Shown here: positions 1 through 64,000 of the stretch, piece after piece
How positions within the stretch are numbered: position 1 is the stretch's first letter
Layout: each line of letters opens with the position of its first letter
NCBI RefSeq assembly: GCF_000196655.1
Contig: NC_014253.1
Location: forward strand, 1,443,423 to 1,507,422
Source: Methanohalobium evestigatum Z-7303
GTDB taxonomy: Archaea > Halobacteriota > Methanosarcinia > Methanosarcinales > Methanosarcinaceae
Direction of reading: 5' to 3'
DNA: 64,000 nucleotides
The notes under the pieces: generated by a model
Seen by the model: only the letters and a program-made list of their open reading frames with translations
Database searches by the model: none
What the model was told of the DNA's origin: nothing
Made by a program: the position numbers and the translations under genes

Positions 1-391
1 AATCCGAGATGAGGATAAAGAAAAGATTGTAAACGTTGCTCGTAAGATGCAGGACGCAGGTATCGAACTCATGGGTACTCACGGAACTGCCAGTTATCTG
101 GCAGAACATGGAATAATTGTAGAATCCGTCAAGAAAGTGCATGATGGAAGTCCAAACGTGATTGACATGATGAGAAGAGATGAAGTATCTCTTATCATTA
201 ACACACCTACAAGTAAACAATCCAGAAAAGACGGTTATCAAATACGCAGAGCAGCGGTTGATTTCAAAGTGCCCTATATAACAACCATCCAGGCAGCTAT
301 TGCTGCAGCAGAAGCTATCGAAGCTATGAAGAACAATGACATTACTATAAAGTCGATTAATGAATACCATGAAGAGGTAACACAGGGTTGA
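1..391 (+). CDS. carB: Carbamoyl-phosphate synthase large subunit, C-terminal part (partial)
   Basis: The reading frame is open from base 2 and stops at 391, so only the last ~130 residues are in the window. It carries the MGS-like regulatory domain that ends CarB: GIELMGTHGTASYL near its start, then SPNVIDMMRRDEVSLIINT and a C-terminal helix rich in AAAEAIEAM. CarB makes carbamoyl phosphate from glutamine-derived ammonia, bicarbonate and ATP for arginine and pyrimidine synthesis; this domain is the usual site of allosteric control. argG follows after 6 bp on the same strand, which suggests an arginine operon. Assignment is firm; the catalytic domains lie outside the window. Confidence 0.93.
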   Translation, partial: IRDEDKEKIVNVARKMQDAGIELMGTHGTASYLAEHGIIVESVKKVHDGSPNVIDMMRRDEVSLIINTPTSKQSRKDGYQIRRAAVDFKVPYITTIQAAIAAAEAIEAMKNNDITIKSINEYHEEVTQG

Positions 392-397
392 TTTAAT

Positions 398-1585
398 ATG
401 CCAGAGCCAAAAAAAGTAGTTTTAGCGTATTCAGGAGGACTTGATACATCAGTATGTATCCCTCTTTTAAAAGAAGAATACGGCTATGATGAAGTTATAA
501 CAGTTGCAGTAAATGTTGGACAGCCCGAAGAAGAGATTAAAGAAGCAGATGAAAAGGCTGAAAAAATCAGTGACAAACATTACACAATCGATGCCAGAAA
601 AGAGTTTGTCAATGACTATATCTTCCCGCTTATCAAAGCAAACGGTGATTATGAAGGATATGTAATGGGCACATCTGTTGCACGTCCATTGATTGCCAAA
701 AAAGTGGTGGAAGTTGCTGAAAAAGAAAAAGCGAGTGCACTTTCTCATGGATGCACCGGCAAAGGCAATGACCAGCTCCGCTTTGAAGCGGTTTTCAGGC
801 TAACCGACCTTGAAGTGATAGCTCCTATGCGGGATATGAACCTCACCCGCGAGTGGGAAATTGAATACGCAAAAAAACATGGGATACCAGTCTCTGTTAC
901 CACAGGTGAACCGTGGAGCATAGATGAAAACATATGGAGCCGGAGTATAGAAGGAGGAGAACTTGAAGACCCTGCATGTGCTCCTCCACAGGAAATCTAC
1001 AGCTGGACAGTATCACCGGATGATGCTCCTGAAGCACAGGCGATGGTGATCGGATTCGATAATGGTGTCCCTGTGTCCCTTGACGGAAAAGAGATGGATG
1101 GAGTTGAACTCATACAGCAACTAAACAATATCGCTGGCTCACACGGTATAGGCAGGACTGACATGATAGAAGACCGGGTTCTTGGTTTAAAAGCCAGAGA
1201 AAATTATGAACACCCTGCAGCAACCGTACTTCTGACCGCTCATCAGGATCTGGAAAAACTGGTACTTACCCGTTCAGAAATCAGGTTCAAGGCTGATGTT
1301 GATGCCCAGTGGTCAGAACTTGCATATTACGGCCTTGTTGATGAGCCTTTATATACAGACCTTAATGAATTCATTAATAAGACACAGGAACGTGTTACAG
1401 GAAAAGTAACAGTAAAACTGCACAAAGGCAATGTCAGTGTACTGGCTCGAAGTTCACCATATGCATTGTATTCAGAAGAGTTTGTATCCTTTGACAGCAA
1501 AACCATAAATCAGAAGGATGCTGAAGGGTTTGCTAAATATTACGGATTCCAGTCCCGCCTGTACAAAAAATTTGTAGAGAAATAA
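398..1585 (+). CDS. argG: Argininosuccinate synthase
   Basis: This 395-residue protein has the usual length of ArgG. The N-terminal PP-loop SGGLDTS (residues 12-18) binds ATP, and [13 protein letters not shown] near residue 117 is the citrulline/aspartate-binding signature. ArgG condenses citrulline and aspartate with ATP to argininosuccinate, the penultimate step of arginine synthesis, in the cytoplasm. It starts 6 bp after carB, whose product supplies the carbamoyl group of citrulline, so the two are probably co-transcribed. No disruption is visible. Confidence 0.97.
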
Positions 1586-1662
1586 TTCAATCTACTTCTC
1601 CTTTCTTATTTTTGTATCATTACTATTTTTATAAGGTTAAATCATATTTTATCCCGAATCCA

Positions 1663-2241
1663 ATGGTTCAAAGAAAACTTTTTAAGGAATACTTGAGAAA
1701 AATTTTTCATCTGATATCTGTTCTTATTATTGTTATTTATGCATTTCTTGGTAAACAGATAGTTCTTATACTTCTGTTTGTATCTCTAATTTTTTTTCTT
1801 GTACTTGAATACATCCGTCTTGAAAGGTCCATAAAACTTCCAATGCTGCATGTTTTATATCGTACCAGCGAAAAAAATCAACTTGGAGGGCATGTATTTC
1901 TTACCATTGGTGCTATTATATCCATTGCGATGTTTAGTAAACAAATCGCTTTTGCCTGTATTCTTATGACAACTCTGGGTGATTTATTTGCGGCTATTGT
2001 AGGCAAAACATTTGGAAATACAAAACTTGCATATAATGATAAATCACTGGAAGGAAGTGCTTCCGAATTTGTAGTTGACCTGGCAATAGGGTTTGTTTTT
2101 ACCGGTAACTGGATAATAGCTGTGGGAATGGCATTTGTTGCTACTGTTGTTGAGACTACCGTGGTAAAGATAGATGATAATTTAATGATTCCATTGATTT
2201 CAGGTATAACCGGTGAAATTTTGTTATATTTAATTTTTTAA
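1663..2241 (+). CDS. Polyprenol/dolichol kinase-like integral membrane protein
   Basis: About 193 residues, nearly all hydrophobic, with six or so membrane spans. Conserved-looking motifs are TLGDLFAAIVGKTFG and KSLEGSASEF, typical of the SEC59/DGK1/VTE5 family that phosphorylates polyprenols or diacylglycerol with a nucleoside triphosphate; related CTP-dependent enzymes act on lipid carriers. In archaea such proteins are thought to act in dolichol or prenol salvage, but the substrate cannot be read from the sequence. I chose the ATG at 1663 (MVQRKLFKEY); a TTG at 1612 would add 17 residues. The gene sits between argG and a P-type ATPase without obvious functional linkage. Confidence 0.7.
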   Translation: MVQRKLFKEYLRKIFHLISVLIIVIYAFLGKQIVLILLFVSLIFFLVLEYIRLERSIKLPMLHVLYRTSEKNQLGGHVFLTIGAIISIAMFSKQIAFACILMTTLGDLFAAIVGKTFGNTKLAYNDKSLEGSASEFVVDLAIGFVFTGNWIIAVGMAFVATVVETTVVKIDDNLMIPLISGITGEILLYLIF

Positions 2242-2276
2242 CCGGTGGATAAAAACTTATTAGTATCTACAAATCG

Positions 2277-4952
2277 ATGTTATTTTTTATGAGTGGGGGG
2301 ACTAAATGGTATCAGTTAGATTATGCTGATGTATTTGAAAAACTGAAGAGCAGTAGAGACGGTCTTGAACAGTCGGAGGCAGAAAAAAGACTTTCTACTG
2401 ACGGGTACAATGAAGTAGAAGCAAAAAAAGAACATAGTGAGATTTACAAGTTTTTGAAGCAGTTCGCCAGCCCATTGATATATATCCTTATGGCTGCTGC
2501 AATAATTACTTTTTTCCTTGAAAAATACATTGATACCGCTGTTATACTAAGTGTTGTTATTGCAAATTCCATTATTGGCTACATTCAGGAGAGTAAAGCT
2601 GAACATGCTCTTGAATCATTGTCCAAAATGCTTGTACCTGAAGCTACCGTAATAAGAGACGGTCAGAGAAAGGTAATTCCCAGTAAAGAACTTGTAGTGG
2701 GAGATGTAGTCATATTGGAATCAGGTAGCAGAATACCTGCCGATATTAGACTTTTTTATGTAAAAAACCTGAGAGTTGATGAATCACCTCTAACCGGTGA
2801 ATCCGTACCTGTTGAAAAAAAGACCAGAGCAATTGATGAAGACAGCATTCCGCTTGGCGACCAGATAAATCTGTCATTTGCAGGGACGTTTGTAAGCGAG
2901 GGTCTTGGACGTGGTGTAGTAATAGCCACTGGCGAAGATACTGAAATCGGAAAAATATCCCAATCTATAAGAGAGAGTGAAGAAATCTCAACACCCCTTG
3001 TCCGAAAAATAGCAAGGTTTGGAGTTTTTCTTTCAGTTGCCATTCTTGCAATATCTGTATTTGTCTTTTTTATAGGATTATTGCGGGGTTTTGACGCAGT
3101 TGAGACGTTTCTTGCGGCAGTCAGTCTTGCAGTCGCTGCAATACCAGAAGGTCTGCCTGCTACCATTACTATTTCTTTTGCCATCGGTATTAAAGCAATG
3201 GCATCGCGTAATTCCATTATCCGAAGCCTTCCTGCTGTAGAAACACTGGGTTCGGCTACTGTAATATGTTCGGATAAAACAGGAACATTAACCAAGAACC
3301 AGATGACTGTTACAGAAATTTATACCGCTACAGGTACAACCTACAATGTTACTGGCTCAGGGTATTCATCAAAAGGAAATTTCATTCTGGACAATGAAAC
3401 CATTGATCCAAAAAATGATCCGGTGTTGCTGGAAACTCTGAAAGCCGGTTATTTGTGCAATGATGCGTCATTTAAAGATGGAGATGTGGTTGGTGATCCT
3501 ACAGAGGGGGCTTTAATGGTATCCGCTCTCAAAGCCGGTAAGTTCTACATTCCAAGATTGGATATTATACCATTCGAATCGGAAAAACGCATCATGGCTA
3601 CTCTAAATGAGGATTCAGAAGGAAATAAGATAATCTATGTAAAAGGGTCACCTGAAAAAATAATGGAACTGTCACAGCACAAATTCGATGGTGAAAACGA
3701 GATTGATATTGATGTCAATGCACTGTCCGAGATTAAAAAGAGCTCAGAGGAAATGGCTACCCAGGGACTTCGTGTCATTGGAATGGCATATATGAAAGTA
3801 GAAAATGATAGGGAGAGAATCGATTATTCAGACCTTGATAATCTGGTATTCCTCGGATTGCAGGGTATCATAGACCCACCCAGAGAAGAAGTTAAAGAAT
3901 CAATCAATAAATGCAAAACTGCTGGTATCCGGGTTATCATGATTACCGGAGACCATACATTAACCGCCCACTCAATAGCCCGTCAACTCGGAATCGAAAC
4001 AGAAAAAGCAGTTGCCGGCAGTAATATTGATGATATGACCGATGAACAGTTAAAAGATACACTTAAAAGTGTTTCTGTTTTTGCCAGAACATCTCCAGAG
4101 CACAAATCACGAATTGTAAAGCTTCTTAAATCCGAAGGAGATATTGTAGCGGTAACTGGCGACGGCATAAATGACGCTCCAGCCCTGAAAAATGCAGATA
4201 TCGGCATATCTATGGGTGCATCAGGTACAGAGGTTGCACGTGAAGCTTCTGACATGGTTCTTGTGGATGACAACTTTGCTTCTATAGTAGCAGCGGTCGA
4301 AGAAGGACGTGATGTATACAACAAAATCCAGAAACTGATTATATGGATGCTACCTACCAATGGAGGTCAGGCTCTTACTGTTGTATCGGCTATTATTCTT
4401 GGTATCACTCTACCGTTACTTCCGCTGCACATACTCTGGATTAACACTATAACTACTATCGGACTCGGTGTAACAATATCTGCTGAACCCCGAGCAAAAG
4501 GTCTGCTGGATAATCCTCCACGACCTACAGAGGAACCTCTTTTAACACAATTCATAAAAAAAAGAATTGGGTTTGTGTCTATACTGATGGTTTCTGCTGC
4601 ATTCTTCCTGTTTACTCTGGAGATGTTTTCCAGTAATGAATTACCTGCAGCGCGAACTACAGCACTAAACACTATTGTATTTATCCAGATATCCTATCTG
4701 TTCAATATCAAATCCCTTCATGGTTATGTATTTGATGAGCTGTTTTCCAACAAATATATGCTTATCGGAATAGGGGGTGTTATCGGACTTCAGATGCTGT
4801 TAACTTATCACCCGTTCATGAACCTGATATTTGATACTGCACCTATTGGATTGTACAACTGGTCGTGGATTATAACAGTAGCAATTGTTGTATTCTTTAT
4901 CATAGAATTGGAAAAGTATGTTTATAGGTGGATAGAAAAAAGAAATACTTGA
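2277..4952 (+). CDS. Cation-transporting P-type ATPase (P2A-like)
   Basis: An 891-residue P-type ATPase with an N-terminal cation-ATPase domain, the actuator motif TGES (~residue 183), a membrane-helix motif PEGLP (~290), the phosphorylated Asp333 in CSDKTGTLT, the nucleotide-domain motif KGSPEK and the hinge GDGINDAP (~630). Ten membrane helices are expected. The overall shape and PEGLP match the SERCA/PMR1-like Ca2+ or Mn2+ pumps and related archaeal Na+/K+ type ATPases; the ion is not certain. Start may be 2277 or the in-frame ATG at 2289 (MSGGTKWYQL). It converges with the frd operon, 16 bp between stops. In a salt-adapted methanogen an ion-homeostasis role is a reasonable inference. Confidence 0.88.
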   Translation: MLFFMSGGTKWYQLDYADVFEKLKSSRDGLEQSEAEKRLSTDGYNEVEAKKEHSEIYKFLKQFASPLIYILMAAAIITFFLEKYIDTAVILSVVIANSIIGYIQESKAEHALESLSKMLVPEATVIRDGQRKVIPSKELVVGDVVILESGSRIPADIRLFYVKNLRVDESPLTGESVPVEKKTRAIDEDSIPLGDQINLSFAGTFVSEGLGRGVVIATGEDTEIGKISQSIRESEEISTPLVRKIARFGVFLSVAILAISVFVFFIGLLRGFDAVETFLAAVSLAVAAIPEGLPATITISFAIGIKAMASRNSIIRSLPAVETLGSATVICSDKTGTLTKNQMTVTEIYTATGTTYNVTGSGYSSKGNFILDNETIDPKNDPVLLETLKAGYLCNDASFKDGDVVGDPTEGALMVSALKAGKFYIPRLDIIPFESEKRIMATLNEDSEGNKIIYVKGSPEKIMELSQHKFDGENEIDIDVNALSEIKKSSEEMATQGLRVIGMAYMKVENDRERIDYSDLDNLVFLGLQGIIDPPREEVKESINKCKTAGIRVIMITGDHTLTAHSIARQLGIETEKAVAGSNIDDMTDEQLKDTLKSVSVFARTSPEHKSRIVKLLKSEGDIVAVTGDGINDAPALKNADIGISMGASGTEVAREASDMVLVDDNFASIVAAVEEGRDVYNKIQKLIIWMLPTNGGQALTVVSAIILGITLPLLPLHILWINTITTIGLGVTISAEPRAKGLLDNPPRPTEEPLLTQFIKKRIGFVSILMVSAAFFLFTLEMFSSNELPAARTTALNTIVFIQISYLFNIKSLHGYVFDELFSNKYMLIGIGGVIGLQMLLTYHPFMNLIFDTAPIGLYNWSWIITVAIVVFFIIELEKYVYRWIEKRNT

Positions 4953-4968
4953 CAAAATCTATAATTTT

Positions 4969-5721
4969 TTATTTTTCAGATATTTGTCTGCGCATTTGTT
5001 TAATTGCTTTGGTTGGTGGTACTTTTTTGGGACAAACTGCGACACATTTATAGACCAAATCACAACCCCATACACCTGATAAAGAATCGACGATATTATA
5101 CCGTTGAAGCTTGCTTTTTTCTGAATCCCTCGGATCTAACTGAAATCTCCATGCTCTGGCAAGCCCTGCAGGACTTAAATATTTATCATCTCTTGCTGCA
5201 GCCGGACATATACCATGACATACCGCACACAGGATACAGTTGGTATATTTTTCCAATTTTTTCTGGGTTGCTGGCTCTATTAGGTGTTGGTCATCATAAT
5301 TTTCCTCTGCCGTTATCCATGGTTGCACTGAATCCACAAGGCTGTAGAAATGTTCCATATCAACAACGAGGTCTCGTATTACCCCGAGATTGGGTAACGG
5401 TTCTATCAATATCCTATCATTTGATTCTTTACTGAATTGCGGAGAGGTGAGAATCTGGTCGGATTTCAGACTGGATATATCCTCTTTTTTTACATCCCCT
5501 ACCAGTTTTTTGCAGGCAAGTCGAGGCACTTTATTTATAAGCATGGCACAACTACCACATACCGCACCCCTGCAGGCAAACCTAAAACAAAGACTTCCAT
5601 CCTGTTTTTCCTGTATTTCAAATAATGCTTCCAAAACATTCATTCCGGGTTTTTCATCCACCTGGAATGTATCATACCAGATTTTATCATCTTCCTGACG
5701 TTTGATGTTTAAAGTAACCAT
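4969..5721 (-). CDS. Fumarate reductase/succinate dehydrogenase iron-sulfur subunit
   Basis: A 250-residue SdhB/FrdB-type protein. The N-terminal ferredoxin fold carries [2Fe-2S] ligands C50, C55 and C58 (CRGAVCGSC) plus C70. A second domain has CILCAVCHGICP for [4Fe-4S] and a final CVAVCPKKVPP for a third cluster. It passes electrons to or from the flavoprotein encoded just upstream (13 bp gap). The length is that of ordinary FrdB: it lacks the C-terminal CCG (HdrB-like) domains that make TfrB of Methanothermobacter about twice as long. No membrane anchor gene (sdhC or sdhD) follows; the next gene converges from the other strand. The electron partner is therefore open. Confidence 0.9.
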   Translation of the reverse strand: MVTLNIKRQEDDKIWYDTFQVDEKPGMNVLEALFEIQEKQDGSLCFRFACRGAVCGSCAMLINKVPRLACKKLVGDVKKEDISSLKSDQILTSPQFSKESNDRILIEPLPNLGVIRDLVVDMEHFYSLVDSVQPWITAEENYDDQHLIEPATQKKLEKYTNCILCAVCHGICPAAARDDKYLSPAGLARAWRFQLDPRDSEKSKLQRYNIVDSLSGVWGCDLVYKCVAVCPKKVPPTKAIKQMRRQISEK

Positions 5722-5734
5722 ATTGTACTCCGAT

Positions 5735-7411
5735 TTAATACTCCCTCTTTTCTGAATAGAAACTTGTTATTGTTACATCCCTGTATTCCAATCTGGGACC
5801 TTGGGGAGTGTAGTAAGCAATCGTATGTTTTGTCCAGTTGTTATCGTCCCTTTCAGTAAAATCAGTACGGTAATGAGCTCCTCTGCTCTCCTGTCTTGCC
5901 AGTGCTCCTGTAGCTATAACATGTGCGATATCGACCATTCCTTTCAGTTCAATTGCATCCAAAAGTTCCAAATTGAAAGATTTAGCTCTGCTTTTTACTT
6001 TGATTTTTTGAGCCCTGTATTTCAGATTTTTAATGTCTTCTATTGCATGTTCAAGGTTTTCATGATTTCTGAATACACCCACCTTTTCCTGCATAATATT
6101 CTTTAATTCATTTCTGACAGTAGCAAAATCTTCACCGGATTCACCAAACAAATCTGAGAGGAAATGTTTCTCATTTTCAAGTTCCTTCATAAGATTTTCA
6201 TCTTGGGGTATATCTCTATCCTGTATCGATTCTGCAGCATGTTGACCTGCTCTTTTACCAAAAACAAGGGTGTCAAGGAGGGAATTACCACCAAGCCTAT
6301 TTGCACCGTGAACACTTATACAGGCACATTCACCCACAGCATACAATCCATCTATAGGTGTTTTTCCGTTTATACTCGATAAAATACCTCCCATAGAATA
6401 ATGCTGACCGGGCTGTACAGGAATCGGTTCTTTTATGGGGTCTACTCCTGCAAAATCCATTGAAATTTCACGTATACCGCTCAATCTCTCCTTTATTAAC
6501 TGCGGGTCAAGATGTGTGATATCAAGATGAACGTACTCGTTAGAGATGCCTCTTCCTTCATTGATTTCAGTCTGTATGGCTCTTGCTACTATATCTCTTG
6601 GCGCCAGTTCTATAGATTCTGGAGCATAGGATTTCATAAAACGTTGATGGTTTTTATTGTAAAGATACCCACCTTCTCCCCGAACACCTTCAGTAATCAG
6701 TATATTGGAATCCCATAATGTTGTGGGATGGAACTGTACAAATTCCATATCCTGTAGAGGCACACCTGCTCTGTAAGCCAGACCTATACCAAAACCCCTG
6801 TTGATAATAGAATTTGTAGAGCGTTTGTAGATTCGTCCATATCCACCTGTAGCAATAACTGTTATTTTTACCTTAAACACATCAGGTTCCGAATTGAATA
6901 TATTGATTGCTACAAATCCGGTACATCTACCACCATCTGTAACCAGTCTGGTAACCATCCACTCAGGATGAACTTTGATTCCTGCTTTTAGAACCTGTTC
7001 TTGTAAAGTATACAGTAGATTATGTCCGGTCTTATCCCCAGCATAGCATGTTCTTGGAAAACCTGCCCCTCCAAACGGTCTCTGGGCTATTTTGCCATCC
7101 TGAGTTCTTGAGAAAGATGTTCCCCAGTTATCCATCTCAAGTACTATCTCAGTAGCTTCTTTACATAATATTTCCACTGCATCCTGATCAGCAAGATAGT
7201 CGCTGCCTTTTACTGTATCCCATGCATGAGCTTCCCAGCTATCATCATCACCCAGAGAAGCATTGATACCTCCCTGTGCAGCCACTGAATGACTACGTAT
7301 AGGTGGGACTTTTGATATTATAGCTACATCAGCACCCTTTTTATGTGCCTCAAGTGCCGCCCTGAGTCCTGAAAGTCCTCCGCCAATAACAATAACATCA
7401 TGATATATCAT
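5735..7411 (-). CDS. Fumarate reductase/succinate dehydrogenase flavoprotein subunit
   Basis: A 558-residue flavoprotein with an N-terminal dinucleotide fold (VIGGGLSGLRAAL), the FAD-attachment region SHSVAAQGGINAS with His41, the substrate-site motif HYSMGG (~residue 340) and HGANRLGGNSLLDTLVFG (~370). It interconverts fumarate and succinate. It overlaps fumC by 4 bp (ATGA) and is followed by the Fe-S subunit, so fumarase and fumarate reductase are made together, as expected for a malate-fumarate-succinate branch of a partial TCA cycle in a methanogen. Direction (reduction) is inferred from physiology. Alternatives such as L-aspartate oxidase are unlikely because of the paired Fe-S subunit. 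Confidence 0.93.
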   Translation of the reverse strand: MIYHDVIVIGGGLSGLRAALEAHKKGADVAIISKVPPIRSHSVAAQGGINASLGDDDSWEAHAWDTVKGSDYLADQDAVEILCKEATEIVLEMDNWGTSFSRTQDGKIAQRPFGGAGFPRTCYAGDKTGHNLLYTLQEQVLKAGIKVHPEWMVTRLVTDGGRCTGFVAINIFNSEPDVFKVKITVIATGGYGRIYKRSTNSIINRGFGIGLAYRAGVPLQDMEFVQFHPTTLWDSNILITEGVRGEGGYLYNKNHQRFMKSYAPESIELAPRDIVARAIQTEINEGRGISNEYVHLDITHLDPQLIKERLSGIREISMDFAGVDPIKEPIPVQPGQHYSMGGILSSINGKTPIDGLYAVGECACISVHGANRLGGNSLLDTLVFGKRAGQHAAESIQDRDIPQDENLMKELENEKHFLSDLFGESGEDFATVRNELKNIMQEKVGVFRNHENLEHAIEDIKNLKYRAQKIKVKSRAKSFNLELLDAIELKGMVDIAHVIATGALARQESRGAHYRTDFTERDDNNWTKHTIAYYTPQGPRLEYRDVTITSFYSEKREY

Positions 7412-8796
7412 GTTCCTGCCCCTGTCATTTTAATAAGGTCAAGTAGTTCATCCACCTCACTTTCAACAAGCAAATCCTTTTCAAGTATAACCTGTCGTAC
7501 TGTTTTACCCTCGTTGTAAGCCTGATAGGCTACCTCTGCAGCTTTTTCATATCCAATTTTAGGAGCCAGTGCAGTTGCAAGTGACAAACTGGATTCAGCC
7601 AGATTTTCACAATGCTTTATGTTTGCAGTGATTCCTTTTAAGCACCGGTTGTTAAATGATTCAAGGCCACCAGACATTATCTGTATGGAATCGAGCAGGT
7701 TATGTGCTAAAACTGGTGTAAAAACATTCAAATCCATTTGCCCAGACCGGGATGCCATCATTATCGCAGTATCATTTCCCATAACCTGATAACAGACCAT
7801 GTTAAGCATTTCAGCCATTACAGGATTGACCTTTCCGGGCATTATAGATGAACCCGGTTGTACCGCTGGAAGTTGAATTTCACCCAAAGCTGTTCTGGGA
7901 CCACTGGAAAAAAGTCTAAAATCATCTGCTATTTTTATAAGGCTAACAGCAAGTCCACGAAGAACTGAAGATAGTTCAAGGATGGATTCTGCACTCTGGG
8001 TGGCTTCAAAATAATTATCAGCCAATTTGAAATCAAGACCTGTAATACGATTTACTTCTTCTACTGCAATATATCCAAAACCTTCAGGTGCGTTTAATCC
8101 TGTACCCACAGCAGTACCACCCATGTTCAATTCTGCCAGTCTGTCTATTGAGTTATATAAACGTTCAATACCCATCTCCAGCATTCTGGTATAACCGCTA
8201 AATTCCTGACCCAGTGTAATGGGAACTGCATCTTGAAGATGCGTTCTTCCGGGCTTTACAACATTATTGAATTCAGCGGATTTTGTTTTAAAATCATTAT
8301 AGAGTTGTTTAAGGATTGGTATCAACCTGCTGTTAAGAGATTCCATTGCTGCTATATGGATGGCTGTATGTGTTGTATCATTGGATGATTGGGACATATT
8401 TACATGGTCATTGGGATGAATTATATCGTATCTTCCTTTTTCATAGCCCAATATCTCCAGTGCACGGTTTGCGATAACCTCATTTGCATTCATATTCTGA
8501 GATGTCCCTGCACCCGATTGGAATGCATCCACTACAAATTGGTCATTAAATTTCCCATCCCTTACCTCAGATGCTGCAGAAATAATCGTATTTCCTATCT
8601 CTGGATTTAATTTGCCCGTTCTGATATTGGATTTTGCAGACGCCCATTTAATTACAGCCTGAGCCCTGATAAATTCAACAGGCAATTGATGGTTACTTAT
8701 TTTGAAATTGATTACAGCACGTGCAGTCTGTGGTCCATAATAGACATCATCAGGTACTTCAACATCCCCCAGTGTATCACGTTCTATATGTACCAT
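7408..8796 (-). CDS. fumC: Class II fumarate hydratase
   Basis: A 462-residue member of the class II fumarase/aspartase superfamily with the signature GSSIMPGKVNP (~residue 317), HPNDHVNMSQSSND near residue 130 and GRTHLQDAVPITLGQE. The GRTHLQDA and NDHVNMSQSSND forms fit fumarase rather than aspartase (GRTQLQDA, NDDVNKSQSTND). It hydrates fumarate to malate or the reverse. Many methanogens use an oxygen-sensitive class I fumarase instead, so a class II enzyme suggests acquisition from bacteria (inference). It is the first gene of a fumC-frdA-frdB operon; ATGA overlap couples it to frdA. Confidence 0.9.
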   Translation of the reverse strand: MVHIERDTLGDVEVPDDVYYGPQTARAVINFKISNHQLPVEFIRAQAVIKWASAKSNIRTGKLNPEIGNTIISAASEVRDGKFNDQFVVDAFQSGAGTSQNMNANEVIANRALEILGYEKGRYDIIHPNDHVNMSQSSNDTTHTAIHIAAMESLNSRLIPILKQLYNDFKTKSAEFNNVVKPGRTHLQDAVPITLGQEFSGYTRMLEMGIERLYNSIDRLAELNMGGTAVGTGLNAPEGFGYIAVEEVNRITGLDFKLADNYFEATQSAESILELSSVLRGLAVSLIKIADDFRLFSSGPRTALGEIQLPAVQPGSSIMPGKVNPVMAEMLNMVCYQVMGNDTAIMMASRSGQMDLNVFTPVLAHNLLDSIQIMSGGLESFNNRCLKGITANIKHCENLAESSLSLATALAPKIGYEKAAEVAYQAYNEGKTVRQVILEKDLLVESEVDELLDLIKMTGAGT

Positions 8797-8811
8797 GAAA
8801 CGCCCAAACCC

Positions 8812-8997
8812 CCTTGTAACAATATCTATTTAGTCGTTAGATTACTATATATTTGCTGTCTACTCATAATATACTGTTATAAATGTATAAAAGTGTTTTA
8901 AGATTTACAACTATAGTTATGAAGAGTAACGTATACAAACAATTATTATAAAGAGTCTGCATTAAATAAATGATATCATAAATAAGGGAGTGTTTCT
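8812..8997. promoter_or_regulatory. Divergent promoter region fumC / cupin gene
   Basis: This 200-bp gap separates fumC (minus) from the cupin gene (plus). It is AT-rich with several TATA-like stretches (ACTATATATTTG near 8843, ATACTGTTATAAATG near 8870, AATTATTATAAAG near 8940). The last precedes the cupin start by about 50 bp, and AAGGGAG just before 8998 is a ribosome binding site. I see no clear operator. Confidence 0.45.
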
Positions 8998-9348
8998 ATG
9001 CAAAAGTTTTCATTAAATGATTATATGGTAGAGCCAGAAGGAAAAATTGCAAAGCGTGTAATTTACAATGATAAGAATACACTGGCTTTCTTATTAAATA
9101 TAGCATCTGGTCAGTCACTGCCCAACCATACCCATTTTGATTGTACTGTACTTTTACAGGTAATTAAAGGCGAAGCAGTGGTTAATGTTGACGGTGAGCC
9201 AGTATCTATGAATGAAAGTGAGTTGTTACAAATAGATGGGTCTGAGGAAATGTCTGTTGATAATACAGGACAAAATGTACTTATTCTATATGTAACAATA
9301 TCTCCACAACCACCATCAGAAAACTATTTGGTCGATGCTGACTTATAA
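8998..9348 (+). CDS. Small cupin-domain protein
   Basis: A 116-residue single-domain cupin. The double-stranded beta-helix signature is visible as LPNHTHFDCTVLLQVIKGEA followed by a run of short strands ending in VLILYV. HTH plus a downstream acidic residue could bind a metal. Such proteins range from sugar isomerases to small-molecule binders; nothing in the sequence or neighbourhood fixes a function. The start is supported by AAGGGAG eight bases upstream. The downstream neighbour is a tnpB element, so the original context may be lost. Confidence 0.75.
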   Translation: MQKFSLNDYMVEPEGKIAKRVIYNDKNTLAFLLNIASGQSLPNHTHFDCTVLLQVIKGEAVVNVDGEPVSMNESELLQIDGSEEMSVDNTGQNVLILYVTISPQPPSENYLVDADL

Positions 9349-9439
9349 ACTACCTTTGAGTTTTTCTCTGATATAGTTTAATTTTTTGCAAAATTAGTTG
9401 CACAATCTGGATTTTTTAAAAGACAGTGTTTTCTATAGT

Positions 9440-9510
9440 GTTTTAAACCCAAATGACGTACACCCACGGATAAATCCGTTGGGTTCTGTGGTCGGTGGGC
9501 GTCACACCGT
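9440..9510 (-). ncRNA. Probable right-end guide RNA (omega/reRNA) of the tnpB element
   Basis: TnpB nucleases use an RNA that covers the end of their gene and the right end of the element, with the guide coming from flanking DNA. Immediately after the tnpB stop (9502), the minus strand has a GC-richer stretch containing the hairpin at 9463-9483, the expected scaffold position, before the sequence turns AT-rich near 9440. Placement is by analogy; the true boundary and guide are unproven. Confidence 0.4.
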
Positions 9511-10506
9511 TGCCACTTGCGGGGCACCAGTACTCCCGTACGATGCATCTCTGTCTGCACCGCATTGACCACCGAAACGCATAGCTATATTGAACGCCGC
9601 GTTTGCGTCCGCATGATCAACGTGCCCACAATGAGGACACTTGAACAATTCACCGTTTCTAATATCCAGATAACCGTACCTACTGCAATCCTGCGAGGTA
9701 TACTCAGGATCTACAAATTCAATTTTAACTCCAAGCAGCCTGGCTTTGTATTCCAACATAAATTGTAGTTGATAGAATGACCAGCTGTGCAGGGAGTATT
9801 TGAACGATTTTTTACATTTTGCAGAATCCCTTATACCTTTCAGGTTCTCCATCCTGATACCACAGTTATTGGCAGCAGCGGTTTCCACTATCCTGGAACT
9901 GATTTTTTGGTTCAGATCCCTGACAATCCTTGACTCTCTGTCATTGACCTGTTTAACCTTCTTATATTTCCCTTTGACCTGTAGTTTCCTACGGTCGTTT
10001 TTATATTTCAGATGTATATGCTGTGCTTTTTTACCCAGTTTCCAGATTTTACCAGTCTTTGGATTTGACATCACAGCTATATGTCCGGTTGTATTCAAAT
10101 CGACACCCAGATAATTCTCCGGTTCTATTTGCTCTCTCTCATGTACGGTCACCGACACATAAACGTATTTTTCACCGACTTCAATCTGGTTGATTTTTTC
10201 AAAATTATCAGGGAAATGGTATTTCAGTTTCAACTTCAAAGGTACTATCCTTATCTTTCTTTCGTTTCTTCTAAGTTCGATTTTTTGGTTAGGTATTGTC
10301 AGTTTAACACTGGTTACCTTTTTAGCGGATTTGTCTTTAGCATATTTCTTGAGAATCTGATTTGAAATAGCCGATTTCAATCCGATATGCTTGACATCTT
10401 TAGACGAACGAGTACGATATTTGATACCATATTCGGCTACTTGCTTAGCTTTTGCAAGTTCTTCAGAGAAACCCCGATTATGTTTGATTTTATAAGTCAG
10501 TATCAA
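9502..10506 (-). CDS. tnpB: TnpB family RNA-guided nuclease, zinc-finger Cys lost
   Basis: A 334-residue TnpB of a compact archaeal clade that begins MILTYKIKHNRGFSEEL. RuvC catalytic residues are present: Asp in GVDLNTTGHIAV, Glu in GIRMENLKGIR and Asp in HADANAAFNIA. The C-terminal four-cysteine zinc ribbon should read CSRCG...CPHCG, but the first pair reads CSRYG (TAC for TGC, near 9675-9695). One zinc ligand is thus missing, which may weaken folding or activity. TnpB cuts DNA next to a target-adjacent motif and helps retain the element. No partner tnpA is present. Confidence 0.9.
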   Translation of the reverse strand: MILTYKIKHNRGFSEELAKAKQVAEYGIKYRTRSSKDVKHIGLKSAISNQILKKYAKDKSAKKVTSVKLTIPNQKIELRRNERKIRIVPLKLKLKYHFPDNFEKINQIEVGEKYVYVSVTVHEREQIEPENYLGVDLNTTGHIAVMSNPKTGKIWKLGKKAQHIHLKYKNDRRKLQVKGKYKKVKQVNDRESRIVRDLNQKISSRIVETAAANNCGIRMENLKGIRDSAKCKKSFKYSLHSWSFYQLQFMLEYKARLLGVKIEFVDPEYTSQDCSRYGYLDIRNGELFKCPHCGHVDHADANAAFNIAMRFGGQCGADRDASYGSTGAPQVATV

Positions 10507-10590
10507 ATATCATCGCCTCTTTAGAAAAATATGAGCCAATACACTAAAAAATTATGGGTGAAAAATCAATGACCAACGGGGTTGTTTCAT

Positions 10591-10611
10591 CCAACGGTTA
10601 GAAAACGTTGG
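10591..10611. repeat. Left-end hairpin of tnpB element 1
   Basis: A 6-bp perfect stem CCAACG/CGTTGG with a 9-base loop, 85 bp upstream of the tnpB start. It fits the subterminal hairpin bound by TnpA in IS200/IS605 elements. The rest of 10507-10866 is AT-rich upstream DNA of the histidine kinase gene, with nothing further I can assign apart from an AAGGAGG ribosome site at 10840-10846. Confidence 0.55.
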
Positions 10612-10866
10612 CTTTCACTTACCCCTGTTACCCCATCTTCGTAACCTTAAATAGAAAATACCATAAAAAGAGGGGATGGGGTTTATTATATGTTTAAAGG
10701 ATAAATCATGTGGATATATTGGGATTTAAAGTCTGGCAAAAATATAAAGTAGATATTTTGTTATTAAAACATATCACTTAAATGCAACCAAACCAATAGC
10801 CCAAATTAACTAACATCATAAACGTAATGCAGGTTTTTTAAGGAGGATTTTGAAATATCTTACAAT

Positions 10867-13029
10867 ATGTTATATTCAATATATGAATCAATGAGTGAAG
10901 GGGTTTGTATTTTTGAAATCATCTATGACAGTAATGGCTATCCAACAGACTACATGATAATAGATTCTAATTCGGCATACGAATCAATTATTGGTTATAG
11001 AAAAGAAGATTTAGCAGGTAGTAAAGCTTCAGACATTTTTGGCACCGAATATATACCACACCTTTATACATATGCAAAAATAGCTGAAACCGGCAAACAA
11101 ACTAATTTTGAAACCTATTGTCCATATATTGGTAAACATTATCGTGTTTCTATAATATCCCCTGAAAAAGGAAAGTTCATCACCATATTAACCGATATCA
11201 CAGGCCAGAATGAAATAGATGATGAACTTAAAGCAGTCTATGAAAACGTACCAGTAGTTATAATGCTGGTCGATTCTGACAGAAGAATTCTGAAACTAAA
11301 TAAAAACGCGGAGTTATTTGCCGGTTCATCTGCTAAAAATCTGAAAGGTTTAAGAGGCGGAGATGCTCTGGGATGTCTACATTCACTGGATGACCCTGAA
11401 GGCTGTGGATTCGGACCGCATTGTAAAAATTGTAAAGTAAGAAATACAGTCCTTGATACATTTAATACTGGTACAAATTATAATAATGTAGAGGTAAATT
11501 TACCTTTTATAGTAAATGGTTATGAAAAACATCTGACCCTCCTTTTGTCAACTTCATTTATCAATACAGATAACCAGCCAAAAGTCCTTGTAAGTATTCA
11601 GGATATTACTGATAAGAAAACGTTAGAAAAAAACATCTGTGAAAAAGACAGCCTTCTAAAAGACATAACAGAAAACATATGGGATATGGTCTGTCTTGCA
11701 GATAAAAATTGTAATTTCGTATATGTCTCACCATCACATGAACATCATCTTGGATATCATTTTGAGGATTTAGTTGATAAAAATATATTTGAATTCATCC
11801 ACCCTGATGATTTGAAACATATAGAAAAACTGTACTTTGAATTTTTACAGACATTAAACCCTATAAGGTCAGAATGCAGGTTCCGCCACTCAAAAGGTCA
11901 TTATGTCTGGTTAGAGACAAGTGTCAATGTTGTTTATGACGATTACGGTGATATCAAATATTTTGTTTTTAATAGTCGCGATATAACCGAACGCAAAGAG
12001 ACCGAAGAGAAATTAAAATATAAAGAAGAAATATTAGAACTTGCATTAAATAGTACTTCTTTAGCTGTTTGGGACTGTGATATAAAGAAAGGAGAGTTGT
12101 ATTTCAGTGAACAGTTTTCTAAGCTCTTAGACTGTGGCAATAAAGAATTGGTACTTGATACACAGACATGGTGGAATCTAATACATCCTGATGATGTAAA
12201 TCGTGTATCAAAAGCGTTAAATGATTATTACGCTGGGAGAACAACTGTTTTCGAAAGTGAATACCGTATTAAGGATAACTCTGGAAAATGGTTATGGTTA
12301 CTTGACAAAGGAAAAATAACTAAAAGAGATAATTCTGGAAATTCAGAAAGATTGACAGGCGTCATTTTAGATATAACAGATAAAGTCGAAAGAGAAGAAA
12401 AAATTCGAGAATATGCAAACAAAATTAAAGAATCAAAAATCACAAGAGAAAAAGAACTCCACCACAGGATTAAAAATAACCTTCAGGTGATTTCCAGTTT
12501 GCTCAATCTTCAATCAGAAAAATTTGAAGATGAAGATGTGGTTGAAGCATTTAAAGATACACAAAACCGTGTTATATCAATGTCTTTCGTGCATCAGAAA
12601 CTGTATCAGACAAATAATTTAGACAACCTAAATTCAAAAGATTATATTAAAGAGCTTGTAAGTTATCTGACAAACCTGTATAATAAGAACAACATTGACC
12701 TAAATATAGATGTCCAGAATTGCTATTTTGGAATCGATATTATCATACCGCTCGGGATGCTGATTAATGAACTTGTTTCCAATTCTTTAAAATATGCTTT
12801 CCCTGAAGGTGAATCTGGCAAAGTGGATATTCAACTCTATAAAAATTACAAAGAATGTTATACACTAATTATAGCCGATAATGGTAGGGGTATACCTGAA
12901 AATATTGATATTAGAGATGCAGAAACTCTTGGTTTTCAGCTTGTGAGCAGTTTAGTGAATCAGGTTAATGGTGATTTTGAAATATATTCAGGTAATGGTA
13001 CAATGTTTATTATAGAATTCAGCGGTTGA
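10867..13029 (+). CDS. Multi-PAS sensor histidine kinase
   Basis: A 720-residue soluble kinase with no signal peptide or membrane span. Four PAS/PAC repeats are visible at roughly residues 5-115, 120-255, 265-380 and 390-510, followed by a HisKA_2 phosphoacceptor segment ELHHRIKNNLQVISSLLNLQ (His about 531) and a HATPase domain (NELVSNSLKYAFPEG, DNGRGIP). The second PAS domain has a cysteine cluster, CGFGPHCKNCKVR, that could bind a metal or sense redox. No response regulator is adjacent, so the output is unknown. The AAGGAGG at 10840 is about 20 bases from the ATG, wider than usual, so a slightly earlier non-ATG start is possible. Confidence 0.9.
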   Translation: MLYSIYESMSEGVCIFEIIYDSNGYPTDYMIIDSNSAYESIIGYRKEDLAGSKASDIFGTEYIPHLYTYAKIAETGKQTNFETYCPYIGKHYRVSIISPEKGKFITILTDITGQNEIDDELKAVYENVPVVIMLVDSDRRILKLNKNAELFAGSSAKNLKGLRGGDALGCLHSLDDPEGCGFGPHCKNCKVRNTVLDTFNTGTNYNNVEVNLPFIVNGYEKHLTLLLSTSFINTDNQPKVLVSIQDITDKKTLEKNICEKDSLLKDITENIWDMVCLADKNCNFVYVSPSHEHHLGYHFEDLVDKNIFEFIHPDDLKHIEKLYFEFLQTLNPIRSECRFRHSKGHYVWLETSVNVVYDDYGDIKYFVFNSRDITERKETEEKLKYKEEILELALNSTSLAVWDCDIKKGELYFSEQFSKLLDCGNKELVLDTQTWWNLIHPDDVNRVSKALNDYYAGRTTVFESEYRIKDNSGKWLWLLDKGKITKRDNSGNSERLTGVILDITDKVEREEKIREYANKIKESKITREKELHHRIKNNLQVISSLLNLQSEKFEDEDVVEAFKDTQNRVISMSFVHQKLYQTNNLDNLNSKDYIKELVSYLTNLYNKNNIDLNIDVQNCYFGIDIIIPLGMLINELVSNSLKYAFPEGESGKVDIQLYKNYKECYTLIIADNGRGIPENIDIRDAETLGFQLVSSLVNQVNGDFEIYSGNGTMFIIEFSG

Positions 13030-13111
13030 TTGATTATTACATTGGTTTGTTTTATATAATACTTAATCCAATAACAGACCAATAGGTTAGAGCCATAACT
13101 ATAAAAGCTAT

Positions 13112-13393
13112 TCAGGAAGTCAAATTTAATATTAATCCAGGGTTTAATACATCTTTTATTTTATATTTGCCAATCTTACTGATATTGTTCATTTCCTCCT
13201 TGAGAGCCTTCTTTACAGACTGTAAATCATCCACATCGATTTTAAAAAAATAATTTAACACTACAAAACCAACTATAAGCATAATAAATACAAGCAGAAT
13301 TGCAACTACGCACCACTTAAAAAAGAAAATGTTCAACCGGATGGAAAATTCAGAAACAAAATCGACAGAGTTGGATTTAATAATTACAAACAA
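13112..13393 (-). CDS. Small single-span membrane protein, unknown function
   Basis: A 93-residue reading frame with a TTG start. A strongly hydrophobic segment (residues ~28-50, WCVVAILLVFIMLIVGFVVL) is followed by a charged, probably helical tail (DVDDLQSVKKALKEEMNNI). No family recognised. Composition looks coding, but the non-ATG start and lack of a clear ribosome site leave some doubt. It is divergent from the APS reductase gene. Confidence 0.4.
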   Translation of the reverse strand: MFVIIKSNSVDFVSEFSIRLNIFFFKWCVVAILLVFIMLIVGFVVLNYFFKIDVDDLQSVKKALKEEMNNISKIGKYKIKDVLNPGLILNLTS

Positions 13394-13449
13394 TTGGTAT
13401 TAAACCAAAACCATGACTAATTAAAATTTTCAGTACCAGAGGCTGAAAC

Positions 13450-14184
13450 ATGTCCAGACAAATATTAAAATCATCAGAAGAAATTAATCAATTAGCTGAA
13501 CAACTTGATGATGAAAACCCTCAAACAATCATTTCTTATGCACTTGATAAATATACACCCAACATTTCAATATCATTTAGCGGAGCAGAAGACGTAGTTC
13601 TTATAGACATGGCTAAAAAAATAAGGGATGACATAAGTGTATTTACTCTTGATACAGGACGACTGTATCCAGAGACCTACCGGTTTATAGAAGAGATATG
13701 CGACTATTACAATATTGATATAGATGTATATATGCCCGACCGTGAATCCACAGAGAAACTCGTGAAAGAAAAAGGGTTGTTCTCTTTTTACAATGATGGG
13801 CATAATGAATGCTGCAGCGTCAGAAAAATAGCACCCCTAAAACGAGCACTCGATGGTCTGGATGCATGGGTCACAGGGCAGAGGAAAGACCAGAGTCCAA
13901 GCCGGTCTGACCTTCCTGTCGTCCAAATCGACTCCGCTTTTGGTGGCGGTGAACTTGTGAAATTTAACCCTCTGGCTAACTGGACTCTTAAACAGGTATG
14001 GCAGTATATATTCGAGAATGACGTCCCCTACAACAAACTCCATGAAAAGGGCTACATTAGTATTGGATGTGAACCGTGTACAAGACCCGTTACTCCGGGA
14101 CAGCATGAACGTGAAGGTCGGTGGTGGTGGGAAGAAGCCACCAAAAAAGAATGCGGTCTTCATTCAGGAAATATTAAAAAATGA
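13450..14184 (+). CDS. cysH: Adenylyl-sulfate (APS) reductase, [4Fe-4S] type
   Basis: A 244-residue PAPS/APS reductase family protein: N-terminal PP-loop-like fold with [15 protein letters not shown], substrate loop [12 protein letters not shown], and C-terminal ECGLHSGN bearing the catalytic Cys. The pairs ECCSVRK and CEPCTR are the four cysteines that hold a [4Fe-4S] cluster in bacterial assimilatory APS reductases and are absent in PAPS-specific CysH. It would reduce activated sulfate to sulfite with a thiol donor. No ATP sulfurylase or sulfite reductase is adjacent. Sulfate assimilation is uncommon in methanogens, so transfer from bacteria is plausible. Confidence 0.88.
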
Positions 14185-14308
14185 ATTTATTGAGGCAGTT
14201 AATTCTGCCTCTTTAACAAATTCATTAATCCAGTTTTTATATTCTAAAAAATACCAACCAAAAAATGAATAATATTAAACCTGTATTGTTATATAAGTAA
14301 GTGGTTAT

Positions 14309-14692
14309 ATGTTCTATAAATTAACCAAATTTGTTGAAAATTTATTTCCTAAAAACCCAACTTCTGAATATATACAGGTTATCGTTTACTGTACAAAAGC
14401 TGATTTATCATCAGGTGATTTATCTAAAAAAATATGTGATGTATCCAAAAAATCCAGTAATAAAGCACCTGAAAAAAATCTGGATATTTGGAATTTTAAT
14501 AACAATCGGGATAAACAATTATTAAAATGTGATGATTTTTCGGAAATGGAGGAAATATTTGAAGAAGCTGAATATGGTGGAGTTCCAGCAAGTTCTATAT
14601 GTAATGTTGATAACAACATCGTTTTAATTGCTATAGGACCTGATAAAACAGAAAGAATATCTGAATTAACAACCAACCTTGAAAGGATTTAA
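14309..14692 (+). CDS. Divergent peptidyl-tRNA hydrolase 2-like protein
   Basis: 127 residues. The C-terminal half (EIFEEAEYGGVPASSIC, then VLIAIGPDKTERISEL) follows the pattern of archaeal Pth2, where helix, short strand and LAIGP end the fold; the N-terminal strand IQVIVYCTKADLSSGD also fits. The Pth2 signature DAGRTQ...GT is replaced by NVDNN, so the catalytic residues seem lost. It may be a non-enzymatic paralogue. This is a recognition by pattern only; a structure-based search would decide. The gene lies just upstream of a tnpB element. Confidence 0.55.
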   Translation: MFYKLTKFVENLFPKNPTSEYIQVIVYCTKADLSSGDLSKKICDVSKKSSNKAPEKNLDIWNFNNNRDKQLLKCDDFSEMEEIFEEAEYGGVPASSICNVDNNIVLIAIGPDKTERISELTTNLERI

Positions 14693-14933
14693 TTTTTAAA
14701 AATATAAAAGTTATATTAACAACAGAAAAATTTTATATTTTTACAATATTTGAAAAATGTATTTTTTGTTAATAATACAAACTTTTCATAAAAACATATT
14801 TTTTTATTTTACTTCCTACAAATAATGTAAAATTATTATATTAAAATATATGAACTGGTTAACCTTTCATGAGAAAGGGGTATAGGGGTCAAAGGAAACC
14901 AACGGTTTTACCCGTTCTCCTTAAATCAAAGAC

Positions 14934-15061
14934 ACTCTAAATTAAAAATTTAGAGTTAAACTTAAACTTGGTAAATTGAAAATTTACCAATATCTTTAAA
15001 CGACAGTTTAAAGAGTCTATGATTTAAGTTGTTTAAGGATATCTTTAAACTTGGTTTAAAG
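14934..15061. repeat. Array of four perfect hairpins upstream of tnpB
   Basis: Four perfect inverted repeats follow each other: 14934-14956 (9-bp stem ACTCTAAAT, 5-base loop), 14968-14990 (9-bp stem TTGGTAAAT, 5-base loop), 14994-15013 (8-bp stem CTTTAAAC, loop GACA) and 15043-15061 (8-bp stem CTTTAAAC, loop TTG). An outer pairing of AAATCAAAGAC (14925 on) with the complement around 15012-15026 is also possible. Such a density is unlikely by chance even in AT-rich DNA. It may be the structured left end recognised by TnpA or a transcribed structured RNA. Confidence 0.6.
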
Positions 15062-15135
15062 AGTGAGGAATTTAGACCCCATTGCTTAAAAGAACAAAAT
15101 TTTTTATTTTAGGAAAACATTATATATATAATACA

Positions 15136-16428
15136 ATGAAATTCACCACCAAAAACTATCTACGGATGAACAAGCAGCAGTACTGGATAGTTGACACTTT
15201 GAGTAAACTATCCAAGAACCTGTATAATGTCGGGGTGTACAATGTCCGACAGTATTATTTCTACAATAACAAGTTCTTACCGTACACCAATAATTACCAT
15301 TATTGTAAAAATAATGATAACTACAGCCTGTTATATAGCGATAATGCTCAACAGGTTCTCAAAATCGTAGATAGGACTTTCAAGAGCTATTTCAGACTGC
15401 TCAAAGAAAGGAAAAAAGGAAACTACAACCGACCCATTAATACACCAGGTTACTTGGACAAAAATGGGCGGTTTGTATTGATATATCCCGCTCAAAGAAT
15501 GTCTATTAAGGGTAGATATTTCAAACTAGGCATGAGTAGGGAATTCAAAAAACAATATAATCTTAATGGTGATGAATTAACTTTCAAATTACCAGACCAT
15601 ATCAATCCTGATGAATTAAAAGAAGTCAGGATTGTTCCAAAACATGACGGTAAATTCTACCAGATTCAGTATGTTTATGATAAAAAACCACAAGACATGA
15701 ATCTGGACAAAAATCAATATCTATCAATCGATTTAGGTCTTGATAATTTTGCAACCTTTGTGGAAACATCCACAGGTACAGCCGAGATAATTGACGGTAA
15801 ACACATCAAATCCATTAACCAGTTCTACAACAAAGAAAAGGCAAAGTTGCAGGGTGTGAAAGACAAACAGAGTATGGAACACAAGTTCACCAAAAGATTG
15901 AGTAGGCTTACTAATAAGCGAGATAACAAGGTGGACGAGTTCCTGAACAGGTCGGTTGATTACATTGTTAAAACATGTATAGATAAAGACATCGGCAACA
16001 TTGTTATCGGTGAACTGAAAGAAATCAAACAGGAACAGAATATCGGTAAAAAGAACAATCAGAATTTCCAGAGCATACCATATTTCCTGTTCAAAAGTAA
16101 ACTACAGTCCAAATGTGATTTGTACGGAATCAACTACATAGAAGAGGACGAATCCTATACCAGTAAAACCGATGCACTTGCTCTGGAACCCATCAGAAAA
16201 CATGAAGAATATATGGGTAGAAGAATCAAGAGAGGACTGTTCAAGTCTTCCACCGGTCAATTGATCAATGCCGATGTCAACGGTGCACTGAATATCTTGA
16301 GAAAAGTAGTCGGTGATTCCATCCAAAGGATAACCGATAGAGGTCTCGTCAGCAGACCGGAGAGAATAAGGGTTACTTTCGAACCTGAAAAGCGACCAGC
16401 CTTCTCTCGAATTAAATTGTCAGTTTAA
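15136..16428 (+). CDS. tnpB: TnpB family protein (zinc-ribbon-less clade)
   Basis: About 430 residues from the ATG at 15136 (MKFTTKNYLRMNK); an in-frame TTG at 15082 would add 18. RuvC residues are Asp in LSIDLGLDNFA, Glu in IVIGELKEIKQ and Asp in INADVNGALNI. Where other TnpBs have a Cys4 ribbon this one has ESYTSKTDALALEPI...YMGRRIKRGLF, the form typical of a clade without zinc ligands. Expected to be an RNA-guided nuclease that maintains the element; the guide RNA would cover the region after 16428, including the right-end hairpin. The reading frame is intact. Confidence 0.9.
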   Translation: MKFTTKNYLRMNKQQYWIVDTLSKLSKNLYNVGVYNVRQYYFYNNKFLPYTNNYHYCKNNDNYSLLYSDNAQQVLKIVDRTFKSYFRLLKERKKGNYNRPINTPGYLDKNGRFVLIYPAQRMSIKGRYFKLGMSREFKKQYNLNGDELTFKLPDHINPDELKEVRIVPKHDGKFYQIQYVYDKKPQDMNLDKNQYLSIDLGLDNFATFVETSTGTAEIIDGKHIKSINQFYNKEKAKLQGVKDKQSMEHKFTKRLSRLTNKRDNKVDEFLNRSVDYIVKTCIDKDIGNIVIGELKEIKQEQNIGKKNNQNFQSIPYFLFKSKLQSKCDLYGINYIEEDESYTSKTDALALEPIRKHEEYMGRRIKRGLFKSSTGQLINADVNGALNILRKVVGDSIQRITDRGLVSRPERIRVTFEPEKRPAFSRIKLSV

Positions 16429-16464
16429 CCTGACAAGCCAACGACTTTAGTCTTTGGTAGCTGA

Positions 16465-17421
16465 CATCTCCTTTTAAACGGGACTATACCGAGTGACACA
16501 GAATTGAATGAATTTTCCAGTAAATTAAAAAATGAGAGGGAGATAAATGAGAATCTAATCCAGACAATTAAAACATGCAATTTTAATATAGAAGCAATGG
16601 ATGCATTACGCACAGCTGTATCCCATATGTCACACTGTGATCCGGATTTAAACAATATATCACACGATGCAAATATACGCAAAGCTATCAAACTGATAGC
16701 CAGATTCCCTACAATTGTGGCTTCGTTCTCAAGAATCAAAACAGGTTATTATCCATTATTACCTGATGACAACCTTTCGCATGGTGCCAATTTTTTGTAT
16801 ATGCTTAGTGGTGAAAAACCTGATGAACTCGAAGCAGAGATCATGGAAAAAGACCTGGTTCTTACTGCTGAACATGAATTAAATGCGTCCACATTCTCAT
16901 CTCGTGTAACCGCTTCAACACTTTCTGACCTTCATTCTGCAATAATTTCAGGACTCGATACTTTGAAAGGTCCTTTACACGGCGGCGCCAGAATGGCTGT
17001 TATGAACATGTTGGATGAAGTATCCTCATCAAATGATGCTAAACAATATGTGGTGGATTCAATAAAAAACAATCAGAAAATAATGGGATTCGGTCACCGG
17101 GTATATAAGACCTATGACCCACGGTCAAATATCTACAAAGACCTTGCAAAAAAACTGGCAGAAAATAAAGGGGATACTACACTATACAATATTGCAGAAA
17201 GGATAGAAGATACGGTTATACAAGAATTAGTAGAAAAACAGAATAAACCGATCTACCCAAACGCCGATTTTTACTCAGGTGTTATATATAAATATCTTGG
17301 ATTACATCCCAAGCTTGCAACTTCTGTGTTTGCCATCGGAAGAGTATCAGGCTGGATTGCTCACTGCCTCGAGCAATATTCAGACAACAGGCTCATAAGA
17401 CCAAGAGCAAGGTCTATTTAA
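16465..17421 (+). pseudogene. gltA: Citrate synthase, 5' end removed by tnpB element
   Basis: The frame resumes directly at the element end with HLLLNGTIPSDTELNEF, which matches the internal YLLLxGxLPxxxEL segment of citrate synthases; the usual 55-65 N-terminal residues before it are absent. All three catalytic positions survive: His in GPLHGGA, His in MGFGHRVYK and Asp in NADFYSGV. A TTG at 16504 (residues NEFSSKL) could start a 305-residue protein, in the same frame as tnpB but after two stops. Aconitase follows after 22 bp, so the pair was a citrate-isocitrate module of the oxidative TCA branch. Whether the shortened protein works is unknown. No N-terminal citrate synthase sequence was found upstream of the element. 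Confidence 0.8.
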
Positions 17422-17443
17422 CCAAATTCAAAAAGGTGAGACA

Positions 17444-20245
17444 ATGGGTACAGACTACGACCCTTTTGAAGCTAAATATTTTATTGATACAGATAACGAA
17501 AAAGTAGCAATATACCGTTTGAACAGACTGGAAGAACTTGGACTGGGAAGCATCTCTAAACTACCAAACTCCATCAAAGTATTACTTGAATCGTTACTCA
17601 GAAATGTTGATGGGAATCTGGTTACCGAGGACGATGTTAAAGCACTTGCGGGGTGGAGTCCTGACAAAGTACCAGAACACGAAATCCCTTTTATACCATC
17701 AAGAGTTTTAATGCAGGATTTTACCGGAGTCCCAGCGGTTGTAGATATAGCAGCCATGAGATCTGCCATGCAGAGAGAAGGAGGAGATTCATCAAGAATA
17801 AACCCTGAAGTTCCTGCAGACCTTGTGATAGACCATTCACTACAAATAGATTATTTTGGAACTGCTTACTCAAAAAAGTACAATGAAGAAAAGGAGTTTG
17901 AACGCAATAAAGAACGCTATTCTCTTTTAAGATGGGCTCAGGAATCCTTCGACAATTTCCAGGTCGTCCCACCAGGAAAAGGTATTATACATCAGGTAAA
18001 CCTTGAGCATCTTGCCCCTCTTGTGCATTTTAAGAACAGTAAAAACAAAAACGAAAAAATTGCTTATCCCGATACCCTTGTAGGTACTGATTCACATACC
18101 ACCATGATAAATGGGCTTGGTGTCCTTGGATGGGGTGTTGGAGGTATAGAAGCTGAAGCTGTCATGATGGGACAGCCATATTATATGTCCATTCCTGAAG
18201 TTGTTGGATTTAAGTTGGACGGAGAACTACAGGAAGGTGTCACAGCCACTGACCTTGTACTTACTGTAACTCAAATGTTGAGAAAACATGGTGTTGTTGG
18301 TAAATTTGTTGAATTTTATGGACCCGGATTGGAGAAATTAAGCCTTCCAGACCGTGCAACACTTGCCAACATGGCTCCTGAATATGGAGCTACTATGGGC
18401 TATTTCCCGATTGATGAGGAAACTCTGGAATACCTGAAGCTTACTGGAAGAAGTGAAAAACATGTAAATATGGTTCGGGAATACACCAAAGAGCAGGGAC
18501 TTCTTTTTGATTCTCAAAATGATGAACCAATGTATAACGATAAACTGGAACTTGATATGAGCAACGTCGAGCCCAGCATAGCAGGTCCCAAGCGTCCCTA
18601 TGACCGGATATCTATTGAAAATATGTCAGAGCATTTCCACAACCTCATGAAGCAAACCTTTGCAGAAAAAAGAGGTGAAAAGGATATACAGGAAAATGAC
18701 CCTGACTATAATAGATGGCTTGAAGAAGGAGGTAACATAAGTAACGTACATACCCAGTCAGCTCATCATACCAGCTATATCAAGTGCAGGGATTCATTTA
18801 CCACCATAACCCATGGAGCAGTTGCTATTGCATCCATTACATCCTGCACAAATACATCTAATCCATCTGTCTTAATAGGTGCCGGATTATTAGCCAAAAA
18901 TGCAGTTGAAATGGGTCTTGATGTCAAACCCTATGTTAAGACAAGCCTTGCACCTGGTTCCAGAGTCGTAACAGATTACCTTGATAAATCCGAACTTTTA
19001 CCATATCTTGAAGCTCTCGGATTCCATCTTGTTGGTTATGGATGTGCTACCTGTATAGGAAACAGTGGACCCATCAATGAAAGTGTAGAAAATGAGATAA
19101 AAGAAAAGGATCTCACCGTAGCGGCTGTTCTCAGCGGCAACAGGAATTTTGAAGGGCGGATAAACCCCTATATCAAAGCCAATTATCTTACATCACCAAT
19201 GCTTGTCGTTGCCTATGCACTAGCTGGAACCGTGGATATTGACCTGAAAAATGAAGCACTGGGTTGTGATCCAAATGGGTTGCCAATTTATTTGAAAGAT
19301 ATCTGGCCAACCCAGAATGAAATCAACCAGATTATAAAGGATACCATTGATTCTGACATGTTTGAAAATGAATACTCACATGTCATGGAAGGTACAGAGC
19401 TCTGGGATGATATGGATGTTCCACAAGATGACCAGTACCATTGGGACCCTAACTCCTCCTATATACAGGAGCCACCGTTTTTTAAAGACTTCCCCCATGA
19501 AACCCCAAAACTACAGGATATTAAAGGCGCAAGGGTTCTGGCATATCTGGAGGACAACATAACAACAGACCATATCTCGCCTGCTGGAGCTATTCCTGTT
19601 GACAGTCCTGCAGGACAGTATCTGCTCAATCAGGGTGTAAAAGAGGAGGATTTCAATACTTATGGTTCACGAAGAGGCAACCATGAAGTGATGATGAGAG
19701 GTACATTTGGAAATATACGCCTCAATAATAAACTGGTGGACAGAAACGGTGGATGGACTCTTTATCATCCAACAGGAAAAGAAATGAGTATTTACGATGC
19801 CGCCATGAATTACCAAGATAACAATATACCTCTTATTGTGATGGCAGGTAAAGAATACGGTACAGGAAGTTCCAGAGATTGGGCAGCCAAAGGAACACAA
19901 TTGCTGGGTGTTAAAGCAGTAATCGCTGAATCCTTTGAAAGAATCCACCGCAGTAACCTTGTAGGAATGGGTGTTTTGCCTTTACAGTTCAAAAAAGAAG
20001 AAAACACCGATACGCTTGGATTAAAGGGTAATGAAACCTACGATATAAATGGAATAGAGAATCTAAAACCAGGCAATGAAGTAGAAGTTGTAGCCAGAAC
20101 AGAAAATGGTGATGATATTACATTCAAAGCTGATGTCAGACTGGATTCTGATATAGAACTGGAATACTATCGAAACGGTGGAATTCTACACAAATTCCTA
20201 AGAGAAATTCTAAATGAAAAATTAAAGCTGGATAATCAGCTTTAA
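17444..20245 (+). CDS. acnA: Aconitate hydratase A
   Basis: A 933-residue AcnA/IRP-type aconitase. Cluster cysteines lie in TSCTNTSNPSVLIGAG and GCATCIGNSGP; substrate loops VGTDSHTTMINGLGVLGWGVGGIEAE and the C-terminal swivel domain (GKEYGTGSSRDWAAKGT) are intact. It isomerises citrate to isocitrate through cis-aconitate. Most methanogens lack this large bacterial-type enzyme, but Methanosarcinales use an oxidative route to 2-oxoglutarate. It is 22 bp behind the broken citrate synthase gene, so the insertion may also affect its transcription. GGTGAG precedes the ATG. Confidence 0.96.
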   Translation: MGTDYDPFEAKYFIDTDNEKVAIYRLNRLEELGLGSISKLPNSIKVLLESLLRNVDGNLVTEDDVKALAGWSPDKVPEHEIPFIPSRVLMQDFTGVPAVVDIAAMRSAMQREGGDSSRINPEVPADLVIDHSLQIDYFGTAYSKKYNEEKEFERNKERYSLLRWAQESFDNFQVVPPGKGIIHQVNLEHLAPLVHFKNSKNKNEKIAYPDTLVGTDSHTTMINGLGVLGWGVGGIEAEAVMMGQPYYMSIPEVVGFKLDGELQEGVTATDLVLTVTQMLRKHGVVGKFVEFYGPGLEKLSLPDRATLANMAPEYGATMGYFPIDEETLEYLKLTGRSEKHVNMVREYTKEQGLLFDSQNDEPMYNDKLELDMSNVEPSIAGPKRPYDRISIENMSEHFHNLMKQTFAEKRGEKDIQENDPDYNRWLEEGGNISNVHTQSAHHTSYIKCRDSFTTITHGAVAIASITSCTNTSNPSVLIGAGLLAKNAVEMGLDVKPYVKTSLAPGSRVVTDYLDKSELLPYLEALGFHLVGYGCATCIGNSGPINESVENEIKEKDLTVAAVLSGNRNFEGRINPYIKANYLTSPMLVVAYALAGTVDIDLKNEALGCDPNGLPIYLKDIWPTQNEINQIIKDTIDSDMFENEYSHVMEGTELWDDMDVPQDDQYHWDPNSSYIQEPPFFKDFPHETPKLQDIKGARVLAYLEDNITTDHISPAGAIPVDSPAGQYLLNQGVKEEDFNTYGSRRGNHEVMMRGTFGNIRLNNKLVDRNGGWTLYHPTGKEMSIYDAAMNYQDNNIPLIVMAGKEYGTGSSRDWAAKGTQLLGVKAVIAESFERIHRSNLVGMGVLPLQFKKEENTDTLGLKGNETYDINGIENLKPGNEVEVVARTENGDDITFKADVRLDSDIELEYYRNGGILHKFLREILNEKLKLDNQL

Positions 20246-20347
20246 TTTTTTTGATTGTTGAAATATCTTAACCAGCAAAACTTTTTTACTGAGAAAGAAC
20301 CATTTTAAAGATTACTTACTAAAATTTAGGTCTGGGCGGTAAAATTA

Positions 20348-20869
20348 TTGCTTGGTGATAAAACTGCCGCATCCCCTGTTGTGGGTATCGTAATAATGTT
20401 TATACTCACTGTTACAATGGCTGCAACAGTTGTGACCATTGCTTTTGGGTTTGCAGAACCACTACCTAAAAACCCATTTTTTGAATCCGGGAATCCGGGA
20501 ATCCGGGAATCCGGGAATCCGGGAATCCGGGAATCCGGGAATCCGGGTATATACATAAATGAGTTTAAGCTGGGTGCAGATAATAATCCAAATAAGGAGT
20601 GGGTCTCAATTAAGAATAGCAAAAAATCTGCGGTAAACCTTAAAAACTGGATAATCAAAGATTATGAACAAATTTATAATTACAGTTATAAACTCAATTC
20701 TTTTAATTTGGGTACTGGCGAAACGGTAACAGTCCACACTGGCAAAGGTACTAACACCAGTAGCGATATATATCTGGGACTGGATAAATGTATCTGGAAC
20801 AATACAGGAGACAAAGTATACCTCTATAACTCTAACGGAAATCTTGTAGATACACAAAAGGAACATTAA
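20348..20869 (+). CDS. Type IV pilin-like N-terminus, repeat linker and lamin-tail domain
   Basis: The first ~35 residues (DKTAASPVVGIVIMFILTV...) are an archaeal class III signal/pilin segment processed by a prepilin peptidase, which would place the protein in a surface filament or anchor it in the membrane. Next comes a Gly-Pro linker of three ESGNPGIR units encoded by an 8-bp tandem repeat. The rest (YINEFKLGADNNPNKEWVSI through NNTGDKVYLYNSNGNLVD) is a lamin-tail-like beta domain. Because the 8-bp unit is not a multiple of three, changes in copy number would switch the downstream domain out of frame. Start is TTG at 20348. Adhesion is a possible role; not proven. Confidence 0.75.
   Translation: MLGDKTAASPVVGIVIMFILTVTMAATVVTIAFGFAEPLPKNPFFESGNPGIRESGNPGIRESGNPGIYINEFKLGADNNPNKEWVSIKNSKKSAVNLKNWIIKDYEQIYNYSYKLNSFNLGTGETVTVHTGKGTNTSSDIYLGLDKCIWNNTGDKVYLYNSNGNLVDTQKEH
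20483..20547 (+). repeat. Eight tandem copies of GAATCCGG inside the pilin gene
   Basis: Eight perfect, uninterrupted copies of an 8-bp unit run from 20483 to 20546, with one further G. Perfect short repeats with a unit not divisible by three, inside a surface-protein gene, are the classical layout of slipped-strand phase variation. Three units encode the 8-residue period ESGNPGIR. Confidence 0.95.
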
Positions 20870-20934
20870 TTTGTGGTAACTTCTATATGTAGTAAAACCG
20901 TATTTGTTTCAAAAAGCAATCCGAGGATATTTAT

Positions 20935-22128
20935 TTGACATCGATTGAAAACTGGATTATCAACATCCGCCGTGAGTTACACCGTTATCCAGAACCAAGT
21001 TTTGAGGAGTACAATACTCAACAAAAGATAATAGAATTTCTTGACAATATAGGTATTGAATCAGAAAAAATCGCTGATACAGGTGTTATAGCTACCATTA
21101 AAGGTGATTTACCGGGTTCATGTTTAGCCCTGAGAGCTGATATGGATGCTCTTAGAGTTGCCGAAGAACAAACAGAACTAAACAAAGATTATATATCACA
21201 GAATGAAGGTATCATGCACGCCTGTGGACACGACGGTCATATGGCTATCGTACTGGGTGCTGCACGGTTATTGAATGAAATGCGAAACCAGATTCCCGGA
21301 AGTATAAAACTGATTTTTCAGCCTGCAGAAGAACAGCCTCCTGGAGGTGCATCCAAAATTATCAAAGAAGGTGGAATTGATGATGTGGATGCTATTGTTG
21401 GGCTTCATATATTCGGAGACATGGATTTTGGTAAAATCAAATTTAAATCCGGCTGTTTTATGGCAAGTTCAAACCGATTAAATCTTAGCATTTTTGGAAA
21501 GGGAGGACACCATTCAAACCCTCATGATTGCATAGACCCGGTTTTTATAGCTTCTGATTTTTTAAGTTCTATACATGATGAAATTCAAAAAATAATCAGT
21601 CCTTCAAGATATGTTTTGGGTATTGGAAAAACCGAAGGGGGAGAACAATTCAACCGGTCTATGGACAGATTGGATATAGTCGGGAGTTTCCGGACATTCC
21701 ATGATGAAGATATCAATATTATTGAATCTGTTATAAAACAAAAACTTGATAATTTGATGTACGCCTATTCTATAGAAGGTATTTCTGATGTCCCAAAATA
21801 TAACCTTGATATCATTCGTGCCTATCCTGTATTAAATAATAATGATAAATTTGCCAGTGCAGTATATAAGCTACTAAAAGATAAACACCCAGAAGTTGAA
21901 ATCGATAAAAATGCCAAGCCCTTATTTGGTTCGGAAGACTTTGCATTTTATGTTAAAAACATTCCAGGATTTTATTTTACAATTGGAACAAAGAATATCC
22001 AGAAAAATGTTGTTGAAATCAACCATTCCAGTAAATTCGATATTGATGAAGAAGTACTTATAATTGGAGTTCGTATTCTTAAAACTATTACAATGGACTT
22101 TTTAAACAATCCTAAGGACTATTTATAA
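20935..22128 (+). CDS. M20 family amidohydrolase (IAA-amino acid/hippurate hydrolase-like)
   Basis: A 397-residue zinc amidohydrolase. Metal and catalytic motifs in order: LRADMDAL, MHACGHDGHMA, PAEEQPPGGA, GLHIFGDM, and a late FGSEDFAFY with a His in EINHSSKF. It hydrolyses N-acyl amino acids or peptides; the substrate is not defined by sequence. TTG start at 20935 is supported by GAGG eight bases upstream and by the normal family start (ENWIINIRRELHRYPEPS). It overlaps the next GNAT gene by one base, implying co-transcription. Confidence 0.85.
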   Translation: MTSIENWIINIRRELHRYPEPSFEEYNTQQKIIEFLDNIGIESEKIADTGVIATIKGDLPGSCLALRADMDALRVAEEQTELNKDYISQNEGIMHACGHDGHMAIVLGAARLLNEMRNQIPGSIKLIFQPAEEQPPGGASKIIKEGGIDDVDAIVGLHIFGDMDFGKIKFKSGCFMASSNRLNLSIFGKGGHHSNPHDCIDPVFIASDFLSSIHDEIQKIISPSRYVLGIGKTEGGEQFNRSMDRLDIVGSFRTFHDEDINIIESVIKQKLDNLMYAYSIEGISDVPKYNLDIIRAYPVLNNNDKFASAVYKLLKDKHPEVEIDKNAKPLFGSEDFAFYVKNIPGFYFTIGTKNIQKNVVEINHSSKFDIDEEVLIIGVRILKTITMDFLNNPKDYL

Positions 22129-22574
22129 TGATTATCCAGGAATGCAAAAAGTATCAAAATACCCAAGTAAAAAATCTGGTTCTGGAAATCCTCAATGAGC
22201 ATGGTTTTGAATATGACCCTGAAAAGGATTATGATCTTGATGATATTGAAAAATATTATCTAACTGATGGGTCTGTATTTTATATCGGAATTGCTGACGG
22301 TCAAATTGTAGGAACAGGTGCTTTAAAAAGGATTGATAATAATAGATGTGAAATAAAACGGATGTATGTTAAGAAAAGTTTTAGAAACCGAGGATATGGA
22401 TTAAAACTTTTTGACGCAACTCTTGAATTTGCACAAAAACATTATAAAACTGCTACAATAAAAACCAATATTAAATTAAAAAGAGCCATCAATCTATATT
22501 TGAAAAATGGTTTTTTAATTACAGCCCTTGATACAAAAAATAATATAGTACATATGGTAAAACATTTTTATTGA
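22128..22574 (+). CDS. GNAT family N-acetyltransferase
   Basis: 148 residues with a GNAT core: MYVKKSFRNRGYGLKLFDATLEFA carries the acetyl-CoA loop (R-N-R-G-Y-G). Preceding strands (GIADGQIVGTGALKRID) complete the fold. The acceptor is unknown. It begins on the last base of the M20 amidohydrolase gene, so an acylation-deacylation pair is conceivable. It converges with the GH15 gene, overlapping at its 3' end. Confidence 0.8.
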   Translation: MIIQECKKYQNTQVKNLVLEILNEHGFEYDPEKDYDLDDIEKYYLTDGSVFYIGIADGQIVGTGALKRIDNNRCEIKRMYVKKSFRNRGYGLKLFDATLEFAQKHYKTATIKTNIKLKRAINLYLKNGFLITALDTKNNIVHMVKHFY

Positions 22575-24535
22575 AGCTTGCAGTAATTTTCACTTATCGC
22601 ATTTAGATACTCATATATTGTAAGTACAAATGCACTATGTGACCACATAAGTGGCAATACTGATTTGAGAGAACCATCATTTGCCACCTGTTCTGCCATT
22701 AACCCTGTCGTTGGATGACTGTTATCAGCACACCAGTTTATAAATTCCAGTGCCCTGTCAAGGTCTCCTATTGCTATATGCCATTGTGCTACCCAGAGAG
22801 TACAAATAATCCAGCTGTTCATATACCCCATGTAATTATCATCCATGTACCTGGCTATTCCACCGGAAGGACGTGATAATTCATATTCTATCGCTTTCAT
22901 AGTGTTTACCACTCTTTCATCATCCGATGGGAGGATTCCGAAATACCAGACACCGAAAAGGGATGAATCGATGGTTGAATCATGAAGTGAGCGTTTAAAA
23001 CGCTGTTTTTGCTCATCATAAAGATATTCTATTATGGCATTTTTGACCTTTTTTGCCGATTTCAACCAGTATTCAAACTCTACATCATGTCCGAGTGCTT
23101 TTGCAATCTCTGCTGCACCATAAAGTCCTGCATATATAGTGCATGCACTATAGGTATGCACACCTTTGCGTTCTTCCCATAGGTCAAAACTTGAAATCGG
23201 CAGTCCGTCAGAGTCGATGGAACTCGCCAGATAATTAGCAGCAGGAACTACTATAGACATGAAATATCTACCTATAGTCCAGACATTACGCGACATCAAC
23301 CAGTTGTTATAAAGAGCATAAAGAGGTAAACCGGTCTCATCAATCTGAATCATTGGAACAGGATGCCATGTACTGCCAAAATCCCCTGCAGGTGTATATT
23401 TGTGAAGGAAATAACCTTTTTCTGATATTACCTTTGAGTAGAAATCAAAAACTTCCAAACTCAAATTGTGGTATTTTGCACTGTCAAGAGCAACAACTGC
23501 CCATGAGGCATCACGAGGCCAGCAATATGTATAATAATCAGCTCCGAACTGTTTTATGTCAGTATCACATGATGCTATTAAAGATCCATTTATATCCATG
23601 TGGGATATGGTCGCAAGAAGACTGCGATAAAACATTCTTCTGATTTTATCAGGCAACTGGTCCATTGCTCTGTATTCAGGAAATATAGTAAAACGTTCAA
23701 TAAAAGAATTCCAGAAACTGAAAACTTTACGAAATAGAGAATTATCTTCCTGGTCTTTTATCCTGTTGTGTAGTTTAACTGTACTGGTATAATTCTTTCC
23801 GGTTACAATCCAGAAATGTATCACTTTCGATTGGCCGGGCTGTAGATTAGAGATAGTCCACCCTACAGTTGAATCCACCGACCCGTGTGCAACTACATTA
23901 CCACTCAATAAACCGTCATCTTCCATATCCTTCCATGTTCCTTCAAAACCATTCCATTCAGCATCCCCGACAGCCCATTGGTCGAATTGAGGGGAACTGC
24001 TGTGGAGGAAATACCGGTTACGTTTGTAATGTATCAGGAAATCCCTGTCAACAACTGCGGTTTCTGCAAGTTTATCCTCAAGTATCCTGTAATTGTGTGT
24101 GGAAAAAAATCTCAGATTCCTTGATGTATTAGATGTATTTTCTATTTCAAATATACGGTAAAAATAGTTAAGGGAAGGGTGTATAGAATCATAGATATGG
24201 ATTCTTAGACCCATTTCAGGATTTTCAAAATACGTTTCTCCTATATTGGATACGTAACCTTCTGATAAATTCTTTTTTTCAGTTACTTCTGTTTTTCCGG
24301 ATGTACCAGGTTTTATAAAATCCCTGGAAAAACTTGATTTATATGTTTGTTCGAGGTTCCAGTTTTCGAGCCAGCTACACAGCTGTTTATCAAGATCGCA
24401 TACTCCGGTACGCATCGAATTACCGTGGTTTTCCAGACCTACATAAGGATAATATAGGTCTCTAATAACCCCCTTTTCATCTTCACATACAAGGAACTGC
24501 CCGTTACTAAATACAAGAGGTCTGATATTTCTCCC
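22568..24535 (-). CDS. GH15 glucoamylase-like glycoside hydrolase, start codon not evident
   Basis: From the first ATG (24415) the protein has 615 residues: an N-terminal beta-sandwich followed by an alpha/alpha barrel. Barrel motifs include YTYCWPRDASWAVVAL and FDLWEERKGVHTYSAC, the latter with the expected catalytic Glu. Homology clearly continues upstream of that ATG: the same frame encodes IRPLVFSNGQFLVCEDE and GVIRDLYYPYVGLENHGNS, the usual start of GH15 proteins, back to a TGA at 24536-24538, with no ATG, GTG or TTG in between. Either an ATC/ATT start is used (AGGGAG lies just upstream) or the gene has a 5' lesion. It likely degrades alpha-glucans or glycogen in the cytoplasm. Confidence 0.85.
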   Translation of the reverse strand, partial: GRNIRPLVFSNGQFLVCEDEKGVIRDLYYPYVGLENHGNSMRTGVCDLDKQLCSWLENWNLEQTYKSSFSRDFIKPGTSGKTEVTEKKNLSEGYVSNIGETYFENPEMGLRIHIYDSIHPSLNYFYRIFEIENTSNTSRNLRFFSTHNYRILEDKLAETAVVDRDFLIHYKRNRYFLHSSSPQFDQWAVGDAEWNGFEGTWKDMEDDGLLSGNVVAHGSVDSTVGWTISNLQPGQSKVIHFWIVTGKNYTSTVKLHNRIKDQEDNSLFRKVFSFWNSFIERFTIFPEYRAMDQLPDKIRRMFYRSLLATISHMDINGSLIASCDTDIKQFGADYYTYCWPRDASWAVVALDSAKYHNLSLEVFDFYSKVISEKGYFLHKYTPAGDFGSTWHPVPMIQIDETGLPLYALYNNWLMSRNVWTIGRYFMSIVVPAANYLASSIDSDGLPISSFDLWEERKGVHTYSACTIYAGLYGAAEIAKALGHDVEFEYWLKSAKKVKNAIIEYLYDEQKQRFKRSLHDSTIDSSLFGVWYFGILPSDDERVVNTMKAIEYELSRPSGGIARYMDDNYMGYMNSWIICTLWVAQWHIAIGDLDRALEFINWCADNSHPTTGLMAEQVANDGSLKSVLPLMWSHSAFVLTIYEYLNAISENYCKLQ

Positions 24536-24560
24536 TCACTGTTACTGATAGTTTATAATG

Positions 24561-25028
24561 TTATCTTAACTTTCTTACAAGAGGTATTTCATCACATTCT
24601 GGGAACTTGGGACATTTTATACATCCGTTCCAGATTTTATGTGGAAGTGATGATTTTTCAACTCTATTGAATTCTCTTTTTTCAAAAAATTCAGGTATAC
24701 AGGTAAGAGTGAACACCGTTCCCACATCAAGTGCATGCTCATCTTCAAGACAGGTGTTTAACAGTTCTGAGCCTATACCATTATTTTGGTATTCAGGTTT
24801 TACAGCAAATGACAGTATTTCAGCAAGGTCTTCCCACATAACATGCAAAGCACAGCAACCTATTACTTCCCCATCAGTTTCATAAACATAAAAATCTCTG
24901 ATGGATTCATAAAGTTCGCTATATGAGCGTGCAAGCATTAATCCTTCCTTTGCATAGCCATTAACCATATCTTTAATCGTTTTTACATCCTTAACTCTTG
25001 CTTTTCGAATCAAATCCTGCAATACCAC
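24561..25028 (-). CDS. ArgA-like N-acetyltransferase (short N-acetylglutamate synthase type)
   Basis: 155 residues with a GNAT core (AVKPEYQNNGIGSELLNTCLEDE) and a C-terminal cysteine motif, KIWNGCIKCPKFPECDEI, characteristic of the stand-alone ArgA-like family. These acetylate glutamate or related amino acids in arginine biosynthesis. The extra cysteines (C-x2-C-x5-C) may bind a metal. The gene is upstream of the GH15 gene with a ~25-bp gap and next to tRNA-Arg. Role by family only. Confidence 0.8.
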   Translation of the reverse strand: MVLQDLIRKARVKDVKTIKDMVNGYAKEGLMLARSYSELYESIRDFYVYETDGEVIGCCALHVMWEDLAEILSFAVKPEYQNNGIGSELLNTCLEDEHALDVGTVFTLTCIPEFFEKREFNRVEKSSLPHKIWNGCIKCPKFPECDEIPLVRKLR

Positions 25029-25058
25029 CTTTATGATATGATTATTAAAGAATTAAAA

Positions 25059-25133
25059 CGGGCGTGAAGGGATTTGAACCCTTGGTTTACAGCTTAGGAG
25101 GCTGTCGCCATGTCCTGACTAGGCCACACGCCC
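25059..25133 (-). tRNA. tRNA-Arg (anticodon CCU)
   Basis: The minus strand folds as a complete cloverleaf: acceptor GGGCGTG/CACGCCC, D-stem GCC/GGC, anticodon stem ACAGC/GCTGT with loop CTCCTAA (anticodon CCT, reading AGG), and T-stem AAGGG/CCCTT with loop TTCAAAT. No CCA is encoded after the discriminator G, and there is no intron. A TTTAAAAAT element about 25 bp upstream (near 25155-25165) could be its TATA box. Confidence 0.97.
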
Positions 25134-25284
25134 AGTTGAAAGGAATACAAAACTAATTTTTAAACCTATTGGTTCTCAATCCAGCGAGGTATCTAATTGG
25201 ATAGAAATTATATAAAAGTTTGTTTTAATATGGCAGGAGTATTTAAATAAAAAAACTGATAATCCTATATAGGGGAGCAGTAAA

Positions 25285-25740
25285 ATGAATAGGGTTTTTC
25301 AAACAATCATAATAATATCTTTATCTATATTGGTTCTAAGTTTCTCAGGGTGTGTTGACACGACAAACAATACTAACAACCGGTCAGAAAACAACAATTC
25401 AGAGACAACCGAATACATCTACAAAACAGCCAATATAGAAAACATCAAAATCAACATACTTGAGTCATTTCCTGTACAAGTAATAGTTGTGGCAGAAGGA
25501 TACTTCCCAGATGGATGTACACAAATCCATGAAATTGAAAAAGAAAAACAGGGAAACAGTTTCAATATTACAATAACAACCAAACGTCCAAAAGACAAAC
25601 TCTGTACCCAGCAGATTGTACCATTTAAAGAAAACATATCTCTTGATGTTGAAGGTTTAAAAGCAGGTGTTTATAATGTGAGTGTCAATGGAGTAAACGG
25701 TACTTTTGAGTTAACTATCGACAATATCACTAAAAAATAA
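25285..25740 (+). CDS. Small secreted lipoprotein, unknown function
   Basis: 151 residues with a lipoprotein signal (residues 1-23, lipobox LSFSGC), an Asn/Thr-rich linker and a beta-rich domain (residues ~50-148) with two internal cysteines (GCTQIHE and KLCTQQI) that could form a disulfide. Strand spacing suggests an Ig-like fold; ESFPVQVIVVAEGYFPDGCT recalls inhibitor-like beta domains but I cannot name a family. GGGGAG precedes the ATG. A methyltransferase gene follows after 10 bp. Confidence 0.65.
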   Translation: MNRVFQTIIIISLSILVLSFSGCVDTTNNTNNRSENNNSETTEYIYKTANIENIKINILESFPVQVIVVAEGYFPDGCTQIHEIEKEKQGNSFNITITTKRPKDKLCTQQIVPFKENISLDVEGLKAGVYNVSVNGVNGTFELTIDNITKK

Positions 25741-25750
25741 TATTAGGGGG

Positions 25751-26443
25751 ATGGTTTGTATTTCAATTGATAAAGAATTATTGAATAAACAGTATGAACA
25801 ATGGGAGAATGTCTACACAGAACACAGTGAAAAATTTGGTAATATGCCCAGTATTTTTGCCATGGAAACCATCAAGTTATTAAAAAAGGAAAATAAAAAC
25901 CGAATACTTGAGTTGGGTGGTGGTCAAGGGAGAGATACCATTAATTTTGCACAGAACGGTTTTAAAGTCGATGTGGTAGATTATACAAAAAAAGGTATTG
26001 AAATAATTAAAGAAAAATCAAGATATCAGGGATTAGCCGAATATATAAATCCTGTCCAGCATGATGTCAGAAACCCACTGCCTTTTGAAGACGAAACTTT
26101 TGATGGATGTTATTCTCACATGCTGTACTGCATGGCATTAACCACCTCAGAACTTCAATTTATCACAGATGAAATCTGGAGAGTTCTAAAACCCGGAGGT
26201 CTTAATATATATACTGTAAGAAACAAAAATGACATCAGATACGGAACGGGTATAAATCGGGGAGAAGACCTTTATGAGATAAAAGACGGTTTCATTGTAC
26301 ATTTTTTTGATAAAGATAAAATTAAACATCTCTCCAGAGGTTTTGAAATTGTAGATATTGATGAATTTGAAGAAGGGATTTTACCGAAAAAACTGTATCG
26401 GGTTATCCTCAAAAAAATAAAGGGAGATTATAATCCGCAATAA
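25751..26443 (+). CDS. Class I SAM-dependent methyltransferase
   Basis: 230 residues with motif I RILELGGGQGRDTINFA, the acidic motif DVVDYTKKG and motif VRNPLPFEDETFDGCYSHML, the standard SAM-binding Rossmann layout. The C-terminal half has LKPGGLNIYTVRN. Substrate unknown; similar proteins in archaea are annotated only as UbiE/Tam-like. GGGGG lies 4-8 bases before the ATG. Its 3' end overlaps the convergent mtmB-like gene by about 15 bp. Confidence 0.85.
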   Translation: MVCISIDKELLNKQYEQWENVYTEHSEKFGNMPSIFAMETIKLLKKENKNRILELGGGQGRDTINFAQNGFKVDVVDYTKKGIEIIKEKSRYQGLAEYINPVQHDVRNPLPFEDETFDGCYSHMLYCMALTTSELQFITDEIWRVLKPGGLNIYTVRNKNDIRYGTGINRGEDLYEIKDGFIVHFFDKDKIKHLSRGFEIVDIDEFEEGILPKKLYRVILKKIKGDYNPQ

Positions 26444-27798
26444 TCTTCAATTTCTGATAATATGCTTTTGTAAAGATTTATGTATTCATCTGTAGGTTCC
26501 ATATCGTATTCGGAATTAACCACATAGCATTCATCGAAAGGTTTTCCTGTTGGTGGATTAGTGAATCTGTCTTTATATTTGGAATAAATTTTACTGACTA
26601 TGTCATTAGCTTCTGAAAGATTTAGATCTGTTGCCATATGGGCTATTTCAGCCATGAATCGGGATTCAAGACCTGTTGAGTGGTCAGCAGTTCCGCCACG
26701 TGCACCGGCAGGACCTATAAGGATGTCTCTACCACTAACAGTATCTGCTATTGCCTGTGCTGCAGTTTCATAAAACATCATATCTGTGCAGCAACCTGCC
26801 TGATTCCAATAATATCTGGCTTTATAGTAATTCATATTACGTGAAAGTGCTATAGATGACAGACTGGATGCCCAAATTACTTCTTTTGTAGATGATGAAT
26901 TGGTATTTACATGTATGGCACCCGAAACATGGAAACTGGCACCGGTAACAATTTTTGCCTGTATGGTTTCTGCAACATCAACAATCGCAAGTCCTGGTGC
27001 AGATGCAATTGATGTCCCTCCGAAAATGGGACACTGACCTGAAAGGTAGTGGTTTCCATGTTCCTGATGATATATGGATTTATAAAATGTTTCATAATCA
27101 GTTTTCAATTCATCCAGCTGGGAAACTTCTTGAGGGTCGGATTCTGAATATAATTCATCAGCTGATACAAGCATATATGCCTGCGAAATTGTAGGTGTTC
27201 CGGGACCCATCAAAGCAAGACCCTCTCTGCCTGCTATTCTGGTTGACAGTTTTTCCAGTCTTGCTTCTTTCAATGCCGCATACATCTCAAACGGGCTTTT
27301 CGGTTTTATCCCTTTACCTTCCAGCTTATCAATCACACCAGCATAAATCCCCTGCACAAGTGGCTCTCTTGCAGAACTTAAATGAACGTTAAGAAAATTT
27401 TCTTCAGAAACTGTTCCACCCATTGGTCCTCCTATAATAACAGGCGGTGTTGAATCCACTGGACATCTTTCAGGAACAGGTACTTTTTCTCTGTATTTTC
27501 CGATTTCGAGTTCTTTAAGTGAATAAATCGATTTTAAAATGTCATCTTTATCAACCGGTATAATTCTTTCAGTATCTATACAGTAAACACCTGTAGATGA
27601 TAAAAGATCTATTCCCGCTTCAAAAACCGAATCTGCAAGTTCATCGTCGTCCGGCACAAATGACTCATTATCATATTTAATATCATATTCCTCTGCCAGC
27701 TCTTCAGCTTTCTGGAATACTTCCATATCATGCTTTTTTTCTTTTTTCTGTTCACCTTCAGTTGCTGCTTTGAGATAATTGTACAACTGCTTCATCAA
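26428..27798 (-). CDS. MtmB family methyltransferase homologue without pyrrolysine
   Basis: 456 residues, close to MtmB (458). Colinear family blocks include EVSQLDELKTDYETFY, CPIFGG, ADTVSGRDILIGPAGARGG, STGLESRFMAEIAHMA and TGKPFDECY. In Methanosarcina MtmB the active-site Pyl202 is encoded by an in-frame TAG within GRPGMGV-Pyl-GPET. Here the aligned stretch is GREGLALMGPGT with an ordinary ATG (Met197, codon 27210-27208). The acidic GGIEET segment is also replaced (GGTSIASAPG). The protein therefore should not be an ordinary monomethylamine methyltransferase; it may use another methyl donor, as non-Pyl MttB homologues do. No corrinoid protein gene is adjacent; an iron/corrinoid-type ABC importer is divergently encoded. 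Confidence 0.88.
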   Translation of the reverse strand: MMKQLYNYLKAATEGEQKKEKKHDMEVFQKAEELAEEYDIKYDNESFVPDDDELADSVFEAGIDLLSSTGVYCIDTERIIPVDKDDILKSIYSLKELEIGKYREKVPVPERCPVDSTPPVIIGGPMGGTVSEENFLNVHLSSAREPLVQGIYAGVIDKLEGKGIKPKSPFEMYAALKEARLEKLSTRIAGREGLALMGPGTPTISQAYMLVSADELYSESDPQEVSQLDELKTDYETFYKSIYHQEHGNHYLSGQCPIFGGTSIASAPGLAIVDVAETIQAKIVTGASFHVSGAIHVNTNSSSTKEVIWASSLSSIALSRNMNYYKARYYWNQAGCCTDMMFYETAAQAIADTVSGRDILIGPAGARGGTADHSTGLESRFMAEIAHMATDLNLSEANDIVSKIYSKYKDRFTNPPTGKPFDECYVVNSEYDMEPTDEYINLYKSILSEIEDYCGL

Positions 27799-28004
27799 AT
27801 CACCTATATCTTATTCATTTTCAATTATTTATATAATCACCACATTACAATTCTGTTTTAATAATTTTGTTTTGTTAACGCTTTTCATACAATGTCCAAC
27901 ATAGATGGCATTTAGTGTTACGAATGAATAAATTTATATGAATAAACAAGCATATCCAAAAATAAAGATAACAACCATAATAAACCAGATAAAGTAGAGG
28001 ATAT

Positions 28005-29120
28005 ATGATGAAGAAATGGATAGTTGCAACAATGGTAATAATGATATTAATTATCTGTACAGGTACCGGTTGTATAGATAATACCAGTGCAGGAAGTGAA
28101 AAAGAAAATTCTAGCACAGTAACGATTACAGACAGCCTTGGTAGAGAAGTCGATGTGCCTAAAAACCCCGAACGAGTTGTAGCTCAGGGACCGGGAGCTC
28201 TTAGATATCAATGTTATCTCAACGCTCAAGATAAAGTAGTAGGTGTGGAAAGCATCGAATTAAGAGAAGATGAAAACAGACGTCCTTACAGGATAGCAAA
28301 TCCTCAGTTGAAAAATAAACCCCTGATTGGTGAATACAGAGGTAATACTGACCCTGAAAAAATTGTTTCAGTAAATCCTGAAGTCATTTTCTGGACATAT
28401 GTAACATCACCCGATGATGCAGATAAACTGCAACAAAAAACTGGCGTCCCTGTAGTTGCCCTCAATTACGGCACACTGGGAGTTCACCGTGATGAAATGT
28501 TCAAGTCTCTTAGGATAATGGGTGATGTGTTAAATAAAGAAGAGAGGAGTGAAGATGTCATCCAGTTCTTTAATAAAACAATTAAGGATTTGAACAAACG
28601 AACCAATAATATTCCAGAAGATGAAAAAAGAAGCGTATACATAGGTGGTATCGCTTATAAAGGTTCACATGGCTACCAGTCAACAGAACCAGCGTATCCA
28701 CCATTTGATTTTATAAACGCAAAGAATGTTGCCAGTGATATGGGAACAGATCATGCTGATGCATCAAAGGAAGCTATTATCGAATGGGACCCTGATATAC
28801 TATTTGTAGATTTGTCCACCTATGATGCACAGCCATCAGCTGTAGAACAACTTAAAACCGACCCATCCTACCGCTCACTTACAGCTGTAGAAGAAGGAGA
28901 AGTCTATGGAGTACTTCCATACAACTGGTACACCAAGAACTATGGTACTGTACTGGCAAATGCATACTATCTAGGAACTGTGATTTATCCTGAAAGATTC
29001 AGTGATATCAATCCTGAAGAAAAAGCCAACAAAATCTATGAGTTCTTGGTATCAGAACCTGTATATGAAGATTTGGAAAAAGGATTTGGACGTGGTTATG
29101 GAAAAATCCCGGTTAATTGA
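28005..29120 (+). CDS. Iron-complex type ABC transporter, substrate-binding lipoprotein
   Basis: 371 residues: lipoprotein signal with lipobox TGTGC (Cys ~24), then a TroA/FepB-type fold (TVTITDSLGREVDVPKNPERVVA, VNPEVIFWTYV). It would bind an iron complex, haem or corrinoid outside the cell. Permease and ATPase genes follow on the same strand and a DtxR-like regulator closes the cluster, which favours iron. A TATA-like AAATTTATATG near 27925 and the sequence ATATCCAAAAAT near 27952 precede it; the latter resembles half of the operator-like palindrome before the regulator. Confidence 0.88.
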   Translation: MMKKWIVATMVIMILIICTGTGCIDNTSAGSEKENSSTVTITDSLGREVDVPKNPERVVAQGPGALRYQCYLNAQDKVVGVESIELREDENRRPYRIANPQLKNKPLIGEYRGNTDPEKIVSVNPEVIFWTYVTSPDDADKLQQKTGVPVVALNYGTLGVHRDEMFKSLRIMGDVLNKEERSEDVIQFFNKTIKDLNKRTNNIPEDEKRSVYIGGIAYKGSHGYQSTEPAYPPFDFINAKNVASDMGTDHADASKEAIIEWDPDILFVDLSTYDAQPSAVEQLKTDPSYRSLTAVEEGEVYGVLPYNWYTKNYGTVLANAYYLGTVIYPERFSDINPEEKANKIYEFLVSEPVYEDLEKGFGRGYGKIPVN

Positions 29121-29191
29121 TAAGTTTTAACGCTCATTTTCCTTTTTTCCTTTCTAATTTTAGTTTAATATTACTTTAGCAGGGTGTCAGA

Positions 29192-30286
29192 ATGGATTTC
29201 ATGGACAAAAAAATGGATATTAACGAAGATGTAGAAAGCATCCCCCTGAATTATAATAAATACGTCAAAAAGAAGATTACATTTATCCTGATATCTTTTC
29301 TGTTTCTTATAACAATATTCTTCTATTCAATATCAGTGGGTAACGCCAATGTCCCCTTGAATGATGTTTTCCGGGTTTTACTTGGTCAAAATATAGAGAA
29401 TTCTTCTACTATTATTTGGAATATACGTCTCCCACGGGCACTTGCTGCAATTTCTGCTGGTGTGGGTCTATCTGTATCTGGTGTAGCCCTACAGTCCATA
29501 TTACGAAATCCTCTCGGTTCACCCTACACGCTTGGAATTTCCAATGCAGCTGCTTTTGGAGCCGCTTTTTCAGTGATAATACTTGGTGCGGGTTCCATGC
29601 ATAGTACCGGAGCAGGTGCTGTAATTATTAACAACCCATATATAACTACAATTGTGGCTTTCCTCTGGTCTCTTGTTGCAACTTTCATGTTACTGGCAAT
29701 ATCAAAATATAAAGGCGCATCACCCGAGGTTATGATTCTTATAGGAGTTGCATTGTCGTCACTATTTACAGCAGGGACAATGTTTCTTCAGTACTTTGCC
29801 GATGATGTAGAGCTTGCAGCAGTAGTATTCTGGACTTTTGGGGATGTAGGAAGAGCGGACTGGGGAGAACTCGGTATCATAACCGCGGTAGTTGTCCCTG
29901 CAATGATTTATTTTATTCATAACAGATGGAATTACAATGCTATCGATGCCGGTGATGAAACTGCAAGAGGGCTTGGTGTTAATGTAGAAAGGATAAGGCT
30001 CTGGGGTATGCTTCTGGCATCCTTTGTAACAGCTATTATAATATCATTCCTTGGAGTAATCGGGTTTATAGGATTAGTGTGCCCCCATATAGCACGCCGA
30101 TTCATCGGAGATGAACAGCGTTTTCTTATACCTGCTTCCTGCATAACAGGTGGATTGCTTTTGCTGGCATCTGACACTGCTGCACGTTTGATGCTCTCGC
30201 CTCATGTGTTGCCTGTTGCGATTCTTACCTCGTTTATGGGTGCTCCTCTGTTTATCTATCTACTGGTAAGGGGGTATAGACATTGA
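29192..30286 (+). CDS. Iron-complex type ABC transporter permease (FecCD/BtuC family)
   Basis: 364 residues with a short charged N-terminus and about ten membrane helices. Family motifs: NIRLPRALAAISAGVGLSVSG, NPLGSPYTLGISNAAAFG and GFIGLVCPHIARRFIG (the ATPase-coupling loop). It forms the membrane channel of the importer. It overlaps the ATPase gene by 4 bp (ATGA), implying translational coupling. GGGTG precedes the ATG. Confidence 0.93.
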   Translation: MDFMDKKMDINEDVESIPLNYNKYVKKKITFILISFLFLITIFFYSISVGNANVPLNDVFRVLLGQNIENSSTIIWNIRLPRALAAISAGVGLSVSGVALQSILRNPLGSPYTLGISNAAAFGAAFSVIILGAGSMHSTGAGAVIINNPYITTIVAFLWSLVATFMLLAISKYKGASPEVMILIGVALSSLFTAGTMFLQYFADDVELAAVVFWTFGDVGRADWGELGIITAVVVPAMIYFIHNRWNYNAIDAGDETARGLGVNVERIRLWGMLLASFVTAIIISFLGVIGFIGLVCPHIARRFIGDEQRFLIPASCITGGLLLLASDTAARLMLSPHVLPVAILTSFMGAPLFIYLLVRGYRH

Positions 30287-31038
30287 TGATGGATGTCGAT
30301 AATCTGGAATTTAACTACAAATCAGGAAATGTCCTAAAAGATATAGGGTTTGAATTGTATCATGGAGAAATCCTTGCAATTCTAGGACCCAATGGAGTTG
30401 GTAAAACTACACTGCTTCGTTGTATTAACAACATTCTCCCTCCAAAAAAAGGAATAATAAAAGTTGAAGATGAAGAAATCCTGTCGATGAAAAACGATGA
30501 GATAGCAAGACGTTTGGGATATGTGCCCCAACGGTCCGAAGTTGGAAGACTTACTGCTTTTGATGCAATCCTTCTTGGCAGGAAACCACATATGGGATTT
30601 CATGTAAAAGATAAAGATATTAAGATTGTTAATTTTGTTATTAATAAACTTGAACTTGAAGAACTGTCTCTTCGGAATATAAATGAATTAAGTGGAGGAG
30701 AACTGCAAAAGGTTATGTTTGCAAGAGCTCTGGTGCAGGAACCAAAGGTATTGCTTCTTGATGAACCAACAAGCAGTCTTGACCTTAAAAATCAGCTTGG
30801 AATCCTTAAAACCGTAAGACAAACAGTGGATGAAAACCAAATATCTGCGGTTTTTACAATGCATGACCTAAATCTTGCACTACGTTTTGCAGACCGATAT
30901 GTTCTTGTTAAAAATGGAAGGGTATTCAAGCACGGTGGAAGTGATATAATAACACCTGAAAACATAGAACAGGTCTATGAAGTAAAAGTTGATGTGGAAT
31001 ACATAAATGGTTACCATATTGTTATACCCAGTGATTAA
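30283..31038 (+). CDS. Iron-complex type ABC transporter ATP-binding protein
   Basis: 251 residues with Walker A GPNGVGKTT, Q-loop VPQR, signature LSGGELQKV, Walker B VLLLDEPTSSLDL and switch His in TMHDLNLAL. This is the FecE/BtuD-type ATPase that powers uptake with the two preceding gene products. Complete. The regulator gene follows with its own promoter-like sequence. Confidence 0.94.
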   Translation: MMMDVDNLEFNYKSGNVLKDIGFELYHGEILAILGPNGVGKTTLLRCINNILPPKKGIIKVEDEEILSMKNDEIARRLGYVPQRSEVGRLTAFDAILLGRKPHMGFHVKDKDIKIVNFVINKLELEELSLRNINELSGGELQKVMFARALVQEPKVLLLDEPTSSLDLKNQLGILKTVRQTVDENQISAVFTMHDLNLALRFADRYVLVKNGRVFKHGGSDIITPENIEQVYEVKVDVEYINGYHIVIPSD

Positions 31039-31047
31039 TAACAATAC

Positions 31048-31089
31048 TTTTATATAAAATCCCAGCAATTATCCAAATATAATTTGGAT
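31048..31089 (+). promoter_or_regulatory. Promoter with palindromic operator of the DtxR-family gene
   Basis: A TATA box (TTTTATATAAAA, 31048-31059) is followed by the perfect inverted repeat ATCCAAAT-ATA-ATTTGGAT at 31071-31089, placed where transcription should start. A 19-bp palindrome at this position before a metal-dependent repressor gene fits autoregulation. The half-site ATATCCAAAAAT recurs downstream (31088-31099) and upstream of the transporter operon (~27952). Confidence 0.65.
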
Positions 31090-31110
31090 ATCCAAAAATT
31101 GTTGGTTAAT

Positions 31111-31611
31111 ATGACAACTGAAAGAACTGAAGATTATTTAAAAACTATAGAAGCTGTGGTCTCCAAAAAGGGGTATGCACAGGTTAAAGATGTTTCTGCA
31201 GCACTTGGTACCAGTCCATCAAGTGTCACTGGTATGTTTCAGAAATTAAAAAATGATGGGTATATCAATTACGAAAAATATGGTGGAGTTACACTTACCT
31301 CTAAAGGTAAAAACATTGCCCAGAACACAAAAGCAAAATATGGAGTCGTGAAAGACTTCCTTACAGTACTGGGAGTGGACAGCAATACGGCTGATGAAGA
31401 TGCATGCAGAATTGAACATGTGTTAACTGACGACACTATCGATGTATTGACAAAATTTGTGGATTTTATCCATCATTCTGATGAATATCCATTATGGATG
31501 GACCATTTCAAACATTTCTATGAAACAGGAGAATATATAAATTGTAGTCCAGCAACAAAGAAGAATTGTCCTGTGCACGGGAATACAAAAAATAAACAAT
31601 CTGATAAATAA
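31111..31611 (+). CDS. DtxR/MntR family metal-dependent transcriptional regulator
   Basis: From the ATG at 31111 the protein has 166 residues (MTTERTEDYLKTIEAVV is the normal family start; a TTG at 31084 inside the operator would add nine). Winged helix residues 5-65 (AQVKDVSAALGTSPSSVTGMFQKL) precede a dimerisation domain with metal-ligand candidates DEDACRIEHVL and FVDFIHHSDEYP. The C-terminal CSPATKKNCPVHG adds cysteines. It probably represses the preceding importer and itself when iron (or manganese) is plentiful. Confidence 0.88.
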   Translation: MTTERTEDYLKTIEAVVSKKGYAQVKDVSAALGTSPSSVTGMFQKLKNDGYINYEKYGGVTLTSKGKNIAQNTKAKYGVVKDFLTVLGVDSNTADEDACRIEHVLTDDTIDVLTKFVDFIHHSDEYPLWMDHFKHFYETGEYINCSPATKKNCPVHGNTKNKQSDK

Positions 31612-31619
31612 TAAGATAT

Positions 31620-32543
31620 TTATTGCTTGGTTACAATTTGTTCCAGCTTATCAAGAAATGTTTGGTTTTTTATGTAGTTTAGGTTTATTCCAAGTTCTGC
31701 AGGAGTGTAACCGAAAGCCAGACCAAGTAGCTGTGTGTAGTGCAGAACAGGTATTTCATAATCTACTCCAAATTTCTCCCTCAGTTCTGCCTGACCGGAG
31801 TCAAGTTGCATGTGGCAGAACGGGCATGCGTTAACAATGCAGTCCACACCCCTGTTTTTTATCTGTGAAAGCTTGTGGTTTGTTATTTCAAGAGCTTTAT
31901 CATGGAGTGCAGAACGAACACCTCCTCCTGCACCACAGCATTCCATTTTATCAGGATAATCCAAACTCGATGCACCAGTTGATTCAATCAATTCATCGAA
32001 AAATTCAGGTCTTTCCACATTCCCCAGATTCCTTTCTCCTGATGGTTTAACAAGATGACATCCATAATGCAGTGCTACATTAAAATTTAGAGGATATTCT
32101 ACCCTTTCACTGATATCCTCAGGTCCAAATTCCCTGTAAAGATATTCAATAATATGCCTGATTTTTATAGTTCCCCTGAACTCTTTGTTGATTTGTTTAA
32201 GATGATTGTTTGTTTCTTCCTTTAATTTTTCACTGTTTATGAGTTTATTATTTGCATCAGCAAGCGACCCATAACATCCGTTGCATATGGTTAATATATC
32301 TCTTTCCAGTTCCTCAGATATAGATATATTTCTGCCCGCGATTGCAAGCCATGTATTCATATCAAATGACCTGAATACCCCAGGTGCTGGACAACACGAT
32401 GCATTGGGAAGATCTATCCAGTCAATTTCCAGCTTGTCAAGACAGAGTTTGGTGGCTTTTTCTATGCCCGGATATCGGTTTGGAATGATACATCCAAGAA
32501 AAAGTGACAGTTTATCAGGGTTCATATATCTACACAATATCAT
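31620..32543 (-). CDS. hdrB: Heterodisulfide reductase subunit B-like protein
   Basis: 307 residues with two CCG domains: LGC...SCCPAPG...CNGC and YGCH...ECCGAGGG...CPFC. In HdrB these hold the noncubane [4Fe-4S] clusters that split CoM-S-S-CoB. HdrC is encoded 16 bp upstream; no hdrA or hdrDE gene is adjacent. The product may belong to a soluble heterodisulfide reductase, or couple thiols to another redox protein. Confidence 0.88.
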   Translation of the reverse strand: MILCRYMNPDKLSLFLGCIIPNRYPGIEKATKLCLDKLEIDWIDLPNASCCPAPGVFRSFDMNTWLAIAGRNISISEELERDILTICNGCYGSLADANNKLINSEKLKEETNNHLKQINKEFRGTIKIRHIIEYLYREFGPEDISERVEYPLNFNVALHYGCHLVKPSGERNLGNVERPEFFDELIESTGASSLDYPDKMECCGAGGGVRSALHDKALEITNHKLSQIKNRGVDCIVNACPFCHMQLDSGQAELREKFGVDYEIPVLHYTQLLGLAFGYTPAELGINLNYIKNQTFLDKLEQIVTKQ

Positions 32544-32558
32544 GTATGAAATAATAAA

Positions 32559-33065
32559 TTATTCCTTTTTAGATGATACAAGTTCATCGAATTTACAGGA
32601 TTTTAAGATTATTTTAACATCATCCAGTGCCTCAGGATGTTTAGACACTGTTTCTGGAAGTGGGTTCAGTCCAAGCTGTTCACGTTTTTGTTTTGTTTCT
32701 TCATTAATAGGTACAGCATGACCAGTCTCCAGCAACAGGTGACTTACTTTCCTGTGTTCTGAAAGCATTGTACCTTCACGAACTGCTACATTACGAATTT
32801 TGTAAACGCCATCAACGATTTTTATACCTCTGGGACATCTTTCCTGACATGTATAACATGTAGTACACATCCAGAGGTCTTTATCAGTAAGTATATTTCT
32901 ATCGTTGCTGTAGGCTTTTTTAATGATTTTTCTTATATTTAAACTCATATGGCGTCCAGAAGGACAGCTACCACTACACACACCACACTGCATACATTTG
33001 AGTATATCAACACCTGTTTTTTTGAGTTTTTCAGAAAAATCTGATTCAGGCATTTTGGTCACCAA
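32559..33065 (-). CDS. hdrC: Heterodisulfide reductase subunit C-like ferredoxin protein
   Basis: 168 residues with two [4Fe-4S] motifs, CMQCGVCSGSCPSGR and CTTCYTCQERCPRG, and a helical C-terminus, the standard HdrC layout. It should relay electrons to HdrB. It lies 10 bp behind npdG and 16 bp ahead of hdrB, so the three form an operon that couples F420/NADP chemistry to a thiol/disulfide protein in the same transcript. Confidence 0.9.
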   Translation of the reverse strand: MVTKMPESDFSEKLKKTGVDILKCMQCGVCSGSCPSGRHMSLNIRKIIKKAYSNDRNILTDKDLWMCTTCYTCQERCPRGIKIVDGVYKIRNVAVREGTMLSEHRKVSHLLLETGHAVPINEETKQKREQLGLNPLPETVSKHPEALDDVKIILKSCKFDELVSSKKE

Positions 33066-33074
33066 ATATCTGAT

Positions 33075-33740
33075 TCAGGAGAAATTAACACCCAAATCTT
33101 TTAAGTTGTTCATAATAGCAAGGTTGAGTAGCAGGGGTGTTATGGATTCTACAGTATTTGATACTGCCAGAGGACCTCCATAAAGCGGGCGAAGACAATT
33201 CATTTCTTTTGTAAGGTCAATAATCATCTGTTTTGCTTCATCATCATCAGCACAGATTACAGCATCATATCCAAGGTCACAGCTTGTATCTTTCAGTTTA
33301 CATGAAGGTATATTATGATAAACTGACACTACCTTGGTTGAATCGGGAACCGATTCCTGAATTGCAAGTGCTGCTGAACCCTGCTTTGGAGGTGTATATT
33401 CAAAATGGTCACCTACTTTTTTCATGGGGACGATAGGAGTTACCAGTATTTTATTCTCAAGTTCGCTATATATGGGTTCAAGTGTTTTAAATACATGCTT
33501 ATAAGGCACAGCAAGCACTATCAAATCTGCAACATTGGATGCATCTTTATTACCCATTCCTCTGATTTCTACTTTTGAAGTGTCACAACCAATGCTTTTC
33601 ATTTCTGAAAGATATCTTTCAGCCGCTTCAACTGCTTTTTCAGGTTTCCTTGAACCTATAATTATCTCATTTTTTTGAGCCCAGCGAATTGAAAGCCCTT
33701 CACCTAAATGTCCTGTTCCTCCGATTATTGCAATTTTCAT
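33075..33740 (-). CDS. npdG: F420H2:NADP oxidoreductase
   Basis: 221 residues from the ATG at 33740 (MKIAIIGGTGHLGEG). The N-terminal Rossmann motif GGTGHLGEGL and GSRKPEKA fit NADP binding; DLIVLAVPYKH and the C-terminal GGPLAVSNTVESITPLLLNL match the Fno/NpdG family. It transfers hydride between reduced F420 and NADP to supply NADPH for biosynthesis. The IscB element ends about 7 bp before the start codon, so the original promoter has probably been displaced. Confidence 0.9.
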   Translation of the reverse strand: MKIAIIGGTGHLGEGLSIRWAQKNEIIIGSRKPEKAVEAAERYLSEMKSIGCDTSKVEIRGMGNKDASNVADLIVLAVPYKHVFKTLEPIYSELENKILVTPIVPMKKVGDHFEYTPPKQGSAALAIQESVPDSTKVVSVYHNIPSCKLKDTSCDLGYDAVICADDDEAKQMIIDLTKEMNCLRPLYGGPLAVSNTVESITPLLLNLAIMNNLKDLGVNFS

Positions 33741-33796
33741 CCAATTGGTCGCAGGAGACTCCCTGCGCGAGCTGGGAGAGGAATGCGACCTATTTT

Positions 33797-35020
33797 TTAA
33801 ATCTGTATTTGTTGGGTTAGTGTTGTGCATCTTGCTGAGATTCTCCTGCAGTTTTTCTTAACGTTTGGGTTTTTCTTGGAAGTATTTCCGAATATATCCA
33901 TGATGCTGAAGTTACCTGATGTTCTTTTCCCTTTGACGAATCCGGAAACATATGGAGTTTCGATGAAATCGAATTTCTTCAATCCGTGGAGTTTTCCTGT
34001 TGGGATTTTCTTCTCGGATTTAACACCTTTAGTTTGCTGATAGTCACCTTTATTGACGTGTTTTTTATAATACACTACATTAGATAGTTGTAAATTCGGG
34101 TTATTCTCATCACAGCAGATTGCTACTGCATCGTTGTAGTGGGTTTTTTCCAGTTTTAGTTTCTGTTCTCTCTTGTACTTGGTTATGTACCCGAAAGTTT
34201 CCTGAAACTTCCAATTAAGCTTTCTTATCTGCGACCTGACAATACCCATCTCAGTCGGGTGTTTCGTGTTAGATGGATTTTTGTTTATACTGAACTCACC
34301 CTTGTGCAGTTTGCTGTGACAGGTTTCGCAGAGAGTGATTAGATTGTTAGGTCTGTCAGTACCACCTTTACTTCTGAATATGATGTGGTGACATTCTAAT
34401 TTCGGATCTTTTGATTTGTTCTTGCATTTTTGACAGGTATAGTCATCTCTGTGCAATACATAGATTCTAATGTTGTAGTATCCTTTCAGGTCACCATTCT
34501 GGTAACCTGTACCAGAAACATTTGGATTCGTGATTTTGTGTATGTCAAATGAAGTAGTTTCTACTATCCATTTCTTGACAGGTAGGATGGATTCAACGAA
34601 TCTTCTTTCTCTTTCGTGGGACTGCACTTTGCTCTTGATGGATGGTGCAATCCTGTTTTCTTTCTTGGAGTTACCTCTGTTGTTGAATCTCGGCTTTCTG
34701 TATCTTGTCTTTCTGTATCTTCTGTTCATCCTGTGATCAGCTCTATCTTTCATCTTTTTGGATACATCATCTCTCAATTTGATTTCTGACTGGTACATGA
34801 CTTCGTCGTTAGCAACAGCTGCACATCCGATGTATTTAGAACCGGAATCCATTCCGGCAATTACTGGCTGGGTGTACTCAGTTGTTTCGTAGAGTAGTTT
34901 GATAGAGAATGGAGTTCTTCTGACGACCTTGGCTTTACCAGATTTCAGCAATCTTCTGGCTTTAGCAGGTCTTGTGGGCATTAACGGTTTCTTATTTTTG
35001 CTTAATACATAAACATGCAT
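33797..35020 (-). CDS. iscB: IscB RNA-guided nuclease (RuvC plus HNH)
   Basis: 407 residues. The N-terminal PLMP domain shows KPLMPTRPAKARRLLKSG. RuvC-I follows (IAGMDSGSKYIG), then an Arg-rich bridge helix (RRYRKTRYRKPRFNNRG), RuvC-II (WIVETTSFD), an HNH domain with CQKC...CHHIIFRSKGG and LCETCH (~residues 195-235), and RuvC-III (HYNDAVAI). This is the complete IscB architecture, ancestral to Cas9; both nuclease sites look intact. It would cut both strands of a DNA target chosen by an omega RNA encoded upstream. AGGAGG sits just before the ATG at 35020. Confidence 0.94.
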   Translation of the reverse strand: MHVYVLSKNKKPLMPTRPAKARRLLKSGKAKVVRRTPFSIKLLYETTEYTQPVIAGMDSGSKYIGCAAVANDEVMYQSEIKLRDDVSKKMKDRADHRMNRRYRKTRYRKPRFNNRGNSKKENRIAPSIKSKVQSHERERRFVESILPVKKWIVETTSFDIHKITNPNVSGTGYQNGDLKGYYNIRIYVLHRDDYTCQKCKNKSKDPKLECHHIIFRSKGGTDRPNNLITLCETCHSKLHKGEFSINKNPSNTKHPTEMGIVRSQIRKLNWKFQETFGYITKYKREQKLKLEKTHYNDAVAICCDENNPNLQLSNVVYYKKHVNKGDYQQTKGVKSEKKIPTGKLHGLKKFDFIETPYVSGFVKGKRTSGNFSIMDIFGNTSKKNPNVKKNCRRISARCTTLTQQIQI

Positions 35021-35029
35021 TTGTAATTC

Positions 35030-35245
35030 CTCCTCATGGGAGTTGTGCGTAGGTCAGGACTGTCGGGTTCAATCCTGACTTCCGACTTCCTCTCGACCGG
35101 AGTACCAGAGGTTTAAAAGTACAGCCACTGTTCCTACTCCGCCAGAACTGTTTAGACTGCATTCTCAGAGCAAGGGACTGAGGCGGCATCCCAGGGTGAC
35201 TACTGTTGTATTCTCCGGTATCGTTTACTGGACTTTTTTCTATTA
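35030..35245 (-). ncRNA. Probable IscB omega RNA
   Basis: IscB omega RNAs are transcribed just upstream of iscB. This interval is GC-richer than its surroundings and holds several inverted repeats. A clear hairpin GTCAGGA/TCCTGAC spans 35053-35079; its loop contains GTCGG (35062-35066), which can pair with CCGAC (35082-35086) to form a pseudoknot, a feature known in omega RNAs. The 5' boundary, where the guide would lie, is estimated. Confidence 0.55.
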
Positions 35246-35310
35246 TTATTAACATATATAACCCATATCCAGTGGTCTGGTCAACCAGGAACTTGCTTTA
35301 TGAAAACAAG

Positions 35311-35348
35311 CTCCTTCCTCAAACTGAAGCATTCGCTTCAGTTAAGGA
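35311..35348. repeat. Left-end hairpin of the IscB element
   Basis: Perfect 9-bp stem AACTGAAGC/GCTTCAGTT with loop ATTC (35322-35343), extended by CTCCTT/AAGGAG. A smaller CTGG-TCAA-CCAG hairpin lies near 35277-35288. They resemble the subterminal structures of single-strand transposons. Confidence 0.6.
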
Positions 35349-35399
35349 GGGGTAGTTGACTGTAAGCCTCATCAATACTATCAAATATTTCCAAAGATT

Positions 35400-36137
35400 T
35401 CAGTATACATATAAATTCTCATATGGTCTACTGGATAATGGAAGTAGCTTAATAAAAGGCTTACTCATGATTTTATCAACATCAAATCCAAAATCTTGGC
35501 AATATTCGGTAAGGTATTGTCTCAGTATCTTTCTATCTTCTTCATCAATGTCAAGTTTTTTTACTTCCTTACCGAGTGTATCATTCTCAACATCACCCCG
35601 AATATAGATAACTCCACCATGCATCCCTGTACCCAGATAATCCCCTGTTATTATTTCACTATCATTATCAATACCAAGCAGGATAAATATACCTCCTGCC
35701 ATATATTCACCAAGAAAATCTCTGGCAGTACCACCGCTTATGATTACAGGTATCTGGGACTTATATTCTTTCATATGAATACCCGCACGATAACCTACAT
35801 TACCTTTTATAAACAGTTTTCCACCACGCATTCCATAACCTACAACATCACCCACATTTCCATGGACTGTTATTTTACCCATATTCATGGTGTTTGCTAT
35901 CATATCCTGTGCATTACCATTAATTGTAAGCGAGGGACCGTTCATAAATACTGCACAATCATTTCCTGGTGTACCGTTTACCGTGATATTTACATTTTTG
36001 TTTATACCTGTGCCCAGATAACGTTGACCGTTGAGGTTATCAAGTATAAATTCAGTTTCCCCGCTTTCTGCCTCATCCTGAATGATTTTATTTAAATGTC
36101 TATAATATAAATTCTTACAATCGATTCTTTTTACCAT
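35400..36137 (-). CDS. Glutamate synthase, GXGXG (domain 3) subunit
   Basis: 245 residues forming the right-handed beta-helix of glutamate synthase large subunit, with repeated Gly motifs (GKITVHGNVGDVVGYGMRGG, GGTARDFLGEYMAGG, DYLGTGMHGG). In bacteria it is the C-terminal domain of GltB; in many archaea it is a separate gene. It is the last gene of the three-gene operon, 15 bp behind the FMN-domain gene. Its role is structural, shaping the ammonia channel and inter-domain contacts. Confidence 0.9.
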   Translation of the reverse strand: MVKRIDCKNLYYRHLNKIIQDEAESGETEFILDNLNGQRYLGTGINKNVNITVNGTPGNDCAVFMNGPSLTINGNAQDMIANTMNMGKITVHGNVGDVVGYGMRGGKLFIKGNVGYRAGIHMKEYKSQIPVIISGGTARDFLGEYMAGGIFILLGIDNDSEIITGDYLGTGMHGGVIYIRGDVENDTLGKEVKKLDIDEEDRKILRQYLTEYCQDFGFDVDKIMSKPFIKLLPLSSRPYENLYVY

Positions 36138-36152
36138 CTATATCCATCCTGA

Positions 36153-37664
36153 TTATTGTCCAACACCTGCAGGTTTGATACCGAGTAATTCCAGTGTCTT
36201 TTCATCAAGTTCATAACCACGCAGACGTTCACGATTACCTCGAAGTGATTCTATAGAATTAACTCCAAGTGAACCAAGGATTTCTTTCAATTCAAAACTC
36301 CATCCGGATAACAGGTTGGTAAGTTTCTGAGCTGCTATTTCAGGGTCAAGTCTGTTAACAAGCTCAGGTTTCTGGGTGGCTATACCCCATGCACAGTTAC
36401 CTGTATAACATCTCTGACATACACTGCAACCCATTGCTATAAGTGCCGCAGTACCGATTACTACTGCATCTGCACCCAGTGCAACGGCTTTTGCAACATC
36501 AGCACTACTTCTTATACTTCCTGCACAAAGGATGGATGCCCTGTTCCTTATCCCTTCATCACGAAGACGCTGGTCAACAGTAGCAAGTGCAAGTTCGATA
36601 GGTATACCGACATTGTCCCTGATGACCATTGGAGATGCTCCACTGCCCCCGCGATATCCATCGATTGTAAGAACATCAGCTCCAGCACGTACGACTCCAC
36701 TGGCAATCGCTGCTACATTATGGACTGCAGATATTTTTACCCCTACTGGTTTTTCGTAATTTGTTGCTTCTTTAAGGGCATAGATAAGCTGTGAAAGGTC
36801 CTCAATGGAGTATATATCATGGTGTGGAGCGGGCGACAATACATCAGTACCTAATGGTATCATCCGGGTTTTTGATATATCTTCACCTACCTTTTCCCCG
36901 GGTAGATGACCTCCTATACCGGGTTTAGCTCCTTGACCTATTTTTATCTCAATCATTGAACAGGTATTTAGGTATTCATTATGCACACCAAATCTTCCAG
37001 AAGCCACCTGTACCATAATATTATCAGAATATCGATAGAGGTCTTCATGGAGACCGCCTTCACCAGTATTCATAAGAGTTCCTGATTTTCTGGCAGCCAG
37101 TGCAAGAGCTTTGTGGGTATTCAAACTTACTGCCCCATATGACATTGCAGCAAACACAACCGGTACATCCAGCTTCACTTGTGGCTGCAATTCTGTAGCA
37201 AGTTCAATTTCACCTTCTTTATTTTCTACAAATTCCAGATTATCCGGTTTCTTTCCAAGATATGTACGCAATTCCATCGGTTCTCTTAAAGGGTCTATAG
37301 ATGGATTTGTTACCTGACAGGCATCGATTAACAGATGATCCCAGATAATTTTATGGGGTCTGGGGTTACCCATGCCTGATAGAAGTATTCCTCCAAATTC
37401 AGCCTGTTTTTGAATGTTGCTGGCGACCTCCGGTGTCCAGTTGGCATTACCTCTGTTAGCCCACTGATAATTGCTTATAGTTATTGCATTGTCAGGACAT
37501 TTGGATACACACCTGTAGCATGCAACACATTTGCTATCATCAGGGATTACTCTGCCATCCCTGAATTCAAGAGCTCCAAAACTGCAGTTATTGACACATA
37601 TTCCGCATTTCCTGCACCTTGCAGAATCAATGGATACTTTAAATTCGGGAGGTATGGATGCCAT
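36153..37664 (-). CDS. Glutamate synthase, FMN-binding (domain 2) subunit with ferredoxin domain
   Basis: 503 residues. Two N-terminal [4Fe-4S] motifs (CRKCGICVNNCSFG, CVACYRCVSKCPDN) are fused to the FMN barrel (GEGGLHEDLYRYSDN, KIGQGAKPGIGGHLPG, GYRGGSGASP). CSVCQRCYTGNCAWG supplies the 3Fe-4S ligands. It converts 2-oxoglutarate plus ammonia (from the amidotransferase subunit) to glutamate. The built-in ferredoxin domain suggests ferredoxin rather than an NADPH-dependent GltD as donor; no gltD is nearby. Genes on either side are 2 and 15 bp away. Confidence 0.94.
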   Translation of the reverse strand: MASIPPEFKVSIDSARCRKCGICVNNCSFGALEFRDGRVIPDDSKCVACYRCVSKCPDNAITISNYQWANRGNANWTPEVASNIQKQAEFGGILLSGMGNPRPHKIIWDHLLIDACQVTNPSIDPLREPMELRTYLGKKPDNLEFVENKEGEIELATELQPQVKLDVPVVFAAMSYGAVSLNTHKALALAARKSGTLMNTGEGGLHEDLYRYSDNIMVQVASGRFGVHNEYLNTCSMIEIKIGQGAKPGIGGHLPGEKVGEDISKTRMIPLGTDVLSPAPHHDIYSIEDLSQLIYALKEATNYEKPVGVKISAVHNVAAIASGVVRAGADVLTIDGYRGGSGASPMVIRDNVGIPIELALATVDQRLRDEGIRNRASILCAGSIRSSADVAKAVALGADAVVIGTAALIAMGCSVCQRCYTGNCAWGIATQKPELVNRLDPEIAAQKLTNLLSGWSFELKEILGSLGVNSIESLRGNRERLRGYELDEKTLELLGIKPAGVGQ

Positions 37665-37666
37665 AA

Positions 37667-38794
37667 TTATTCTACCTCCTCATACAATTCACCTATAACA
37701 GGAGTACCAGCTCTTGGACTCCAAACTGTGTCAGGTTTGGGTTCGATTTCTCTAATTGCTGATTCTTCAGATGACATGTAGAGCATATCATCTTTTCTGG
37801 CACAGGTCATGGGTCGTAGCTTAATTCTGTCATTAAACCCGACTATACCCCTGCTATGTCCCAATACTATACTATAAGGCCCGTTTAAAAGGGCGCTGCC
37901 ATAAACCTGTCTAATAGCTGTTATTATTTTTCTTTCACGTTCGGGCATTTTGTCTATATTTTTCCAGAAAGGTGCTGAAAGTGCACTTATTGCTGTTTTA
38001 ATAGGCATATTATGGCGTCTTACAAGTAAATCGAACAGATAGGCGACAACTTCAGTATCTGTTTTCAGTTCCATTCTATAACCAAACGGCTCGAGGTAGC
38101 GTTTATTGATACCATAGGATGAAATTTCACCGTTGTGAACAATTGACCAGTCCAAAAGACCAAATGGGTGTGCCCCACCCCACCATCCCGGTGTATTGGT
38201 GGGAAATCTGCCATGTGCAGTCCATATATAAGCTTTGTATTCATCCAGATTATAAAAAGCTGCAATGTCTTCCGGATACCCGAGTCCCTTAAAAATCCCC
38301 ATATTTTTTCCTGATGATGCTACAAATGCCCCTTCTATTTTGGAGTTGATTTCCATTACTTTTTCAAAAACATATTCACTCTCTGAAACAAATTGGGTTC
38401 TATTTCCAGGTACATCTACAAAATATCTCCAGAGTACAGGTGATTCTGTTATTGGGTTCATGCCATATTCGATGTTTATACCTGAAGTATCCTCCTCATA
38501 CACTGCACCCGGTCTGGTAGGTATCTCTTCATCATGAACGATATAAAAATGGTCTTTCAGATAATCTTCAAAAATTCCCTTTGCTTCAAAACTGTTAAAC
38601 ATCATGTGAAAAGCATATTGCTCTGCATAACGTGGATAGATACCATAAGCTGCAAAACCGCCTCCCAGTCCGTTTGAACGGTCATGCATTAGAGCTATTG
38701 ACTTGGTAATAGCTCTTCCATCTATACGTTTACCGGATTCACTCATCATCGCTGAGATGGAACATCCAGAAGGTATATAGCAGCTGGACTTCAT
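37667..38794 (-). CDS. Glutamate synthase, glutamine amidotransferase (domain 1) subunit
   Basis: 375 residues of the class II amidotransferase fold (AHGRFPTNTPGWWGGAHPFG, VHNGEISSYG, DTEVVAYLFDLL). It should hydrolyse glutamine and feed ammonia to the FMN subunit. The expected N-terminal catalytic Cys is not at position 2; the nearest candidates are Cys5 and Cys11 (SGCSISAMM), as seems usual for this archaeal subgroup. First gene of the operon; promoter and operator-like site lie 160-200 bp upstream, leaving a long leader. Confidence 0.88.
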   Translation of the reverse strand: MKSSCYIPSGCSISAMMSESGKRIDGRAITKSIALMHDRSNGLGGGFAAYGIYPRYAEQYAFHMMFNSFEAKGIFEDYLKDHFYIVHDEEIPTRPGAVYEEDTSGINIEYGMNPITESPVLWRYFVDVPGNRTQFVSESEYVFEKVMEINSKIEGAFVASSGKNMGIFKGLGYPEDIAAFYNLDEYKAYIWTAHGRFPTNTPGWWGGAHPFGLLDWSIVHNGEISSYGINKRYLEPFGYRMELKTDTEVVAYLFDLLVRRHNMPIKTAISALSAPFWKNIDKMPERERKIITAIRQVYGSALLNGPYSIVLGHSRGIVGFNDRIKLRPMTCARKDDMLYMSSEESAIREIEPKPDTVWSPRAGTPVIGELYEEVE

Positions 38795-38955
38795 TAATTA
38801 ATTCTACCTCTTTGTAATTTTTATTAGTTAAATTAATCAGTTTAACAATATACAGTATTATTTCAAAAATACCCACTGTAACTTTTATTGTTTTCAAACT
38901 CCCAATTATATTCTGGTGATGTTAGATGTTATTTGTTCCGGTTGTTTTGCTTTGA

Positions 38956-38996
38956 GGTAACCGGTAACCTACTGTTGACTTTATGATTTATAAAAG
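38956..38996 (-). promoter_or_regulatory. Glutamate synthase promoter with GGTTACCGGTTACC element
   Basis: On the minus strand a TATA box (TTTTATAAAT, about 38987-38996) is followed about 20-25 bp later by GGTTACCGGTTACC (38969-38956), at the likely start of transcription. The same element at the same spacing precedes glnA. It fits a repressor site of the GGT(A/T)-N6-TACC type that I recall for the nitrogen regulator NrpR of Methanosarcina; that identity is from memory and should be checked. Confidence 0.6.
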
Positions 38997-39009
38997 TTTT
39001 GTTCCCAAT

Positions 39010-39245
39010 GGCTTTGCCTAAAAAGTTCCTCCACACAAAAAGTTAACGAGTTGCACAAAAAGTTGACAATTTTTACAAAGTGTTTGCACAAAAAGTCCAA
39101 TCAGGATACTTTCAAAAATTTCAAAATGCATGATTAACCTATTAGAAAAAGTGCTAGCTAAAAACTACTTTAACAGGCTTTGACCATTAAGTTAACAATC
39201 TTTTCAAAATGTAAGACTAAATGTAAAACAACCAAAAAGTTAAGT
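39010..39245. repeat. AT-rich intergenic repeat block, copy 1
   Basis: Starts with GGCTTTGCCTAAAAAGTT and ends with GGCTTTGACCATTAAGTT plus tails. Inside are three units of a decamer-like motif CACAAAAAGT (near 39033, 39053 and 39088) interspersed with AGTTAAC or AGTTGAC. About 200 bp are nearly identical to 58011-58230 and a shorter relative lies at 55820-55923. No coding potential. It begins about 14 bp upstream of the TATA box of the glutamate synthase operon. Confidence 0.7.
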
Positions 39246-39275
39246 TTTTAGCAAAACAAGTTATTAATCATATGG

Positions 39276-39643
39276 TTAACTTACTTCCACACTGATATAT
39301 AACTGGTAAAAAGAACCATTGTACATTATATATTTATCACTTTCATAAGGAGGTAGAGTATTAAGGAAATTATTCAACCTATTATATTCAGATTTATTTA
39401 TTTCAATTTCATTATCACTTTCATTATTTAACACCTTTCTAAGCTGTGGATATTTATCCAATTCTTCTTTTGTGATTTTGGTGTGATTTCTGATTTTTGT
39501 GCAACTATGTCATAATGACGGTCTGCTGATGATTTAGATGCATAGTAATCATTTATATAACGACCAATAGAATCTACCAAGACAACAGAAATTGTAAATA
39601 GTATAATTATCCATTTAATACTGTTCTTTTTCTTCTCATTCAT
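39276..39643 (-). pseudogene. Small membrane protein, frameshifted (paralogue of 39743 and 48551 genes)
   Basis: The first frame (from ATG 39643) encodes a membrane span and ...AQKSEITPK, then loses homology. The second frame, overlapping near 39461-39480, continues with ITKEELDKYPQLRKVL and SEYNRLNNFL...YIMYNGSFYQLY. Joined, they match the paralogues at 39743-40090 (DEDLDKHPKLKEAL, SEYSKIDEFL, YIKYKDDYY) and 48551 on. A single-base shift in an A-rich run therefore breaks the gene. Function of the family is unknown; one N-terminal span and an outside domain are expected. Confidence 0.7.
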
Positions 39644-39742
39644 AAAGCATCTCTCTTATCAAGCAGTTGAATGTCTAAGATCAACCATATAATACTCCCC
39701 CTTTGTATTTGATATCTCTGTTATTGTAATATTCAATAGTGA

Positions 39743-40090
39743 TTAACGAACAATATGCTGCAGCCATATTCCGTAGTAATCGTCCTTGTACTTGATATAT
39801 GTGATACCGTCATCACCTTCTGCAAGAAATTCATCTATTTTACTGTACTCGGACTCTGTTAATTCAACAATGTCTGTTTTATCAAGTGCTTCCTTTAACT
39901 TTGGATGTTTATCTAAGTCTTCATCAGAGATACCTGTGTAATCATTTGGTGTAATATCAGATAGATGAGCAGATACATAGTAATCATCTGTAGTTTTCAC
40001 ATAAGCATCATACAGGAAAGGTGAAAGAACGGCAAGTGTACCTACCAAAGCCAGTAACAATATGTAGATTCCTTTATTATCTTCTCCCAT
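39743..40090 (-). CDS. Small single-span surface protein, family of three in this window
   Basis: 115 residues from the ATG at 40090 (MGEDNKGIYILLLALVG), preceded by GAGAGGG; a TTG at 40114 would add eight. One membrane span (residues 7-27) precedes an acidic external domain: DEDLDKHPKLKEALDK, ELTESEYSKIDEFLAEG, TYIKYKDDYYGIWL. Two relatives in the window are frameshifted, this one is intact. Its promoter carries the shared upstream box (40150-40183). Function unknown. Confidence 0.7.
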   Translation of the reverse strand: MGEDNKGIYILLLALVGTLAVLSPFLYDAYVKTTDDYYVSAHLSDITPNDYTGISDEDLDKHPKLKEALDKTDIVELTESEYSKIDEFLAEGDDGITYIKYKDDYYGIWLQHIVR

Positions 40091-40149
40091 GCTATTTATC
40101 CCTCTCGATATCAATATTATCTATTGATACACCCATTTAACTGCAGAAA

Positions 40150-40183
40150 ATTATAAACAATTTGTCTCCAAACCGTCAAACTG
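40150..40183 (-). promoter_or_regulatory. Shared promoter box, site 1
   Basis: Reading on the minus strand: CAGTTTGACGGTTTGG, then about 12 bases to a TATA-like TTTATAAT, 60 bp upstream of the 40090 start. One of six matching promoters (see 42288, 48402, 50925, 54857, 59789). Confidence 0.65.
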
Positions 40184-40261
40184 AAACCTTTTTTATGACA
40201 TGGATTGTACTGATATATTATCGATAAAAACATAAACTGATAATATCTAGTACTGTATTTT

Positions 40262-40822
40262 TTATCCATCTATAGGAACAAGAGCTACTCTAATAATTTT
40301 ATCTTTTTCTAATAGTTCTTTTTTTATCTTTTGACCTTTGTCATAGCCAACCCAATCTTTTGGTTGTTTACTAAAATAAATATAACAGTTAACAAACTTT
40401 TTCAATTGCAAGTCCTGTTTAGACAAAATATCAAGGAAATCTTTGTTATTAGCAATTGATTTTGAAACAACTATTAGGTAGTTGTCCCCTTTTTTTATTA
40501 CTTCTTCATCTCTTATCCAAATATTTGCTTTCATCAATTCATTATATAAAACTGATTTTTTATCTTGATTTACTACTAAATAATATTGATTATGCAAATG
40601 ATCAATATTATAATCCAACTTAATGTCCTCTCTTAAATTAGAATCATCTATAACGGATCTTGCATATTTTTCAGTTGTTCCTTCTTCAAAAGAAATGTAC
40701 AAACCTCCAATCCTCATGTCATGACTTGATGGGTTTATTAGGACTGCCAATAATACAAAAATTGAAAAAACAAAATAAATAAGAACTTTTTTATCAATTT
40801 GACTCATATTATTACTTCCCAT
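40262..40822 (-). CDS. UPF0228 family protein
   Basis: 186 residues: N-terminal membrane span (residues 11-31), then a domain beginning GGLYISFEEGTTEKYA and containing KKGDNYLIVVSKS, SKQDLQLKKFVNCYIYF and KIKKELLEKDKI. These blocks match the UPF0228 family, known mainly from Methanosarcina, whose function is undetermined. The domain should be outside the cell. Alternative start at 40807 (MSQIDKK). No shared promoter box was found upstream. Confidence 0.75.
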   Translation of the reverse strand: MGSNNMSQIDKKVLIYFVFSIFVLLAVLINPSSHDMRIGGLYISFEEGTTEKYARSVIDDSNLREDIKLDYNIDHLHNQYYLVVNQDKKSVLYNELMKANIWIRDEEVIKKGDNYLIVVSKSIANNKDFLDILSKQDLQLKKFVNCYIYFSKQPKDWVGYDKGQKIKKELLEKDKIIRVALVPIDG

Positions 40823-40935
40823 AAAGCAATTTATTGCATTTTGACACTGTATTTTTACTTTATTTGAACTACCATTGAAACCGGCAGTATATACATCTAA
40901 AGAGTCTAATCAATCTTTTTTGGCTTTTATTCAAA

Positions 40936-42111
40936 TCAACTATCTCTTGACCCTTGAAATGCTATCCCGGTCCACTTGATACAACAAGTTTGCCCCAAAA
41001 AGCCAGGGGTAAATGCAGCATAAGGGTTCAATATATCATAAGGATTCAAATATACCCATTCTGGTTTTGTTTCAAAGCAAGCTAAATCCACCCATTCATC
41101 AGTTCTATCATTGTTTTGAGACCATTCCATAGTTGAACTTGTTTCGATCGTTGTACTGTTTCCGCTAAAAATACTATACAGTAGATTGATTTCTGCTTCC
41201 CACTTAGCTGTTTCATCGATATAATCGCTTGTATCGTCTAAATTATATTCTGGGATAGTTATTGACAATGCTGATGGAAAAACATCATCAAACAATGTTA
41301 AACTTGATTTTGGCTCGCTCCTACCATCATATGGTTTAGCATCACCCATTTGACGAGTGCCGGAATAGTCATGATATATCCAATCGTGATGTATAGTAGC
41401 ATTAGAATTGAACCAGTCTTTATCATTTAACTGGTTTCCTGGTAGCATATTATACCTGCTTCTTAACAGGAAATAATCTGTATTTTCATCATTTTCTTGA
41501 TCGTCCCAGTACCATCGTGTAGTTATACTAAAATCACCATATGGCGAGTATATATAATCATCAGTAACTGTGCATATGTGATCCCATCTATTACTTGCTA
41601 TTCCAAATTCACTTGTAGTTATATCTGTTCCATCGTTAGTTTTAGCTATATTAGATGGTTTGATACTTATATTATTATACCATTTATCTGCCTCAGACAA
41701 TGCTTTTTCGTATCCTTTTGACACATTGTTACAGTAACCTCTATATTCTTTAACAACACCATTTGAAAAAATCTTGAAACCATAGGCTACCAATTCTGTG
41801 TTCTTGGGTGATTTCAGGTTCTTGACTTTGCCTATATGTCTTGGTTCTTTTTCGTCATTCGTTTCATTAAGAAACTTATCTATAAACATACTTCGTTGCT
41901 GCATAATGTTTTGATTATCTAGACTTTTACCTTCAATCATTATCGTATAGTTTTGAGCATCGCAGACTTTTGTATCCAGATTTTCACCCATGTTCGAATC
42001 TATAGTACAACCTGCACTTGCAGAAACTGTACCTGTAAAAAGTGTTAATATAAAAAATATAGCTATACCTAATTTTATTTTCATATATTCCACTTTAAAT
42101 TCAGTATTCAT
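40936..42111 (-). CDS. Secreted protein of cluster A (conserved N-half, variable C-half)
   Basis: 391 residues. GGAGGT eight bases upstream supports the ATG at 42111; residues 10-33 (MKIKLGIAIFFILTLFTGTV...) form the signal peptide. Residues 1 to ~172 are almost identical to the paralogue at 58464-59612; from SEFGIASN on, the two diverge to roughly half identical, though landmarks (YSPYGD, TRWYWDD, TMEWSQ, EWVDLA, FTPGFLGQTCCIKWTG) persist. Cys-Cys near the end may form disulfides. No enzyme motif recognised. It has its own promoter (42288-42323) and structured leader and lies next to an ABC exporter operon, so it may be its substrate or partner (inference). Confidence 0.8.
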   Translation of the reverse strand: MNTEFKVEYMKIKLGIAIFFILTLFTGTVSASAGCTIDSNMGENLDTKVCDAQNYTIMIEGKSLDNQNIMQQRSMFIDKFLNETNDEKEPRHIGKVKNLKSPKNTELVAYGFKIFSNGVVKEYRGYCNNVSKGYEKALSEADKWYNNISIKPSNIAKTNDGTDITTSEFGIASNRWDHICTVTDDYIYSPYGDFSITTRWYWDDQENDENTDYFLLRSRYNMLPGNQLNDKDWFNSNATIHHDWIYHDYSGTRQMGDAKPYDGRSEPKSSLTLFDDVFPSALSITIPEYNLDDTSDYIDETAKWEAEINLLYSIFSGNSTTIETSSTMEWSQNNDRTDEWVDLACFETKPEWVYLNPYDILNPYAAFTPGFLGQTCCIKWTGIAFQGSRDS

Positions 42112-42270
42112 TTTGTTTTACCTCCATTATCCAGAGGCAATCAAAAATGGTTTAAATTATAACAAACCAATATCCTTTTGCCTCTGGGCAACTTTTTGTT
42201 GGTATATTTTGAGTTCAACCACACCCCAGATTTGGTTGGACTCTCAGAACATCTTTTTCAATGTTCCATA
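42112..42270 (-). ncRNA. Structured 5' leader of the cluster A secreted gene
   Basis: In transcript order the leader has a hairpin GAACAT/ATGTTC (42266-42247), a 9-bp stem-loop with one mismatch, AGTCCAACC/GGTTGAACT (42242-42212, loop AAATCTGGGGTGT), and a perfect 10-bp stem CCAGAGGCAA/TTGCCTCTGG (42187-42178 with 42140-42131) that ends just before GGAGGT. The cluster B protease leader has the same order of stems with different sequence in the second stem. It could act as a regulatory leader controlling ribosome access. Confidence 0.6.
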
Positions 42271-42287
42271 TTAGACTTGTAAGTGAC

Positions 42288-42323
42288 TTTATAAATAATT
42301 TATAACCATATTGTCAAACTGTT
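42288..42323 (-). promoter_or_regulatory. Shared promoter box, site 2
   Basis: Minus strand: AACAGTTTGACAATATGG followed by TTATAAATTATTTATAAA (TATA). It serves the secreted protein gene and lies between that gene and the ABC ATPase stop (42348). The box departs slightly from the other sites (ATATGG for GTTTGG). Confidence 0.6.
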
Positions 42324-42347
42324 TATATAGAAAATTCAAACTCTGGA

Positions 42348-43328
42348 TCAGGAACCTATCAGTTTAAGGAAAACACTCTGTAAATCCATCCGCTCCTCTT
42401 CAAGTCTTGATATCGTGCCTCCTGATTTACTGATGGTTTTTGCAATCTCAGCCCGCATCCCGCTGTCTGCGTGTACCTGTAATGTTCCATCCAGGGTTTT
42501 GACATCATGAACTCCGTCCATCAGGTTCAACTTCTCAATCATGTCGTTGTATGATATATCCCAGACCTCAAGCAAATAGTTTACACCTTCTCTTTCTCTG
42601 ATAATATCCCTTAGCTGGTCTACAGTTCCGATTGCCAGGAGTTTGCCGCTATCAATCACACCTATCCTGCTGCAGATTTCTTCAACTTCAGACATTGAAT
42701 GAGAACTCAGAAAAATTGTGACATCTTTTTCTCTGCTGAGCTGTTTTATCAAATCACGCATCATCTGCGCACCTTTAGGATCAATACCACTTGTGGGTTC
42801 GTCAAGGAACAGGATTTCAGGATCGTTTATTAACGCCTGTGCAAGCCCGAATCTCTTGAGCATACCTGTAGAAAAACCGCCTATTTTCTGGTCTATCGCA
42901 TCATCCAGCCCGACCATCTCCAGCAGTTCAACTATACGGTTTTCTCTGGTTTCAGAATCCATATCGTATAATTTTGCATAGAACCTCAAATTCTGTCTTG
43001 CAGTAAGATTACCATAAAATCCGGCTGGTTCCGGAAGCACTCCTGTAACCTCACGGATGTTTATCACTTCTCTTACAGAATCATATCCTGCGACCTTTGC
43101 ATAACCGTCACTGGGTTCAAGCAGTCCTATCAACATCTTCATGGTTGTGGTTTTACCCGCACCGTTTTGACCAACAAATCCGAAAACATCTCCTTTCTTA
43201 ACATTGAATGTCAGTGAATCCACTGCTGTTATAGTATTTTGTTTGCCGAATCTCTTTGTCAGGTTTTGAATCTCTATGACATTTTCATCTCTGGTCTGAT
43301 CTTTTGTCTCTGTTTGCAGGGTTTGCAT
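42348..43328 (-). CDS. ABC transporter ATP-binding protein, cluster A
   Basis: 326 residues, CcmA/NosF type (COG1131-like). Walker A GQNGAGKTT, signature FSTGMLKRFGLAQAL, Walker B EILFLDEPTSGIDP and H-loop SSHSMSEVEEI, followed by a C-terminal regulatory extension (residues ~235-326). It pairs with ABC-2 permeases encoded upstream. It differs from the cluster C copy by one residue (Ile/Val in NDMIEKLNL). Probably an exporter. Last gene of the propeller-permease-permease-NEW3-ATPase operon, 7 bp after NEW3. Confidence 0.93.
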   Translation of the reverse strand: MQTLQTETKDQTRDENVIEIQNLTKRFGKQNTITAVDSLTFNVKKGDVFGFVGQNGAGKTTTMKMLIGLLEPSDGYAKVAGYDSVREVINIREVTGVLPEPAGFYGNLTARQNLRFYAKLYDMDSETRENRIVELLEMVGLDDAIDQKIGGFSTGMLKRFGLAQALINDPEILFLDEPTSGIDPKGAQMMRDLIKQLSREKDVTIFLSSHSMSEVEEICSRIGVIDSGKLLAIGTVDQLRDIIREREGVNYLLEVWDISYNDMIEKLNLMDGVHDVKTLDGTLQVHADSGMRAEIAKTISKSGGTISRLEEERMDLQSVFLKLIGS

Positions 43329-43335
43329 TTCTTAA

Positions 43336-44574
43336 TTACCTCCTTCCGAACCTGTAAACAAATAAAGCAAGTACAATCACAGCTACCAGCACCATACCGA
43401 TACCGATAAAACCACTGCTACTTGATTTTTCGATACTAACTTCAACCTGCTCGTCATCACTCTGCACTTCGTCACTTACAGCACGCATTAAAATTTCATT
43501 AGAGCCTGAATTTACACTGGCTCTTGCTGATACTTCCACAGGTATTGATTCTGAATCCCCGGATTCCAGTTCATCAATAGCACCAAAGCTTTTAACATCT
43601 GTACTAATTCCTGAATCGGTCTGTACCCTTAATTCCACATTGTTAAGAGTCTGGTCTCCAGAGTTTCGAAGGTTGACAGTGATTTCTCTGGACCCCCCTG
43701 GGTTCAGTGTGATGCTGCGGGTGTTTGGGAACACACTCAATACTTCGGTTTTCTCAAGTGACCTGTCAATAGATAATTCAAGTTTTTGCGATATTTCTGA
43801 ACCCCCGAATTCCGGAATGGCGTTAATGATGACAGGGTAGACTCCATTGGAAGAATTGCTGTCGGGATGGACTTTTACAATGAAATCCTGCGTATTCTCT
43901 GGTCCTATACTGATTTTGTTCTGCCTGTATTGACCGTTTTCATCCTGTAAAAACTCAACATCCCAGTTTTCGGGTTTTTTGTCAGTATAGAGGTCAACTG
44001 TTACACGGTTATCGTAATCGTTTTTAATGTGACATCGAATTCAACGGGGTCATTCGGTCTTGTAACAAGCCCGGGAGCATTAGAATACATATCAAGACTC
44101 ATACCTGCATCTTTATCCACTGTAACTGCATACCTTCTTGAGATGACATCACCATCATCAGGGTCAATTTCTGACCATACTGAATATCTCCCTTCTGAAG
44201 CGTCAGACGGTACTTCAACTCTCAAAGTCACTTCCTCTGTTTCGTCTTCACCTTCGGAAAATGTGATATGGGTTACCTCGTCGTTGTTTTTTATAGAACC
44301 CGACAGTCCAGTCCCCAGGTTTTTCACTGACAGATAGTGAGCACCATGCTTTATCAGAAACATTACACCCTTTTTCAATATCAAGTGTAAATTCTGCAGT
44401 ATCTCCAGGACAGACAACCTTACCTGTCACTGTACTTGTTGCTGCAATTGATGCCCAGTCATCATCCTCGGCTGCTGATAAAGGTGAAAATATAGAAATT
44501 AACAGGATGAAAGCGATGATACAAATCTTTAAACGTTTAAAATCCACTTTATCAAACATCAACAAATCCTCCAT
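43336..44574 (-). pseudogene. NEW3-domain membrane protein, cluster A copy with two compensating frameshifts
   Basis: Same length (1239 bp) as the intact cluster C gene. A T run near 44288 has six Ts here and five in C, shifting the frame; a second T run near 44022 has five here and six in C, restoring it. The ~90 codons between are read out of frame and contain stops in the original frame. The intact form has a signal peptide, three Ig-like NEW3-type repeats and a C-terminal membrane anchor (IGIGMVLVAVIVLALFVYRFG). Either decay or homopolymer sequence error. Confidence 0.75.
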
Positions 44575-44575
44575 A

Positions 44576-45484
44576 TTATAGTGTTATATCCTGTCTCATG
44601 AACATGATGAAAGATGCGAACAGGAGAATAATCGGTATTATCAGTATGGCTGTAATATCGGTCCAGAACGTGTTGAACCACTGGGCAAGTGTAAATTGTG
44701 CATCAAGAATTCCATCTATCTCATATTGAACTCCTACCTTTCCGATACTCATATCATCTACACCATGAACTATTTTACTGTAGTAGTGAAGGGGTGAAAT
44801 CATAATCAGTTCAGAAGCCTTCAGACCGATACCAGCCTTTGTCAATAGGTCAGAGAGTGTTTCCATAATCGGACCTGTAAATATACAGGTTAATATCCAA
44901 ATCGCAACATTGTAAATAAGCGAATTTGCAGCTTCATACACTACTGTGGATATCAGAACAGCAATACCGGCATAGATAAGAGCATAAAACAGTGTGAAAA
45001 CGGAAAACAATGCAATCCTTGTGATTTCCATTAAACTGACCTGGATACCCAGCATAGCAATCAATGTCCCGGACGATATAACAACTGTAGACATAATTAC
45101 AAATGCAATCACACCTATTATTCCCAGTAATTTGCCTGTGATTATATTGTCCCTAAAAACTGGATGAGTCAGTAAAACGTTCAAAGACCCTGATTTTCTT
45201 TCCTTTATCACTGTATTGAATCCCAGTGTAATACCTATCAGAGGAATGAACCAGCCAATTTCTTCAATTAAGCCGCTGAAACCAAATATTAAGGTAAGCT
45301 CTCCACCCCCTATATTGGTACCATGTATAACACTCCGGTATGAAAATGTGAAAATAATTAGCAAGTAAGTTGCAGTCAGTAACAGAAACATGGAATTTGT
45401 GATGTTGTCCGCAAATTCCTTCTGTGCAACAACGAGTATATTTTTTAGACCTATTCCTTTATTGTCTCCAGATTCGCTGTTCAT
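44576..45484 (-). CDS. NosY-like ABC-2 permease 1, cluster A
   Basis: 302 residues with about six spans. The N-terminal NILVVAQKEFADNITNS is typical of COG1277 permeases. Predicted outside loops are after span 1 (SVIHGTNIGGGELTLIFGFSG) and before the last span (KIVHGVDDMSIGKVGVQYEIDG). Against the cluster C copy these two loops differ strongly while the rest is almost identical. One base separates it from the upstream permease gene and one from NEW3. Confidence 0.9.
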   Translation of the reverse strand: MNSESGDNKGIGLKNILVVAQKEFADNITNSMFLLLTATYLLIIFTFSYRSVIHGTNIGGGELTLIFGFSGLIEEIGWFIPLIGITLGFNTVIKERKSGSLNVLLTHPVFRDNIITGKLLGIIGVIAFVIMSTVVISSGTLIAMLGIQVSLMEITRIALFSVFTLFYALIYAGIAVLISTVVYEAANSLIYNVAIWILTCIFTGPIMETLSDLLTKAGIGLKASELIMISPLHYYSKIVHGVDDMSIGKVGVQYEIDGILDAQFTLAQWFNTFWTDITAILIIPIILLFASFIMFMRQDITL

Positions 45485-45485
45485 A

Positions 45486-46406
45486 TCATTCCCCGTTTAT
45501 ATCCTGACGTAAAAATCTGATATACGACATTATAAGCAAAATCAAGGGCGTGACAGTAAGAACCAGTATATTTTCCCAGTACTCTTCCAACCACTGGATA
45601 AGTGTATAGCGGGTATCAAACAATTTAAGAGTATTTTTTACAATTTTACCTCTTGAAACACCACCCCATGATAAACCCGGTTGATCTTGAACAGGCTCTG
45701 CATAATGGTAAACCGGTGATAATTTCGTCAATTGTTCATTAAGGTCCAATACTTCATCATTATTATTCAGGTCAAACGGTGATTGACCGGTGGCAGCACT
45801 TGCAATCATCATTACAATGGCGCTGTATATCACACACAATACAAGCCATGTACAGATGCCGTAAACCAAAGATTTGATTTCACTGTTTACAGATGTGGAT
45901 ATGAATATACCAAGTGCCAGGAAAATTGACATGTAGAGATACGTAAGAATCGCGAATATCAGTGTTCTCTCCAGTTCAAACCAGCCCACCTGCATTCCTG
46001 AAATTATAATAACCGTTCCTACCGAGGATACAACTGATATAAATACCACAAATAACAGTGTAATCATCGCACCTGATATTTTTCCTGTGATGATGTTGTC
46101 CCTGTATACCGGATGGGTCAGAAAGATGTTCAACGACGCAGATTTTTTTTCTTTAATAACACTGTCAAATCCAAGTGCAAACCCCAACAACGGCAGGAAG
46201 ATTGCTATAGTTTGTGTGACATTGAGAAATCCTGTTAAAAACGAGAAGTTACTATCATTGATTACAGAATTATAACTGTCTGAGAAAACAACCAGAGTAA
46301 ACACAATAACCATCAGGATAAACCTTGGGCTCCACAGATTATCTGCAAATTCTTTCTGTGCAATAACAAATGTATTTTTCAGATTTTGCACCATCATACC
46401 ACTCAA
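45486..46406 (-). CDS. NosY-like ABC-2 permease 2, cluster A
   Basis: 306 residues, six predicted spans, beginning MSGMMVQNLKNTFVIAQKEF. Differences from the cluster C copy are again mainly in outside loops (SDSYNSVINDSNFSFLTG; ATGQSPFDLNNND; GLSWGGVSRG). The two permeases probably form a heterodimer with the cluster ATPase. Follows the propeller gene by 7 bp. Confidence 0.9.
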   Translation of the reverse strand: MSGMMVQNLKNTFVIAQKEFADNLWSPRFILMVIVFTLVVFSDSYNSVINDSNFSFLTGFLNVTQTIAIFLPLLGFALGFDSVIKEKKSASLNIFLTHPVYRDNIITGKISGAMITLLFVVFISVVSSVGTVIIISGMQVGWFELERTLIFAILTYLYMSIFLALGIFISTSVNSEIKSLVYGICTWLVLCVIYSAIVMMIASAATGQSPFDLNNNDEVLDLNEQLTKLSPVYHYAEPVQDQPGLSWGGVSRGKIVKNTLKLFDTRYTLIQWLEEYWENILVLTVTPLILLIMSYIRFLRQDINGE

Positions 46407-46413
46407 AATAAAG

Positions 46414-48264
46414 TTATTTTTTGAACTTCAGGTAGCCATAAAATGCTAAGAAGGTCAATCCCACAAGTACCACTATAAACAATAGTTTACCATACAATCC
46501 GGGATTATCTGTTTCATTTTTATCAGACACTGAATTATCAATCCTACTTCCAACCTTATCCACTATACTTTTGCCGCCTATTGACACCTTATGACTGGCG
46601 TTAATGTATCCAACTTTTACGGCTTTTAACCGGTAGCTGCCGTTATTCTTAAATTGATGGGATAACACTCCCTCTGGATTCGTTCTCCCGATGTGTTCTC
46701 CGTTTGAATATACTGTAGCATTACCAACACTACCGGAAACTCTTTCAACTGAAATTTTAACCGAACTATTGGTTGTTAATTCATTATCAACATCTATTCG
46801 CATGGGTTTACCATAACCGGAAACCTCCATAATCTGGTTCCTTGTAAACAGATAACGACCCGTAGGGTTCCAGTTAATCTTTTCAATATGGCTGCCATTG
46901 ACAGATATATTGCTCTCTGATTTTGTAGATGCATTAACCATGACGAGCTTGTTGGTATCGTTTTCAGTTACAACTTCAAGAAGTAAATCATCACCGCACC
47001 ATTCAAAACCTTGTGGATTTATTCTCCAGTGTTTTGTATCTGAACCGTCAGTCTTCATCAGTGTGAATTTATTTATATAACCATGCGTCTTATAATTAAG
47101 TCCTATCTGTTCCTCTACAAATACAAACTCACCTGTAGGATCGACAAAACTATGGTCACTATATGAGTAATCTATACCACTTTCATTGGTGCTGTTATAC
47201 AATAGTGTTTTATTTCTACTGTTTACAGATATAGAATAGAGGTTATCTTCAGGAGAATATTCAGTGTATAAAAGTTTCTCACTATCCAACCACTCCACCA
47301 AAATACCGCCATGGAGTGTGGTTAGTTTATATGGTCTGCCGTTTACTACATTTATATCTATGACGTATACGTCTTTGACATTGTTATCTTCTATCTTACT
47401 AAAAGCAAGTTTTCTACCATCAGGACTCCATAGTGGGTTATGGATGGATGAGTTTTTTGTGGAAAATATGTTTTTAAGGTTTCCATTATCCAGGTTATAT
47501 ACAAAAGCACTTTCGTTTCCTTTTTCTTCACCTAAAAAAGCTATTTTATTTCCTTTAGGTGACCATGTGATATCTTCGGGGTTATATTGTGTAATGGGAA
47601 ATCTTCGCGTAATATTTCGTGTCAAGTCTAATAGATAACATTTTGGACCTTCACCTTTTTTGTATCCTCTGTATAACAAATAACTTCCATCAGGAGACCA
47701 TTTTTTTATAAAATCTATTTTATTAGATATAAAAGATCCCTTCTCAATCGTATTCAAATTGTCTGCATCAACAATTAAAAATTCACCTAAGATATTTCCA
47801 TTCTTAGCAAGTTCTTCTGATGTATAGGTAAATACATCTCCATCAGGGCTCCATGATGGGAGTCCTATTAATTTATCATTACCCACTTTACGTGTATAGG
47901 GTGTATATTCCCCCCATGCTATTCGTTTTATATCAAAACCATCAGCATTCATAATATATAGTGCCCTTATTTCACTTCTTGTGGTTGCTTCAGGTTTATT
48001 TTTAGCATGCACTGTAAGTTTGGTAAGTACCAATGCACGAGTTCCGTCAGGAGACCAGTGAATATACATAGCTGGGCCTCCGTCAACCTTAAGACGAGAC
48101 TTGTTTACAAGTTCAAGGGTGTCGTTGCCCAATGTCTCATCAAGGTCAGAAGATATCGATACATTCATCGAATCTGTATTATTACCTGCACAAACCGGCT
48201 GAATGAAAGCTACTGACAAACTCAACACGATAACCAACAATGTTAATTTCAACTTTTTACGCAT
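46414..48264 (-). CDS. Secreted TolB-like beta-propeller with C-terminal anchor, cluster A
   Basis: 616 residues. Signal peptide (residues 1-26), then repeated PD40/WD40-like blades with the motif WSPDG (YIHWSPDGTRALVL, SWSPDGDVFTY, KWSPDGSYLLY, LWSPDGRKLAF). A PEGA-like beta domain follows (~residues 505-575), and a C-terminal span with a KFKK tail anchors it on the cell surface. Such propellers bind proteins or glycans; here it heads the ABC operon. The shared promoter box lies 138 bp upstream (48402-48437). Confidence 0.88.
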   Translation of the reverse strand: MRKKLKLTLLVIVLSLSVAFIQPVCAGNNTDSMNVSISSDLDETLGNDTLELVNKSRLKVDGGPAMYIHWSPDGTRALVLTKLTVHAKNKPEATTRSEIRALYIMNADGFDIKRIAWGEYTPYTRKVGNDKLIGLPSWSPDGDVFTYTSEELAKNGNILGEFLIVDADNLNTIEKGSFISNKIDFIKKWSPDGSYLLYRGYKKGEGPKCYLLDLTRNITRRFPITQYNPEDITWSPKGNKIAFLGEEKGNESAFVYNLDNGNLKNIFSTKNSSIHNPLWSPDGRKLAFSKIEDNNVKDVYVIDINVVNGRPYKLTTLHGGILVEWLDSEKLLYTEYSPEDNLYSISVNSRNKTLLYNSTNESGIDYSYSDHSFVDPTGEFVFVEEQIGLNYKTHGYINKFTLMKTDGSDTKHWRINPQGFEWCGDDLLLEVVTENDTNKLVMVNASTKSESNISVNGSHIEKINWNPTGRYLFTRNQIMEVSGYGKPMRIDVDNELTTNSSVKISVERVSGSVGNATVYSNGEHIGRTNPEGVLSHQFKNNGSYRLKAVKVGYINASHKVSIGGKSIVDKVGSRIDNSVSDKNETDNPGLYGKLLFIVVLVGLTFLAFYGYLKFKK

Positions 48265-48401
48265 TCAACCCCTCTGATTTATAAATTAGGATTTCTGTCA
48301 ACCACATGTTGAAATAGTAAAATCTAATCAATTATACATCTAAAATTAAATTGACTTCCATGTACCCTTATTGGTTTTCTATACCGGTTTAATGCGAATA
48401 C

Positions 48402-48437
48402 ATTATAAACATTTTATCACCAAACCGTCAAACTGTT
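48402..48437 (-). promoter_or_regulatory. Shared promoter box, site 3 (cluster A operon)
   Basis: Minus strand: AACAGTTTGACGGTTTGG then TGATAAAATGTTTATAAT (TATA). It is upstream of the propeller gene. The rest of 48265-48550 is AT-rich leader and intergenic DNA without a recognised structure. Confidence 0.65.
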
Positions 48438-48550
48438 GGGATTGATTAGATATACAAACAATATAAACCATAAAAGAAAAATCCAACTAACAATAACAAT
48501 TGCAAAAAAGAAATGACATCTAATTGGATAGAGATTATTTATGTTACTAA

Positions 48551-49140
48551 TCAAGTAACATTGTAATCAAGTTCAATCATGTAATACTTCTCTTTGTATT
48601 TGATATACGGTCTACCATGGTAATACTCCGTTAAAAACCTGTCCAATTCATTGAATTCAGATTCAGTTAAACTGGCTTCTCCATTTTTATTCAGTGCATT
48701 TTTGAGCTTTGGATATTCATCCAGTTCTTTTTCAGTAATTCGTGTATAATTATCTGGTATTTTATTTGCATTATAAACATATACATCACTTACCTCGGTT
48801 ACATTGATATTATATTTGTCTGATGCATGGCTATATCCTGCATAATAAAACGGAATCATTATTATCATGCCCCCCAACAACAAACGTTATCAAAAAAGAT
48901 GCTATTGCAATATGAGCATTCTTTTTCTGTGCCACTATCAGGTTACCAATAAACAGTACAGCTATTGCAAGCATTACTTGATAAGAACGATGAAGTGCTA
49001 GTTGTGATGATAGAGATTAGAATTAAGTATATCGACTACTAATCCACCTATAAAGAAGGTAGCACCAGTCATTATCAGAAACGATAAAAGCAACTGGATG
49101 TAGTCTATGAGTTTTTCTTTATTCTTTTCTCCCCCTATAT
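48551..49140 (-). pseudogene. Multi-span membrane protein of the small surface family, frameshifted
   Basis: The last frame (from ~48880) encodes a span (IIMIPFYYAGYSHAS) and the family domain (EKELDEYPKLKNAL, TESEFNELDRFL, YIKYKEKYYMIEL). Upstream, other frames give two more spans (YIQLLLSFLIMTGATFFIGG; VMLAIAVLFIGNLIVAQKK; SFLITFVVGG). The break between the last two segments falls in a run of six Gs (about 48869-48875); an earlier break lies near 49010. The ancestral gene thus had three or four spans plus the family domain. Extent upstream is approximate. Confidence 0.6.
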
Positions 49141-49171
49141 ACTAAATCCTCATGTTGAATAAAATTCGATT

Positions 49172-49600
49172 TTACGAGTATTCACTAACGTGTACATAAA
49201 AATTACCGTTTTCATTAATTAGCTTAAATTTTACAGTATTTACAAGATGTGGAGTAGAATAGTAGGTTACTGAAGTATTCTCAAATATAACATGATACCG
49301 ATAATCTCCAGATGCATAATACTGATATCCCTTTTTGAATGGATTCGACCATTTTATTAGGAGAGTTATCGGTTTTTCTACACTAACAGATTCTTCTGGT
49401 TCGAGGTGATATGTTGTGTTTTCAGAGTATTCTCCTCCATTACCGGTAACTTTGACAGTTGCATTATGAGGATATTTATCATTGTTCTCGATGATATAAA
49501 GCGGTTCGACGGTCATTAATGCTAAAGGTGCTAGGTTTACAATTGTTATTAGGACTAAAAAAACTATAAAAATTGCTAATATTTTTTTTAGATAACTCAA
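49172..49600 (-). CDS. Membrane-anchored beta-rich surface protein, unknown
   Basis: 142 residues with an N-terminal span (residues 5-31) and an outside domain predicted all-beta (NATVKVTGNGGEYSENTTYH, SVSVEKPITLLIKWSNP, YHVIFENTSVTYYST). N-x-T/S sites suggest surface glycosylation. No family recognised. Ribosome site GGAGGG precedes the start region. It lies between the protease gene and the frameshifted small-family gene in cluster B. Confidence 0.6.
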   Translation of the reverse strand: MSYLKKILAIFIVFLVLITIVNLAPLALMTVEPLYIIENNDKYPHNATVKVTGNGGEYSENTTYHLEPEESVSVEKPITLLIKWSNPFKKGYQYYASGDYRYHVIFENTSVTYYSTPHLVNTVKFKLINENGNFYVHVSEYS

Positions 49601-49645
49601 TTAACCCCCCTCCTGTAAAAAATATAATGGAATTGATTAATTAAT

Positions 49646-50740
49646 TTAATGCTCAATTCCATATTGTACAACATCTTCACAACTTGAACACCAAATGTTT
49701 CTTCCCAAGTAAGCCCATTCATAATTCATTATACATTCAGGATGCTCATAACCCCAATAACCTTGGTCTTCAGCATCAAAGTTATGAGATACTTCATGCT
49801 GTACAATACTATCATGTGGCCAATCGACTTTTAAATTTGCACTGTCCGAACATACACAGTAAGGTCCACCAATTTTTGCTATTCCATTGTGATCCATATC
49901 ATGCGCCCAACCTATCACTATATCGTTTGCATCATCTCTCACATTTGTATCTTCTATCAAATCCTCAAGGGCGTTACTACTATCGTCAGCAGGGGATACA
50001 TCACTTGCATCCCATCCATTCCAATACCATGTTCGATCTACATTAATGTTAAATTGTTCAAATCTAGCTAATGCCTCATCAGTAGGGTTTACTATTGCTC
50101 CAGTAGGTTCATGTCGATCGTCTGAAGCTACAAAAATATGTTCATGAATTTTTCCATTTACTTCATGTGGATCCCAAGGTACAAATGACGCATCTAATGA
50201 AGTACTTTTCAATCCAATTTATTGACTCGTTTCAGTATTAACGGTATCCTCTGAACTTACTTTAAGGTCGCCACTTTCTACTAATCTTTTAACCTCTTCT
50301 TTTGGCAAAGGTTGACCATTGACCATTTCTACTTTTGGATTTGCGGGGTCAACACCGTACTTATTTACATACTCCTGTCTTGCCTGGTCAATAATGCTGT
50401 TCATTTTGTCATGGCTTATAACCTTTTCATAATATTCACCTTTTACCAATCCTTCGGGTGGTGTGCCGTCTTCAGTAGCTATTACTCTTTTGTCGCTGTT
50501 GAGTATAGTACCCTTTAGATAGTGTGGTAGTTTGTCTTTGGAGAATTTTATATCATTTTCCGAAATGTTGTATTTATCGTAAAGACTTTGTAATTCAGAT
50601 TTCGTATAATAAAGTTCATTTAATGTTTTTTTATCTGAATTAGTGTTTTCATTTCCACTTGCAGCTGGTACAACTGCGATGCTTATTATTACCAATGCTA
50701 TTAACAATATTCCTAACTGCTTTCCCTTAATTGCATTCAT
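49646..50740 (-). pseudogene. Secreted metzincin-like protease precursor with in-frame TAA
   Basis: From the ATG at 50740 (GAGGTG seven bases upstream; GTG at 50749 possible) the frame encodes a signal peptide (residues ~5-30) and a propeptide-like region, then hits TAA at 50221-50219. The same frame runs on for another 188 codons: DASFVPWDPHEVNGK, then the zinc site HEVSHNFDAED, a cysteine-containing region and the Met-turn-like CIMNYEW. The HExxHxxxxxD pattern fits snapalysin/metzincin-type proteases. One nonsense codon thus separates propeptide and catalytic domain. Decay, readthrough or sequence error are possible; TAA excludes pyrrolysine. Confidence 0.75.
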
Positions 50741-50749
50741 ATTGTTCAC

Positions 50750-50900
50750 CTCTTGGTTTCAGTTTTGTAGTCCAAGAGGCAAGATTAGGCAATGAAATAT
50801 ATGCCAAACCTTGCCCCAGACAACCTTTTGTCGGTTTATATTGATACAATCCACTCATCCCAGATTAGATTGTATCTTGAGAACATCTTTTTTCGATATT
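50750..50900 (-). ncRNA. Structured 5' leader of the protease gene
   Basis: In transcript order: GATGTTC motif near 50885, a perfect 9-bp hairpin GATACAATC/GATTGTATC (50876-50868 with 50851-50843; loop TAATCTGGGATGAGTG), then stem GGGGCAAG/CTTGCCTC (50817-50810 with 50783-50776) close to the ribosome site. Order and loop core (AATCTGGG) match the leaders at 42112 and 59613 while the second stem sequence differs and pairing is kept. Confidence 0.6.
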
Positions 50901-50924
50901 ATCGAACCAATCTAATTTACTTAC

Positions 50925-50960
50925 ATTATAAATAATTTATAACCAAGCCGTCAAACTGTT
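50925..50960 (-). promoter_or_regulatory. Shared promoter box, site 4 (protease gene)
   Basis: Minus strand: AACAGTTTGACGGCTTGG then TTATAAATTATTTATAAT (TATA). The remaining 90 bp to the permease stop at 51051 hold nothing I can assign. Confidence 0.65.
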
Positions 50961-51050
50961 TGTGTGTTAAATTCTGAAATATTATTGTAATTGAGTAACA
51001 TGATACCAGAAACCAGTTTTTTATGTATATTAACCCTTAATACTATAATT

Positions 51051-51971
51051 TTACAATGTTATATCCCTTCTCAAAAACGAAATGAAAGAAATGACAAACA
51101 GTATAACAGGTGTTGCAATCAGCACGACCAAATTAGTCCAGAATTCATTTAACCACTGGAAAAGTGTGAAACGCGTATCAATTACCCCTTTAATTGTAGA
51201 CTCGACTCCCGGACCAGACCACCCTAAATTGGCTCTTCCAGTAATCAACTCTGCATAATGGTGCATCGGTGAAATGTTTGAGATACCACCAATAACGTTC
51301 CAGCTGTCAGGGTTGCCTACTAAAGTATGTTCTATAAGAAGGTAGATGGCATTAACTATTACAGTAAAAACAATGGATAAACATAACCATATAACAATAT
51401 TGTAAATTAGAGAATCTGATGCATCTTTTAATTTAATTGACGATATAAACCCGATACCTATGAATACTGATGTATAAAGGAAAGTGATTATTACGTACAG
51501 AGCAATCCTTACCAGTTCTGCTGCAGTTACAGTTACACCAAAAAACATTAGCAATGTACCAGCTGATACAGCTGTTGATATGAATAAAACTATTGCAGTT
51601 GTTAATAAAGCACCAAACACTTTACCCAGAATAATATTATCCCTAAACACCGGATGTCCCAATAAAACATTAAGTGAACCGGATTTTTGTTCATTTATGA
51701 CCGCATTAAAACTCAGCGCAATGCCTATTAAGGGTGTAAACCATGCCATGATATCTGCAAGATTTTTAAATCCGAGCATAAGGACAGATGAGGGACCAGC
51801 GGTTATTCTGCCCAGATGTTCACCCAACATACCCTGCCAGTAGCTGGCAAAAAATATTACTAAAGTAAAAGTTAATAGCAATAACAAAAATACTGGGCTC
51901 CAAAGGCTATCTGCAAATTCTTTTTGACCTATAACCGCTATTTTCCTGATACTCCTGGTCATAACTATCAC
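51051..51971 (-). CDS. NosY-like ABC-2 permease 1, cluster B
   Basis: 306 residues, six predicted spans, starting IRKIAVIGQKEFADSLWSP. Family motif ALSFNAVINEQKSGSLNVLLGHPVFRDNII is shared with the A and C permeases, but overall sequence is clearly diverged, so cluster B is an older paralogue. It overlaps the upstream permease gene by 4 bp. No ATPase gene follows. Confidence 0.9.
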   Translation of the reverse strand: MIVMTRSIRKIAVIGQKEFADSLWSPVFLLLLLTFTLVIFFASYWQGMLGEHLGRITAGPSSVLMLGFKNLADIMAWFTPLIGIALSFNAVINEQKSGSLNVLLGHPVFRDNIILGKVFGALLTTAIVLFISTAVSAGTLLMFFGVTVTAAELVRIALYVIITFLYTSVFIGIGFISSIKLKDASDSLIYNIVIWLCLSIVFTVIVNAIYLLIEHTLVGNPDSWNVIGGISNISPMHHYAELITGRANLGWSGPGVESTIKGVIDTRFTLFQWLNEFWTNLVVLIATPVILFVISFISFLRRDITL

Positions 51972-52870
51972 CTGTTAACATCCTTGTGCATAAACATTGC
52001 AAAAGATGCTGCAAAAAGTAAAAACTGCATAACCAGCAATGTAACAATATTCATCCAGTAATCATTAAACCACTTTCCTAAGGTGTGACTGAGGTCAAAA
52101 ACTCCAGAACTTGCCTTCTGGTCACTATTAAAGTTTACACTTCCCACACTTATTCCTGAAAATCCAGTGACAGCTTCAGCATAATGATGTATAGGTGTGA
52201 GTTTCTGCATATCACTATTTAATTTTGCAGCTTCTTGGTTATTCTCCATGTCTATAATTGATTCACCTGTAGCAATAGAGGCAGTTGCTGATGAAATCGT
52301 TCCAAACATTAAAATCAGGATTATCCATATAACAATTCCGTAAATAAATGAATTAGTCTGATTACTGGAAAATATAGACAGCAATATACCCATTGCCAAA
52401 AATACTGAAAGGTATACAAATGTAATGATACCAAAGAGAAAAATTCTATTCAATTCCATCAGCCCGACCGGAACACCGGTGAGTATAAGAACTGTACCAA
52501 CAGAAAATATAACTGATATAACAATTACCATTGCAAGAGTAACCAATCCAGCTACCATTTTTCCAGTTATAATGTTGTCTTTAAACACCGGATGTGTAAG
52601 AAAGATAGTTAGAGATGATGATTTTCGTTCTTTGACTACAGCATCAAAACCGATAGCAATTCCTACAATCGGCAGGAAAATACCCATGATCTGGGCGACA
52701 TCAAGAAAACCCTGTTCAAAGATATTACTTCCACTCATTCCTTCCCGTACACTGAATGAGAATACAATCAGAGTAAATATAAAAAGTAGCACCTTAAACC
52801 TTGAGCTTTGGAGATTATCTTCGATTTCTTTTTGAGCTATCACAAATACGTTTAAAGTATTGTGTTTCAT
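51968..52870 (-). CDS. NosY-like ABC-2 permease 2, cluster B
   Basis: 301 residues from the ATG at 52870 (MKHNTLNVFVIAQKEIEDN), which overlaps the propeller stop as ATGA; a GTG at 52885 is an alternative. Six predicted spans, with the conserved cytoplasmic FDAVVKERKSSSLTIFLTHPVFKDNIITG. Expected to form a heterodimer with the next gene product and to need an ATPase from elsewhere. Confidence 0.9.
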   Translation of the reverse strand: MKHNTLNVFVIAQKEIEDNLQSSRFKVLLFIFTLIVFSFSVREGMSGSNIFEQGFLDVAQIMGIFLPIVGIAIGFDAVVKERKSSSLTIFLTHPVFKDNIITGKMVAGLVTLAMVIVISVIFSVGTVLILTGVPVGLMELNRIFLFGIITFVYLSVFLAMGILLSIFSSNQTNSFIYGIVIWIILILMFGTISSATASIATGESIIDMENNQEAAKLNSDMQKLTPIHHYAEAVTGFSGISVGSVNFNSDQKASSGVFDLSHTLGKWFNDYWMNIVTLLVMQFLLFAASFAMFMHKDVNR

Positions 52871-54660
52871 TGTTTCCTCCTCCACGAAGCAATAGCTAAT
52901 ACAATAAAAACAGAAACCAATCCAAAACCGGAAATTCTGGGGTTATCAGACGATTTTTTATCATTTGCTGTAGGATCAGAGGGTTGTGTGGAATTATCAC
53001 TCTGCAGTAAAACGTATTTGCTTGTGGGTTGATAACCTTCTTTGGCAGCGTTTAATTGATGTTTACCGGTTCTGTTAATTTTGTATGTCAGATGACCGGT
53101 CGCATTGGTTGTACCTATATTATTGCCATCAAGAGAAACTGATACATTTCCTACAGGTTTAGATAACGATTTTACCTGAAGTACATATTCATCACCTTTT
53201 TCTTTGTTAAGTTTTGTAGGTGTGTAGATGGACATTACCTTTTTATACCCTTCAAATTTTGCTACATATAGTCCACGTCCATAATCTATAGACCCAAAAA
53301 GCAATCTGCTTCCATCAGGACTCCATCCTCCATCTTTTAGCAAGAATTTTTCATGTCTTCCAGGAGAGATTCTGGTTTTCTTATTACCTTCTGGAGTTGC
53401 TACTAATATAGGTCTTTTGTCGCTTCCATTTACAGTGATGTAGGCAATATAATCACCTGATGGGTTCCATTTATACTGCCCCACATCTGATGTAATTTTG
53501 GATCGATTGGTTCCGTCTGTATTTATAGTATAAAGGTCACCGTTTTCTATATATGAGACTTTATTTCCGGTAGGGCTCCAGGTGGCACCTTGATCTGGAA
53601 TATGTCGTTCTTTTGTGATATTAAGAAATAACCTTTTGTTACCGCCGTCAGAATCAGATATATACAGCTTGGATCTATGGAATGTGGTAAACAAAATCTT
53701 TTCTTCATCAGGACTTAAACTGAAAACATCATCCTTATAACATTTCTCAGAAATTTTTCTATTTCCAGTTCCATTTATATTAACCATATAAATGCTATAA
53801 CCTGTTGAAACACTGCCTGTTTTGTAATATAATCTTTCATCTTCTTTACCCCACTCAAGGAAACTTCCTTTCTGAGTCACCTGTCTTAGGTTTGAGTTGT
53901 TCCTGTTTACAACCCAAATACCATCACCCTGTATTGCAATTTTTTCGCCGTCATTACTCCAGAAAGCATCACTGACATCATCAATTGACTTATTGCCAAG
54001 TTTTCTCAGGATAGAACCGTCCATATCTACCAGATATAATTGATATTCCATCTGGCTTTTTTTATCTTTCATGAGAATAAGAGCTCTTAATCCATCTGAA
54101 CCCCATTTAAAAGGTCCCTGCCATTTTACATCCATCAGATTTTCTCTCATGGAGTTGATGGTGGTAATGTTTTTATCGATAACTTTTAAATTACCTGTAA
54201 ACAAATTAGCGATAGCATCAAGTTGTTTCACCCTGAATACACCTAAGCCAATACCAATTCGGTTTCCATTAGGATTCCAGTCAGGAGGCGATATACTCAA
54301 TGATTTGTCCTTTGTGTTATTAGGTGTAGAAACAATTTCTTTTACTCCTGTTCCATTTGGGCTTACCATATATAAAGCATGAAGTTCAACACCATTCAAT
54401 GGGTTATGTTTAGAGTTGACCAGCAACCTATTTCCATCTGGTCCCCAACGTCCCACCATAACTATATCTCTACTGTCTTTAACTTCCATATTAGCATTTT
54501 CAGCAAGTTCATAGAAATGTGGATCTGTTACATTTGAAATCGAAATGACTTTTTCAACTTTTATTGAACCATTTGTATTTTCCTGAAGGTTAGCTGAAGC
54601 ATTACAGTTAGATGCTAATAGTGAAATGATTATAAGGAATAATATCATGGTTTTTTTCAT
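52867..54660 (-). CDS. Secreted TolB-like beta-propeller, cluster B
   Basis: About 597 residues from the ATG at 54660 (MKKTMILFLIIISLLASNC), which has GTGGAG upstream and begins a signal peptide; ATG 54753 would put 31 residues in front of it. Propeller blades show GRWGPDGNRLLV, DWNPNGNRIGI, FWSNDGEKIAI, TWSPTGNKVSY and GWSPDGSRLLF. A PEGA-like domain and a C-terminal RISGFGLVSVFIVLAIASWRR segment, reminiscent of archaeal PGF-type sorting signals, end it. Translationally coupled to permease 2. Promoter box 5 lies about 200 bp upstream. Confidence 0.86.
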   Translation of the reverse strand: MKKTMILFLIIISLLASNCNASANLQENTNGSIKVEKVISISNVTDPHFYELAENANMEVKDSRDIVMVGRWGPDGNRLLVNSKHNPLNGVELHALYMVSPNGTGVKEIVSTPNNTKDKSLSISPPDWNPNGNRIGIGLGVFRVKQLDAIANLFTGNLKVIDKNITTINSMRENLMDVKWQGPFKWGSDGLRALILMKDKKSQMEYQLYLVDMDGSILRKLGNKSIDDVSDAFWSNDGEKIAIQGDGIWVVNRNNSNLRQVTQKGSFLEWGKEDERLYYKTGSVSTGYSIYMVNINGTGNRKISEKCYKDDVFSLSPDEEKILFTTFHRSKLYISDSDGGNKRLFLNITKERHIPDQGATWSPTGNKVSYIENGDLYTINTDGTNRSKITSDVGQYKWNPSGDYIAYITVNGSDKRPILVATPEGNKKTRISPGRHEKFLLKDGGWSPDGSRLLFGSIDYGRGLYVAKFEGYKKVMSIYTPTKLNKEKGDEYVLQVKSLSKPVGNVSVSLDGNNIGTTNATGHLTYKINRTGKHQLNAAKEGYQPTSKYVLLQSDNSTQPSDPTANDKKSSDNPRISGFGLVSVFIVLAIASWRRKQ

Positions 54661-54769
54661 GAAATATCTCCACTGGAACTGTCTATTTACAGTATATTTA
54701 AAGAGGGCTATAAAGGACGAATCAAGATATAAAATAACCAACTTTATCCTCAAGCAAATTTACTGATAT

Positions 54770-54892
54770 TATATAGATACAATCACACACTCCGAATTCA
54801 GATGTATCCTGAAAACATCTTTTTTCAATGCCCTAATAATTGTCTAATGTAACTACATTATAAACATTTTATCTCCAAACCGTCAAACTGTT
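54770..54892 (-). promoter_or_regulatory. Shared promoter box, site 5, with leader hairpin
   Basis: Minus strand from 54892: AACAGTTTGACGGTTTGG then AGATAAAATGTTTATAAT. Downstream the transcript has GAAAAAAGATGTTTTCAG and a stem GATACA/TGTATC (54808-54803 with 54781-54776), relatives of the leaders at 42112 and 50750, but the third stem is missing. The regulator gene on the other strand starts at 55068, with its own TATA (GATTTATAATG near 54957), so the box lies between two divergent genes. Confidence 0.6.
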
Positions 54893-55067
54893 ACAAACTT
54901 TCAGATATTCAGTTTGAGAATATGGACATAAAAAATAAATACCCCAAGTTTCATCTGATTTATAATGTGGCTGATTTACAGCCAACACCGAATGTTTAGT
55001 TGATGTGGATAACTATGACTATGATTGAACTCAGTAATCCACAAAGAATAATTAATGATATGATACT

Positions 55068-55793
55068 ATGCGAAAGATTATCCTGTTTTTAATTTTTATG
55101 CTCATATTCTCCACTTCAACACTTGCAGAAGAAGGGGGATATGAAGTAACACCTTATGACGAGGATGAAATTGAGAAATCCGAAAATGTAGATACCAGTG
55201 GTGCAGATGAAACTGTTACATTCTGGGAATTACCACTGAGAGTACAAATTTCCTACATATTGGGAGTTATAATTACTTTTTTAAGTGGAGTTAAACTGCT
55301 GCCGTTTATACTAAGTATAATAAAAGACCTGTTCAGCAACAAAAACCGTAGAAGAATCTACAACTATATAGTTAATAACCCTAGTTGTAGTATAGCTGAC
55401 ATATCAAGTAATCTGGCTATAAGCAGGGGTACCGTGAGATATCATGTTAGACTGCTTGAGACCATGGAAAAAATCAGGTTGATAAAATCAGACAAATACA
55501 CACTGGCTATCCAAAATTCAGATACATTCAATGATATCGAAAAAACGATTATCCCACATCTTAAGAATGAAACAAGTAAACAGCTGTTAAAATCGATAAA
55601 AGAACAACCCGGTATAACAAATCAGGAACTTTCACATAAACATTCATTGAACAAAGGAACCATAAATTGGCATATTAAGAAATTCCACAATGACGATATA
55701 ATTACTTTTGAAAGTAGTGGGAAGTACAAAAAATATTTTTTGAATCCATATATTGAGCAGGCTGTTCCTGATGATCTTATCAGATTATTATAA
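55068..55793 (+). CDS. Membrane-anchored regulator with two winged-helix domains
   Basis: 241 residues. A signal peptide-like segment (1-20) and a short outside region are followed by a span (~residues 62-85, VQISYILGVIITFLSGVKLL) and, inside the cell, two wHTH units: NRRRIYNYIVNNPSCSIADI...GTVRYHV (~100-150) and SKQLLKSIKEQPGITNQEL...GTINWHI (~175-225). This is the layout of archaeal two-HTH predicted regulators (COG3398-like). It is the only regulator in 39-56 kb and shares an intergenic region with promoter box 5, so it is the best candidate to bind that box (inference). Confidence 0.85.
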   Translation: MRKIILFLIFMLIFSTSTLAEEGGYEVTPYDEDEIEKSENVDTSGADETVTFWELPLRVQISYILGVIITFLSGVKLLPFILSIIKDLFSNKNRRRIYNYIVNNPSCSIADISSNLAISRGTVRYHVRLLETMEKIRLIKSDKYTLAIQNSDTFNDIEKTIIPHLKNETSKQLLKSIKEQPGITNQELSHKHSLNKGTINWHIKKFHNDDIITFESSGKYKKYFLNPYIEQAVPDDLIRLL

Positions 55794-55819
55794 TCATTTA
55801 GAGTCAAATGACACCAAAC

Positions 55820-55923
55820 GGCATTGCCCAAAAAGTCCGTCTGCACAAAAAGTAGTTAATCTGCACAAAAAATATAGAGGTTTTTAGGCAAAGCCGCTTT
55901 CGGGGGCTTTGACCATAAAGTTC
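55820..55923. repeat. AT-rich intergenic repeat block, copy 2 (short)
   Basis: Opens with GGCATTGCCCAAAAAGTCC, holds two CTGCACAAAAA units (55840 and 55861 region) and closes with GGCTTTGACCATAAAGTTCC. A CAAAGCC/GGCTTTG hairpin lies near 55889-55912. It lies between two convergent genes, so it is not simply a promoter part. Confidence 0.6.
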
Positions 55924-56045
55924 CAAATTAGAATTGCATTAATTTAATCTATCAATACCGTTCAAATGATTAAGATTTGCTATTTTATATAGGTTGATAC
56001 AAATATATCTTTTTAAAACCAGTTAAAAGTTAAAAATTTGGCAAA

Positions 56046-56540
56046 TCATAAGCATTTGTAATAATAAATAGTATCTATACCATTTCCTCTATCATTTTTC
56101 AAAACACTGTTTATCCGGTAATTCATTTTTTCATAAAAATTTAAAACAGGTTTGTTTGTAGACCATGTACAAACATTTATGTACAAAATACCATCCTGTT
56201 TAAGTTTTAGTTCAAGTTGTTTTTCAAGTTTAGAACTTAACCCCATACCTCTGTATTCAGGATGTACGGCCAGAAAATTGATGTACGCATCATCTTCGCT
56301 TTTCCAATATTTTTCGAACCCGATAAGACCTGCTATAAAACAAAAATTATTCTCTGTTTCAGATTCTGCAATAAGGTAAGCAGAATTGGTATTTAAAATA
56401 GTTTGCTGTATTCGCTTATCTATACTTTTTTCTCTTTTATCAAGAGGTGGAAAAAATTCATCGTTCACAAGTTCCATGAACCTGTGAATCCGATGAAAAT
56501 CATCCTGATATGCTTCACGTATATTTAAAGCACAAATCAT
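56046..56540 (-). CDS. GNAT family N-acetyltransferase behind glnA
   Basis: 164 residues with the GNAT core LAVHPEYRGMGLSSKLEKQLE and a C-terminal NVCTWSTNKPVLNFYEKMNY. Its ATG overlaps the glnA stop (ATGA), so it is translationally coupled to glutamine synthetase. The acceptor is unknown; the coupling suggests a link with nitrogen metabolism. Confidence 0.85.
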   Translation of the reverse strand: MICALNIREAYQDDFHRIHRFMELVNDEFFPPLDKREKSIDKRIQQTILNTNSAYLIAESETENNFCFIAGLIGFEKYWKSEDDAYINFLAVHPEYRGMGLSSKLEKQLELKLKQDGILYINVCTWSTNKPVLNFYEKMNYRINSVLKNDRGNGIDTIYYYKCL

Positions 56541-57865
56541 ATAGAATTCAAATATCTGTTGACTTCCCAGTCATGTACCTGTATCCGGTAATCTTCCCAT
56601 TCAGCTTTTGCAATTCTTAAGATATTGTTGTGTACATGAGGACCGAGTACATCCCTGAGAAGTTCATCATTTTCCAGATGACTTGCAGTTTCATTTATCA
56701 TGGAAGGCAAAGTATCAATATTTAATCTGGCACGTTCTTGGTCACTTAACTCAAATATATTGGATTCTACCTTTTCTCCAGGATCAATTTTCTCCCTGAT
56801 ACCTTCCAGACCTGCACCAAGTATTGCTGCAAAGGCAATATAGGGATTACATGATGGGTCAGGGTTTCTAAGTTCCAATCGTGTACTGTTTCCACGTGCA
56901 GCAGGTATACGGATTAACGAAGTTCTGTTTGCTCCCGACCATGATATATAAACCGGTGCCTCATAACCCGGTACAAGACGTTTATAGGAATTGACTATTG
57001 GATTGGTTACTGCAGTTATCCCTCTTATATGTCTTAATACTCCACCTATAAACCAGCGGGCTACGTCGCTAATTTCCATGTCTCCATTGGGATTGTAGAA
57101 AGCATTACCATCATTTCCAAACAATGAAAGATTTACATGCATTCCGGAACCATTTTCTCCATAGATTGGTTTAGGCATGAAAGTTGCATGTAGTCCGTGT
57201 AATTTTGCAACTGTCCTTGTAACGTATTTGAAAGTCATTACATTATCAGCAGTTGTTAGTGCATCACTGTATTTAAAATCAATTTCGTGTTGTCCGAATG
57301 CAACTTCATGATGAGATGCTTCAATATCAAAATTCAGGTCGCTAAGAGTCAATACGATGTCTCTGCGTATATCTTCTGCAAGGTCAGCAGGAGCGAATTC
57401 AAAATATCTTCCAAAATCATGAGGTTTTGTTGTTGCTTCACCATTTTCTTTTTTAAACATGAAAAATTCAAGTTCTGGACCTACATTAAATTCGTAACCC
57501 ATTTCTTTTGCTTCTCTGAGCATTTTTTTAAGTACGTATCTCGGGTCACCCTCGAAAGGTTCACCATTTGGTAAATGGACATCACATATCATCCGTGCAA
57601 CTACACCTTTCTCTTGGTTCCACGGAAGGATTGCAAATGTTGAAACATCAGGCTTTAATACCATGTCTGATTCATCTATCCGTACAAAACCTTCAATGGA
57701 TGACCCATCAAAAGAAATACCTTCATTCAGAGCTTTTTCTATTTGGGTTACTGGTATTTCCACATCCTTGACAATTCCCTGTATATCCGAAAACTGTAAC
57801 CGGATAAACTTTACATCGTACTGCTCTATAGCCTTTATTACATCTTCTTTAGTATGGATGTTCAT
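56537..57865 (-). CDS. glnA: Glutamine synthetase type I
   Basis: 442 residues, the length of GSI-alpha. Motifs: DGSSIEGF, GPELEFFMF, ASHHEVAFGQHEIDFKY, GENGSGMHVN and the ATP region NRTSLIRIPAARGNSTRLELRNPDPSCNPY. The C-terminal adenylylation loop of GSI-beta is not seen. It makes glutamine from glutamate, ammonia and ATP and, with the glutamate synthase operon at 35-39 kb, completes the GS-GOGAT route. Both share an operator-like element at their start sites. Confidence 0.97.
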   Translation of the reverse strand: MNIHTKEDVIKAIEQYDVKFIRLQFSDIQGIVKDVEIPVTQIEKALNEGISFDGSSIEGFVRIDESDMVLKPDVSTFAILPWNQEKGVVARMICDVHLPNGEPFEGDPRYVLKKMLREAKEMGYEFNVGPELEFFMFKKENGEATTKPHDFGRYFEFAPADLAEDIRRDIVLTLSDLNFDIEASHHEVAFGQHEIDFKYSDALTTADNVMTFKYVTRTVAKLHGLHATFMPKPIYGENGSGMHVNLSLFGNDGNAFYNPNGDMEISDVARWFIGGVLRHIRGITAVTNPIVNSYKRLVPGYEAPVYISWSGANRTSLIRIPAARGNSTRLELRNPDPSCNPYIAFAAILGAGLEGIREKIDPGEKVESNIFELSDQERARLNIDTLPSMINETASHLENDELLRDVLGPHVHNNILRIAKAEWEDYRIQVHDWEVNRYLNSI

Positions 57866-57956
57866 TCAATCTCCCGCTTTTATTTTATTTAATTTATGCT
57901 ATTAAATGTTTGTATATTTTTTATTTATTATGGTAATAAATCCATTTTATTTTTTA

Positions 57957-57996
57957 GGTAACCGGTAACTATATGTCGACTTTATAATATATAAAA
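57957..57996 (-). promoter_or_regulatory. glnA promoter with GTTACCGGTTACC element
   Basis: Minus strand: TATA TTTTATATATTATAAA (57996-57981), then GTTACCGGTTACC (57969-57957) at the expected start site, 92 bp before the ATG. Same arrangement as at 38956-38996. Confidence 0.6.
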
Positions 57997-58010
57997 TTAA
58001 CTTATGAAAT

Positions 58011-58230
58011 GGCTTTGCCTAAAAAGTTCCTCCACACAAAAAGTTAACGAGTTGCACAAAAAGTTGACAATTTTTGCAAAGTGTTTGCACAAAAAGTCCA
58101 ATCAGTTTACTTTCAAAAATTTCAAAATGCATGATTGACTTATTAGAAAAAGAGCTAGCTAAAAACTACTTTGACAGGCTTTGACCAAAAAGTTAACAAT
58201 CTTTCTAAAATGTTTGACCAAAAAATTCAT
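58011..58230. repeat. AT-rich intergenic repeat block, copy 3
   Basis: Nearly identical to 39010-39220 for about 200 bp, including GGCTTTGCCTAAAAAGTT, three CACAAAAAGT units and GGCTTTGACCAAAAAGTT. As in copy 1 it lies just upstream of a nitrogen-assimilation promoter and next to the end of an export cluster. The rest of 57866-58463 is AT-rich; I see nothing else in it. Confidence 0.7.
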
Positions 58231-58463
58231 TTTACTTAATTTTATAAAAAATAAACTTAAATTAAAGTCTTATCTGTTCTGAGTATAAACTTCTTATTAT
58301 AATCACAAAATTTGGCAGTTTTTGATTAAAATTTGAATCCATGCCATTTTTCGGTCATATTACAGTGATATTTACTATTTTTAGTACCACAGATTTTAAA
58401 CCATACGTTCATTATGTAAAGAAAAAAATAAAAAAAAAGAATAAACCATAAATCTTTAATGGA

Positions 58464-59612
58464 TTATCCATCTGTGTAATCTGATCCAGTCCACTTGACA
58501 CAACACGCATGTCCCAAAAAACCAGGGGTGAATGTATCATAAGGGTCAATATCAACCCATTCTGGTTTTGCTTCAAAACGGGCTAAATCTACCCATTCTC
58601 CGCTCCTTGCGTCACTTTGAGACCATTCCATAGTAGAACCAGGTTCCATTGATAAGCTACTTACTCCACATGAATCAGATCCTGGATTAATATCCGCTTC
58701 CCATTTAGCTACTTCATCGATATAGTCGCTTTTATCATCTATGCTGTAATCAGGAATAGTTGTTGTCCATGTACCTGAAACAGACCATCCTGATAATGTT
58801 ATGCTAATTTCAGTTTCACCACTCTCATCAAATGGTTTAGCGTTTCCAAGGTCTCGAGTACCAGGGTAATCGTAATATGCCCAATCATGATTTATATAAG
58901 CGTAGTTATTTAACCAATCACTGCTGTATTGTTGCTTTCCTGGCATTAAAGTAACTCTGCTCCTAAGCATGAAATAATCTTTATCGCTATTTGTTTCTTC
59001 ATCATCCCAATACCATCTGGTTCTTGTCTCATAGTCTCCATGTGGCGAGTATGTATATTCATTTGTATATGAACTTATTAGTTCCCAGTCATTACTTGCT
59101 GTTCCAAATTCACTTGTAGTTATATCTGTTCCATCGTTAGTTTTAGCTATATTAGATGGTTTAATACTTATATTATTATACCATTTATCTGCCTCAGACA
59201 ATGCTTTTTCGTATCCTTTTGACACATTGTTACAGTAACCTCTATATTCTTTAACAGCACCATTTGAGAGCATCTTGAAACCATAGGCTACCAATTCTGT
59301 GTTCTTGGGTGATTTCAGGTTCTTGACTTTGCCTATATGTCTTGGTTCTTTTTCGTCATTCGTTTCATTAAGAAACTTATCTATAAACATACTTCGTTGC
59401 TGCATAATGTTTTGATTATCTAGACTTTTACCTTCAATCATTATCGTATAGTTTTGAGCATCGCAGACTTTTGTATCCAGATTTTCACCCATGTTCGAAT
59501 CTATAGTACAACCTGCACTTGCAGAAACTGTACCTGTAAAAAGTGTTAATATAAAAAATATAGCTATACCTAATTTTATTTTCATATATTCCACTTTAAA
59601 TTCAGTATTCAT
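58464..59612 (-). CDS. Secreted protein of cluster C (paralogue of 40936-42111)
   Basis: 382 residues, same start, signal peptide and GGAGGT site as the cluster A protein. Residues 1 to ~172 differ by only a few positions (KMLSNGAV for KIFSNGVV; GTASND for GIASNR). The C-terminal half is diverged but colinear (YSPHGDYETRTRWYWDD, TMEWSQSDARSGEWVDLARF, FTPGFLGHACCVKWTG). The Cys-Cys pair is kept; one extra Cys lies in DSCGVSS. Function unknown. Confidence 0.8.
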   Translation of the reverse strand: MNTEFKVEYMKIKLGIAIFFILTLFTGTVSASAGCTIDSNMGENLDTKVCDAQNYTIMIEGKSLDNQNIMQQRSMFIDKFLNETNDEKEPRHIGKVKNLKSPKNTELVAYGFKMLSNGAVKEYRGYCNNVSKGYEKALSEADKWYNNISIKPSNIAKTNDGTDITTSEFGTASNDWELISSYTNEYTYSPHGDYETRTRWYWDDEETNSDKDYFMLRSRVTLMPGKQQYSSDWLNNYAYINHDWAYYDYPGTRDLGNAKPFDESGETEISITLSGWSVSGTWTTTIPDYSIDDKSDYIDEVAKWEADINPGSDSCGVSSLSMEPGSTMEWSQSDARSGEWVDLARFEAKPEWVDIDPYDTFTPGFLGHACCVKWTGSDYTDG

Positions 59613-59771
59613 TTTGTTTTACCTCCATTATCCAGAGGCAATCAAAAAAGGTTTAAATTATAACAAACCAATATCCTTTTGCCTCTGGGCAACTTTTTGT
59701 TGGTATATTTTGAGTTCAACCACACCCCAGATTTGGTTGGACTCTCAGAACATCTTTTTCAATGTTCCATA
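59613..59771 (-). ncRNA. Structured 5' leader of the cluster C secreted gene
   Basis: Nearly base-for-base copy of the 42112-42270 leader (offset 17501). The 10-bp stem CCAGAGGCAA/TTGCCTCTGG is at 59688-59679 with 59641-59632. One loop base differs (AAAAAGG for AAAATGG on the plus strand), outside the stems. Confidence 0.6.
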
Positions 59772-59788
59772 TTAGACTTGTAAGTGAC

Positions 59789-59824
59789 TTTATAAATAAT
59801 TTATAACCATATTGTCAAACTGTT
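59789..59824 (-). promoter_or_regulatory. Shared promoter box, site 6
   Basis: Identical to site 2: AACAGTTTGACAATATGG followed by TTATAAATTATTTATAAA on the minus strand. It belongs to the duplicated block and drives the secreted protein gene. Confidence 0.6.
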
Positions 59825-59848
59825 TATATAGAAAATTCAAACTCTGGA

Positions 59849-60829
59849 TCAGGAACCTATCAGTTTAAGGAAAACACTCTGTAAATCCATCCGCTCCTCT
59901 TCAAGTCTTGATATCGTGCCTCCTGATTTACTGATGGTTTTTGCAATCTCAGCCCGCATCCCGCTGTCTGCGTGTACCTGTAATGTTCCATCCAAGGTTT
60001 TGACATCATGAACTCCGTCCATCAGGTTCAACTTCTCAACCATATCGTTGTATGATATATCCCAGACCTCAAGCAAATAGTTTACACCTTCTCTTTCTCT
60101 GATAATATCCCTTAGCTGGTCCACAGTTCCGATTGCCAGGAGTTTGCCGCTATCAATCACACCTATCCTGCTGCAGATTTCTTCAACTTCAGACATTGAA
60201 TGAGAACTCAGAAAAATTGTGACATCTTTTTCTCTGCTGAGCTGTTTTATCAAATCACGCATCATCTGCGCACCTTTAGGATCAATACCACTTGTGGGTT
60301 CGTCAAGGAACAGGATTTCAGGATCGTTTATTAACGCCTGTGCAAGCCCGAATCTCTTGAGCATACCTGTAGAAAAACCGCCTATTTTCTGGTCTATCGC
60401 ATCATCCAGCCCGACCATCTCCAGCAGTTCAACTATACGGTTTTCTCTGGTTTCAGAATCCATATCGTATAATTTTGCATAGAACCTCAAATTCTGTCTT
60501 GCAGTAAGATTACCATAAAATCCGGCTGGTTCCGGAAGCACTCCTGTAACCTCACGGATGTTTATCACTTCTCTTACAGAATCATATCCTGCGACCTTTG
60601 CATAACCGTCACTGGGTTCAAGCAGTCCTATCAACATCTTCATGGTTGTGGTTTTACCCGCACCGTTTTGACCAACAAATCCGAAAACATCTCCTTTCTT
60701 AACATTGAATGTCAGTGAATCCACTGCTGTTATAGTATTTTGTTTGCCGAATCTCTTTGTCAGGTTTTGAATCTCTATGACATTTTCATCTCTGGTCTGA
60801 TCTTTTGTCTCTGTTTGCAGGGTTTGCAT
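59849..60829 (-). CDS. ABC transporter ATP-binding protein, cluster C
   Basis: 326 residues, identical to the cluster A ATPase except Val for Ile in NDMVEKLNL. All nucleotide-binding motifs are present (GQNGAGKTT, STGMLKRFG, FLDEPTSGIDP). Near-identity over a full gene points to recent duplication or continuing gene conversion. Confidence 0.93.
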   Translation of the reverse strand: MQTLQTETKDQTRDENVIEIQNLTKRFGKQNTITAVDSLTFNVKKGDVFGFVGQNGAGKTTTMKMLIGLLEPSDGYAKVAGYDSVREVINIREVTGVLPEPAGFYGNLTARQNLRFYAKLYDMDSETRENRIVELLEMVGLDDAIDQKIGGFSTGMLKRFGLAQALINDPEILFLDEPTSGIDPKGAQMMRDLIKQLSREKDVTIFLSSHSMSEVEEICSRIGVIDSGKLLAIGTVDQLRDIIREREGVNYLLEVWDISYNDMVEKLNLMDGVHDVKTLDGTLQVHADSGMRAEIAKTISKSGGTISRLEEERMDLQSVFLKLIGS

Positions 60830-60836
60830 TTCTTAA

Positions 60837-62075
60837 TTACCTCCTTCCGAACCTGTAAACAAATAAAGCAAGTACAATCACAGCTACCAGCACCATACCG
60901 ATACCGATAAAACCACTGCTACTTGATTTTTCGATACTAACTTCAACCTGCTCGTCATCACTCTGCACTTCGTCACTTACAGCACGCATTAAAATTTCAT
61001 TAGAGCCTGAATTTACACTGGCTCTTGCTGATACTTCCACAGGTATTGATTCTGAATCCCCGGATTCCAGTTCATCAATAGCACCAAAGCTTTTAACATC
61101 TGTACTAATTCCTGAATCGGTCTGTACCCTTAATTCCACATTGTTAAGAGTCTGGTCTCCAGAGTTTCGAAGGTTGACAGTGATTTCTCTGGACCCCCCT
61201 GGGTTCAGTGTGATGCTGCGGGTATTTGGGAACACACTCAATACTTCGGTTTTCTCAAGTGACCTGTCAATAGATAATTCAAGTTTTTGCGATATTTCTG
61301 AACCCCCGAATTCCGGAATGGCGTTAATGATGACAGGGTAGACTCCATTGGAAGAATTGCTGTCGGGATGGACTTTTACAATGAAATCCTGCGTATTCTC
61401 TGGTCCTATACTGATTTTGTTCTGCCTGTATTGACCGTTTTCATCCTGTAAAAACTCAACATCCCAGTTTTCGGGTTTTTTGTCAGTATAGAGGTCAACT
61501 GTTACACGGTTATCGTAATCGTTTTTTAATGTGACATCGAATTCAACGGGGTCATTCGGTCTTGTAACAAGCCCGGGAGCATTAGAATACATATCAAGAC
61601 TCATACCTGCATCTTTATCCACTGTAACTGCATACCTTCTTGAGATGACATCACCATCATCAGGGTCAATTTCTGACCATACTGAATATCTCCCTTCTGA
61701 AGCGTCAGACGGTACTTCAACTCTCAAAGTCACTTCCTCTGTTTCGTCTTCACCTTCGGAAAATGTGATATGGGTTACCTCGTCGTTGTTTTTATAGAAC
61801 CCGACAGTCCAGTCCTCAGGTTTTTCACTGACAGATAGTGAGCACCATGCTTTATCAGAAACATTACACCCTTTTTCAATATCAAGTGTAAATTCTGCAG
61901 TATCTCCAGGACAGACAACCTTACCTGTCACTGTACTTGTTGCTGCAATTGATGCCCAGTCATCATCCTCGGCTGCTGATAAAGGTGAAAATATAGAAAT
62001 TAACAGGATGAAAGCGATGATACAAATCTTTAAACGTTTAAAATCCACTTTATCAAACATCAACAAATCCTCCAT
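60837..62075 (-). CDS. NEW3-domain membrane-anchored protein, cluster C (intact)
   Basis: 412 residues: signal peptide (residues ~13-35), a beta domain (SIAATSTVTGKVVCPGDTAE...), two or three NEW3/Ig-like repeats (DPVEFDVTLKNDYDNRVTVD; NPGGSREITVNLRNSGDQTL) and a C-terminal span (GIGMVLVAVIVLALFVYRFG). Two cysteines lie in GCNVSDKAWCSLS. NEW3 proteins beside NosFY-type transporters occur in several archaea and may hold cargo at the outer face (inference). Between the ATPase and permease genes, 7 and 1 bp gaps. Confidence 0.88.
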   Translation of the reverse strand: MEDLLMFDKVDFKRLKICIIAFILLISIFSPLSAAEDDDWASIAATSTVTGKVVCPGDTAEFTLDIEKGCNVSDKAWCSLSVSEKPEDWTVGFYKNNDEVTHITFSEGEDETEEVTLRVEVPSDASEGRYSVWSEIDPDDGDVISRRYAVTVDKDAGMSLDMYSNAPGLVTRPNDPVEFDVTLKNDYDNRVTVDLYTDKKPENWDVEFLQDENGQYRQNKISIGPENTQDFIVKVHPDSNSSNGVYPVIINAIPEFGGSEISQKLELSIDRSLEKTEVLSVFPNTRSITLNPGGSREITVNLRNSGDQTLNNVELRVQTDSGISTDVKSFGAIDELESGDSESIPVEVSARASVNSGSNEILMRAVSDEVQSDDEQVEVSIEKSSSSGFIGIGMVLVAVIVLALFVYRFGRR

Positions 62076-62076
62076 A

Positions 62077-62994
62077 TTATAGTGTTATATCCTGTCTCAT
62101 GAACATGATGAAAGATGCGAACAGGAGAATAATCGGTATTATCAGTATGGCTGTAATATCGGTCCAGAACGTGTTGAACCACTGGGCAAGTGTAAATTGT
62201 GCATCAAGAATTCCATCTATCTCATATTGAACTCCTACTCCCAAGAAACTCATATCTGCTGTACCCTGAGTTATTTTACTGTAGTAGTGAAGGGGTGAAA
62301 TCATAATCAGTTCAGAAGCCTTCAGATCGATGCCAGCCTTTGTCAATAGGTCAGAGAGTGTTTCCATAATCGAACCTGTAAATATACAGGTCAAAATCCA
62401 AATAGCAACATTGTAAATAAGCGAATTTGTAGCTTCATACACTACTGTGGATATCAGAACAGCAATACCGGCATAGATAAGAGCATAAAACAGTGTGAAA
62501 ACGGAAAACAATGCAATCCTTGTGATTTCCATTAAACTGACCTGGATACCCAGCATAGCAATCAATGTCCCGGACGATATAACAACTGTAGACATAATTA
62601 CAAATGCAATCACGCCTGTTATTCCCAGTAATTTGCCTGCGATTATATTATCCCTAAAAACTGGATGAGTCAGTAAAACGTTCAAAGACCCTGATTTTCT
62701 TTCCTTTATCACTGTATTGAATCCCAGTGCAATACCTATCAGTGGGATGAACCAGCCAACCTGTTCAATTAATCCTCCGAATACGGATAACAATATGAAA
62801 TCTTCATACAGGCCATACTTCAGGCTAGTGTCCAGTATAACACTCCGATATGAAAATGTGAAAATGATTAGCAAGTAAGTTGCAGTCAGTAACAGAAACA
62901 TGGAATTTGTGACGTTGTCTGCAAACTCTTTCTGTGCAACAAAGAGTATATTTCTTAGACCTATTCCTTTATTGTCTCCAGATTCGCTGTTCAT
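62077..62994 (-). CDS. NosY-like ABC-2 permease 1, cluster C
   Basis: 305 residues from the ATG at 62994 (MNSESGDNKGIG), equivalent to the cluster A start; an ATG at 63006 would add four and overlap the upstream gene. Two outside loops differ from cluster A: SVILDTSLKYGLYEDFILLSV after span 1 (three residues longer) and KITQGTADMSFLGVGVQYEID before the last span. The remainder is nearly identical. Confidence 0.9.
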   Translation of the reverse strand: MNSESGDNKGIGLRNILFVAQKEFADNVTNSMFLLLTATYLLIIFTFSYRSVILDTSLKYGLYEDFILLSVFGGLIEQVGWFIPLIGIALGFNTVIKERKSGSLNVLLTHPVFRDNIIAGKLLGITGVIAFVIMSTVVISSGTLIAMLGIQVSLMEITRIALFSVFTLFYALIYAGIAVLISTVVYEATNSLIYNVAIWILTCIFTGSIMETLSDLLTKAGIDLKASELIMISPLHYYSKITQGTADMSFLGVGVQYEIDGILDAQFTLAQWFNTFWTDITAILIIPIILLFASFIMFMRQDITL

Positions 62995-62995
62995 A

Positions 62996-63925
62996 TCATT
63001 CCCCATTTATATCCTGACGTAAAAAACTGATATACGACATTATAAGCAAAATCAAGGGCGTGACAGTAAGAACCAGTATATTTTCCCAGTACTCTTCCAA
63101 CCACTGGATAAGTGTATAGCGGTTATCAAACAATTTAAGAGTATTTTTTACAATTTTACCTCTTGAAACACCACCCGTTGTTAAACCCGGTTGATCTTGA
63201 ACAGGCTTTGCATAATGGTAAACCGGTGATAATTTCGTCAATTGTTCATTAAGGTCCAATACTTCATCATTATTATTCAGGTACATCGGTGATTGACCGG
63301 TGACAGCACTTGCTATCATCACTACAATGGCGCTGTATATCACACATAGTACAAGCCATGTACAGATGCCGTAAATCAAAGATTTGATTTCACTGTTTAC
63401 AGATGTAGATATGAATATACCAAGTGCCAGGAAAATTGACATGTAGAGATACGTAAGAATCGCGAATATCAGTGTCCTCTCCAGTTCAAACCAGCCCACT
63501 TTCATTCCTGAAATTATAATATTCGTTCCTACCGAGGATACAACCGATATGAATACCACAAATAACAGTGTAATCATCGCACCTGATATCTTTCCTGTGA
63601 TAATGTTGTCCCTGTATACCGGGTGGGTCAGAAAGATGTTCAACGACGCAGATTTTTTTTCTTTAACAACACTGTCAAATCCAAGTGCAAATCCCAACAA
63701 CGGCAGGAAGATTGCTATAGTTTGTGTGACAGTTAGAAATCCTGCTAAAAATGAGAAGTTACTAACATTGATTACAGAGTTTACAGAGTTATAACTGGAT
63801 GAGAAAACAACCAGTGTGAACACAATGACCATCAGGATAAACCTTGGGCTCCACAGGTTATCTGCAAATTCTTTCTGTGCAATAACAAATGTATTTTTCA
63901 GATTTTGCACCATCATACCACTCAA
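62996..63925 (-). CDS. NosY-like ABC-2 permease 2, cluster C
   Basis: 309 residues, three longer than the cluster A copy because of a short duplication in the first outside loop (YNSVNSVINVSNFSFLAG). Other changes: SPMYLNNND for SPFDLNNND and GLTTGGVSRG for GLSWGGVSRG. Spans and cytoplasmic loops are conserved. Confidence 0.9.
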   Translation of the reverse strand: MSGMMVQNLKNTFVIAQKEFADNLWSPRFILMVIVFTLVVFSSSYNSVNSVINVSNFSFLAGFLTVTQTIAIFLPLLGFALGFDSVVKEKKSASLNIFLTHPVYRDNIITGKISGAMITLLFVVFISVVSSVGTNIIISGMKVGWFELERTLIFAILTYLYMSIFLALGIFISTSVNSEIKSLIYGICTWLVLCVIYSAIVVMIASAVTGQSPMYLNNNDEVLDLNEQLTKLSPVYHYAKPVQDQPGLTTGGVSRGKIVKNTLKLFDNRYTLIQWLEEYWENILVLTVTPLILLIMSYISFLRQDINGE

Positions 63926-63932
63926 AATAAAG

Positions 63933-64000
63933 TTATTTTTTGAACTTCAGGTAGCCATAAAATGCTAAGAAGGTCAATCCCACAAGTACCACTATAAACA
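63933..64000 (-). CDS. TolB-like propeller, cluster C, C-terminal end only (partial)
   Basis: The last ~21 codons before the window edge encode the membrane anchor and KFKK tail, identical to the end of the cluster A propeller (46414 on). The gene continues beyond the window, so cluster C probably has the same five-gene operon as A. Confidence 0.85.
   Translation of the reverse strand, partial: FIVVLVGLTFLAFYGYLKFKK

Follow-up and report, generated by a model that had tools for sequence, protein, structure and literature searches.

We analysed a stretch of 64,000 nucleotides from Methanohalobium evestigatum Z-7303 (the window), in which one gene encodes a 455-amino-acid homologue of the monomethylamine (MMA) methyltransferase MtmB that has methionine at the position of pyrrolysine (Pyl) and that belongs to a clade of its own. 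We propose, with a probability of roughly 0.55, that this protein is a methyltransferase that depends on a corrinoid but not on Pyl and that acts on a methylated amine other than MMA, most likely a quaternary and possibly a tertiary one. It is one of the remaining non-Pyl MtmBs, whose function was left as unknown in the description of MtqB (PMC13044021), so its subfamily, although still to be characterised, is of a type already known.

The open reading frame first described at 26428-27798, on the minus strand, is present and ends in TAA. We prefer the ATG at 27795 as its start, because an AGGTGAT motif is spaced just upstream of this codon, whereas the alternative TTG at 27798 directly touches the motif (Table 1). 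With this start, the ATG that faces the pyrrolysine TAG of mtmB encodes Met196; the initial annotation had located the codon correctly but numbered the residue 197. There is no in-frame TAG anywhere in 26428-27795 and, hence, no Pyl at another position.

Table 1. Gene, codons of interest and flanking genes, in window coordinates
Feature	Coordinates	Strand	Basis
Non-Pyl MtmB-superfamily methyltransferase gene, 455 aa	26428..27795	-	profile, pairwise, fold (pLDDT 94.7, TM 0.94 to 1nth)
AGGTGAT, likely ribosome-binding site for ATG 27795	27799..27805	-	sequence
ATG (Met196) at the Pyl202 TAG position; barrel strand 194-197 of the model	27208..27210	-	alignment, model
Gly253 codon, opposite MtmB Glu259 (Gly in 47/54 clade members)	27037..27039	-	coordinate computed from ATG 27795
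Tyr328-Tyr329-Trp330 codons, opposite MtmB Gln333-Tyr334-Tyr335; clade-typical aromatic motif	26806..26814	-	coordinate computed from ATG 27795
Convergent neighbour with class I SAM methyltransferase domain; 16-base overlap with the 3' end of the gene; probably unrelated	25751..26443	+	domain match
Divergent ABC importer genes, Fe-siderophore/vitamin B12 type (binding protein, FecCD permease, ATPase)	28005..31038	+	domain matches

The protein matches the Pfam MtmB profile (PF05369) over its full length (E 9.1e-198, 658 bits against a cut-off of 25) and M. barkeri MtmB at E 1e-83, with Met196 facing Pyl202 of structure 1l2q. Its AlphaFold2 model superposes on the MtmB crystal structure 1nth with an rmsd of 1.6 A (Table 1), and the methionine sits in a barrel strand, as does Pyl202 in MtmB (PMC9842639). 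Alignment and structural mapping thus agree in placing it within the MtmB superfamily and fold, which bears out the initial annotation of an MtmB homologue. A profile search with PF06253 (the MttB/MtgB superfamily, COG5598) did not match the protein: MtgB and other non-Pyl MttB homologues (2qne, 9yce) share with our proposal the idea of a Pyl-free TIM barrel for quaternary amines, but they belong to a different family, with a TM-score of about 0.54 for MttB and MtgB and 11% identity.

The ATG is not due to an absence of Pyl from the host. Its genome (two contigs, 2,406,232 bp) contains two TAG-containing mtmB genes, each with a corrinoid gene upstream, as well as a TAG-containing mttB, away from the window; together they indicate that Pyl is used there and rule out a host without the Pyl system, and tRNA-Pyl is recorded for M. 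evestigatum (PMC3639795). This mttB is the sole PF06253 gene of the genome, in which the profile search found no non-Pyl MttB, and which also encodes RamA and several corrinoid proteins. On the second contig, a BCCT transporter gene (L138, G000:C2:127525-128979) is broken by one in-frame TAG, and is either a pseudogene or an instance of Pyl read-through.

Using the window protein as a query, we retrieved 52 loci from 47 of 112 Methanosarcinaceae genomes at 55-100% identity, below which there was a sharp fall to TAG-bearing MtmB at 34-38%; clade members and Pyl-MtmB share 28-37% identity. The clade occurs in Methanohalobium, with a MAG of this genus as the nearest named relative (97%), Methanococcoides, Methanolobus, Methanohalophilus, Methanosalsum and two deeper MAGs (some genus names are putative), whereas all 31 genomes of the family putatively assigned to Methanosarcina lack it. 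Pyl is absent from the aligned site in 54 of 54 clade sequences, and dN/dS is 0.04-0.05 within Methanococcoides and 0.08 when the copies of the two Methanohalobium genomes are compared, which is far beyond chance; the clade is under strong purifying selection. The L108-L109 pair does not enter these values, as L109 had been read in a wrong coding frame.

An unrooted maximum-likelihood tree of 52 sequences resolved four groups, each with a bootstrap of 100 and an SH-aLRT of at least 98: Pyl-MtmB, MtqB-like proteins, another non-Pyl group and the window clade (100/98). The search for other non-Pyl MtmB proteins and the tree therefore agree on a separate clade, although the branching order of the four groups is not firmly settled. 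Constraining the window clade with MtqB gave a tree 16 log units worse (p-AU 0.065), so that a sister relation is not formally rejected, and constraining it with Pyl-MtmB was only marginally worse (p-AU 0.075). The expression "methionine in place of pyrrolysine" in the initial annotation is right for the residue but implies a loss, and an unrooted tree with an unsettled order of families is compatible both with a loss of Pyl in this clade and with its gain in MtmB.

Lacking an in-frame TAG and falling into a separate clade, the window protein is not a Pyl-MtmB. It shares with MtmB the fold, a full-length alignment and Glu229 (MtmB numbering, also below), which is kept in 51 of 54 clade members, but differs in that its gene lies outside any mtmCB operon and in several pocket residues. 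Site 202 is Met in 43 of 54 clade members and otherwise Leu, Phe, Val or Ile. Glu259 and Gln333, both invariant in 50 Pyl-MtmB sequences and which we take to lie near Pyl, are replaced by Gly (Table 1) and by Tyr (52/54), respectively, and Tyr335 by Trp (49/54); residues 325 and 336 of the clade are both Asn. Tyr333 is common to the MtqB-like proteins (6/7) and is found in none of the 50 Pyl-MtmB. The initial annotation also pointed to a change in the GGIEET segment (269-274), which is indeed ASAPGL in the window protein, but E272 is retained by 47 of the 54 clade members; the E259G and Q333Y replacements in the pocket are more telling. A subgroup linked to BCCT genes diverges at key sites, with K229 or H/R335, and its substrate may thus differ from that of the window protein.

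The only functional precedent is MtqB, a non-Pyl MtmB homologue from Methanococcoides methylutens Q3c, reported in 2026 to demethylate tetramethylammonium and choline, with activities of 37 and 42 nmol/min/mg, respectively, and 11 nmol/min/mg on MMA (PMC13044021). The statement in the initial annotation that Pyl is essential for methylamine activation is, therefore, not absolute. Our comparisons use as putative MtqB orthologues the products of L088 and L089, chosen because they come from a Methanococcoides-type genus, are encoded directly downstream of a corrinoid gene and contain the conserved Cys and Met; they are 77% identical, and MtqB shows 78-87% identity among strains (PMC13044021). Like the window protein, MtqB belongs to PF05369, lacks Pyl and has Tyr333, and its type of partner, MtqC, adjoins one member of the window clade (L043). 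However, the window protein is at most 33% identical to the MtqB-like proteins (L088, L089, L090), and both clades are separate and strongly supported. The MtqB-like proteins show Cys259-Met260 (7/7), columns that we infer to match the conserved Cys/Met of the published MtqB logo, and mostly Leu229, as opposed to Gly259-Gln260 and Glu229 in the window clade, and mtqC lies directly upstream of mtqB, whereas the window gene has no such neighbour. We thus reject, on clade, identity, signature residues and neighbours, that the window protein is MtqB. The analogy with quaternary amine enzymes made in the initial annotation is strengthened by the MtqB precedent, although the window protein lies outside the MtqB clade. 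The other non-Pyl group (L091, L092, one in L093, L094-L096, L099, L100, L102 and L103) also belongs to the MtmB superfamily, but its archaeal members form a separate clade with about 32% identity to that of the window.

The window gene stands alone between its convergent and divergent neighbours (Table 1), and the adjacency to the ABC importer was seen in Methanohalobium only. No B12-binding (corrinoid) gene exists within the 64-kb window and, hence, neither mtmC nor mtqC lies beside the gene. Likewise, no corrinoid partner could be assigned in the host genome: its one orphan methyltransferase-type corrinoid protein (C1:980754-981407; L140:7755-8408) does not track the clade and was rejected, since outside Methanohalobium its close relatives (about 60%) are mainly in one genus that lacks the clade. 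The window also contains a tRNA gene (25059-25133, minus strand; Rfam, 66.9 bits), an OrfB_IS605 (TnpB-type) transposon protein gene (15082-16428, plus strand) and a gene for an IscB-like RRXRR and HNH protein (33800-35020, minus strand), which together with an adjacent HEARO RNA match (35081-35360, minus strand; 84.5 bits against a cut-off of 83) makes up an OMEGA-type nuclease unit.

In relatives, mtbA adjoins the clade gene in some two dozen Methanolobus-type genomes (NF041608 match of 681 bits, cut-off 600), and many of these mtbA-linked genes are also convergent with a Pyl mtmB-mtmC pair; clade genes of Methanohalobium and Methanococcoides are not beside mtmB. Six genomes have a BCCT transporter gene next to the clade gene in divergent orientation, and the outer flanks of this pair are of three different kinds. 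The L043 gene of M. bombayensis is the only clade member to follow a corrinoid gene of the MtqC group (100/99 support), at a distance of 45 bp. As far as gene order can tell, all three settings suggest that methyl groups are transferred from amines. Methanolobus bombayensis contains three clade paralogues (L043, L045 and L053) in three settings: with the MtqC-like corrinoid gene, with mtbA and mtmB, and with a BCCT carrier. Two other neighbours were set aside: the corrinoid protein encoded after the clade gene in L041 groups with MttC, so that its gene probably opens a TMA operon, and the MFS protein encoded next to the Methanosalsum member resembles lactate carriers and lends no support to quaternary amines. 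In Methanococcoides and one Methanohalophilus-type genome (L149), the genes after the clade gene encode an Orc1/Cdc6-type protein and a hydantoinase-like ATPase (L035, L036, L039, L147-L149, L152 and L153), which suggest no mechanism; a relative of the hydantoinase-like gene adjoins other non-Pyl MtmB genes too (L093, L081).

In the mechanism that we propose, the window protein would be the MtxB component, on an MtmB TIM barrel, and would bind an activated methylated amine other than MMA directly, replacing the Pyl adduct, in a pocket that would no longer have Glu259 and Gln333 but would have acquired a hydrophobic side chain at 202 and the Tyr-Tyr-Trp aromatic motif. A corrinoid protein whose gene lies elsewhere would accept the methyl group on its Co(I), and MtbA would then transfer it to coenzyme M. 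The MtmB family and fold, the purifying selection and the wide distribution of the clade argue for this proposal, as do the MtqC-like, mtbA and BCCT neighbours, the Tyr333 shared with MtqB-like proteins, the MtqB precedent itself and a host with RamA and several corrinoid proteins but no non-Pyl MttB. Counting against it are the lack of an adjacent corrinoid gene or of an assignable partner, the divergence of the BCCT-linked subgroup and some growth data. M. mahii, which carries a BCCT-linked clade member (L110), fails to grow on choline or betaine (PMC3017947), and the recorded growth substrates of M. evestigatum are limited to methanol and methylamines (PMC3017947); glycine betaine is consumed by a bacterial partner. 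Also, Q3c produced MtqB as its sole non-Pyl methyltransferase on QMA, choline or TMA (PMC13044021), so that any clade orthologue there is not induced by these substrates. Even so, a methyltransferase different from MtmB, as anticipated in the initial annotation, is the best reading of the missing Pyl, the separate clade and the pocket changes.

The most serious alternative, which we consider unlikely, is that the protein works as a corrinoid methyltransferase but takes the methyl group from a compound that is not an amine, such as a methylated sulfur, methoxy or halogenated compound. This fits the growth failure of M. mahii, and a non-Pyl MtmB-superfamily protein was the most induced protein on dichloromethane in 'Ca. 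Formimonas warabiya' (PMC9768040); however, in relatives the gene adjoins amine genes (mtbA, mtmB, mtmC) or that of a BCCT carrier, and the sole characterised homologue uses amines (PMC13044021). Less probable still is a slow Pyl-independent MMA methyltransferase, or a paralogue assisting MtmB, e.g. in nitrogen supply, as might be suspected from the convergence with mtmB-mtmC in Methanolobus-type genomes and the weak MMA activity kept by MtqB, because nearly all clade members have other residues where the MtmB pocket has Glu259 and Gln333, and mtmB is not adjacent in Methanohalobium or Methanococcoides; deletion of pylT in M. acetivorans ends growth on methylamines (PMC2933860), but this genus lacks the clade. 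The stand-alone window gene and the methylamine operons nearby in Methanolobus would also suit a non-catalytic MtmB-like sensor or regulator of methylamine genes, an idea to which we give slightly less credit because the protein has no extra domain and the barrel, the pocket motif and many of the residues invariant in the family are conserved. Finally, a decaying MtmB duplicate, as the missing residue, held essential in MtmB, might suggest, is hardly credible with a frame intact in more than 50 loci and dN/dS values of 0.04-0.08, which rule out a pseudogene.

MtmB homologues without Pyl were already known by 2010 at the latest, and MtqB provided their first function in 2026 (PMC13044021); to this known phenomenon, our results add, as far as we are aware, the delineation of a subfamily, its pocket signature and its gene neighbours. 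They also expose a trap for annotation, because proteins of the clade match MtmB models in spite of missing the catalytic residue. Beyond our proposal for the window protein, it is conceivable, if somewhat short of an even chance, that the clade is a second, independent Pyl-free line on the MtmB fold, which acts on a substrate new to methanogenesis, is common among methylotrophic methanogens, both halophilic and marine, and has split into subgroups that pair with an MtqC-type corrinoid protein, with MtbA or with a BCCT carrier. If our proposal is true, the same barrel with and without Pyl would offer a second test case for the role of this residue and, should the clade demethylate a quaternary or other methylated amine, many salt-loving methanogens could make methane directly from compounds for which bacterial partners are held to be necessary.
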